Both the position numbers and the translations under genes were made by a program. The notes below the pieces were generated by a model that saw only the letters and a program-made list of their open reading frames with translations, searched no databases and had not been told where the DNA came from. 35,994 bases of DNA from Flavobacteriales bacterium (GTDB taxonomy: Bacteria; Bacteroidota; Bacteroidia; DT-38), in the NCBI GenBank assembly GCA_013214205.1, contig JABSPQ010000133.1, forward strand, positions 1 through 35,994, written 5' to 3'. Position 1 is the stretch's first letter, and each line of letters begins with the position of its first letter. Below, piece after piece: positions 1 to 35,994 of the stretch.

Positions 1-352
1 GGTTAGAGTCTGTTGTTGTCTTGTATTTCTTAGGCTTTCTAGCATACAAGCCGTTTGCACTCATTATTCTTGCAATCCGTGGGCGCGAAACGGTAGACCC
101 TAAGTCTCGTAATTCTGCATGTATTCTTGGAGAACCATAAGCCTGTTTACTCTTGTCAAATATGCTTCTTATTGATTGCTGTAAGTTTATGTTTTCGATT
201 GTTCTAGCTGATGGTGCTGCATTGTGAAAACGATAATAACCGCTTTCGCTAACACCAAAAAATCGGGACATTTTCCCAACAGGAAATCTACGATGATGAA
301 GTTTTATGAACGTAAAGATTTCTTGTCGCTCATGGAGAAGATGCCGATTGCC
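1..352 (-). CDS. IS3-family transposase OrfB, partial
   Basis: Minus-strand open frame, one base behind orfA, that runs off the window start. It would be made as an OrfAB fusion by -1 slippage. The translation contains the typical OrfB N-terminus: FPVGKMSRFFGVSESGYYRF, then an HTH_21-like stretch with KQAYGSPRIHAELRDLG and RIARIMSANGLYARKPKK. The catalytic DDE integrase core would lie further left and is not visible. Together with orfA it cuts and joins IS ends. The frame is open throughout the visible part, so this copy may still be active. Confidence 0.85.
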
Positions 353-612
353 TTTTTTAAGATATCCCGTTCCATACGAACATCTGCTAGTTCTCTTTCT
401 TTATCTGTCATTTTGGGCTTGCCTCGTCCTGGAAAGCTATTGTGTTCGTACTGCGATAACTCTTTTCTCCAACGATAAAGCATATTTACCTCTATCCCTA
501 ATTCTATTGCTATTGCTATTGCTATTGCTATTGCAGGCACATTACCTCTTGCTGCTGCCAGTGCTACTGCCTTCTCTTGGAAAGCTGAATCAAATGTTCT
601 TCGTTTTTCCAT
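304..612 (-). CDS. IS3-family transposase OrfA
   Basis: Encodes 102 residues: an N-terminal helix-turn-helix of the transposase_8 type (MEKRRTFDSAFQEKAVALAA through MLYRWRKELSQYE) and a C-terminal leucine-zipper-like helix (DKERELADVRMERDILKKAI) used for dimer formation and end binding. The frame overlaps orfB. An (Ala-Ile)5 run near residues 27-36, encoded by five copies of a hexanucleotide, sits inside the helix-turn-helix. The second IS copy at the right edge has only two Ala-Ile units there, so the longer run is an expansion relative to that copy and may affect DNA binding. Confidence 0.9.
   Translation of the reverse strand: MEKRRTFDSAFQEKAVALAAARGNVPAIAIAIAIAIELGIEVNMLYRWRKELSQYEHNSFPGRGKPKMTDKERELADVRMERDILKKAIGIFSMSDKKSLRS
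352..358 (-). promoter_or_regulatory. Programmed -1 frameshift site (A6G) of the IS
   Basis: On the minus strand the orfA codons TTA AAA AAG form the heptamer A AAA AAG, the classic IS3-family slippery sequence. Slipping back one base here joins orfA to the open orfB frame. Seen directly; the function follows from knowledge of the family. Confidence 0.8.
505..534. repeat. Hexanucleotide repeat (TATTGC)5 inside orfA
   Basis: Five perfect tandem copies of TATTGC (GCAATA on the coding strand). The equivalent place in the right-hand IS copy (35971-35982) has two copies. The 18-base difference keeps the reading frame and adds six residues (three Ala-Ile pairs). Confidence 0.95.
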
Positions 613-768
613 TTTGTAAAGTTAATAATGGTGACATTCTCTTAACTAACTCTCCACTCAAATGTAGCAAGTCCACAACCTATTTTAGTACAAGTCAAAC
701 CTAATTAGCTACCTAGCTCTTTCAAACTAAAGCCCCTAGCATTGTTAAGCCTCCCATGTTCATAACTT

Positions 769-798
769 AGGCGCTCCACAATGAAGAGCGCCTTTTTT
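769..798 (+). terminator. Rho-independent terminator
   Basis: GGCGCTC (770-776) pairs with GAGCGCC (786-792) around a nine-base loop, extended by one A-T pair and followed by six T on the plus strand. No plus-strand gene precedes it inside the window, so it probably ended a gene now displaced by the IS. The rest of 676-830 shows no gene I can support. Confidence 0.75.
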
Positions 799-830
799 GC
801 GTTTAATTTTGTAACAACCGAAGCAAAGCA

Positions 831-1163
831 ATGAATTACATCAAAATCTTAAAAAACCGTTACGTTCTTACGTTAGTTCTTTTCTTAGGCTGGATGGTGT
901 TTTTAGATGTAAACAATGTTTTCTCTCAATATAAAATGCGAAGCATTTTATCTCAGAAAGTAGAATTAAAAGAATACCTCATTAAAGAGATTAAAGTAAT
1001 CAACGAAGAAATGCTCGATCTTACCACCAACCCTCAGACATTAGAGAAATTTGCTCGTGAGAAGTATTTAATGAAAAAAGAAAACGAGGTTATTTTTGTC
1101 ATCATGGACGACGAAGTTTCTTATGCCAACAAAATCAATAAGGCAGTTCTCCTACCCCTCTAA
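831..1163 (+). CDS. FtsB/DivIC-like septum formation initiator
   Basis: A 110-residue bitopic membrane protein: short cytoplasmic start, one membrane span at about residues 11-32 (YVLTLVLFLGWMVFLDV), a coiled-coil segment (about 38-62) and the family's C-terminal pattern with LEKFAREKYLMKKENEVIFV. FtsB/DivIC proteins join the FtsL-FtsQ complex at the division septum. Length and layout fit the family. A TAATTTTG element at 804-811 matches the Bacteroidota -7 box just ahead of the start, though no good -33 box is seen. In many Flavobacteriia this gene follows enolase (from memory), which would suit the terminator upstream; the IS now occupies that side. It is convergent with porT. Confidence 0.85.
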   Translation: MNYIKILKNRYVLTLVLFLGWMVFLDVNNVFSQYKMRSILSQKVELKEYLIKEIKVINEEMLDLTTNPQTLEKFAREKYLMKKENEVIFVIMDDEVSYANKINKAVLLPL

Positions 1164-1192
1164 TACCCGCCCATTGTGTAGGGCAAGTTCCT

Positions 1193-1945
1193 TTATTGGA
1201 AGTGAAACGATATAATCGTCATGTTTGAACGAAGAATATCGATAGGCGTAGAATAAGTTGTACCATCTTGCACCAACATGTTTCTGAGTCCGAACGACTT
1301 TTTAATCTCTATCGAAAACTTAAAAAACTGCAAGTAAAAGTCCATTCCTCCACCAATTTCCCAATATAAATCATCCTGTTTAAGTTTAATAATTTTATCG
1401 AGCTCGGTAAAATTATCGTTGTCCACCTTTGCTTGAGAAGCCAGGTCAATCGTGTATTTTACCCCACCAATCATATACATCCTCATATTATTGAGTCGGT
1501 TAGATTTGTACTTAAGCATTACCGGAAACTCTAAAAAAGTAGATTCTACCTTTCTATCAATCTCCTCAATTTTACTGGTAATACTGTCCTGTATTCTATA
1601 TTGCAACGATCTTTCACCAAATGATATAGCTGGCATAAATCTCAAATCGTACCAATCATTAATCCTCATATTAGATAAAATCCCAAGTAAAAAACCTGCG
1701 TGGCCTCTGGTATCTAATGAAATAACGGTAGGATACTGAGAGATTTCAGGATTCTTCTTCACTCTAAAATCGATTGAATTCATTGCAAGAGTAAACCCAA
1801 ACTTAAATCTGCGCTCAACATCATGCTTAGGAAGGTTCTCTGTTGTTTTTTTCTGAGCCAAAACCGGCGAAACAAAACCAAGTAACATACAAGCTATTAG
1901 AATCCTCAGCGTTTTCGAGCAGTATGTATTTTTAATTGGCTTCAA
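1193..1945 (-). CDS. porT: PorT-family outer-membrane protein of type IX secretion
   Basis: A 250-residue protein with a signal peptide (LIACMLLGFVSPVLAQ, cleavage after about residue 30) and an outer-membrane beta-barrel of the PorT type, including FKFGFTLAMNSIDF, MRINDWYDLRFMPAISFGER and LEFPVMLKYKSNRLNNMRMY. PorT is a T9SS component needed for gliding and secretion of sorting-domain proteins. The start chosen is TTG at 1945, seven bases after the ubiE stop; no in-frame ATG gives a full signal peptide. The ubiE-porT pairing is common in Flavobacteriia and supports the call. The signal peptide ends in a seven-A run that is in frame here, unlike in the neighbouring duplicate. Confidence 0.85.
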   Translation of the reverse strand: MKPIKNTYCSKTLRILIACMLLGFVSPVLAQKKTTENLPKHDVERRFKFGFTLAMNSIDFRVKKNPEISQYPTVISLDTRGHAGFLLGILSNMRINDWYDLRFMPAISFGERSLQYRIQDSITSKIEEIDRKVESTFLEFPVMLKYKSNRLNNMRMYMIGGVKYTIDLASQAKVDNDNFTELDKIIKLKQDDLYWEIGGGMDFYLQFFKFSIEIKKSFGLRNMLVQDGTTYSTPIDILRSNMTIISFHFQ

Positions 1946-1952
1946 GCTAATC

Positions 1953-2681
1953 TTACTTTTTTCCTACATAAATTGTAGCAATACCAAAAAATAATGACTT
2001 GCATTGAATTTCACCAAAGCCTTGATTTACCAATAAATCTGTAAAATCTTTACCATCAGGAAACCGCTTAACAGATTCGGGCAAATAGGTGTAGGCCGAA
2101 TCATCATCAGAAAACATTTTACCAACGAAAGGCAACAAGCCAAAAAAGTAAGCATGATAAATTTGCTTAAAAGGAAACAACTTAGGCTTCGAAAACTCTA
2201 GCACAACTAGCTTTCCTCCGTTTTTTAGCACCCTATACATACTTCCAAGCCCCTTTTCGACATTCTCAAAATTCCGAACTCCAAAACCTATCGTTATGGC
2301 ATCGAAAGTTTCGTCATCAAACTTAATATCCTCAGCATCACCTTCTGCCAACGAAATGATTCCATCGAGTCCTTTCTTCTTGATTTTCGATACCCCAATC
2401 TTAATCATCTCTTTAGAAATGTCTATTCCGAATATTTTATCAGGATTTAAACTCATCGATTGGATAGCAAAATCGCCTGTTCCGGTAGCCACATCTAAAA
2501 TCATTTTAGGCTTATCCTCCTTCAACATTTTAACTGCTTTTTTCCTCCAAATAATATCTATTCCAAAAGATAACAGATGATTAAGAAAATCGTAACTACT
2601 TGCAATTTTATCGAACATAGCCGCAACTTGTTCTTTCTTTCCTTTCGATTCGTCTTTGTAGGGAATAACCTTCGCTTCCAT
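1953..2681 (-). CDS. ubiE: Demethylmenaquinone methyltransferase UbiE/MenG
   Basis: SAM-dependent C-methyltransferase of menaquinone synthesis, converting demethylmenaquinone to menaquinone. The start is the ATG at 2681 (MEAKVIPYKDESKGKKEQVA), giving 242 residues; an upstream start would add a hydrophobic extension unlike the family, and the duplicate copy begins at the equivalent ATG. Visible motifs: SAM-binding ILDVATGTGDFAIQ (about residues 63-76), GDAEDIKFDDETFDAITIGF, RNFENVEKGLGSMYRVLKNG and VLEFSKP, all typical UbiE signatures. It is co-transcribed with porT, from which it is seven bases away. Confidence 0.95.
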   Translation of the reverse strand: MEAKVIPYKDESKGKKEQVAAMFDKIASSYDFLNHLLSFGIDIIWRKKAVKMLKEDKPKMILDVATGTGDFAIQSMSLNPDKIFGIDISKEMIKIGVSKIKKKGLDGIISLAEGDAEDIKFDDETFDAITIGFGVRNFENVEKGLGSMYRVLKNGGKLVVLEFSKPKLFPFKQIYHAYFFGLLPFVGKMFSDDDSAYTYLPESVKRFPDGKDFTDLLVNQGFGEIQCKSLFFGIATIYVGKK

Positions 2682-2706
2682 TGTTTTGTTTAGTAGTATT
2701 AGAAGG

Positions 2707-2739
2707 CAAATATACAACACTCACATCTCTAATTTCAAA
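2707..2739 (-). promoter_or_regulatory. Bacteroidota-type promoter of ubiE-porT
   Basis: On the minus strand TTTG (2739-2736), a 21-base spacer and TATATTTG (2714-2707) match the -33/-7 form TTTG...TAnnTTTG, 26 bases ahead of the ubiE ATG. The homologous region of the duplicate keeps the -33 box but has TATAAACA in place of the -7 box. Confidence 0.65.
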
Positions 2740-2769
2740 TTTGAGTTAGTGGAATAATTACTACTGACC

Positions 2770-3538
2770 TTAGTGGGAGAAATGAAATGACAAAATCGTC
2801 ATTTGAGACCTTAAGCTTTCAATAGGAGTTGAAAAGACAGTATTATCTTGAACTAGAATATCGCGAAGTCCAAAAGATTTTTTAAGCTCGATGGAAAGTT
2901 TGAAAAACTGCAAATAAAAATCAATCCCCACTCCTACTTCCCAACTCAAATCATCTTGTTTAATTTTTATAATCTTATCAGCAATAGTAAAATTATCGTT
3001 GTCCACTTTTGCCTGAGAAGCCAAGTCTATTGTGTATTTAATCCCTCCAATCACATACATTCTCATATTATTAAGCCGATTGGATTTATATTTAATCATA
3101 ACAGGAAATTCTAAAAAAGTGGACTCTACCTTCTTCTCATAACTCTTTATTGATACACTATCCGCAATTCGATATTCCAACGATCGCTCACCAAAAGAAA
3201 TAGCTGGCATAAACCTGAGGTCGTACCACTCGTTAATTCTCATATTTGAAAGAATACCCAACAGAAAGCCCGCATAGTTTTTTGATTGCACAGACATAAC
3301 GTTAGGATACTCCGAAACATCAGGATTTTTTATTTCTTTAAAGTTTATAGAATTTGCTGCAAGCGTAAAACCAAATTTAAACCTCCTCTCAGCATCGCTC
3401 TTGGGCAAATTTTGAGTTGTTTTTTTTCTGAGCCATTACAGGCAATATTGTTCCGAACAAACCAAGAATCATCAAAGCTTGCAATGCACCCACCAAAAAT
3501 CTACTTACATATATTCTCTTCACAATCTTAATTCCCAT
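2770..3538 (-). pseudogene. Frameshifted porT paralogue
   Basis: Second PorT-like barrel. The barrel frame (2770-3408) encodes about 212 residues closely matching PorT, for example WYDLRFMPAISFGERSLEYR and SNRLNNMRMYVIGGIKYTID. Its signal peptide is encoded upstream in another frame from ATG 3538 (SRFLVGALQALMILGLFG to PVMAQ) and runs to a stop at 3389. The frames part at a run of eight A on the coding strand (3420-3427), where the intact paralogue has seven; removing one A restores AQKKTTQNLPKSDAERRF. Most likely a pseudogene. A length-variable homopolymer switch or a sequencing error are the alternatives. Without the fix the barrel has no signal peptide and could not reach the outer membrane. 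Confidence 0.85.
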
Positions 3539-3677
3539 TAACATTACGAGGCGCTACCCCTGTGTATAGTAAACAATTAACCTTATCATTATTTTCATCC
3601 ATGAGATCAAGCAAGGCTTTAACTTGTTCTATTTTATCATTTGAATCGTCTATATATATAATAACCTTCGGTTCCAT
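3528..3677 (-). pseudogene. Remnant of a duplicated ubiE (5' end only)
   Basis: From ATG 3677 the first 40 or so codons parallel UbiE (MEPKVIIYIDDSNDKIEQVK versus MEAKVIPYKDESKGKKEQVA), then the frame ends after 49 codons and overlaps the start of the porT paralogue. The SAM-binding motifs are absent, so it cannot be a methyltransferase. About 200 codons were deleted between this point and the porT copy. Confidence 0.85.
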
Positions 3678-3786
3678 ATTTTCTACTTTGTATTGTTGGA
3701 GGTGTTTATACAACACTCATATATCTAATTTCAAACTTGAGTTAGCTGAATAATTACGATATTTACTGAATAATATTACATCTATA

Positions 3787-4311
3787 ATGGAAGAATTTCT
3801 TATTCACTTATTAGGCTTTGTAGTTCCAGCCTTAATTGTTTTCGCAACAGGTTACTTTACACTTAAAAAATACCTTGATTTTGAGCAGACAAAAATCTTG
3901 CTTACAATGAAAAAAGAAATCAAGGCAGCCACTATACCATTACGTCTACAGGCTTTTGAAAGAATAACATTGTTCTTAGAACGAATTTCGCCAAATAGTT
4001 TGATCTTAAGAATGAACAGACCGGGCATGTCGGCAAAACAATTTCACTCTGCTTTAATAGGTGCAATTCGCAATGAATACGATCATAACTTATCGCAACA
4101 GCTCTATGTGTCTAATTTAACTTGGGCTACCGTAAAGAAAGCGAAAGAAGAAATGACAAGAGTAGTAAATGTTGGTGCTGCTAAAGTAAAACCCAATGCC
4201 ACCAGCCTCGATTTAAGTAAAATGATTTTCAAATTAATTGCAGAGTTGGGTCAAAACCCTTCCGATATTGCTTTAATGCAGCTTAAAAACGAGCTTAGAA
4301 AAACTTTTTAA
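3787..4311 (+). CDS. Conserved membrane-anchored protein of unknown function
   Basis: A 174-residue protein with one N-terminal membrane span (about residues 5-27, HLLGFVVPALIVFATGYFTL) and a basic, helical cytoplasmic remainder. The stretch IPLRLQAFERITLFLERISP followed by LILRMNRPG, a region around residues 77-102 and a C-terminal helix look like a family conserved in Bacteroidota, but I cannot name a function. It is divergent from the decayed ubiE/porT duplicate and convergent with the RNA methyltransferase, ending two bases from it. The start ATG at 3787 places the membrane span properly. Confidence 0.75.
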   Translation: MEEFLIHLLGFVVPALIVFATGYFTLKKYLDFEQTKILLTMKKEIKAATIPLRLQAFERITLFLERISPNSLILRMNRPGMSAKQFHSALIGAIRNEYDHNLSQQLYVSNLTWATVKKAKEEMTRVVNVGAAKVKPNATSLDLSKMIFKLIAELGQNPSDIALMQLKNELRKTF

Positions 4312-4312
4312 C

Positions 4313-5071
4313 TTACAGCCTACTAAATTCGTAGCAGATAATTGAAGTTGCTATAGCAACATTAAGCGATTCGGCTCCCGTTGCCCCTTCCCTATCCAAG
4401 CCTTTAATTCCTAAGTTTTGCGTTACTAGCGGTAATAAGTTTTTAGAAATCCCATTAGATTCATTTCCCATTACCAAAATTCCTGCTTTCGATAATTTCT
4501 GAGAACGCAAATCGGCGCCATCCATGTCGGCTGCATAAATATCAAATCCTTCTTTTTCTTTAAAACTCGACAATAAGTCGGACAAATTTACTTGATGAAC
4601 TTTTACACGAGATATGGAACCCATAGTAGACATTATGCATTTAGGATTGAATATATCAACACAATCAGTTGAACAAAATATATTTTGAATCCCAAACCAA
4701 TCGGCTATTCTTATAATAGTACCCATATTCCCAGGATCTCTTACACCATCTAATGCAATTGAAAACCGATTCGATACATCATCACTTTCATAAACATACT
4801 TAGGAATTTCGAACAAAGCCAATGCATCACTCGGCGAACTTAAAAAGCTGATTTTACTCAATTCGTTGATGGTAGCAATATGCACCTTATCCCGCTGATT
4901 ACCTTTTACTTGAACACTGCTCTCCAAGGCGTAAATTGAATGTAATTGAAAATCAGAATCAAGGAGTTCTTGGATGCATTTCTTCCCCTCGGCAACAAAC
5001 AAACCCTCTTTCGATCTGTACTTGCCCATCTTAAGAGATTTGATTAAAGAAATCCGATTCTTACTTAGCAT
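4313..5071 (-). CDS. TrmH/SpoU-family RNA 2'-O-ribose methyltransferase
   Basis: A 252-residue protein with the three SPOUT-class motifs: motif 1 DPGNMGTIIRIADWFG (about residues 112-127, with the N and R used in SpoU catalysis), motif 2 LVMGNESNGIS (199-209) and motif 3 GAESLNVAIATSI (232-244). The N-terminal part with KYRSKEGLFVAEGKKCIQEL is the substrate-binding SpoU_sub_bind domain. It transfers a methyl group from SAM to a ribose 2'-OH of rRNA or tRNA by way of the trefoil knot; the exact target nucleotide cannot be read from sequence. It stands close to ubiE-porT, as in other Flavobacteriia as far as I recall. Confidence 0.93.
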   Translation of the reverse strand: MLSKNRISLIKSLKMGKYRSKEGLFVAEGKKCIQELLDSDFQLHSIYALESSVQVKGNQRDKVHIATINELSKISFLSSPSDALALFEIPKYVYESDDVSNRFSIALDGVRDPGNMGTIIRIADWFGIQNIFCSTDCVDIFNPKCIMSTMGSISRVKVHQVNLSDLLSSFKEKEGFDIYAADMDGADLRSQKLSKAGILVMGNESNGISKNLLPLVTQNLGIKGLDREGATGAESLNVAIATSIICYEFSRL

Positions 5072-5183
5072 AAAACCTTTATTGACTATTTCATTTTAGG
5101 CTGCTAAGATATGTCAACAATTATTAATTTAATTCGGTGGGTAAAAAAATAGATTCTTGCTGTAAATAATTAGCAAGAGTTTA

Positions 5184-5191
5184 TAGATTTG
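5184..5191 (+). promoter_or_regulatory. -7 box of the aldolase gene
   Basis: TAGATTTG fits the Bacteroidota -7 consensus TAnnTTTG and lies 29 bases ahead of the start. A TTG at 5157-5159 could serve as the -33 box, although the 24-base gap is long. Confidence 0.5.
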
Positions 5192-5220
5192 TTGAATCAA
5201 ATAATTAAAACGAAACAAAT

Positions 5221-6279
5221 ATGTCCTACAGTAAAATTGTAGAAATTCTAGGAGACGGAGCTTCCGACTTACTCGATCATAAATGTACTACCATAGATAA
5301 AAGCACAATCAAGGCACCAGGTCCCGATTTTGTTAACGACACATTTGTTTATGGCAATCGGAATGCACAAACCTTAAGAAGCCTTACCGACTTATATAGT
5401 CATGGACGATTAAGCGGAACAGGATATGTTTCTATTCTTCCTGTTGATCAAGGCATAGAGCATTCGGCTGGCGCATCATTTGCTCCCAACCCAATTTATT
5501 TCGATCCTGAAAACATTGTTAAGTTAGCTTTAGAAGGCGGATGTAATGCTGTTGCTTCAACATTTGGTGTATTGGCATCATGCTCTAGAAAATACGCACA
5601 CAAAATTCCTTTTATAGTTAAAATCAACCACAACGAATTATTAACCTACCCTTCTACCTTCGATCAAATTCCGTTTGGAAGCGTAGATGAAGCGTGGAAT
5701 TTAGGAGCCACAGCAGTTGGAGCAACAATTTATTTTGGTTCTGAGGAGTCTGGTAGACAAATTAGCGAAATTGCAGCAGCATTTGAAAGAGCTCACGAAT
5801 TAGGAATGGCTACTATATTATGGTGCTACCTCAGAAACTCAGGATTTAGTAAGGATGGTAAAGATTACAGCACAGCTACAGATATTACTGCACAGGCAAA
5901 CCACATCGGTGTTACCATACAAGCAGATATTATTAAGCAAAAGCTAGCAACTACCAATAATGGCTATACAGATATAGGATTTGGCAAAACACACGACTTG
6001 GTGTACAGTCAACTTTCGTCAGATCATCCAATTGACTTATGTCGTTACCAAGTAGCTAACTGCTATATGGGTAAAATTGGTTTGATTAACTCTGGTGGAG
6101 AATCTAAGGGAGAATCTGACTTACAAGACGCCGTAACCACAGCGGTAATTAACAAACGTGGCGGCGGACAAGGATTAATTTCTGGAAGAAAAGCATTTCA
6201 ACGACCTATGAATGAGGGCATAGAATTGTTAAACTCTATTCAGGATGTATATCTAGCAGACGAAATTAAATTGGCATAA
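5221..6279 (+). CDS. fbaB: Class I fructose-bisphosphate aldolase (FbaB/DhnA type)
   Basis: A 352-residue TIM-barrel aldolase that reversibly splits fructose 1,6-bisphosphate into dihydroxyacetone phosphate and glyceraldehyde 3-phosphate through a lysine Schiff base. Family features: [20 protein letters not shown] (about 70-89), [41 protein letters not shown] and QADIIKQKL (about 234-242), which contains the likely Schiff-base lysine (K239). The phosphate-binding SGGES lies near residue 292, and the C-terminal [12 protein letters not shown] fits. Length equals the bacterial FbaB family (about 350). It stands alone with its own promoter, 48 bases ahead of accD. Confidence 0.95.
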
Positions 6280-6298
6280 CATTGCCAGCAATCATACG

Positions 6299-6306
6299 TA
6301 TCTTTG
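6299..6306 (+). promoter_or_regulatory. -7 box of accD
   Basis: TATCTTTG matches TAnnTTTG and sits 21 bases before the accD ATG. The best upstream TTG (6282-6284) is only 14 bases away, so the -33 box is uncertain. Confidence 0.45.
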
Positions 6307-6327
6307 CGGAAGTAACAATATATTACT

Positions 6328-7173
6328 ATGGGATGGTTTAAGAGGATAAAGGACGGGATACAAACAACTACCAAAGACAAGAAAGAAACTCCTGAGGGAC
6401 TTTGGCACAAATGCCCTACCTGTAAGCAAATGCTAACTACAGAAGAGCATGCTGAAAACTTATGGGTGTGCGACAAATGCGAAAAGCACCACAGAATTGG
6501 GTCGGTAGAATATTTTCACATCTTGTTCGATAACGGACGTTTTAAAGAATTAGAGACTAGCTTGAAATCTGGCGATCCGCTTAAGTTTAAAGACACCAAA
6601 ACTTATGTGGTTAGGCTTAAACAGGCTAAAGATAAGAGCAAATTAACCGATGCAATTAGAGTTGGGCATGGCAAAATGAATGATCAAGACATCATCATTT
6701 GCTGTATGGATTTCAACTTTATTGGCGGTTCAATGGGTTCTGTAGTGGGCGAAAAAATTTCGAGAGCGATTGACGCATCTCTTAAAAAGAAGATTCCGTT
6801 AATGATTATATCAAAATCGGGTGGTGCAAGAATGATGGAAGCAGCATTTTCGTTAATGCAAATGGCTAAAACTTCTGCCAAGCTCTCGCTTTTGGCAAAA
6901 GCTAAAATCCCATATATCTCTTTATTAACAGACCCAACAACAGGCGGTGTTACTGCATCGTTTGCCATGCTAGGAGACGTTAACCTTGCTGAACCGGGGG
7001 CACTTATAGGGTTTGCAGGACCACGTATTGTGAAAGAAACTATCGGTGTTGATTTACCTGAAGGCTTCCAAACTTCCGAGTTTGTTTTAGAGCATGGGTT
7101 CCTTGATAAGATAGTAAAGAGGAAAGATTTAAAAAACACCATTTCGAATCTCATTAAACTATTCGCAAACTAA
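6328..7173 (+). CDS. accD: Acetyl-CoA carboxylase carboxyltransferase subunit beta
   Basis: A 281-residue beta subunit of the carboxyltransferase that moves carboxyl from carboxybiotin to acetyl-CoA, the first step of fatty-acid synthesis. The N-terminal zinc ribbon is present with C29-P-T-C32 and C48-D-K-C51. The crotonase-fold core has [32 protein letters not shown] (oxyanion loop), [16 protein letters not shown] and [13 protein letters not shown]. It acts in the cytoplasm with AccA. No other acc gene is near, as usual when the subunits are dispersed. Length and motifs are complete. Confidence 0.97.
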
Positions 7174-7175
7174 TC

Positions 7176-7205
7176 TTGTCAATTCGGCAGAAAGATTTAC
7201 TTTTG
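7176..7205 (+). promoter_or_regulatory. Promoter of rpsO-pnp
   Basis: TTG (7176-7178), a 19-base gap and TACTTTTG (7198-7205) match the Bacteroidota -33/-7 pattern closely. About 44 bases follow before the rpsO ATG. Confidence 0.65.
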
Positions 7206-7249
7206 CAGTCGATTTAGAAAAGAAAAAAAGAAAACAATTTAGAGAAAAG

Positions 7250-7519
7250 ATGCATCTGGATATAGAAGTAAAAAAAGAATTTTTCAAGAAATTTGGAAAC
7301 TCAGACAAAGACTCAGGCAACGCGGAAGCGCAAATAGCAATGTTTACGCACAAGATTGAGCACCTTACCAAACACTTAAAATCAAACAAAAAAGATTTCT
7401 TCACACAGAGATCATTGGTTAACATGGTAGGTAGAAGAAGGAAACTTCTTAACTACTTAACTAGCAAGGATATTGAAAGATATCGTGCTATCGTTAAAAC
7501 TCTGGGATTAAGAAAGTAA
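7250..7519 (+). CDS. rpsO: Small ribosomal subunit protein uS15
   Basis: 89 residues, the normal bS15/uS15 length. Typical segments are [40 protein letters not shown] and [21 protein letters not shown]15 binds 16S rRNA helices 20-22 and helps form the central domain and the B4 bridge. It is followed after 61 bases by pnp, the widely conserved rpsO-pnp pairing. The first residues ([16 protein letters not shown]) differ from the usual start, as seen in Bacteroidota. Confidence 0.97.
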
Positions 7520-7580
7520 TTTCTTTTGCCGAGGCATATGCCCGCCTCCATTTTTTCATACACATATAAAACCTATTAGA

Positions 7581-9710
7581 ATGGCTAATATTGGAACGAA
7601 CGTTACTTTTGAGTTATCAGAAGGAAGATCTGTTAATATAGAGACAGGCAAGTTAGCAAAGCAATCAGATGGTTCTGTTGTTTTGAAGTTAAACAACATG
7701 ATGTTGTTGGCAACAGTTGTAGCAAGCAGAAGACCTTCTGTTATGGACTACTTCCCTCTTTCTGTAGATTACAAAGAAAAATATTCGGCAGCGGGTAAAT
7801 TCCCAGGTGGTTTCTTTAAAAGAGAAGCAAGACCTACAGACAACGAAATTTTAACAAGCAGATTAATAGACAGAGTACTTCGTCCGTTATTCCCTAGCGA
7901 TTTTATGTGCGAAACTCAAGTATTGGTTTCGTTAATATCTTCGGATAAGGATGTAATGCCTGACGCTTTAGCTTGTTTAGCTGCATCTACTGCATTAATG
8001 TGTTCTGATATTCCTTTCTCTGGCCCAGTATCTGAGGTTAGAGTTGGTAGAATTGACGGAAAATTAGTAATTAACCCTTCTGCAACGGATTTAGAGTCTT
8101 CTGACATCGACATGATGATTGGTGGTACTTTAAAAGACATCGTTATGGTTGAAGGTGAAATGGATGAGATTTCTGAAGAAGAAATGCTTGAAGCAATTAG
8201 ATTTGCACACGAAGCAATTAAAATTCAATGTGACATTCAGCTTGAATTAGCTAAAACTGTTGAGAAAGCTAATCCAAAAAGAGATTACGACAAAAGCGAA
8301 ATCGATCAACCATTATTTGATGCAGTTAAAGCAGCTTGTTACGATAAGTGCTATGCAATTGCTAAAGAAGGTTTAGGAAAAGCAGACAGAAGTGTAAAAT
8401 TCGGCGCTGTTAAAGACGATTTTATTGCTAGTCTTTCTGAAGAAGAAGCAGCTGAAAAGAAAAGCCTTATCGGTGAGTACTACCACGATGTTAATAAAGA
8501 TGCAGTAAGAGCAGTAGTTCTTATAGAGCGTACTAGACTTGATGGTAGAAAAACAGACGAAATCAGACCTATTTGGGGAGAAGTTGACTATTTGCCAGGT
8601 GCACATGGTTCAGCAATCTTCACTAGAGGAGAAACTCAAGCATTGGCTAGTGTAACTTTAGGCTCTAAAATGGACGAGCAAATTGTAGACAGCGTAACTT
8701 CATCTAGAAGAGACAAGTTTATGCTTCATTACAACTTCCCTCCTTTCTCTACTGGAGAAGCTAGATTTTTAAGAGGAACTAGTAGAAGAGAAATCGGACA
8801 CGGTAACTTGGCACTTAGAGCACTTAAGAGAATGATTCCAGAAGAGAGCCCATACACAATTAGAATTCTTTCAGATATTCTTGAGTCTAACGGATCATCT
8901 TCAATGGCTACTGTTTGCGCAGGTACAATGTCGTTAATGGATGCAGGTATTCAAATTAAGAAACCAGTTTCTGGTATCGCAATGGGATTAATTAGCGATG
9001 GAAAAGGAAACAATGCTGTTCTTTCTGATATTCTTGGAGACGAAGATCACTTAGGTGATATGGACTTTAAAGTAACTGGTACTGCCGATGGTATTACTGC
9101 TTGCCAGATGGATATTAAGATTGACGGATTGCCTTACGATGTAATGACGGAAGCGTTAATGCAAGCGAAAGCTGGTAGATTACACATACTTGGTGAAATA
9201 GACAAAGTAATCTCTGCACCTAACGGCGAAATTAAAGAACACGCTCCTAGAATCCACAAAATGGAGATTCCTAAGGACATGATTGGAGCAGTAATTGGAC
9301 CTGGCGGAAAGGTTATTCAAGAATTACAAGCTGAAACTGGCGCGACTATTGTAATAGACGAGGTAGATGGTGTTGGTATTGTAGACATCTTTAGTGATGA
9401 TAAAGATTCGTTAGAGGCTGCACTTGCTAAGATCAAATTAATTGTGAGCGTTCCTGAAGTTGGAGAAGTTTACAAAGGAAAAGTAAAATCAATTATGCCT
9501 TACGGTGCGTTTGTTGAGATTCTTCCTGGTAAAGATGGACTTCTTCATATTTCTGAAATAGATCACAAAAGATTGGAAACAGTTGAAAGTGTTTTGAAAG
9601 AAGGAGAAATCATAGAGGTTAAAATAATTGACATCGACGCTAAGTCGGGTAAATTAAAACTATCTAGAAAGGTCTTACTTCCAAAACCAGAGGCAGAAGC
9701 ACAGGTTTAA
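7581..9710 (+). CDS. pnp: Polyribonucleotide nucleotidyltransferase (PNPase)
   Basis: A 709-residue 3'-5' phosphorolytic exoribonuclease. Domains in order: first RNase PH-like domain (about 10-150, with [20 protein letters not shown]), helical linker, second RNase PH domain (about 320-550, with [40 protein letters not shown] and [20 protein letters not shown]), KH domain (about 555-615, [15 protein letters not shown]), and S1 domain (about 628-700, [20 protein letters not shown]). All catalytic segments look intact. It degrades mRNA and matures RNA as a trimer. It follows rpsO and precedes rpoD, an order common in Bacteroidota. Confidence 0.98.
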
Positions 9711-9728
9711 TGAAACAAGTGCGTTAAA

Positions 9729-9754
9729 ACGTAACCTTTTAGATTTGGTTACGT
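9729..9754 (+). promoter_or_regulatory. rpoD promoter framed by an inverted repeat
   Basis: The -7 box TAGATTTG (9740-9747) lies in the centre of a perfect 8-base inverted repeat, ACGTAACC (9729-9736) and GGTTACGT (9747-9754), separated by ten bases. The dyad could be an operator or the stem of an RNA hairpin. A related but imperfect arrangement with the same TTTTAGATTTG core occurs at about 13243-13266. Confidence 0.5.
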
Positions 9755-9804
9755 AGTCCCTCCACTGTACTATACAGAAACAACGAAAAAACCCGATACG
9801 GTAA

Positions 9805-10674
9805 ATGAGACAGTTAAAAATAACCAAGCAGATTACAAATAGAGAAACGGCTTCTCTAGACAAGTACTTACAAGAAATTGGAAGGGTTGATTTGATTACA
9901 GCTGAGGAAGAAGTAAAATTAGCTGTACGAATTAAAAAAGGTGATCACGCTGCATTAGAAAAATTAACTAAAGCCAACTTGAGATTCGTTGTTTCTGTTG
10001 CAAAACAATACCAAAACCAAGGTTTATCCCTACCCGATTTAATAAACGAAGGAAACTTAGGCTTAATTAAAGCGGCACAACGTTTTGATGAAACAAGAGG
10101 ATTTAAGTTTATTTCATACGCTGTATGGTGGATTCGTCAGTCTATATTGCAAGCATTAGCTGAGCAAAGTAGAATTGTTCGTCTTCCGTTAAACAAAATT
10201 GGTTCTATCAATAAAATTGGTAAAGCATTCTCTTATTTAGAGCAACAGTTCGAAAGAGAGCCTACACCTAGTGAAATTGCTGAAAAACTAGAGTTGAGCG
10301 AAACAGATATTAAGGAGTCCATGAAAAATGCTGGAAGGCACGTATCAATGGATGCACCATTATCTAACGACGACTCTAGCAGTAGTAACATGTACGAGGT
10401 AATGCCAAGTGCAGATAGTCCAAATCCAGAAGGCGGATTGATCAACGATTCTCTTAGAACGGAAATTGAGCGTGCATTAGGTACACTTACTCCTCGTGAA
10501 GCTGACGTTGTGAGATTGTACTTCGGGCTAAATGGAGAGCATTCTATGACACTTGAAGAGATTGGTGAGAAATTTGACCTGACAAGAGAAAGGGTTCGTC
10601 AGATCAAAGAAAAAGCCATTAGAAGACTGAAACACGTCTCTCGAAACAAAATTTTAAAAACCTATTTAGGTTAA
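9805..10674 (+). CDS. rpoD: Primary RNA polymerase sigma factor (RpoD/SigA, Bacteroidota short form)
   Basis: A 289-residue group 1 sigma-70 lacking region 1.1, the usual Bacteroidota form. Region 1.2 ([15 protein letters not shown]), region 2 with [40 protein letters not shown] and [20 protein letters not shown], region 3 ([20 protein letters not shown]), and region 4 with [15 protein letters not shown] and the helix-turn-helix [20 protein letters not shown] are all present. It directs core polymerase to the TTTG/TAnnTTTG promoters seen in this window. It has its own promoter and a strong terminator. Confidence 0.96.
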
Positions 10675-10677
10675 TTT

Positions 10678-10706
10678 AAAAGCCCCGCTCAAACGGGGCT
10701 TTTTTT
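10678..10706 (+). terminator. Rho-independent terminator after rpoD
   Basis: AGCCCCG (10681-10687) and CGGGGCT (10694-10700) form a seven-base GC-rich stem with a six-base loop, followed by a run of seven T. Confidence 0.93.
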
Positions 10707-10751
10707 ATGGATAAAATTTCCTGTTCTGTGCGCTAAGTAAACATTACTTAT

Positions 10752-10759
10752 TAATTTTG
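10752..10759 (+). promoter_or_regulatory. -7 box of rpe
   Basis: TAATTTTG fits the TAnnTTTG consensus 20 bases before the rpe ATG and just after the rpoD terminator. No clear -33 box is seen. Confidence 0.45.
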
Positions 10760-10779
10760 CACCAACTAAAATTATTTTG

Positions 10780-11430
10780 ATGAGCCACTTAATTGCACCT
10801 TCCCTACTTGCTGCAGACTTTGGAAATTTAGAACGTGATTGTGTAATGATTAATGAAAGCCAAGCAGATTGGTTTCACATTGATGTTATGGATGGCCGAT
10901 TTGTTCCCAACATCTCTTTCGGAATGCCTGTTATAAAAGCCATTAACAAAGTGGCTAAAAAAACAATGGATGTTCACTTGATGATTGTGGAGCCAGAAAA
11001 ATACATCAAAGATTTTAAAGAGTGTGGTGCCGATGTGCTTACGGTTCATTACGAAGTATGCAACCACCTACACAGAACCATGCAAGCCATTAAAGACGAA
11101 GATATGATGGCTGGTGTAGCATTAAACCCACACACACCTATAAGCCTTTTAAAAGACTTAATTAATGATATTGACCTAGTTTGTATAATGTCTGTTAACC
11201 CTGGCTTTGGTGGACAGAAATTTATCGAACACACCTACTCTAAAGTAAAAGAGTTAAAAGAACTTATTACAGCTGCCGGTTCCGATTGTAAGATTGAAAT
11301 TGACGGCGGAGTTGTTCAAGACAACGCTCCAAAACTTATTGAAGCTGGTGCAGATGTGCTAGTAGCAGGTAGTTTTGTATTCAATTCAGAAGATCCTATC
11401 AAAACTATTGAGGCGCTTAAGGGGGTTTAA
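10780..11430 (+). CDS. rpe: Ribulose-phosphate 3-epimerase
   Basis: A 216-residue TIM-barrel enzyme interconverting D-ribulose 5-phosphate and D-xylulose 5-phosphate in the pentose phosphate pathway. Motifs: LIAPSLLAADFGNLERD with the substrate serine, WFHIDVMDGRFVPNISFG with the metal-binding HID and catalytic Asp, MDVHLMIVEPEKYI with its HL metal ligand, VNPGFGGQKFIEHTYSKV, and IEIDGGVVQDNAPKLIEAGA with the second catalytic Asp. The ATG at 10780 is chosen over the preceding TTG because it gives the standard N-terminus MSHLIAPS. Confidence 0.97.
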   Translation: MSHLIAPSLLAADFGNLERDCVMINESQADWFHIDVMDGRFVPNISFGMPVIKAINKVAKKTMDVHLMIVEPEKYIKDFKECGADVLTVHYEVCNHLHRTMQAIKDEDMMAGVALNPHTPISLLKDLINDIDLVCIMSVNPGFGGQKFIEHTYSKVKELKELITAAGSDCKIEIDGGVVQDNAPKLIEAGADVLVAGSFVFNSEDPIKTIEALKGV

Positions 11431-11585
11431 GTTTACACATACCTTTTCAGGAATTAGTTAATGGCATTGCCATTGCATTAATATTGGGCACAATTCCTAC
11501 CGTTTAAAATAAAACAAAAAGGTATTTCTTTGTATTATATATCGCCACAATGTTTGAGAGGCGTCTACACAAATAAATTGAATTA

Positions 11586-11825
11586 ATGGCACAACATGTT
11601 AAGCTAATCTGGGACCTCCGTGGCCCCGACGCCAAACCTATGGCAGAGCACCACTGCATACACCTTAAAGAATACATTGCCCGAGAAAAGCTAGAGTTAA
11701 TAGAATCTGGTGTGAAAGAGCTTACCAGCATGCACAGTATTGCATATCTCGTTATTACAGAAAAAGACATGATCCAAGTACGCGACGCATTGAAGCCACA
11801 TCGAGGAGAAGTAGTTGAATCTTAG
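11586..11825 (+). CDS. Small conserved-looking protein of unknown function
   Basis: 79 residues, no signal peptide or membrane span. The sequence begins MAQHVKLIWDLRGPDAKPMA and has His and Cys residues clustered in EHHCIHLKEYIAREKL, then an alpha/beta C-terminus (SIAYLVITEKDMIQVRDALK). Balanced composition and a clean ATG suggest a real soluble protein. I do not recognise the family. The 155-base gap after rpe has a short hairpin (ATGGCA/TGCCAT at about 11461) but no T run. Confidence 0.65.
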   Translation: MAQHVKLIWDLRGPDAKPMAEHHCIHLKEYIAREKLELIESGVKELTSMHSIAYLVITEKDMIQVRDALKPHRGEVVES

Positions 11826-11939
11826 CAATAAATTAATTATTTATACCTCATGGAAATAAAATATTTATAACTTGTCATAAATGACTTTTCAGAAAAGCAC
11901 AATCTGAGGCAAAAAGCACAAAACGCTTGTAAAGTTTCA

Positions 11940-12179
11940 ATGGAGAACTGCTTAAAAGCAAATCCTGAACAGGGTCATCCACTTAATGAAACGAAGATTA
12001 TTTTCAGCAATCAGAAGTTTGTGTTTAATCATGATTTTCAACCTACCCCATTCATACAAACAGAACTTAGCCTGTATGAGTTAGAAGCAGATGAAAACTT
12101 ACCAAGGTTTGGCTATTTCATTCTAGACGTAGACCTTGATGGAAATCATCTTGATGCTTGGTTGGTGCATACAGATTAA
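11940..12179 (+). CDS. Small hypothetical protein
   Basis: 79 residues, acidic, without signal peptide or membrane span. The second half (FQPTPFIQTELSLYELEADE then FGYFILDVDLDGNHLDAWLV) looks like a beta-rich domain ending in a hydrophobic strand. No family recognised. It stands between two unrelated small genes on the same strand, about 115 bases from each. The real start could also be further in, since no clear ribosome-binding site is visible. Confidence 0.5.
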   Translation: MENCLKANPEQGHPLNETKIIFSNQKFVFNHDFQPTPFIQTELSLYELEADENLPRFGYFILDVDLDGNHLDAWLVHTD

Positions 12180-12286
12180 ATCTATAGTTTTCATCCACAA
12201 ATCATGCTTAAAACAAATAAACCGATAAAAACTACAATTTAATCCACGGCTGTATTATTTTTAAGGCTAATAAAAACCAAATAATA

Positions 12287-12820
12287 ATGAAGACACTAAA
12301 ACTAATAGGACTATTTATTCTAGCAATTTCCATTACCGTTTCGGGCCAAACAAACAATGTTCCTGCAGGATGGGAATCGCTTATTAAAGATGATTTCTCG
12401 ATTAGCCATCCCGCCGAATGGGAGTTAGACGCTCCGGGACAGATGGGTACCACTTTTTTGATATTCACACCTCTATCCTCATCAGAAGACTTATTTAGAG
12501 ATAACTTAAACTTACTTGTTCAAGATTTATCAGATTATGATTTAGATTTGAAAGCATATACAGAATTGTCTTTAAATCAGATTAAGACCATAATGGCAGA
12601 CGTTAAAATAATTGAAAGCAACACGCTTAAAGCAAACGATAGGGATTACCATAAATTAATTTACACAGCTAAGCAAGGAGATTATAATCTTAAATTTGAG
12701 CAACGCTGGTGGGTAGTAGGTAAAACGGCATATGTTTTAACCTTTACTTGCGAAGAAGACCAATTCGATAATTTTAATGTTGCTGGAGCAAAGGTGCTTG
12801 ATAGTTTTCGTATAAACTAA
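12287..12820 (+). CDS. Secreted PsbP-like/DUF1795-type protein
   Basis: 177 residues with a cleavable signal peptide (LKLIGLFILAISITVSGQ, cut near residue 21). The mature part begins VPAGWESLIKDDFSISHPAE and has the pattern of PsbP-related domains: an aromatic-Pro stretch after a Tyr/Phe-Ser strand, a central helix (AYTELSLNQIKTIMADVKII), and a C-terminal strand-helix with AYVLTFTCEEDQFDNF and AGAKVLDSFRI. Such proteins are exported and mostly of unknown role. The family call is by pattern only. It is followed after 80 bases by another small secreted protein. Confidence 0.65.
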   Translation: MKTLKLIGLFILAISITVSGQTNNVPAGWESLIKDDFSISHPAEWELDAPGQMGTTFLIFTPLSSSEDLFRDNLNLLVQDLSDYDLDLKAYTELSLNQIKTIMADVKIIESNTLKANDRDYHKLIYTAKQGDYNLKFEQRWWVVGKTAYVLTFTCEEDQFDNFNVAGAKVLDSFRIN

Positions 12821-12900
12821 ACGTCTCCTTTTTTCAAGCTTGGATCGCAAACCTAGCTCTGCTTTCGCATTAGTTTAGCAGGATAAATTAATCTAGAGAG

Positions 12901-13227
12901 ATGATAAGAAAAGCCTCGTACCTTATAAGTGTCCTGCTCTTTTTTTCGATAACCACTTATTGTCAAAGCGAGCAAGAAATAGTAGTTGCATTGCTGGCAA
13001 ACGATAACATTGCAGACGTAAATATAGCCGATCAAGATGCTTTTATTACCGCTATTGGGCAGGTAACCGAACTTGTAAAAACTGAATTTGCCAGTATTCC
13101 TGAAACTCAAAAAATTGCATTGTTATTAACGGTGCACAAAACAGGAAATCCGTCCTACGAGTTCTACTCCAATCCAGCCATTAACGAAAAAGACAAGAAC
13201 AACTTCTTAAACAAATTAGAAGCTTAA
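12901..13227 (+). CDS. Small secreted protein of unknown function
   Basis: 108 residues with an N-terminal signal peptide (MIRKASYLISVLLFFSITTY, cleavage near CQS). The mature part is mostly helical (ADQDAFITAIGQVTELVKTE, PETQKIALLLTVHKTGNPSY). It has the same strand and kind as the preceding secreted protein, so the two may be expressed together. No family recognised. It is convergent with the AIM24 operon. Confidence 0.6.
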   Translation: MIRKASYLISVLLFFSITTYCQSEQEIVVALLANDNIADVNIADQDAFITAIGQVTELVKTEFASIPETQKIALLLTVHKTGNPSYEFYSNPAINEKDKNNFLNKLEA

Positions 13228-13330
13228 ATTCAAGTAATAAATGTAACTTTTAGATTTGCTACGTTAGGTATAAATTATCGAAACTTGTTATAAAAGATCA
13301 CAATACTACATCTCCACCTTTCTGTTTTTC

Positions 13331-13999
13331 TTACCCTTTATTCTTAGCAGGTCGGAATGGGAATACCCAGCTCAACAAAGGCTGCACCTTTCTCGTTTGA
13401 ATCCAAACTTTACCAGAGCCTGAGAATTTACAAACCAAACCTTCGCCAGATAAAAACATCGACTTGTAGCCACCAAACTTAGTAACCTTATATTCCAATC
13501 CATCCGTAAAAGCTACAACGTGACCTGTGTCTACTACATAATCCTTCTCAACATCAATCTCCACAATACCGCCATAGCTATTAAACCATAAATCGCCACT
13601 GCCCGAACACTTAATCAAGAATAAACCTTCGCCACTAAAAAATCCTTTAAAACCTTGCCATTTAGAATCTAAATCTACATCCATAGTAGAAGCCAAATAA
13701 CCCGAACTTTGCAAAAAAACAGTTCCACCTTCCAATTTATGATGACATAAATCGCCGGGTGAATTTGGCGCTATTTTAATTTCTCCTTTTCCGTTTTCGG
13801 CTGTAAACTCATTAATAAACAACGATTCACCAGATAACCATCTGCTGATCCCACCCTTCATTTTTGTTTTCATATTCAAGTTGGTATCCATTGATGCCAT
13901 TGCCGATGCTTCCACCTTTAAGGTTTCTCCAGAGTTGATATTAACCGTTAACAGGCTATAATCTGGCTGTCCTTCTATATTAAAATCCATTGTGCTCAT
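13331..13999 (-). CDS. AIM24-family protein (third of three)
   Basis: 222 residues of the AIM24/TIGR00266 fold, a repeated beta-sandwich. Characteristic stretches: SGETLKVEASAMASMDTNLN (the family's GE..xxExGaMxxM pattern), RWLSGESLFINEFTAENGKG, SPGDLCHHKLEGGTVFLQSS, FKGFFSGEGLFLIKCSGSGD and KSMFLSGEGLVCKFSGSGKV. It is the last gene of a four-gene minus-strand operon, two bases after its paralogue. An internal ATG three codons in (MDFNIEGQPDY) may be the true start. The family's biochemical role in bacteria is not established. Confidence 0.88.
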   Translation of the reverse strand: MSTMDFNIEGQPDYSLLTVNINSGETLKVEASAMASMDTNLNMKTKMKGGISRWLSGESLFINEFTAENGKGEIKIAPNSPGDLCHHKLEGGTVFLQSSGYLASTMDVDLDSKWQGFKGFFSGEGLFLIKCSGSGDLWFNSYGGIVEIDVEKDYVVDTGHVVAFTDGLEYKVTKFGGYKSMFLSGEGLVCKFSGSGKVWIQTRKVQPLLSWVFPFRPAKNKG

Positions 14000-14001
14000 T
14001 A

Positions 14002-14679
14002 CTATCTTGGTTTTAATTTTGGCCCTATTGCAGCACCAAATGAATTCATATTATGCGACTGACACCAAACGGTTCCTTTGCCTTTAAACTTACAAACTAG
14101 CCCCTCGCCTCCTAAAATAGAAAAGAACCAGCTACTACCCGCTTTCGTTACAGAAAAATCTAACGTTTCGTTAAACGCTACAATATGACCACTATCAACA
14201 ATGTATTCCCCATCTATTTCTACAGGATAAATTGCTCCAAAAGCATTCACAATTACTTTTCCCGATCCATTTAGATTCAACCAAAATGCGCTCTCGCCCG
14301 AAAAGAAAGACTTAAAACCTTGCCAGCTAAAATCTACTTCCACATCTTTCCCTGAGGCCACATAAGATCCAGCTTGAACGATTAATCCGTCGCCTTGAAG
14401 TTCGTGTACAAACATATCGCCAGGCAAAGTAGCACTTAGCCATACCGTTCCGCCCGATTCCTTAGCTGTATAATGATTCATAAAAAAGCTTTCTCCAGAA
14501 AGAACCCTTTTCATAGCCTTTAGAATTCCACCCTTGTTTTTTTTATGAGTAGTAGTTTCTATTTCCAAATCAGCGCTCATGGCAATCATAGATCCACCTT
14601 CGGCCGTCATTGTTTCGCCAGCAGCCAATTCAACCTTCGCAGCCGAACTCCCTGGTCCCATTATAATTTCTACCACCAT
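14002..14679 (-). CDS. AIM24-family protein (second of three)
   Basis: 225 residues with the same AIM24 pattern: GETMTAEGGSMIAMSADLEI, KRVLSGESFFMNHYTAKESG, LPGDMFVHELQGDGLIVQAG, FKSFFSGESAFWLNLNGSGK and GGEGLVCKFKGKGTVWCQSH. Its start overlaps the end of the preceding paralogue by ten bases, so the two are translationally coupled. The three paralogues differ substantially in sequence, suggesting an old triplication with separate roles, perhaps as subunits of one hetero-oligomer (inference). No signal peptide or membrane span. Confidence 0.88.
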   Translation of the reverse strand: MVVEIIMGPGSSAAKVELAAGETMTAEGGSMIAMSADLEIETTTHKKNKGGILKAMKRVLSGESFFMNHYTAKESGGTVWLSATLPGDMFVHELQGDGLIVQAGSYVASGKDVEVDFSWQGFKSFFSGESAFWLNLNGSGKVIVNAFGAIYPVEIDGEYIVDSGHIVAFNETLDFSVTKAGSSWFFSILGGEGLVCKFKGKGTVWCQSHNMNSFGAAIGPKLKPR

Positions 14680-15338
14680 CTTAAATGACTATTTATGAAT
14701 GATTTAAATCCGTCTAAACTTCTTGATTGTAAATAAATTGTTCCTGTTCCTTCTACCCTAGTTACAAGGCCTTCACCACTGGTAATGCTCGAAATTAAAC
14801 CACCAGCAAGTTGAGTTTTTAGTTTCATGTTCGGTTGGTATCCTACAAGGTGACTTGTATCAACAATGTATTCTCCCGAAACTTCCTTCTCTATAATAGC
14901 ACCATAAGCGCCAAAAAGAATCTGTCCGGTTCCCGAAACAACCAACTTAAACAAACCTTCTCTTCCGATAAACGAACCAAGACCAGCATACTTTAAACCC
15001 AACTTAACTCCTGGTGTAGATGCGATATATGCGCCAGGTTGAAAGCAATATTCTTCGCCTGTTAAATCAAGCAAAACCATATCTCCAGGTGTAGCTTGCG
15101 TTATCGTTAACGACTTTGTATCCGTGCCTTCGTTAGAGAAGTCGTTTATAAAGAGACTCTCGCCACCTAAATATTTTCTTAACAATCCTTTGATGAGTCC
15201 GCCGTTTAATCTGGCTTTAACCTCCAAATCGGCCGACATACTCGCCATTGCATCCGATTCCGTAGTAATCTGTTCGCCAGGCTCTAGCGTTACTTCGGCA
15301 TAGGCAAAGGCGGGTTTTCCTTTAATTTCAATTTTCAT
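14670..15338 (-). CDS. AIM24-family protein (first of three)
   Basis: 222 residues. Pattern segments: EPGEQITTESDAMASMSADL, RKYLGGESLFINDFSNEGTD, TPGDMVLLDLTGEEYCFQPG, LGSFIGREGLFKLVVSGTGQ and TSGEGLVTRVEGTGTIYLQS. It overlaps the M48 protease gene by 11 bases and the next AIM24 gene by 10, so the set is a single operon. In this copy IGREGLF replaces the FSGEG motif found in the other two. No export signal is seen, so it probably acts in the cytoplasm or at the inner face of the membrane. Confidence 0.88.
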   Translation of the reverse strand: MKIEIKGKPAFAYAEVTLEPGEQITTESDAMASMSADLEVKARLNGGLIKGLLRKYLGGESLFINDFSNEGTDTKSLTITQATPGDMVLLDLTGEEYCFQPGAYIASTPGVKLGLKYAGLGSFIGREGLFKLVVSGTGQILFGAYGAIIEKEVSGEYIVDTSHLVGYQPNMKLKTQLAGGLISSITSGEGLVTRVEGTGTIYLQSRSLDGFKSFINSHLRWW

Positions 15339-16476
15339 ATGCTGTGTTGATTATTGCTTGTAAATTAGACTTAAATAATTTAAAGTCAGACTTTATCACC
15401 ATAAAATCATGGTGCTTATTAACTGCTTCCCATTTCTCTTGTAAAATTTCAATTCTAACATCAGTTGCCGGATGTGTACTTACAAATTCCATCAATTCGC
15501 TCGTAGTACTTTCTTCTTCGTCCTCGTCGTCCGAAGCATGTTCGGCCTCTAGTTTTTCAAAAAAACGAATCATACCAGACGGATCAATATTCGCTTTAAT
15601 TAAATACTCCCAACCTTGCTCATCCGATTCCAATTCAAACTCTCTGCTATACATCAACGTCTCTAATTGTCCGCCATATTCGATAAGTGTTTCTAATAAA
15701 GCCGACACATCACCGAGTACAACCGAAACAATAAAAAACATGCCCACCCTATTCAGAATTCCGCGAACATGATGCCTTTTGGTAACGTGAGAAATTTCGT
15801 GGCCCAGCACCCCAAGTACCTCTTCCCAATCATCCGCCGCTTCAATAAGTCCGCTATGGATTACAATGTGGCCGCCGGGTAAAGCGTAAGCATTCAAAGT
15901 GGCATCCTCAACCAAATAAAACTGAAACTGAAAAGCTGTATCAGTTACTTGATCAACCAGCGGCTGAACCACCTCTTCCAATTCTGCCAGTAAGGTTGAA
16001 TCTTCAATCATTACTTTTCCTTCTACAGCCAAATCAAAAAGTTGATCGCCAAGTTGTTTTTCGTACCGAACAGGAACGCTTTCGGCAGCAAGTTTAACCA
16101 ACGTCGAATTATATTGTACAAAGGCATAAACGCCTCCAATAATTAAAGCCAAGCCTACTAAAATTATAGCTAGGTTATTCTTTTTATGTTCGGAGTTTTG
16201 GTGGCTTACTTTTTTTGCCGACTCGCTAAACTGAAAACTTGGGTGCTTTAAAATATTTTTATCCGTGGTGTAAACAGCATATCGATCGTCGTTTTTCTTT
16301 TTAAAGTAAATCAAACGATTGTTGGCCCCTCCCATCGAAATATCTAAACTAGCAATGCTCCAACTAAACTTTTGGTCCTCAATTTCAAACTGAAACAGAC
16401 TATCAGTAACAGTAATTTCAACCGCTGCCCTACCATTTGGCAAATCATCGCTAATTACTATTCCTTGGTAATTCAT
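15328..16476 (-). CDS. Membrane-anchored M48-family zinc metalloprotease
   Basis: 382 residues. The N-terminal 85 or so form a small beta domain (FSWSIASLDISMGGANNRLI) found ahead of some M48 peptidases, followed by one membrane span (about 101-120, LAIILVGLALIIGGVYAFVQ) and a peptidase domain. Zinc site: H226-E-I-S-H230 in LGVLGHEISHVTKRH, with the downstream Glu ligand in SREFELESDEQGWEYLIK. NAYALPGGHIVIHSGLI (about 195-211) is the M48 substrate-strand signature. It is the first gene of an operon with three AIM24 paralogues, suggesting it processes or is regulated by them (inference). The peptidase part probably faces the periplasm. Confidence 0.9.
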   Translation of the reverse strand: MNYQGIVISDDLPNGRAAVEITVTDSLFQFEIEDQKFSWSIASLDISMGGANNRLIYFKKKNDDRYAVYTTDKNILKHPSFQFSESAKKVSHQNSEHKKNNLAIILVGLALIIGGVYAFVQYNSTLVKLAAESVPVRYEKQLGDQLFDLAVEGKVMIEDSTLLAELEEVVQPLVDQVTDTAFQFQFYLVEDATLNAYALPGGHIVIHSGLIEAADDWEEVLGVLGHEISHVTKRHHVRGILNRVGMFFIVSVVLGDVSALLETLIEYGGQLETLMYSREFELESDEQGWEYLIKANIDPSGMIRFFEKLEAEHASDDEDEEESTTSELMEFVSTHPATDVRIEILQEKWEAVNKHHDFMVIKSDFKLFKSNLQAIINTAYEN

Positions 16477-16749
16477 GTATTAATTGGGCTTGTTAGGTTA
16501 AAAGGTGATTGGTTTGTGTTGCGAAAGATATATAATTAATCAAAAAGATCGACAATTATCCTGCTTTCAAAATCTCCATACAAATTCAAATCATTTTATT
16601 CCTTAATTTAAAGCAATCAAAAGAAAGTAAACCAATTAGAACAGCAACAGAAACGAGCAAATTATGATCCGATTATTTAGCAAACTATTTATTCGAATAG
16701 AATTAGTAAGCACTTATAACTATATAAAGAAGGATTAATCTTTTAGATA

Positions 16750-17277
16750 ATGGACATAACCTCTTTTATAATTCCCGTTGTTGTAAGTATCGTTCTCACG
16801 CTGCTGTATAAGGCATCGTTAAAGAAATCAAAGATTGACGAAGATGGAAATAGGATTTTGAAGCTCCCTATATTCTACGTTCTCCTAGGCGGCCTATTTT
16901 CTGTCGGATCATTAGTAGTGCTTATATGGGGGTTAATTTCTTGCAAACCCGACGAAGTAATTATTGTGTGTTTCGCCTTTTTGCTAATGGCGTGCTTAGG
17001 CGTTCCGTTGTTTCTTATCGGTTGGTTTTCTCAAGTTAAAATTATAGAAGAAGGCATAGAACAAACCACCATGTTTGGTAAAATCAAGTTTATAAAATGG
17101 TCGGAAATTGAATCGATTTCATTCGGCAAAATGTCTCAAGAGTTAAAAATTAAAAGCGAAACTCAAAAAGTAAAAGTACCCATGCAATTGGTTGGCTTTA
17201 ACGAATTGGTAGATGAAATTGAATTGAAAACAGATTTCGACAGATCTAAAATCGGACTTCCAGAAAGAGATAAGTAA
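16750..17277 (+). CDS. Membrane protein with C-terminal PH-like domain
   Basis: 175 residues: an N-terminal membrane span (about 3-20), two more (about 41-61 and 74-97, ending LIGWFSQ), then a cytoplasmic beta-rich segment (VKIIEEGIEQTTMFGKIKFI KWSEI...). The order of small residues and the phrase IKWSEIESISFGKMSQELKI resemble bacterial PH-like domains of the YdbS type. The function is unknown. It starts 273 bases from the divergent M48 gene and ends six bases before the OmpA-domain gene, so the latter two probably form one transcript. Confidence 0.65.
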   Translation: MDITSFIIPVVVSIVLTLLYKASLKKSKIDEDGNRILKLPIFYVLLGGLFSVGSLVVLIWGLISCKPDEVIIVCFAFLLMACLGVPLFLIGWFSQVKIIEEGIEQTTMFGKIKFIKWSEIESISFGKMSQELKIKSETQKVKVPMQLVGFNELVDEIELKTDFDRSKIGLPERDK

Positions 17278-17283
17278 CCTTTA

Positions 17284-18156
17284 ATGAGATTTCTTTTAAG
17301 TACAGTTGTTTTACTCATTTGTCTGAACGCTGTTCAAACGCTTGGGCAAGATGTGGTTTCAATCTACTTTAAGTCTGGCCAATCTAAAATGGCCGACAAC
17401 CAATTGCCTACCCTCAATTCCATCTCCACCAATTACGACCTATCCGAATTAGATTCCATTCATTATATAGGCATGGCAGATTCTACAGGAAGCCTTAAAG
17501 CAAACCTGAAACTTTCGGAAAAAAGAGCGAGAAACGTTGCCAAATATTGCGAGAAATTACTCCCAAAAGATCTCCCTATTCAAATAATGGCCTTGGGCGA
17601 AAACAGCAAGCAAAACAAAGCTGGGAGCCGAAGAGTTGAAGTGACAATGTTTTTTAAAACCGCAATAACTGAGGAACCGAATGAGACTACATCTTCAGCA
17701 TCAGCACCAATATCAACATCTGATCAAACACCTGCGTCAGTACCATTGTGTTACAACATCGATTACAAGCTCCTCCACCGAAGTCATTTAAGAACGATAA
17801 CCAAAGGGAAAAATGAATATGCGCTTATAATGTGCCCCAAGGATGAACTTGAAGAACGCAAAGAACATTTTTATGGCACTACATTAAAGAACGGCACCTT
17901 TTCGGTAAAGCCTGTAAAATGGAGACTCAAATCGACAGGAAATTTTTGGTGGGACAAAAAGAGATATGTGGCAAAAATTCCGACAAAAAATTATAAGACC
18001 TATAAAATATTCAAAACAGATTCGTTGCCATGCAACAGTTGTAGTCAAGACTTTGCCAATAAAAACACCATCGACAACATTGCAGACTGCTTTCAAGTTG
18101 ATCGGTTTCTGATGAAGAACATCCAACTCAAATCCAAGTTTTTCAATTCATCCTAA
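17284..18156 (+). CDS. OmpA-domain secreted protein, truncated by frameshift
   Basis: 290 residues in the open part. Signal peptide (FLLSTVVLLICLNAVQTLGQ), then an OmpA/MotB-like peptidoglycan-binding domain at about 25-125: VVSIYFKSGQSKMADNQLP, a Gly-Met-Ala-Asp-Ser-Thr turn, ANLKLSEKRARNVAKYCEKL and GSRRVEVTMFF. A Ser/Thr/Pro linker follows, then a basic domain with a CPKD and CNSC cysteine set. The frame stops at 18154-18156, while similar-looking coding sequence continues in the next frame, so this is probably the front of a broken gene. A one-base loss in the T run at about 18139-18143 would restore the frame. It may still yield a periplasmic OmpA-domain protein. Confidence 0.7.
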   Translation: MRFLLSTVVLLICLNAVQTLGQDVVSIYFKSGQSKMADNQLPTLNSISTNYDLSELDSIHYIGMADSTGSLKANLKLSEKRARNVAKYCEKLLPKDLPIQIMALGENSKQNKAGSRRVEVTMFFKTAITEEPNETTSSASAPISTSDQTPASVPLCYNIDYKLLHRSHLRTITKGKNEYALIMCPKDELEERKEHFYGTTLKNGTFSVKPVKWRLKSTGNFWWDKKRYVAKIPTKNYKTYKIFKTDSLPCNSCSQDFANKNTIDNIADCFQVDRFLMKNIQLKSKFFNSS

Positions 18157-18889
18157 TATAAAAGTAAGAGCGCCCAGAGAGTATGTTAATATAGATGAGA
18201 AATACTTTGGCGGCTGTAATTTTAAAGATGAACTGATATGGAAAACAAAAAAGATGAGGTGGAATCGAAATTTCTATTTCACAAAATTCTCTGCTGCCTA
18301 TGGAATTGCCAACATAGTAAGAGTTATGGAATGTTGCGAAAGCAATCCTGAACCATCGGCATGCGAATACCCATTTCTTAACATGCTAAGTTGTGGAAGG
18401 CCAGATGAAACGTATTTATTGAACGTGGAAGTGGGCAGCATCTACCAACAAGTAGAAGTGTTTCCATATGCGGCATTAGGCATAAGTAAATAAAATGAAA
18501 TTGTTCGCGGAAGTTTTCATGTTGGAAGCGATCTGTTTTTAAGCCTTGTAAGCTTTAGCAGGCTGCAAGTTCATGTTCTATCTGTTCCATTAACTTCATT
18601 AATTCCAGTTTCGAGATGGGAAAATCCAACCAAAGATAAAATACTAAACACCTACGCCCGAATTTATGTAGGAACCGAGTTCAAATCGAAACATGGTAAA
18701 AAAGGAGAAAATTATTTAGAGCAAAACATTCACGTAGGCCTTGCTGCCGTTAATACAGATGCTAGGTTTATTCCAAGAATCTTCCTTCAATATGGCTATG
18801 GATACGACTTCACCAAAAACGTTTCAACAAAACCATATCCCATCGTTCAATTTGGAATGAATTTCAGGCTATTCAGTCTGCATTTATAA
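18145..18889 (+). pseudogene. 3' part of the OmpA-domain gene (barrel-like remnant)
   Basis: In frame +2 the sequence reads on from the frameshift as IHPNIKVRAPREYVNIDEKY, RWNRNFYFTKFSAAYGIANI, a Cys-containing segment (MECCESNPEPSACEYPFLNM) and SIYQQVEVFPYAALGISK, then a TAA at 18491-18493. After the stop the same frame continues without a start codon to 18889: EIVRGSFHVGSDLFLSLVSF, NTYARIYVGTEFKSKHGKKG, FLQYGYGYDFTKNV and a barrel-like end in NFRLFSLHL. Alternating hydrophobic strands and the terminal aromatic pattern suggest an outer-membrane beta-barrel. Two independent lesions argue for decay. Confidence 0.7.
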
Positions 18890-19487
18890 GAGAAACTTTA
18901 AAAAATCAGGATTTTTCAAACTTCATTTTTTCATCACTCTAGGCAGCTTTTAATACCACAACTTGCCTTCGAATCAAGATTGAATTCAAAATATTTTTTT
19001 GAGAAAGACAAGTTGTTCAAAATTTAAAAATCCAAATTCTTTCTCAAGTCCTCCCCCTAGCCAATAATAAAACAACCACCCTAACTCACTTAAAGACACA
19101 CATCAATGTATTTTTTACATGTAAGGTTATACACATTTTTTACTATGTTTATCTACTAACTTTTATAGCAACAAACGAGCATTAAATTTCACAATTAATT
19201 CAAACGAGTACCATTATTTCCGATGAATAATATTTTGTCATGAGTAGTACTAATCCGCACATATTGACAAATCACTATATAAACACAATAAAATCACACT
19301 CCTTCAACATATAATTAGAATCCTAAAAAGATTATTCAGCGATGACAAAATTGACATTGAAAGGCATGACATAACTGAAGTAAAGAAACAAACGATTCCT
19401 GAAATAAAAACACAAGAAGCTGCACAAAGCAAGAAAGAAATTAAAGAAAACAGCAACGAAAGACATTTAACAAATAAACACATCACT
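18890..19487. other. 598-base intergenic region ahead of the oxidase operon
   Basis: No gene with a standard start is supported. It has a short hairpin after the OmpA remnant (AAAAATC at 18901-18907 with GATTTTT at 18910-18916), an 8-base inverted repeat (ACAACTTG 18958-18965 with CAAGTTGT 19009-19016) and a 10-base one (TTGAGAAAGA 18999-19008 with TCTTTCTCAA 19038-19047). From 19254 to 19487 a frame with no stop runs straight into the tyrosinase-like gene but has no ATG, GTG or TTG. No good TAnnTTTG box was found, so the operon promoter may be a non-standard or regulated one. Confidence 0.6.
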
Positions 19488-21677
19488 ATGAGCAAGAAAG
19501 AAAATAGAGGCCACCGAACTCCTTATGCTAAATTCAAGAGAATTATGGACGAAGCGGCTGGTAATTCTACAGCCGACTATCAGGGACACGGTAGATTCTG
19601 GAATACGCTTTCCATAAAAGAACTTCAGGAAGTGTCTATCTATGGAATTAAAATGATTGCTCCCGTAGACGGCACCTCAGACGCTCCACAAAACACTCCT
19701 TCAGAAATTCCTGATTGCTGTCATCCACGTGACACACCTAAGGTGGAAACACCTGATTGTTGTCCTCACGATCCTGATGCGAAAGATGGAGATGATCACC
19801 ATCATCATCACGATGAAACAGCTGAGACTTATACACCTGGCCGAGGTGCTGCTTCCGGCTTAGTTAAAGGCTTAAAAGGACAATTCCCGTATGATGATTC
19901 TCAATTCCCACGGCTTCCTTTTGAAGGAGAAGCGGTTCCTTTAAGAGGCATTCAATTTATTGAAAGATGGATTGATGCTGGCTTACCCGAGCACCACATG
20001 CCCAGACATCATGATGACGATGATGGCGATGGCAACGACAATGCTTACGATCCACTTACAGATGGAGAAGAAGCGCATCCTTCTGTTCCGCACAGCAACA
20101 CGTTTAAATATGAGGCAGGTAGTGTTCTGCAACGAAAAAATGCTCAATATTTAACCGATCACGAAAAAGAGGAGTTAAGATATGCGATCCAGGAAATAAA
20201 GAATTTAGATAAATTCCCGTTAGACAAAAGAAGCTTTAATGCATATGGAAAGATCCACGGAGATTCTTGTCAGCATGGTTGGGAACAATTTCTTCCTTGG
20301 CACAGAAGTTTTCTTTACGAATTCGAACAACTACTTCAAGATTACGCTCCTGGTGTAGCATTGCCATATTGGGATTGGACATTACCTATGTACAACAAAG
20401 GAATTCCGCATCCAGGAGGCATGAGCGGAATAATCCCTAACCTATATCGCTGTTGGATAACTTCCGAAAACATAACAAACTTAAGCCAACAGGGATATGA
20501 TTCTACCATAACCAACGCATTAAGTACACTTATAGGAACAGAGTACAGCTCGGGCACAGAGTTAATATGGAAAGCTCAAGATTTAGTTTCTTCAACCTGG
20601 CCTCCCGGACTTACCGACGCAATATGGGCACAATGTTCGTTGAACAATTCGCTATTTCACAAATACCGATTTCCGGGCATGTATTACGAAAAAGCAGACC
20701 CTACTAGTTCTAATTCTAAATACAAATATGGAGCAGATGGTAGGCCTATTAGAATTGGTGGAGAAAACCCTACGCACATTTTTCATCACCATTATCCTAG
20801 AGCCGAAGAAATCGACCAGATTCTTCAAATTAACAACTGGCCAGATTTTGGTGGCGGACACAATGCCAACTCATCGTTTGGCATGTTAAGTCAGAACCCG
20901 CACAACACAGGCCACATTTGGTTGGGTGGAGAAAATCCATTTGCAGACCCTTCGCAACCTAACTCAACAAATAATATAATATATGGCGATATGTTTAACG
21001 ATTTAGTGGCATTCTTCGATCCTATGGCTTGGGGACATCACTCGAACGTAGACAGACTTTGGGCGAAATGGCAAACGCTTCATCCTAATGTTAATCCTGA
21101 TAACCTTACAGATGTTATGATTCCTTGGCATTATACAGTTCAGCAACTGTTGAGCACCTCTAAATTGGGTTACGAATATGTTGAAGATTCGAAAGTTTGG
21201 TCTACCAATAATAAAACACCGATTACTAAATTCAAATCGGAAGACACTGGCATCCATCAAGACGTACTTAGCAACCATAGCAAAGCAGAAGTGAGATTGC
21301 ATAATCTACAACGTTCTGGAGATTCGCACTTCATTAGAGTGTTCTTAAACAGTCCGGAAGCGAATGCAGATACACCAACAATCGACAACGACAACTACGT
21401 GGGTTACATCTCTCGATTTGGTCATGGAGATTGTGTTGGAGGTCCTGGTCATTGTGAAGTTCCATCGCCGAACAAACGGAATTTTGATATGCGTGGCAGA
21501 CATCACAACACACCAACCAATCATCCTTTGGATGCAACAGAAAACGTTAAAAAGCTTATTGCGAAAGGAGCAACCGACATACATGTAAACGTTGTTGCGC
21601 TTAATGCAAACGGACAATTGGCAACTGGTAATAGCCGCCTACTAATGGATGGAGTTTCAATCAACTTCATTAATTAA
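19488..21677 (+). CDS. Tyrosinase-family type-3 copper protein with metal-ligand-rich N-terminal extension
   Basis: 729 residues. The core (about 205-530) is a dicopper oxidase domain. CuA: H257, H263 and H272 in KIHGDSCQHGWEQFLPWHRS; C261 lies two residues before H263, as in enzymes with a Cys-His thioether. The helix LPYWDWT follows. CuB: H472 and H476 in PHNTGHIWLGG, then HH517-518 in FFDPMAWGHHSNVDRLWAKW. Such proteins oxidise phenols to catechols and o-quinones, or are oxygen carriers. The first 205 residues are unusual: two Cys-Cys-His-type motifs (77-79 and 91-94), a five-His cluster (104-108), an Asp/His-rich stretch (169-185) and a segment ending FIERWIDAGLPE. A C-terminal domain of about 190 residues follows. 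There is no signal peptide or T9SS tail. First gene of a four-gene operon. Confidence 0.9.
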   Translation: MSKKENRGHRTPYAKFKRIMDEAAGNSTADYQGHGRFWNTLSIKELQEVSIYGIKMIAPVDGTSDAPQNTPSEIPDCCHPRDTPKVETPDCCPHDPDAKDGDDHHHHHDETAETYTPGRGAASGLVKGLKGQFPYDDSQFPRLPFEGEAVPLRGIQFIERWIDAGLPEHHMPRHHDDDDGDGNDNAYDPLTDGEEAHPSVPHSNTFKYEAGSVLQRKNAQYLTDHEKEELRYAIQEIKNLDKFPLDKRSFNAYGKIHGDSCQHGWEQFLPWHRSFLYEFEQLLQDYAPGVALPYWDWTLPMYNKGIPHPGGMSGIIPNLYRCWITSENITNLSQQGYDSTITNALSTLIGTEYSSGTELIWKAQDLVSSTWPPGLTDAIWAQCSLNNSLFHKYRFPGMYYEKADPTSSNSKYKYGADGRPIRIGGENPTHIFHHHYPRAEEIDQILQINNWPDFGGGHNANSSFGMLSQNPHNTGHIWLGGENPFADPSQPNSTNNIIYGDMFNDLVAFFDPMAWGHHSNVDRLWAKWQTLHPNVNPDNLTDVMIPWHYTVQQLLSTSKLGYEYVEDSKVWSTNNKTPITKFKSEDTGIHQDVLSNHSKAEVRLHNLQRSGDSHFIRVFLNSPEANADTPTIDNDNYVGYISRFGHGDCVGGPGHCEVPSPNKRNFDMRGRHHNTPTNHPLDATENVKKLIAKGATDIHVNVVALNANGQLATGNSRLLMDGVSINFIN

Positions 21678-21711
21678 TCCACATCATATTTTAAACAGAA
21701 AAAATAACGAC

Positions 21712-23826
21712 ATGAGTAGCAAATACAAAATATATCCAGCAATAGGCATTGCCCGTGTAGGAAACAGTGAAGACAAAATTTATTTGGCTCCAGAAAAACC
21801 AGGTGCTCTACCTTTCGAATTGGATGAACACGGTAACTTAAGATTAGACCCTACAACAAATGAACCTATCCCAGTTTCAGAGTTTAAGGACCCAAGTGGC
21901 AAGATTAAAAGACAAGCTGCACGCTTTAAAATTTACGTGTACGACGACGTTAATCCTGAAGGAAGAGAATTAAAAATTGGAGACGAAATACAAGGAATTG
22001 GAAGCAAGGGGAAACTGAAAGACATTCAATGGACTACATATCTTGCGAACAAAAAATCGAGCTGGTACCAGTTTAAGCAACTTGAAGGAGAACATGGCTA
22101 CAGCCCAACGCACCCTTTAAGAAATGCCGACATTACGGATCCCAAAGCGCGACAAAAATTAATTATTGATCCAGGTCCACAAACAGTTTTAGGAAAAAGA
22201 GGCAAAGCACAATTTTCTAGAGATGGAAACCCTTCATACGCTACAACGTTTCCTCCAAAGCTAAAGCCCTACTCTATTGATACACTAGGCGAAGTGATGA
22301 CCAACGACGATCATAATCTAATTGTACTTGGCGGTCCAGGTAAATCAGGATCTTACAAAACAACCGAAACAGAATTCGGTGAGCCTCGAATTTCCAATTA
22401 TCCTAATAACCCAGGATGGTTCGACGATATTTCGGATGGCCCTGTTACAGCATTTCTTGTTTATTACGACGAACTAGATGATATGTACAGATACCTACAA
22501 ATAGAAGATCCTGCGTGGGTAGTTGTTGGGTATCCTCGGTATGCTCCAGAAATAGAAGACATGGTTTCTATGGACGAAGTAATTAATAATGTTGGCATCA
22601 GAGACCTTGCGGGAGATTTGTACATGTATGGCACCGGCAATTTCGACAACCCTACTCCAGTTACAGAAGCCAATTTAACCCAATGGCAAAACTCAAGTAA
22701 AAAATACAATCCAGATTACTATCCATATTTCTATCGCGACATTTGGCCAATACTGTCACGTCCTTTTAAAATGCAATGGGTAACTTCTGTGTTAGCACAA
22801 TCTAGTCAACCACATAACACTGGATATCAAGGCAACTTTCAAGAAGACTTGTTATCGCAACCACCATCAGGCAGACAAGATCCATACGCTAGCATGCGTG
22901 CAAAAATCTATATGGCCTTAAGACAGCCAGGTCAAGAAAACATGTTTTTTCCTACAAGTGATCCAGCAGAATTTCAAAACTACAAACCTTTGATGCCTCT
23001 GCTGCTTGGTGACAATCCGCTTACCAACACTGTTCCATCTAAGTTTCTGCGATTAACCGAAACCATGCTATTCATTATTAAACAATGGAAAGAAGGTAAG
23101 TTTATTAATGAAAAACTGGCGGGAATAGACACGGGCAAATTAGACTTAGCAGAAAATCAGGGAATGGCAATAACCAAAGGTGTGTTAAGCAATGGCCTAG
23201 GTGGCGCATTTAACCCTGGTGCCGAAGTAGCATGGAATATCAGAGATAAAAACACTTACAGCAAGCCATATCAAATTAATGCCAACCGTTCGTTTTTACC
23301 AAACATGATAACGAGCAGTGTTGGCACAACACCGGGAGTAAATTTATACGAAAGAGCTAGTTTATCTTTGGGCGACAACATTAAAACAGGAATGGAGCCC
23401 GGCGATTTAACCAAATACTCGGCTCTACCATGGCAAGCAGATTTTAATGAATGTAGCAATGAGAACGTAGATGTAACCTACGAGGCTTGGAATGTTTTAT
23501 ATGACAGACCAGACAATGGTGCTGATCCGAGTTCAAATCAAAAAAACTTCTTAGGCTTATGGTGGCCTTCGCACAGACCCATGCAAGTAGCTATTCCTGT
23601 TTCTGGAGAATTTGTTGAATGGGCATCAGGCATCCCACAAAACACCTCGCTTAACTATGAGGGAGATTACAAAATGGTTACCAATTGGAACGATTTAGGG
23701 TTTGTAAAATCAATAGTTAAAGACGGTCAAATTCAGGGATACTATCAACAGGAACGTAACCATGATAAATTAGGACCGCAACTAACGCATACTTACAAAG
23801 CACCGACAAAAAAGAAGAGTAAATAA
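21712..23826 (+). CDS. LodA/GoxA-like CTQ-dependent oxidase
   Basis: 704 residues from ATG 21712, chosen because it gives the family N-terminus (KYKIYPAIGIARVGNS). LodA and GoxA are quinoprotein amino-acid oxidases (L-lysine epsilon-oxidase, glycine oxidase) whose cysteine tryptophylquinone forms from a Cys and a Trp of the same chain, releasing ammonia and hydrogen peroxide. The Cys candidate is C581 in PWQADFNEC; D577 four residues earlier matches the Asp512/Cys516 spacing known in LodA. The Trp candidate is W617 or W618 in LGLWWPSHRP. NPGWFDDISDGPVTAFLVYY and DPAWVVVGYPRYAPEI also fit the family. No signal peptide. It starts 34 bases after the tyrosinase-like gene. Substrate unknown. Confidence 0.92.
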   Translation: MSSKYKIYPAIGIARVGNSEDKIYLAPEKPGALPFELDEHGNLRLDPTTNEPIPVSEFKDPSGKIKRQAARFKIYVYDDVNPEGRELKIGDEIQGIGSKGKLKDIQWTTYLANKKSSWYQFKQLEGEHGYSPTHPLRNADITDPKARQKLIIDPGPQTVLGKRGKAQFSRDGNPSYATTFPPKLKPYSIDTLGEVMTNDDHNLIVLGGPGKSGSYKTTETEFGEPRISNYPNNPGWFDDISDGPVTAFLVYYDELDDMYRYLQIEDPAWVVVGYPRYAPEIEDMVSMDEVINNVGIRDLAGDLYMYGTGNFDNPTPVTEANLTQWQNSSKKYNPDYYPYFYRDIWPILSRPFKMQWVTSVLAQSSQPHNTGYQGNFQEDLLSQPPSGRQDPYASMRAKIYMALRQPGQENMFFPTSDPAEFQNYKPLMPLLLGDNPLTNTVPSKFLRLTETMLFIIKQWKEGKFINEKLAGIDTGKLDLAENQGMAITKGVLSNGLGGAFNPGAEVAWNIRDKNTYSKPYQINANRSFLPNMITSSVGTTPGVNLYERASLSLGDNIKTGMEPGDLTKYSALPWQADFNECSNENVDVTYEAWNVLYDRPDNGADPSSNQKNFLGLWWPSHRPMQVAIPVSGEFVEWASGIPQNTSLNYEGDYKMVTNWNDLGFVKSIVKDGQIQGYYQQERNHDKLGPQLTHTYKAPTKKKSK

Positions 23827-23856
23827 TCTTAATTAATTCTAACCAAAAACAAAACA

Positions 23857-25467
23857 ATGAATTTACCTAATCTGCAAATTAAAGCAAGTTTAAAAATACT
23901 TGCGCTGTCATCCATAACATTAATGATGGCCTGTGGCCAACCAGAAAAACCAAAGGAGGATACTCCAGCAACAAACGACGAAGTTGAAACAACTGCTGGA
24001 TATATTACGATTTCCCCCAAAGTACCTACTAACCCAGCAAGCCAGCTTCCTGAAGAGTTAGCAAAATTTGCTTGGGAAGAGTTTTTTGCACTCAGCTGGC
24101 AGTCTTCTTGGAAACAAAATAGTGCACAAAAAGGTTCCGTCCACTTAAGAGGAACGGCCAACACCAAATGGAATCCCACTACAGATTATGGAACCAATTA
24201 CGAAATTGTTTGGGAAACTTATGCCCATGTTACTGAGCTAAGACCAGGACAAGGCGCAATGAAACCTTTCGATGATCCTCCACATTATTCGTATGTAAGC
24301 TATGACATTGCTGCTCATCCGGCTGTTGTTGGCGGAAATTTAAATCCAGCTTTATTTAACAACCTTGATGAAGACAGCGAGATTGGTTCGTGCAATGTGT
24401 ACCCGCCAAAAACGGTAATAGATGGGACACCTACAGAGCTGGTATTGTATCAAGCAAAAACCAATAGAGACGAATACGATTATATTAAAAAGAATTACGA
24501 TACAAAATCGAAACTCTCGACAGCAACAACGCTTACCGCAAAAAACATTCTTCAATACAACGCATATTACGATGGCGGAACCAGTAACTGTGGTTGCCCA
24601 GACGGTATTGTTTGTTTGCCTTGTGGGGGAGATCTTGACGGCAACGGTGTTGAACTTGAAGGTGCAATAGAGGTTAAAACAGCATGGAGAAAGGTAAGAC
24701 CAGGAGAAAACACAAGTAGTTTCTTTACTCGAAACAATCTTTACTATGAATTAAATAATGGAGACCTTGTGTACAACAACGCACCGTTTGTACTGATTGG
24801 AATCCATATCATTCATAAAACTAAGGACAATCCCGAGTTTATATTTGCATCATGGGAGCATGTAGGAGTTGAAGCTTTACCAGAAGATGAAGCTTACCAA
24901 CTTCAACTTTTAGATACAGGGAAAACACTTTCAAACAAAGTTGTAGGAACTCCACATACCTATTCAAGGTTTGCTCCTGTACCAGAGTATTTAGATCAAG
25001 TGACGGCACAGGTACACGAGCAACTTGCCACCCAAAATCTTGTCGGTTTCGATATTTGGAAAAACTATCGACTAATAGGAGTGCAAGGAAAACCTGTTGA
25101 TTATAAGGATAAAAATAAAGATCCAAATTACTTTATGGCCAACTATGTTATCGAATCCGATTTAGCTGGTTTCGGAACAGGTAAACCTGGTCTTGCAGAT
25201 TTTCATGGCTCGGGATTCTCAACAGTTCCGAAGTATGTTAACGAGCAAGTTAACATCTTAGACATAAGCGAGAAAAAATTCTTGGACGCCGGTGGTTGTA
25301 TTGGATGTCATGGAGTTGCTCAAACCTTTTTAGGTACAGACTTTAGCTTTTTACTCGATGATGTTGGCAAACCAGTTCCACAGCCTTCAACCATCAACAC
25401 TATAATACCGCTAAATAAAACGAATGCTAAACAATATCTAACAGACTTAAAATCAGCAAACAATTAA
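23857..25467 (+). CDS. Large lipoprotein with a single haem c motif (cytochrome-like)
   Basis: 536 residues. N-terminal lipoprotein signal with lipobox LMMAC (lipidated C26) and an acidic linker, so it sits in a membrane facing the periplasm or outside. A C481-I-G-C484-H485 haem-binding motif lies near the C-terminus (DAGGCIGCHGVAQT), preceded by AGFGTGKPGLADFHGSGF. In the middle is a Cys-rich insert with C245, C247, C253 and C256 beside an Asp/Gly-rich, possibly calcium-binding turn (DLDGNG). The N-terminal half (ELAKFAWEEFFALSWQSSWK) is a domain I do not recognise by name. Located between the CTQ oxidase and the flavoprotein at gaps of 30 and 31 bases, it is a likely electron acceptor or assembly partner (inference). 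Confidence 0.85.
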   Translation: MNLPNLQIKASLKILALSSITLMMACGQPEKPKEDTPATNDEVETTAGYITISPKVPTNPASQLPEELAKFAWEEFFALSWQSSWKQNSAQKGSVHLRGTANTKWNPTTDYGTNYEIVWETYAHVTELRPGQGAMKPFDDPPHYSYVSYDIAAHPAVVGGNLNPALFNNLDEDSEIGSCNVYPPKTVIDGTPTELVLYQAKTNRDEYDYIKKNYDTKSKLSTATTLTAKNILQYNAYYDGGTSNCGCPDGIVCLPCGGDLDGNGVELEGAIEVKTAWRKVRPGENTSSFFTRNNLYYELNNGDLVYNNAPFVLIGIHIIHKTKDNPEFIFASWEHVGVEALPEDEAYQLQLLDTGKTLSNKVVGTPHTYSRFAPVPEYLDQVTAQVHEQLATQNLVGFDIWKNYRLIGVQGKPVDYKDKNKDPNYFMANYVIESDLAGFGTGKPGLADFHGSGFSTVPKYVNEQVNILDISEKKFLDAGGCIGCHGVAQTFLGTDFSFLLDDVGKPVPQPSTINTIIPLNKTNAKQYLTDLKSANN

Positions 25468-25498
25468 GTTTTAAATTGTTAAGCAAGTAATTTGTTAA

Positions 25499-26617
25499 AT
25501 GATAGAAAAGTATGACGTCGTTATTCTTGGTGGGGGTCCAGCCGGTTCGGCTGCTGCCCTCACCTTGAATAATATTCAACCCGAAATTTCCATCGCCATA
25601 ATTGAAGCCAGCCATTACGAAAAATGGCGTGTTGGCGAAACCCTCGCTCCTGATGCTGGTAAGGCATTAAGAAGTTTAGGCATTTGGGATTCGTTTTTAA
25701 AAACGGACCAACTTCCAGCACTTGGCACCTGTGCCGCGTGGGAAAATTCTATTGTTAGAGACAACGAATTCATCTTTCATACCGAAGGAAAAGGTTGGCA
25801 CTTAAACCGTGTTCAGTTTGATAAGTGGATGGTAAATGAAGCCGTTAAAAAAGGCACTACTTTGCTAACCGACACCAGATATGTAAACCATGAAAAGCCC
25901 GTTGATAAAAAGAGAATAATCACTTTACAGAAAAATGGGAAACGGTTTCAAGTCGAAACAAGTTTTGTAATTGATGCCACTGGCAGGTCGTCTTCGTTTA
26001 TGAAAAATGAAAACGGGCAAAAGAAAGTTTACGATCGACTTTCTGGAAGCATCGTTTTTTTTAAAGCAAACAAAGCACCATCAAACATTAAAGCATATAC
26101 GCTGGTAGAAACAACCGAAACTGGTTGGTGGTATTCGGCATTGCTACCAAACGATCAGATTGTTGTGGCTCATATGACAGATGCAGATATTTTGAAAAAG
26201 GAAAACCTATCTGATTCAACCAGTTTTTGCAACTTGCTAAAACAATCGCTTCACACCAAACATCGAGTAGAAGAGCTAAATCCCATAGAGCCAATTAAAA
26301 TACTTAGCGCCGCATCCATGATTAGTAATTCAATTGTAGGAGATGGTTGGATAGCAATTGGAGACGCCGCTTCTACTTTCGACCCCCTCTCCTCTCAAGG
26401 AATTTTTAAAGGAATTAGGTCGGGTATGTTCGCAGCTTATGCGTTGTCGGATTCTTTAAATGGAGATCAATCTGGTTTCGACAAATACGAAAGATATATT
26501 CAAGACGAATTCAAAGAATACATAGCCACTCAAAACAAATTCTACCAAATGGTGCAACAGTGGCCTCAGTCAGAATTTTGGAACAGAAGACAAAAAGAAC
26601 TTCAACCTGTTTCATAG
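25499..26617 (+). CDS. LodB-like FAD-dependent protein (CTQ maturation)
   Basis: 372-residue flavoprotein of the tryptophan-halogenase/geranylgeranyl-reductase superfamily. FAD-binding GGGPAGSAAA (11-20), WRVGETLAPDAGKALRSLGI (43-62), the DATGRSS motif (159-165) and the second FAD motif WIAIGDAASTFDPLSSQGIF (284-303) are seen. LodB, the partner of LodA in Marinomonas, is a flavoprotein needed to build the CTQ cofactor. The presence of a LodA-like gene two genes upstream in the same operon supports that role here. It lacks the halogenase WxWxIP motif as far as I can see. Cytoplasmic, no signal peptide. Last gene of the operon. Confidence 0.88.
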   Translation: MIEKYDVVILGGGPAGSAAALTLNNIQPEISIAIIEASHYEKWRVGETLAPDAGKALRSLGIWDSFLKTDQLPALGTCAAWENSIVRDNEFIFHTEGKGWHLNRVQFDKWMVNEAVKKGTTLLTDTRYVNHEKPVDKKRIITLQKNGKRFQVETSFVIDATGRSSSFMKNENGQKKVYDRLSGSIVFFKANKAPSNIKAYTLVETTETGWWYSALLPNDQIVVAHMTDADILKKENLSDSTSFCNLLKQSLHTKHRVEELNPIEPIKILSAASMISNSIVGDGWIAIGDAASTFDPLSSQGIFKGIRSGMFAAYALSDSLNGDQSGFDKYERYIQDEFKEYIATQNKFYQMVQQWPQSEFWNRRQKELQPVS

Positions 26618-26661
26618 CTCCCCTGCTTTACCCTACCGTGTGTACGCAATTATAGAAACTC

Positions 26662-27013
26662 CCAAGATTCGTCATCCTCGAAAATGTTCCCGTACGTACG
26701 GGATTCTAAATTATTTGGGGATCTCTACGCTAGGAACGATAAGCCAAGAATCCGCTTTTCATTTTAGAGTTTCTCACTTTAAAATTCATAGCCTTGGCGA
26801 AGAAGTTTGCTTTTGTAAACATTAGAAAGTCTTAATGGCAAGCTGTAAATAGATTAAATACAACGTGGTGCTCATTAACGCCACCCAATCAATCCAAAGT
26901 ACAGCCTGCTCGGCATAGAGGCGGGTCCGCCTATGCATTCGGATAAACTGGCATTACGTAAGAGATCCCCGCGTATTTTGTAAGGACAAAATCACGAGGA
27001 TGACGAATCTTGG
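26662..27013. repeat. MITE-like element with 19-base terminal inverted repeats
   Basis: CCAAGATTCGTCATCCTCG (26662-26680) is perfectly repeated in inverse at 26995-27013. Further in, GGGGATCTCT (26717-26726) pairs with AGAGATCCCC (26961-26970). A 16-base perfect palindrome, TCCCGTACGTACGGGA (26688-26703), and an imperfect hairpin at about 26919-26937 (AGGCGG/CCGCCT) lie inside. It fills most of the 460-base gap between the lodB-like gene and the next gene. No coding frame or target duplication is evident. It may be a non-autonomous mobile element, a palindromic intergenic repeat or a bidirectional terminator. Confidence 0.75.
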
Positions 27014-27077
27014 TTTTTTTGTTTTTTAGATAAAAAAGATGTGTATACACAGTAGCTCCTTTACCGAATAAAAATTA

Positions 27078-27698
27078 TTGATTGGAAACCGTATTTCCAT
27101 TTTGCCTGAACTATCTTTAATTAAAACTAGCTTAAACCAATTGCAACAGCCTGCTAAAAAACTATTCAGCATCCCGCTTAAACTTGCGCTTGCTTGTGTA
27201 ATTACCGGAATAATGTTAAAGGTTATGCATTGGCCTTTTGCAGGTTGGTTAATCATTACTGGCTTTGGTACCGTTGCCTTGTTGTACCCAATTAGATTTT
27301 GGAAAAAAGAGAATAAAAGATGGATTGATTTTGCCCGATTGGGATTTGCAGTTAGCTGGGCTATTAATGGCATCTTTACTTTAAACCATTTCCCCTATAG
27401 TTGGCCAATTCAATTTATTGCAGGCATACTTTCCTTAATCTGGTTGTTATCCGAAGGCGTTAATTTCCTTTTAAAAGAAGAAAACACAAAACCAAGCGTT
27501 AATTCCAAATGGGCCTTGGAAACAACATTAATAATTTTTGCATGTATTGTCACAGTATTAGGAGCTTTGTTTAAAATTCAGCATTGGCCTTATGCAGATG
27601 CATTATTAATTGCAGGGCTTGTTCTCGGTGTGTGTTGGATGCTTAAAGATCTTTTTATTAAAAATGAATTAGATAACAACGATTTAGATAATGAGTAA
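27078..27698 (+). CDS. Membrane protein with GldL-type HWP repeats
   Basis: 206 residues with about six membrane spans. Three repeats share the pattern Lys/Leu-x-x-His-Trp/Phe-Pro-Phe/Tyr followed by a hydrophobic helix: MLKVMHWPFAGWLIITGFG (about 46-64), FTLNHFPYSWPIQFIAG (100-116) and LFKIQHWPYADALLIAGLVL (164-183). The same turn (FKIxHWPGA) marks the first helices of GldL, the proton-driven T9SS motor protein, so this is a distant relative or shares its fold. The start is uncertain: TTG at 27078 has no clear ribosome-binding site, and the conserved region begins near residue 30. Its end overlaps the next gene by eight bases, so both are coupled. Confidence 0.7.
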   Translation: MIGNRISILPELSLIKTSLNQLQQPAKKLFSIPLKLALACVITGIMLKVMHWPFAGWLIITGFGTVALLYPIRFWKKENKRWIDFARLGFAVSWAINGIFTLNHFPYSWPIQFIAGILSLIWLLSEGVNFLLKEENTKPSVNSKWALETTLIIFACIVTVLGALFKIQHWPYADALLIAGLVLGVCWMLKDLFIKNELDNNDLDNE

Positions 27699-28428
27699 AA
27701 ATTGGATTTATATATTGCTTGTGTCTCTTTTTGCAATTGGTTGCGGAGAATCTGAAATGCATTTTGCCGAACCTCAACCAAGTTTTGCTAAAACGCTAAA
27801 CGAATTCCCGACGAGCCTACAAGGAGATTATGCGCTCGAATCCGATTCTCAAATGGTTGGGTCTTTCACTCGGAGATATCCGAACAGAGTGGATACTGCA
27901 ACTGTAATTAATGCAGAAAATCACATTACCATTTCCTCCAATTCAATATTCAACTACGTTAAAGGATCAATTGGGATTGACTTTAAACTTTTAGATTCGA
28001 CTGATAGAGCAGAGTTCGAAAACGAAAAATCCATCGACGAAATGATAAACATGTATTACAAGCGTCCGAATTTTGATTTTATACTTACTTCAATGGTAGA
28101 TTCCATTGTTACATATGACGTATCTATTATAGATACCATGTTTTATGTTTCAGACATAAACATCATTAAAAAATACAAGGAAAACATCTACTTAAACATG
28201 TCAACTGGCGATACAACTTGGTTTGTGATCCAAATTAAAAGTAGCGACCCAAACACAATATCCTATAATTCTACTTCGGACGAAGACGAAACCGTGCTAG
28301 AACGAATTATGGAATTAAACAACGAACCATTCGATAAATCAAGCGCCTCTCCTTCTAAAAAGTCAATGAAGAAATTTATAAAAATGGGTGGATGGGAAAG
28401 TGAAATAGAATTAAAAAAAATCAATTGA
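27691..28428 (+). CDS. Lipoprotein of unknown function
   Basis: 245 residues. The N-terminal signal ends in a lipobox (LFAIGC, C18 lipidated), and the mature part starts GESEMHFAEPQPSFAKTLNE. The first ordered region, FPTSLQGDYALESDS, is a pattern seen in Bacteroidota lipoproteins that begin a small beta domain. The rest contains repeated strands with TISSNSIFNY, DSIVTYDVSIIDTMFYVSDI and a basic C-terminus. No catalytic motif recognised. It is co-translated with the GldL-like membrane protein by an eight-base overlap, so the two probably act in the same envelope process. Confidence 0.75.
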   Translation: MSKNWIYILLVSLFAIGCGESEMHFAEPQPSFAKTLNEFPTSLQGDYALESDSQMVGSFTRRYPNRVDTATVINAENHITISSNSIFNYVKGSIGIDFKLLDSTDRAEFENEKSIDEMINMYYKRPNFDFILTSMVDSIVTYDVSIIDTMFYVSDINIIKKYKENIYLNMSTGDTTWFVIQIKSSDPNTISYNSTSDEDETVLERIMELNNEPFDKSSASPSKKSMKKFIKMGGWESEIELKKIN

Positions 28429-28497
28429 TTTGATGACGCTTTAAACTAAAAGTTGAAATAAAGACGAATGCAGCGGGGTAATGCTATCGCATTAGTC

Positions 28498-28656
28498 CTT
28501 CAAGGGGAGCTGTCCAAACGTAAAGTACGTTTTGCAACATTATTGCGAATGAGCAATACCTACGGACTGAGGGGTCTGAAGAAAATAATTAAAGAGATTT
28601 TAATTACCACTTCTTGACCCCTCTGTCTTGCGTACGCAAGACAGCTCCCCTTGAAG
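28498..28656. repeat. Long palindromic intergenic repeat
   Basis: CTTCAAGGGGAGCTGTC (28498-28514) is repeated in perfect inverse at 28640-28656, and GAGGGGTC (28569-28576) pairs with GACCCCTC (28616-28623) inside. A 22-base perfect palindrome spans 28623-28644. The element lies in the 412-base gap between the lipoprotein and thrC. It holds no gene. The arrangement resembles the dispersed palindromic repeats of Bacteroidota genomes. Confidence 0.8.
28535..28560. repeat. Small hairpin repeat, copy 1
   Basis: A 26-base unit containing the stem ATTGC/GCAAT around GAATGA. It matches the unit at 28740-28765 at 22 of 26 positions. Confidence 0.7.
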
Positions 28657-28739
28657 TGGGAGCCGCCCCCTAAATTCAAACCTTAATCTCTATGTGAAAT
28701 AAAAAGTTTCGTGAATCATTTCTATTTCTATCATACTGT

Positions 28740-28765
28740 CAACATTATTACGAACTAGTAATACC
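28740..28765. repeat. Small hairpin repeat, copy 2
   Basis: A 26-base unit with stem ATTAC/GTAAT around GAACTA. Compared with copy 1 a G-C pair has become an A-T pair, keeping the stem. Lies just outside the long palindromic repeat and ahead of the thr terminator. Confidence 0.7.
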
Positions 28766-28789
28766 CTAACATTTACAAAAATGACAAAC

Positions 28790-28818
28790 AAAAAAAGGGG
28801 TAGCAAACACCACCCCTT
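28790..28818 (-). terminator. Rho-independent terminator of the thr operon
   Basis: On the minus strand AAGGGGT (28818-28812) pairs with ACCCCTT (28801-28795), followed by a run of T (28796-28790). It lies 22 bases after the thrC stop. Confidence 0.88.
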
Positions 28819-28840
28819 AATTCAATAAAATGTAAACTTC

Positions 28841-30139
28841 CTATCTCAACAAGAAAGCTTTAAAGTCTGCGTAATTAGTTGACAGAACCGTAGAAACTTT
28901 TTCCTTGTCCATTACATCCTTTAAAGGCTGTGGAATGTCAATTTTAGTATCTAGTGTCTCTTCAACCACATCTAAAAACTTAGCTGGATGAGCAGTTTCA
29001 AAGAAGATTCCAACCTTATCGTCATCTCCCAAGTAATCTCTTAATCCCATATAACCAATAGCACCATGAGGATCTAAAACGTATGAAGTTCTTGCATACA
29101 CTTCTCTCATCACCTCTCTTGTTTGCTCGTCGGTATAGCTACAACCTGTAATGTCTTTAGAGATTGCTTCATGCGAACCATCATACAAGTCCATCATTCG
29201 CTTAAAGTTACTTGGGTCGCCAACATCCATTGCATTAGAAATGGTTTCCGAAGAAGGCCGTGCATTATAAACTCCCGTTTCTAAATACTGAGGCACCATA
29301 TCGTTGATGTTAGTTGCAGCAACTAATTTATCAATTGGTAAACCTGTTCTTTTAGCCATCAAACCCGCTGTAATGTGTCCGAAGTTTCCGCTACAAATAG
29401 AAAATACCACGCCCTTAGCTCTGTCTTCTTTGCTTAATTGTCCGTAGGCATAATAGTAATAAAACGACTGAGGAATCAATCTTGCAATGTTGATAGAATT
29501 AGAAGAGGACAAATTAATTTTATCTGTAATCTCTTTATCCAAAAACGCTTCTTTAACCAAACGCTGACAATCATCAAATGTGCCTTCAATTTCAACCGCT
29601 TCTATGTTGCCACCAAAAGTTGTTAATTGCTTTTCTTGAATGTCGCTTACCTTACCTTTTGGATAAAGGATAGTAACGCTAATATTGGGTACGTTAAAGA
29701 AACCACTTGCAACAGCACCACCTGTATCACCAGATGTGGCAACTAAAATTCGAATTTCTCTATCGTCGTCTTTCAAGAAATACCCCATTAATCTAGAAGT
29801 AAACCTTGCTCCTACATCTTTAAAAGCCAATGTTGGGCCATGAAACAATTCTAATGTATTTAGATTTTTCTCAACGTTAACAACGGGAATCTCAAACGAC
29901 ATTACATCGTCTACCAATGCCTTTAGCTCATTGTCTGGAATTTCGCCATCAACATAAAGTTTAGAAACTTCGAAAGCGATTTCTTGCAACGAAAGATTGC
30001 CAAGATTATCGAAAAAAGACTGTGGTAATTTGCCAATCGTTTCGGGCATATATAAACCTTTGTCGTCTGCCAAACCTTTTAAAACGGCTTCTTTAAGGCT
30101 AGTTTCGTCAACTTCCCTATTGGTACTATAATACTTCAT
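28841..30139 (-). CDS. thrC: Threonine synthase
   Basis: 432 residues, PLP enzyme making threonine from O-phosphohomoserine. The PLP lysine is K107 in FHGPTLAFKDVGARF. Other family segments: MKYYSTNREVDETSLKEAVL and GLADDKGLYMPE at the start, VATSGDTGGAVASGFFNVPN (phosphate-binding loop), YPKGKVSDIQEKQLTTFGGN, SSNSINIARLIPQSFYYYYA and CSGNFGHITAGLMAKRTGLP. Length fits the bacterial form. Last gene of a minus-strand thrA-thrB-thrC operon, 11 bases after thrB. Confidence 0.97.
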   Translation of the reverse strand: MKYYSTNREVDETSLKEAVLKGLADDKGLYMPETIGKLPQSFFDNLGNLSLQEIAFEVSKLYVDGEIPDNELKALVDDVMSFEIPVVNVEKNLNTLELFHGPTLAFKDVGARFTSRLMGYFLKDDDREIRILVATSGDTGGAVASGFFNVPNISVTILYPKGKVSDIQEKQLTTFGGNIEAVEIEGTFDDCQRLVKEAFLDKEITDKINLSSSNSINIARLIPQSFYYYYAYGQLSKEDRAKGVVFSICSGNFGHITAGLMAKRTGLPIDKLVAATNINDMVPQYLETGVYNARPSSETISNAMDVGDPSNFKRMMDLYDGSHEAISKDITGCSYTDEQTREVMREVYARTSYVLDPHGAIGYMGLRDYLGDDDKVGIFFETAHPAKFLDVVEETLDTKIDIPQPLKDVMDKEKVSTVLSTNYADFKAFLLR

Positions 30140-30150
30140 TGCTTGTTTTT

Positions 30151-31080
30151 TTAATCTAATACTCTTGGTCCGTCGGCGTTTACTTTAGAAACGTAACCAT
30201 CCGTGTCTAAACCACCTTTACCGAACTCCACTTTCATTGCTTCCATCACCCTAACCGCAACATCATAATCGTTGGTTAATGCAAAAATTGAAGGGCCTGC
30301 ACCAGAAATACTACAACCCAAAGCGCCATTTTCCAGTGCCGCAGATTTTACCTCATCAAATCCAGGAATCAATTTTTTCCTATATGGTTCAGCCAATACA
30401 TCAACCAAGCAATCTCTAATTAATTCGTAGTCAGAATTAATTAAACCTGCAACCAAACCAGCAAGATTCGCTGATTGTTCAGTTGCTTGATGCATGGTAT
30501 AACTTGGAGGTAAAGCTTGTCTAGAATCCGCTGTATTCAATTTCATGTGCGGATAAACAACCACACAAACCAAATCGTCTGGAGGAGTAATTTTAATTAC
30601 CCTTAAAGGAACATAAGACGTAGTCAATACAATTCCGCCCAACAAAGCAGGTCCAACGTTATCGTTGTGAATTGCCTTAGATGCAACCTGCTCTCCTTCC
30701 AAGGCTGCAGGCAACAGTTCTTCGTCGGCAAGCGGACTTCCCATTAATTTGTTAGCCGCAAAAACACTTGCCACAGCACTAGCAGCGCTAGACCCCATGC
30801 CTCCGCCTGGATTAACTTTCTCTAAAATATCTATCTCAAAGCCTTGGTCAGACTCAATCGTTTTTAAATAAGCCATCAAAGAAACTCCTGCAGTATTTTC
30901 GGCAGGATTGGTAGGCAAATTATATTGCGGCAGCGTATTTTTTATTACAATTCCGGGAGTAGTCGTTTTACGAACTACCACAACGTCTCCAGGCTCATCA
31001 ATAGCCATTCCTAGTACATCAAAACCAGATGCTACATTGGCAATAGTTGCCGGAATATATACTTTAATACTATCGCTCAA
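30151..31080 (-). CDS. thrB: Homoserine kinase
   Basis: 309-residue GHMP-family kinase that phosphorylates homoserine. N-terminus IKVYIPATIANVASGFDVLG, ATP-binding VNPGGGMGSSAASAVASV (about 89-106), the GGIVLTTSYVPLRV strand, LAGLVAGLINSDYELI and the C-terminal GCSISGAGPSIFALTN (motif 3) are present. It supplies O-phosphohomoserine to ThrC, encoded next to it, and lies three bases after thrA, so the three proteins are made together. Cytoplasmic. Confidence 0.97.
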   Translation of the reverse strand: MSDSIKVYIPATIANVASGFDVLGMAIDEPGDVVVVRKTTTPGIVIKNTLPQYNLPTNPAENTAGVSLMAYLKTIESDQGFEIDILEKVNPGGGMGSSAASAVASVFAANKLMGSPLADEELLPAALEGEQVASKAIHNDNVGPALLGGIVLTTSYVPLRVIKITPPDDLVCVVVYPHMKLNTADSRQALPPSYTMHQATEQSANLAGLVAGLINSDYELIRDCLVDVLAEPYRKKLIPGFDEVKSAALENGALGCSISGAGPSIFALTNDYDVAVRVMEAMKVEFGKGGLDTDGYVSKVNADGPRVLD

Positions 31081-31083
31081 AAT

Positions 31084-33534
31084 CTATAGATTAGCAATTT
31101 TAATAATTTCTGCAAACACACCAGCAGCCGTTACTTCTGCTCCTGCTCCTGCTCCTTGAATAATTAATGGTTGAGCTTTGTAACGTTCCGTTGTAAACAA
31201 CACAATGTTATCGCTCCCTGCAATATTATAAAAAGGATGCTCTGGACCAAACTCACCCAAACCAATTTTAGCTTTTCCTTTAGAGTACTGGGCAAAATAC
31301 TTTTGACGTTTGCCTTTCTTTTCAGTCTTTAACCTTTCATCTTCAAAATGGTTGTCGTATTTCTTAAGCACTTTCCAGAAGTCATTTAGCGTTTTTGCTT
31401 TTACGGCTTCTTTTGGTAAAAAGTTAGAGATTTCAATGTCTTTCAATTCCATCTTTAAACCTAGCTCTCTACAAAGAATTAAAATCTTTCTGCTAACATC
31501 TACCCCAGTTAAATCAATTCTTGGATCTGGCTCAGAATAACCCATTTCCTGTGCTTCTTTAACAACATCGTGCATTTTGTAATCTTTAGACAATGTGTTG
31601 AAAACGAAGTTTAATGTACCTGATAAAATAGCTTCTATCTTAATGATTTTATCACCACTCTTAACCAGATCATTCATTGTTTGAATAATTGGCAATGCAG
31701 CACCTACGTTGGTTTCATACAAGAAACGAACACCACGTTTAGCAGCAATTTTTTTCAAGTCATCGTAGATCTCATATGCACTAGAACAAGCTACCTTGTT
31801 TGCCGCAACAATAGAAATACTAGCATCTAATATTTGATGGTACCATTTAGGAACATCCGCGTTAGCTGTACAATCAATAAAAATTGAATTGCGAATATTG
31901 AATTCTTTCATTTTTTCAACAAACACATCCATATCCGTTTTAGTTTTAGAAGCCTTCAGTTTGGCATCCCACTTATCTAAATCAATGCCATCTGCATTCA
32001 AAACCATTTTACGGCTATTGGCCACACCAATTAAATTAATGCTGATTCCGTGATTTTTTTCTAAGAATGCGTTCTGTAATCGAATTTGCTCTAACAACGT
32101 TTTTCCAATCGTACCTACTCCAACTAAATAAAGATTAACGGTGATGGATGGTGATAAGAAAAAGTTTTCGTGAATTACATTCAATGCTTTAATTAAGTGT
32201 TTACTCTGAATTACAGCCGAAATATTTCTCTCTGAAGACCCCTGAGCAATCGCTCTAACATTAATGCCATTTTTACCCATAGAAGCAAAAAGATTACCAG
32301 AAACACCAGGAATGTTTCGCATATTCTCTCCAACTACAGTTACAATTGAAAGGTTCGATTCTAAAATCACCTTATCAATTAAGCCGGATGCAATCTCTTC
32401 TCTTAATCCTTCTTCTATTGCATCTTTTGCCGATTTAGCATCTTTTGTACTAACTGTAAGTGTTATTAAGTTTTCGGGCGACGCTTGAGAAATTAAAGTA
32501 ATTGGAATATCTCTACTCGCTAAAGCTCCAAACACTTTACTTAAAAACCCTCTGAGGTTAGCAATACCAATTCCGTTTATACTAATAATAGAAACATCAT
32601 CAATTGAAGAGATTCCTTTTACAAACCTGTTTTGTGTCGCAATGTTTCCAATTAAAGTTCCTCTGCCATCAGGATTAAAAGTGTTCTTTACCCAAATAGG
32701 TAAATTCTTTTTCATTACCGGAAGAATGGTAGCTGGAAAAACCACTTTAGCACCAAAGTGCGAAAGTTCCATAGCCTCAGCATAGGTCATTTCCTTAATA
32801 GTAAAAGCATCTGCCACCTTTCGTGGGTCAGCTGTCATCATACCATCTACATCCGTCCAAATTTGTAATTCGGCCGCATCAATTGCCGCAGCAATAATAG
32901 AAGCAGTTAAATCGGAACCGCCACGTCCAAGAGTAGTAGTTTCATTGTCGTCTGTACTTGAAATAAACCCGGTTACAATCTGAAGGTTTTTATTCGACTT
33001 AAAATACGCCTTTACAAGTTTATTTGTTTTAGGATAGTTTACAACTGCGTCGCCAAATGTATTGTCTGTCTTAATAATTCTTCCCGCATTCAAATAATCT
33101 GTTGAAACCCCTGCGCTAATAAAACTCTCGCATACAATGTTGGCAGAAAGACGTTCACCAAAGCTTAAAACAAAATCTTTTGATTTAAGCGTTAATTCTT
33201 TTGTTAAAAATACTCCGTAAAGTACTTTCTCTAATCTGGAGATTTGAAGGGTAACTCTTTCAACAACTCTTTTCTTAGTTTTTCCTTTTATTAAATTCTC
33301 AATAGCATCAAGGTGTCTTGCTTTTAATTTCTCTAAAATCTCAACGTAACTCTCATCTCCTTGAGAAGCCAAAGTAGCTGCACCAATCAATTGATCTGTT
33401 AAGCCACCAAATGCTGAAACGACTACGGCAACAGTGCCTTTTCTGTTAGCAACAATATCATGAATCTTCTTGATATTCTCTGGAGTGCCTACCGATGTTC
33501 CTCCAAATTTCAATACTAATGTTTTCTTTGCCAT
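31084..33534 (-). CDS. thrA: Bifunctional aspartokinase / homoserine dehydrogenase
   Basis: 816 residues. The aspartokinase half (about 1-285) starts VLKFGGTSVGTPENIKKIHD and has FGERLSANIVCESF, TTLGRGGSDLTASIIAAAID and IWTDVDGMMTADPRKVADAF. Two ACT regions (about 310-455) follow, with SIISINGIGIANLRGFLSKV and VVGENMRNIPGVSGNLFASM, sites of threonine feedback. The dehydrogenase half (about 465-816) has the NAD(P) motif VGVGTIGKTLLEQI, the catalytic-domain segment VAANKVACSSAYEIYDDLKK, YETNVGAALPIIQTMNDLVK, and FVFNTLSKDY. It catalyses the first and third steps from aspartate to threonine and methionine. No leader peptide rich in Thr codons was seen in the 180 bases upstream. Confidence 0.97.
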   Translation of the reverse strand: MAKKTLVLKFGGTSVGTPENIKKIHDIVANRKGTVAVVVSAFGGLTDQLIGAATLASQGDESYVEILEKLKARHLDAIENLIKGKTKKRVVERVTLQISRLEKVLYGVFLTKELTLKSKDFVLSFGERLSANIVCESFISAGVSTDYLNAGRIIKTDNTFGDAVVNYPKTNKLVKAYFKSNKNLQIVTGFISSTDDNETTTLGRGGSDLTASIIAAAIDAAELQIWTDVDGMMTADPRKVADAFTIKEMTYAEAMELSHFGAKVVFPATILPVMKKNLPIWVKNTFNPDGRGTLIGNIATQNRFVKGISSIDDVSIISINGIGIANLRGFLSKVFGALASRDIPITLISQASPENLITLTVSTKDAKSAKDAIEEGLREEIASGLIDKVILESNLSIVTVVGENMRNIPGVSGNLFASMGKNGINVRAIAQGSSERNISAVIQSKHLIKALNVIHENFFLSPSITVNLYLVGVGTIGKTLLEQIRLQNAFLEKNHGISINLIGVANSRKMVLNADGIDLDKWDAKLKASKTKTDMDVFVEKMKEFNIRNSIFIDCTANADVPKWYHQILDASISIVAANKVACSSAYEIYDDLKKIAAKRGVRFLYETNVGAALPIIQTMNDLVKSGDKIIKIEAILSGTLNFVFNTLSKDYKMHDVVKEAQEMGYSEPDPRIDLTGVDVSRKILILCRELGLKMELKDIEISNFLPKEAVKAKTLNDFWKVLKKYDNHFEDERLKTEKKGKRQKYFAQYSKGKAKIGLGEFGPEHPFYNIAGSDNIVLFTTERYKAQPLIIQGAGAGAEVTAAGVFAEIIKIANL

Positions 33535-33579
33535 AATTTGACTACTATATTATAATGCTTGTTTTAATTAAAAAGTTCG

Positions 33580-33587
33580 CAAATTTA
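33580..33587 (-). promoter_or_regulatory. -7 box of the thr operon
   Basis: Minus-strand TAAATTTG matches TAnnTTTG, 45 bases ahead of the thrA start. The nearest TTG upstream is too close (11 bases) to be a standard -33 box. Confidence 0.4.
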
Positions 33588-33717
33588 ATCATACAGTTCA
33601 ATTGTTCTGATGTTTTTTACTGGTTTTTTTATCTAAAAAATCTAGCACTAATTATTTACCTTTAAACTTTCGGCATTTAGCTGATATCAAACGTAACAAC
33701 TTTGCTTTTTTACAAGA

Positions 33718-35496
33718 ATGATTGACCGTAATAAATACTTCTTTTTTTTCTCTTTATTGGTTCTATTCCATTTAATAACAACCAGTTCTTTTGCTCAAAT
33801 AAACGAGCTTATTTATCAATCGCCAGTTCAAAATTCTGTTAATAACTCACTAAGTACCAATGTCATCATCAAAGTAAACCAAAGCGTTGATCAAGAGATG
33901 ATAAAAGACGAATTATTCCAACTTTCGGGAATCAATAAAAATTATGCATTCGAAGTGCTGTTTTACAACAACAACAAAACCATTTTAATTGAGCCTAACG
34001 AAGATTTTAAATTTGGAGATTGCATCGACCTTAAAATTAAAAATGGGGAAAACTTACTTGGAACGAGCTCTATCTCTTTTAACGTTTGTAGATCTGATAT
34101 GAATTTCATACGAGACCCAGAGGAAGGTGCCGAACAACCTGCTATCGAAAAAGCTGTTCCTTTTTTTTACCCTCCTGTTGTGGTACATAAATACGACACA
34201 ACAGCCGAGGGGGTATTGTTTTTGAACGGGAATGTAATGGGCTCTTCTAAGTCTCTGATTATCACCAACAACGAAGGAACACCAGTCTTCTTCCGTTTGC
34301 TCGACAACCTTGGATTTGATTTTAAGAAGCAGCCAGATGGCAGTTTGTCGTACTTTGAATATGCAGATGATGGCAAGTTCTATATAATGGATTCGACGTA
34401 CTCCATTGTAGACTCGTTCGCTGCTGGAAATGGATACCTTACGGATATTCACGACATTCAAATTTTGCCAAATGGAAATGCCTTATTAATTGGCTGGAAC
34501 AATCCGTTGGTAGATATGGATACTGTTGTAACAGGAGGGCAAAAAGGCGTAAGGGTGGTAGAACATATGATTCAGGAGATTGATAAAACCACTAAAAATG
34601 TTCTTTTTCAATGGCGAACATCCGATCATTTTAAGATTACAGAAACGGTTCATGAAGACCTTACGGCAACACGCACCCTTAAGCCTTTCCACTGTAATTC
34701 TATAGAAGTTGACAGTGATAACAACCTGTTACTTTCTTTCAGAAACATGGATGAAATAACCAAGATTGACTTTACTACTGGAGAAATTATTTGGAGATTA
34801 GGAGGGAAAAGTAACGACTTCGAATTCATAAATGACGATCTAAAGTTTTCTTCGCAACACGATGCGAGAAGAATTGCCAATGGCAACATTACAATTTTCG
34901 ACAATGCACATTATACCGACAATATGCCTCGTGCGGTAGAATACGAGTTAGACGAGGTTGCTAAAACGGCTACGCTTGTGTGGCAGCAAACAGAAGCTAC
35001 TGTGCCAGTATCGGACATTTATGGGAGCGTACAACGTCTCGACAATGGCAATACTTTAATTGACTGGGGCAGATCGAATGTAAATAGTGTTAACGTGAGT
35101 GAAGTAAAGCCAGATGGTACTGTTGTGTTCAATTTAACATTAAGCCCGCTCGAAGGCAGCAATAGCTACAGGGCATTTCGCTACGACTGGTGCGACAGTA
35201 CTTGTTATTTGGCTATTAACGAAATGGCAGCTCCAAACGACTTTGTGCTTTACAACTATCCTAATCCTTTTAAGGAGCAAACCATTATTCACTTTAATTT
35301 AAGAGAAGCAGGAACAGTTAAAATACAGGTGTATGATTTATTGGGAAACCTGATTAAAGTAGTTGCAGATAAAAACATGACAAAGGGAATGCACGAGGTA
35401 ACATTTGACGCTACTAACGTTACTGCCGGCGTATATTTATATACGATAGAAATGGAAGGTTATTCGTTAAGCAGGAAAATAGTTGTGGACAAATAA
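33718..35496 (+). CDS. Arylsulfotransferase-like secreted protein with T9SS sorting domain
   Basis: 592 residues: signal peptide (about 1-27, FSLLVLFHLITTSSFAQ), an Ig-like domain of the SbsA/Big_5 type (about 30-125), an ASST-type beta-propeller (about 150-500) and a type A T9SS C-terminal domain (about 508-592, LYNYPNPFKEQTIIHFNLRE to GVYLYTIEMEGYSLSRKIVV). ASST transfers sulfate between phenols through a catalytic His. Matching His-bearing motifs are DIHDIQILPNGNALLIGW (H245), FHCNSIEVDSDNNLLLSFR (H325, R342) and SSQHDARRIANGNITIFDNA (H381). It would be exported through T9SS, the machinery that includes PorT. The start is ATG 33718, divergent from the thr operon. Whether it still transfers sulfate is unproven. 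Confidence 0.9.
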   Translation: MIDRNKYFFFFSLLVLFHLITTSSFAQINELIYQSPVQNSVNNSLSTNVIIKVNQSVDQEMIKDELFQLSGINKNYAFEVLFYNNNKTILIEPNEDFKFGDCIDLKIKNGENLLGTSSISFNVCRSDMNFIRDPEEGAEQPAIEKAVPFFYPPVVVHKYDTTAEGVLFLNGNVMGSSKSLIITNNEGTPVFFRLLDNLGFDFKKQPDGSLSYFEYADDGKFYIMDSTYSIVDSFAAGNGYLTDIHDIQILPNGNALLIGWNNPLVDMDTVVTGGQKGVRVVEHMIQEIDKTTKNVLFQWRTSDHFKITETVHEDLTATRTLKPFHCNSIEVDSDNNLLLSFRNMDEITKIDFTTGEIIWRLGGKSNDFEFINDDLKFSSQHDARRIANGNITIFDNAHYTDNMPRAVEYELDEVAKTATLVWQQTEATVPVSDIYGSVQRLDNGNTLIDWGRSNVNSVNVSEVKPDGTVVFNLTLSPLEGSNSYRAFRYDWCDSTCYLAINEMAAPNDFVLYNYPNPFKEQTIIHFNLREAGTVKIQVYDLLGNLIKVVADKNMTKGMHEVTFDATNVTAGVYLYTIEMEGYSLSRKIVVDK

Positions 35497-35507
35497 ATAT
35501 TCTACAA

Positions 35508-35829
35508 TTAAGGCATAACAGAAAGCACCCTGATTTTTGGCAACACTATTTTAAAAATAGTGCCTACATGTAAAGTTGAAGTAAGAGATATTTCGCCGTT
35601 CAATTTTGCAACACTTTCTTTCGCAATATACATTCCCAAACCAGTGCTTTCAACAGTTTCAACTGTATTATCCGAGCGATAAAACATATCAAAAATCAAA
35701 TCCTGTTCAAATTCGGCTAATCCTACTCCATTATCTTCTACCTCAAAGATGTAGTTATCGAAATCTTCATTAAGCTTAATGGTAATAAAAGAATCCGACT
35801 CCTTAATCTTTTGATATTTAATTCCGTTC
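35508..35829 (-). pseudogene. 3' end of a sensor histidine kinase gene, cut by the IS
   Basis: The minus-strand frame is open from the IS edge at 35829 to the stop at 35508 and encodes a HATPase domain tail: the end of the N box (NGIKYQ), the G1 box (FEVEDNGVGLAEFEQD), the F box (IFDMFYRSD) and the G2 box (STGLGMYIAKESVAKLNGEI), then GTIFKIVLPK. The dimerisation His and the sensor part would lie beyond the IS, outside the window. It is broken within the N box, so the encoded kinase cannot bind ATP. A TTG at 35699 could start only a useless fragment. Confidence 0.85.
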
Positions 35830-35994
35830 TGGACTTGCTACATTTGAGTGGAGAGTTAGTTAAGAGAATGTCACCATTATTAACTTTACAAAATGGAAAA
35901 ACGAAGAACATTTGATTCTGCTTTCAAAGAGAAGGCAGTAGCACTAGCAGAAGCAAGAGGTAATGTGCCTGCAATAGCAATAGAATTAGGGATA
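35830..35994 (+). mobile_element. IS3-family insertion sequence, partial (right copy)
   Basis: Begins with TGGACTTGCTAC... at 35830 and matches the left copy base for base up to the orfA start, then at nearly every base. It points in the opposite direction to the left copy (outward). It interrupts a histidine kinase gene. The far end is outside the window. Confidence 0.92.
35893..35994 (+). CDS. IS3-family transposase OrfA, partial (right copy)
   Basis: First 34 codons of orfA, running off the window end: MEKRRTFDSAFKEKAVALAE and then ARGNVPAIAIELGI. It differs from the left copy by Q12K, A20E and two instead of five Ala-Ile units (hexanucleotide at 35971-35982). The shorter version looks like the ancestral, undisturbed helix-turn-helix. 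Confidence 0.9.
   Translation, partial: MEKRRTFDSAFKEKAVALAEARGNVPAIAIELGI

Follow-up and report, generated by a model that had tools for sequence, protein, structure and literature searches.

A tyrosinase-linked LodA-type operon with a predicted haem lipoprotein in a Flavobacteriales bacterium

An operon of a Flavobacteriales bacterium brings together, judging from its sequence, a tyrosinase, a CTQ-type enzyme, the LodB-like flavoprotein of this enzyme and a haem lipoprotein. It lies in a window of 35,994 nt, which is an entire contig of a draft genome (5.1 Mb, 464 contigs). We give roughly even odds (probability about 0.5) to the reading that the four genes are expressed together as a unit of the tyrosinase-linked LodA type, coding for an oxidative module in which an exported haem protein (a laccase-type multicopper oxidase, MCO, in many relatives) would act as redox partner. 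The chemistry, the direction of electron flow, the location of the tyrosinase and LodA proteins and the biological role are parts of this model that we infer.

Organization of the operon

The initial annotation had placed four plus-strand genes at 19488-26617, with gaps of 34, 30 and 31 nt; gene calls bore this out, and the four protein identities proposed there were upheld by domain and profile matches, the lipobox and the CxxCH motif. The first gene (19488..21677, plus strand) codes for a tyrosinase-family (type-3 copper) protein of 729 aa with no signal peptide (PF00264, 1.8e-30); the second (21712..23826, plus strand) for a LodA-like CTQ oxidoreductase of 704 aa, also with no signal peptide (LodA_N 1.4e-57, LodA_C 2.8e-36); the third (23857..25467, plus strand) for a CxxCH lipoprotein of 536 aa, predicted to bind haem, with a signal peptide and the lipobox MMAC (Cys26); the fourth (25499..26617, plus strand) for a LodB-like FAD protein of 372 aa, a putative CTQ maturase with the nucleotide motif GGGPAGSAAA. 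Pfam and NCBIfam name proteins 1, 2 and 4, and leave protein 3 without a family. The LodA-like open reading frame opens mechanically at 21649, inside the tyrosinase gene; homologues begin at the Met of 21712, the corresponding Met ahead of 'KY.I.PAIGIARVG', and it is this start that makes the first gap 34 nt. Horizontal transfer was considered on the grounds of composition and rejected, the difference between the operon (40-42% G+C) and the window (37.7%) being too small.

The dinuclear copper site of the tyrosinase-family protein (20256..21041, plus strand) was located by hemocyanin/tyrosinase alignments. All six copper-binding His expected of a type-3 site are present: H257, H263 and H272 of CuA, H472, H476 and H518 of CuB. 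These six, together with C261, two residues before H263, and N473, beside H472, are invariant in 72 of 72 tyrosinase homologues. The pair C261-H263 is, by sequence, a probable candidate for a Cys-His thioether; the spacing of C261 is that of the thioether in molluscan hemocyanin and fungal tyrosinase. The N-terminal domain has a conserved Cys-Cys (C77-C78) and a 'WI..G.P' motif; the idea that it is a degenerate cytochrome domain was dropped, as it had no Pfam support.

The LodA-like protein aligned with PDB 2ymw/3weu at 6e-54, and this alignment identified both CTQ-precursor residues of the site claimed earlier, Cys581 (LodA C516; 23452..23454, plus strand) and Trp618 (LodA W581; 23563..23565, plus strand). 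Among LodA-like sequences the Cys is kept in 97/97 and the Trp in 96/97; in the motif GAFNPG, Asn replaces Cys only in the window and in the Roseivirga locus L019. With LodA_N and LodA_C, the CTQ Cys/Trp and a lodB-like gene close by, the protein belongs to the LodA family. It shares the CTQ residues and the LodB-type flavoprotein with lodAB of Marinomonas mediterranea (L-lysine 6-oxidase, PDB 2ymw/3weu); however, it is distant from that enzyme, whose operon has neither a tyrosinase nor a haem gene. Its score against NCBIfam LodA, 334 bits, is under the equivalog cut-off of 600, and it is therefore not classed with the lysine oxidases (LodA equivalog, lysine 6-oxidase). The LodB-like protein scored 300 bits against NCBIfam LodB and 236 bits against GoxB, both under the equivalog cut-off of 400; its profile E-values were 2.3e-89 (maturase_LodB), 7.4e-70 (maturase_GoxB) and 2.1e-50 (QhpG).

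Conservation of the tyrosinase-lodA pair

When a LodA alignment, with the tyrosinase left out of the query, was run against 84,980 species genomes, it gave 80 loci with flanks. In a maximum-likelihood tree (short search, no bootstrap) the window fell into a clade of 76 rows (SH-aLRT 99) along with Rhizobium/Mesorhizobium operons of the order MCO-tyr-lodA-small-lodB. In the search for conserved neighbours, suggested as a check by the initial annotation, each of the 75 clade loci (window included) that had 1 kb or more of upstream sequence showed a tyrosinase gene ahead of lodA in the same orientation; a gene of the lipoprotein's family was found at 25 of 58 loci with full flanks. The tyrosinase gene and lodA were usually <70 bp apart, a few loci having a spacing of up to 1.2 kb, and once a DJ-1/PfpI gene lay between them; outside the clade, no tyrosinase was seen near LodA at any of 15 loci (flanks of 1-10 kb). 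The tyrosinase of the window is 36-40% identical, over residues 118-729, to the tyrosinases of the Rhizobium/Mesorhizobium LodA operons.

Beside the pair, clade loci had LodB and, in most of them, a small gene. The window lacks this small gene (138-150 aa), and a profile search did not detect it elsewhere in the genome; as a positive control, the profile picked up the gene in three of three relatives. An order- and family-level search around the window's genome did not find LodA in the one related genome. The closest relative of the window, Roseivirga L019 (72% LodA identity), has neither MCO nor haem partner nearby, and the haem family was not detected anywhere in its genome; thus, the partner is dispensable.

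The initial annotation knew of no described system with this exact set, and for the pairing of copper and quinone proteins this does not hold: tyrosinase-LodA-LodB operons appear in two papers. A 2010 review noted consecutive homologues of MCO, tyrosinase and LodA in Saccharophagus degradans 2-40 (PMC2855505). The 2015 survey of Campillo-Brocal et al. defined LodA group ID, in whose operons a tyrosinase is accompanied by an MCO and, as a rule, lodA and lodB are separated by a gene of 138-142 aa; the group includes one Bacteroidete, with the operon of Bradyrhizobium japonicum USDA6 as the example in Fig. 1B, and it also includes S. degradans, which itself has no small gene between lodA and lodB (PMC4417212). 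The window's LodA is, by sequence comparison, a member of the group ID clade, the two being equated through operon anatomy and not through the paper's own sequences. Group ID operons, like the window, keep tyrosinase, LodA-like and LodB-like genes together; unlike the window, they have the MCO and the 138-142-aa gene (typical rather than universal features), and in the window it is the CxxCH lipoprotein gene that stands between lodA and lodB. All four components do recur together in Marinoscillum (L024), Saprospiraceae (L020) and Flavobacteria, so the set is not confined to the window, though the position and strand of the lipoprotein gene vary, and other lineages have an MCO instead. Marinoscillum furvescens and Aquimarina latercula are culturable species with the full set. 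The text of the 2015 survey (PMC4417212) makes no mention of cytochrome, and no other relevant paper on the combined components was found in the open-licence literature; the haem-lipoprotein family and its operon variant are apparently undescribed so far.

The haem lipoprotein family

The lipoprotein has a single CxxCH near its C-terminus (CIGCH, residues 481-485; 25297..25311, plus strand), at which covalent attachment of haem c is predicted; each of the 30 family members gathered here retains the motif. In two family alignments the His of G-x-H-[IV], which is His317 in the window's protein (24805..24807, plus strand), is invariant; it is a candidate for the second haem ligand or a catalytic residue. 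The genome encodes a Cytochrom_C_asm protein, CcsBA-like, in a frame of ~1050 aa, so that the host can probably make haem c. A CxxCH in an exported protein and haem-c assembly in the same genome are both marks of a c-type cytochrome.

Neither Pfam nor NCBIfam gave the lipoprotein a match above chance, and Foldseek found no match at E <= 0.001 for either of its AlphaFold models (two models, with mean pLDDT of 60.6 and 70.7). Membership in the cytochrome P460/c'-beta family was considered and rejected, as the profile scored no better than with shuffled sequences after removal of the haem motif; the idea had arisen from a Pfam match of 0.054 in one family member and from a similar motif order seen by eye.

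Any match to the family was seen in 16 of 296 Bacteroidota genomes, many of the matches being partial, and several proteobacterial members are soluble Sec-type proteins rather than lipoproteins. A family member lies directly upstream of lodA-lodB, with no tyrosinase, in Xanthomonas sacchari (L138) and Pseudoalteromonas xiamenensis (L135). The functional linkage of the genes proposed initially is thus supported from two sides, the conserved gene order and this company of LodA where the tyrosinase is absent. Elsewhere, family members follow large signal-less proteins of unrelated kinds (L126, L128, L129), and one (L145) is beside a cyanobactin-oxidase-like protein; this occurrence beside unrelated proteins counts against the model that we favour.

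Sets of FAD-SLDH/GMC dehydrogenases are known to include a cytochrome c subunit. At the Azospirillum ramasamyi locus L144 a family member is followed by a FAD-SLDH-type small subunit and a GMC oxidoreductase/dehydrogenase, i.e. it takes the place of the cytochrome subunit. The FAD sorbitol/gluconate-type dehydrogenases resemble the window's operon in that an exported haem protein is encoded beside the enzyme; they differ in that the enzyme is a flavin GMC protein and not a CTQ protein.

Alternation of MCO and haem protein

At the full-flank loci, a haem family member beside the tyrosinase-LodA core was far more frequent than the ~0.15 loci expected (an estimate assuming one random copy per genome). 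The 58 loci divided into 28 with MCO only, 25 with haem protein only, none with both and five with neither (Fisher 8e-12, the rows being related); one of the five, L076, has an MCO in a separate census, so that the MCO count is 28-29. The alternation is inflated by near-identical species among the rows: independent contrasts on the tree were in the expected sense in five of five cases (p = 0.0625). At one locus with a shorter flank (L032) an MCO and a divergent haem family member are both present. Alternation of MCO and haem protein is strong as a pattern and suggestive as an evolutionary test. The place of the haem gene differs among lineages: in the window it separates lodA from lodB, and in Flavobacteria it follows lodB; Marinoscillum has it upstream in the same orientation, Saprospiraceae and Bradyrhizobium upstream in the opposite orientation. 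The window's genome has two MCO genes elsewhere and none in the operon.

Location of the proteins

Export was assessed by simple hydrophobicity of the first 60 residues. A signal-like hydrophobic N-terminus was seen in 26 of 30 haem proteins and in 57% of MCOs (some MCO starts being miscalled or Tat-like); by the same test it was found in none of 72 tyrosinases, 76 LodA proteins and 45 small proteins. The 'one envelope system' of the initial annotation therefore stands for the lipoprotein, which has an export signal, but not as such for the tyrosinase and LodA, whose export, if any, would be non-classical. M. mediterranea secretes its LodA, LodB remaining in the cell (PMC2855505); as that LodA leaves the cell with no such signal, an extracellular or surface meeting of the haem protein with LodA and the tyrosinase would be plausible by analogy. 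If the tyrosinase and LodA are cytoplasmic, they would have no direct contact with an envelope haem.

Possible function and alternatives

In the favoured model, CTQ would be formed in the cytoplasm by the LodB-like FAD protein, from Cys581 and Trp618 of the LodA-like protein; once mature, this enzyme would oxidatively deaminate a primary amine or amino acid, yielding an aldehyde or keto acid and ammonia. The tyrosinase-family copper protein, which in the initial annotation was also a hypothetical oxygen supplier, would turn phenols into o-quinones. Anchored in the envelope, the haem-c lipoprotein would be a one-electron partner receiving electrons from reduced CTQ, or from the quinols or peroxide of the pair, and a laccase-type MCO would take its place in many relatives. 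The net output, on the cell surface or beyond it, would probably consist of reactive aldehydes along with quinones and peroxide, and one could speculate about antagonism, biofilm or cross-linking. The role of electron acceptor is suggested by the Azospirillum neighbourhood, by its replacement in relatives by an MCO, itself electron-accepting, and by the precedent of quinohaemoprotein amine dehydrogenase (QHNDH; PMC7876137). In the qhp operon of QHNDH, as in the window, CTQ, a c-type haem and a flavoprotein of LodB/QhpG type are encoded together (PMC7876137); however, QHNDH has an unrelated CTQ subunit, a di-haem subunit, and radical SAM and protease genes, none of which the window's operon has, and the absence of qhpA/B/C subunits and the QhpD radical SAM among the operon genes speaks against membership.

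A possible but less probable course is that LodA is a plain H2O2-making oxidase, and that the haem lipoprotein is a peroxidase or scavenger using the H2O2, e.g. oxidizing phenols along with the tyrosinase, with the MCO as an alternative phenol oxidase. Characterized LodA enzymes do yield H2O2 (PMC2855505, PMC4699246), other LodA groups have catalase-fold N-terminal domains (PMC4417212), a DyP peroxidase lies near LodA in Mycetohabitans, and alternation with a laccase-type MCO would fit two kinds of phenol oxidase. On the other hand, the lipoprotein has one CxxCH only, no similarity to known peroxidases was found in its family, and the FAD-dehydrogenase context in Azospirillum favours acceptance of electrons. 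Going beyond the favoured model, one may tentatively suppose that the lipoprotein family is a general exported haem-c electron acceptor for unrelated oxidoreductases (CTQ, GMC-flavin and others), exchangeable with MCO in these operons, and that LodA would be an envelope-wired dehydrogenase and not a plain peroxide-making oxidase; we hold this generalization to be rather doubtful.

It is unlikely that the tyrosinase-family protein, the haem protein or both help to make CTQ (through copper supply and Trp hydroxylation, or through a final haem oxidation of dihydroxy-Trp) instead of acting on small substrates. MauG or the QHNDH haems are precedents for the haem step, haem c being a possible final oxidant for QHNDH, and the first Trp hydroxylation in LodA has been described as copper dependent (PMC7876137); moreover, the tyrosinase adjoins lodA throughout the clade, lacks an export signal and has the conserved Cys-Cys. 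Yet LodA-like proteins outside the clade retain the CTQ residues with no tyrosinase at all, the known requirement for CTQ is LodB, and the active-site residues of the tyrosinase, Asn473 included, are all kept as in catalytic enzymes. Least probable, and quite improbable in itself, is that members of the lipoprotein family tether to the cell surface a partner enzyme secreted by an unconventional route, the haem of the lipoprotein being structural or secondary: members do come after large proteins that lack a signal and are of several unrelated kinds (LodA and those at the three loci named above), but the invariance of CxxCH and G-x-H-[IV] points to a working haem, and the soluble Sec-type members do not fit surface docking.

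Implications

The co-occurrence of tyrosinase, laccase and CTQ oxidase, long known from M. mediterranea and S. degradans, is put on a broad footing as a conserved pair with an exchangeable exported partner. The pair of tyrosinase and LodA is conserved across Bacteroidota, Acidobacteriota, Pseudomonadota, Planctomycetota and Verrucomicrobiota, and attention is drawn to a haem-protein family, so far without a name, whose members occur next to several redox enzymes.

The lodA-lodB gap and the operon flanks

The lodA-lodB gap, which holds the CxxCH lipoprotein gene (23857-25467) in the window, contains instead a ~270-bp element (L019:12097-12370) in the closest relative, a Roseivirga MAG locus with 72% LodA identity; this element has 32-nt inverted repeats on both sides, 72% complementary. 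No member of the lipoprotein family was detectable in the Roseivirga MAG genome.

We also saw a ~350-bp element in the window between lodB and the next gene (26662-27013); with its 34-nt terminal inverted repeats (79% complementary), it is perhaps a small mobile repeat. On the 5' side, the 1.33 kb in front of the operon (18157-19487), directly behind an OmpA-like gene (17284-18156), contains no ORF of at least 80 aa and looks like gene remnants.

Neighbouring genes in other loci

Among the loci found in genome scans for the LodA or lipoprotein family (L-numbers), 17 carry near the tyrosinase-lodA operon a gene for a membrane protein of 137-219 aa with the motif FPKC..CWAAY (L020:13854-14414; L050:15555-15989; 15 further loci), possibly a metal transporter; none was seen in the window. 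A DJ-1/PfpI-like gene is located inside or near the operon in 14 loci (L015:13125-13712; L024:9174-10004; 12 further loci). Next to the tyrosinase-lodA operon of Lacihabitans sp. LS3-19, the opposite strand carries another lodA-lodB pair, which is only distantly related (L057:15918-18915).

Lipoprotein-family genes have other neighbours as well: one with CxxCH lies ~30 bp 3' of each of three genes for signal-less 600-700-aa proteins with no Pfam family (L126:9791-11611; L128:6058-8163; L129:4785-6914), and another adjoins a ThcOx/SagB-type cyanobactin oxidase on a Gloeothece verrucosa plasmid (L145:4536-7406).

Conserved and variant positions

The N-terminal ~200 aa of the tyrosinase (window 19488-20100) and its homologues gave no match to a known domain; a Cys-Cys pair is present in 69 of 72 sequences, and a WI..G.P segment is conserved. 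This region is a possible built-in copper loading site.

Residue 501 of LodA (window 23212-23214, motif GAFNPG) is Asn; most LodA-like proteins have Cys (73 of 97) or His (11 of 97) at this position, with Asn shared, among these 97 sequences, by the window and the Roseivirga locus only. The substitution may have a bearing on substrate.
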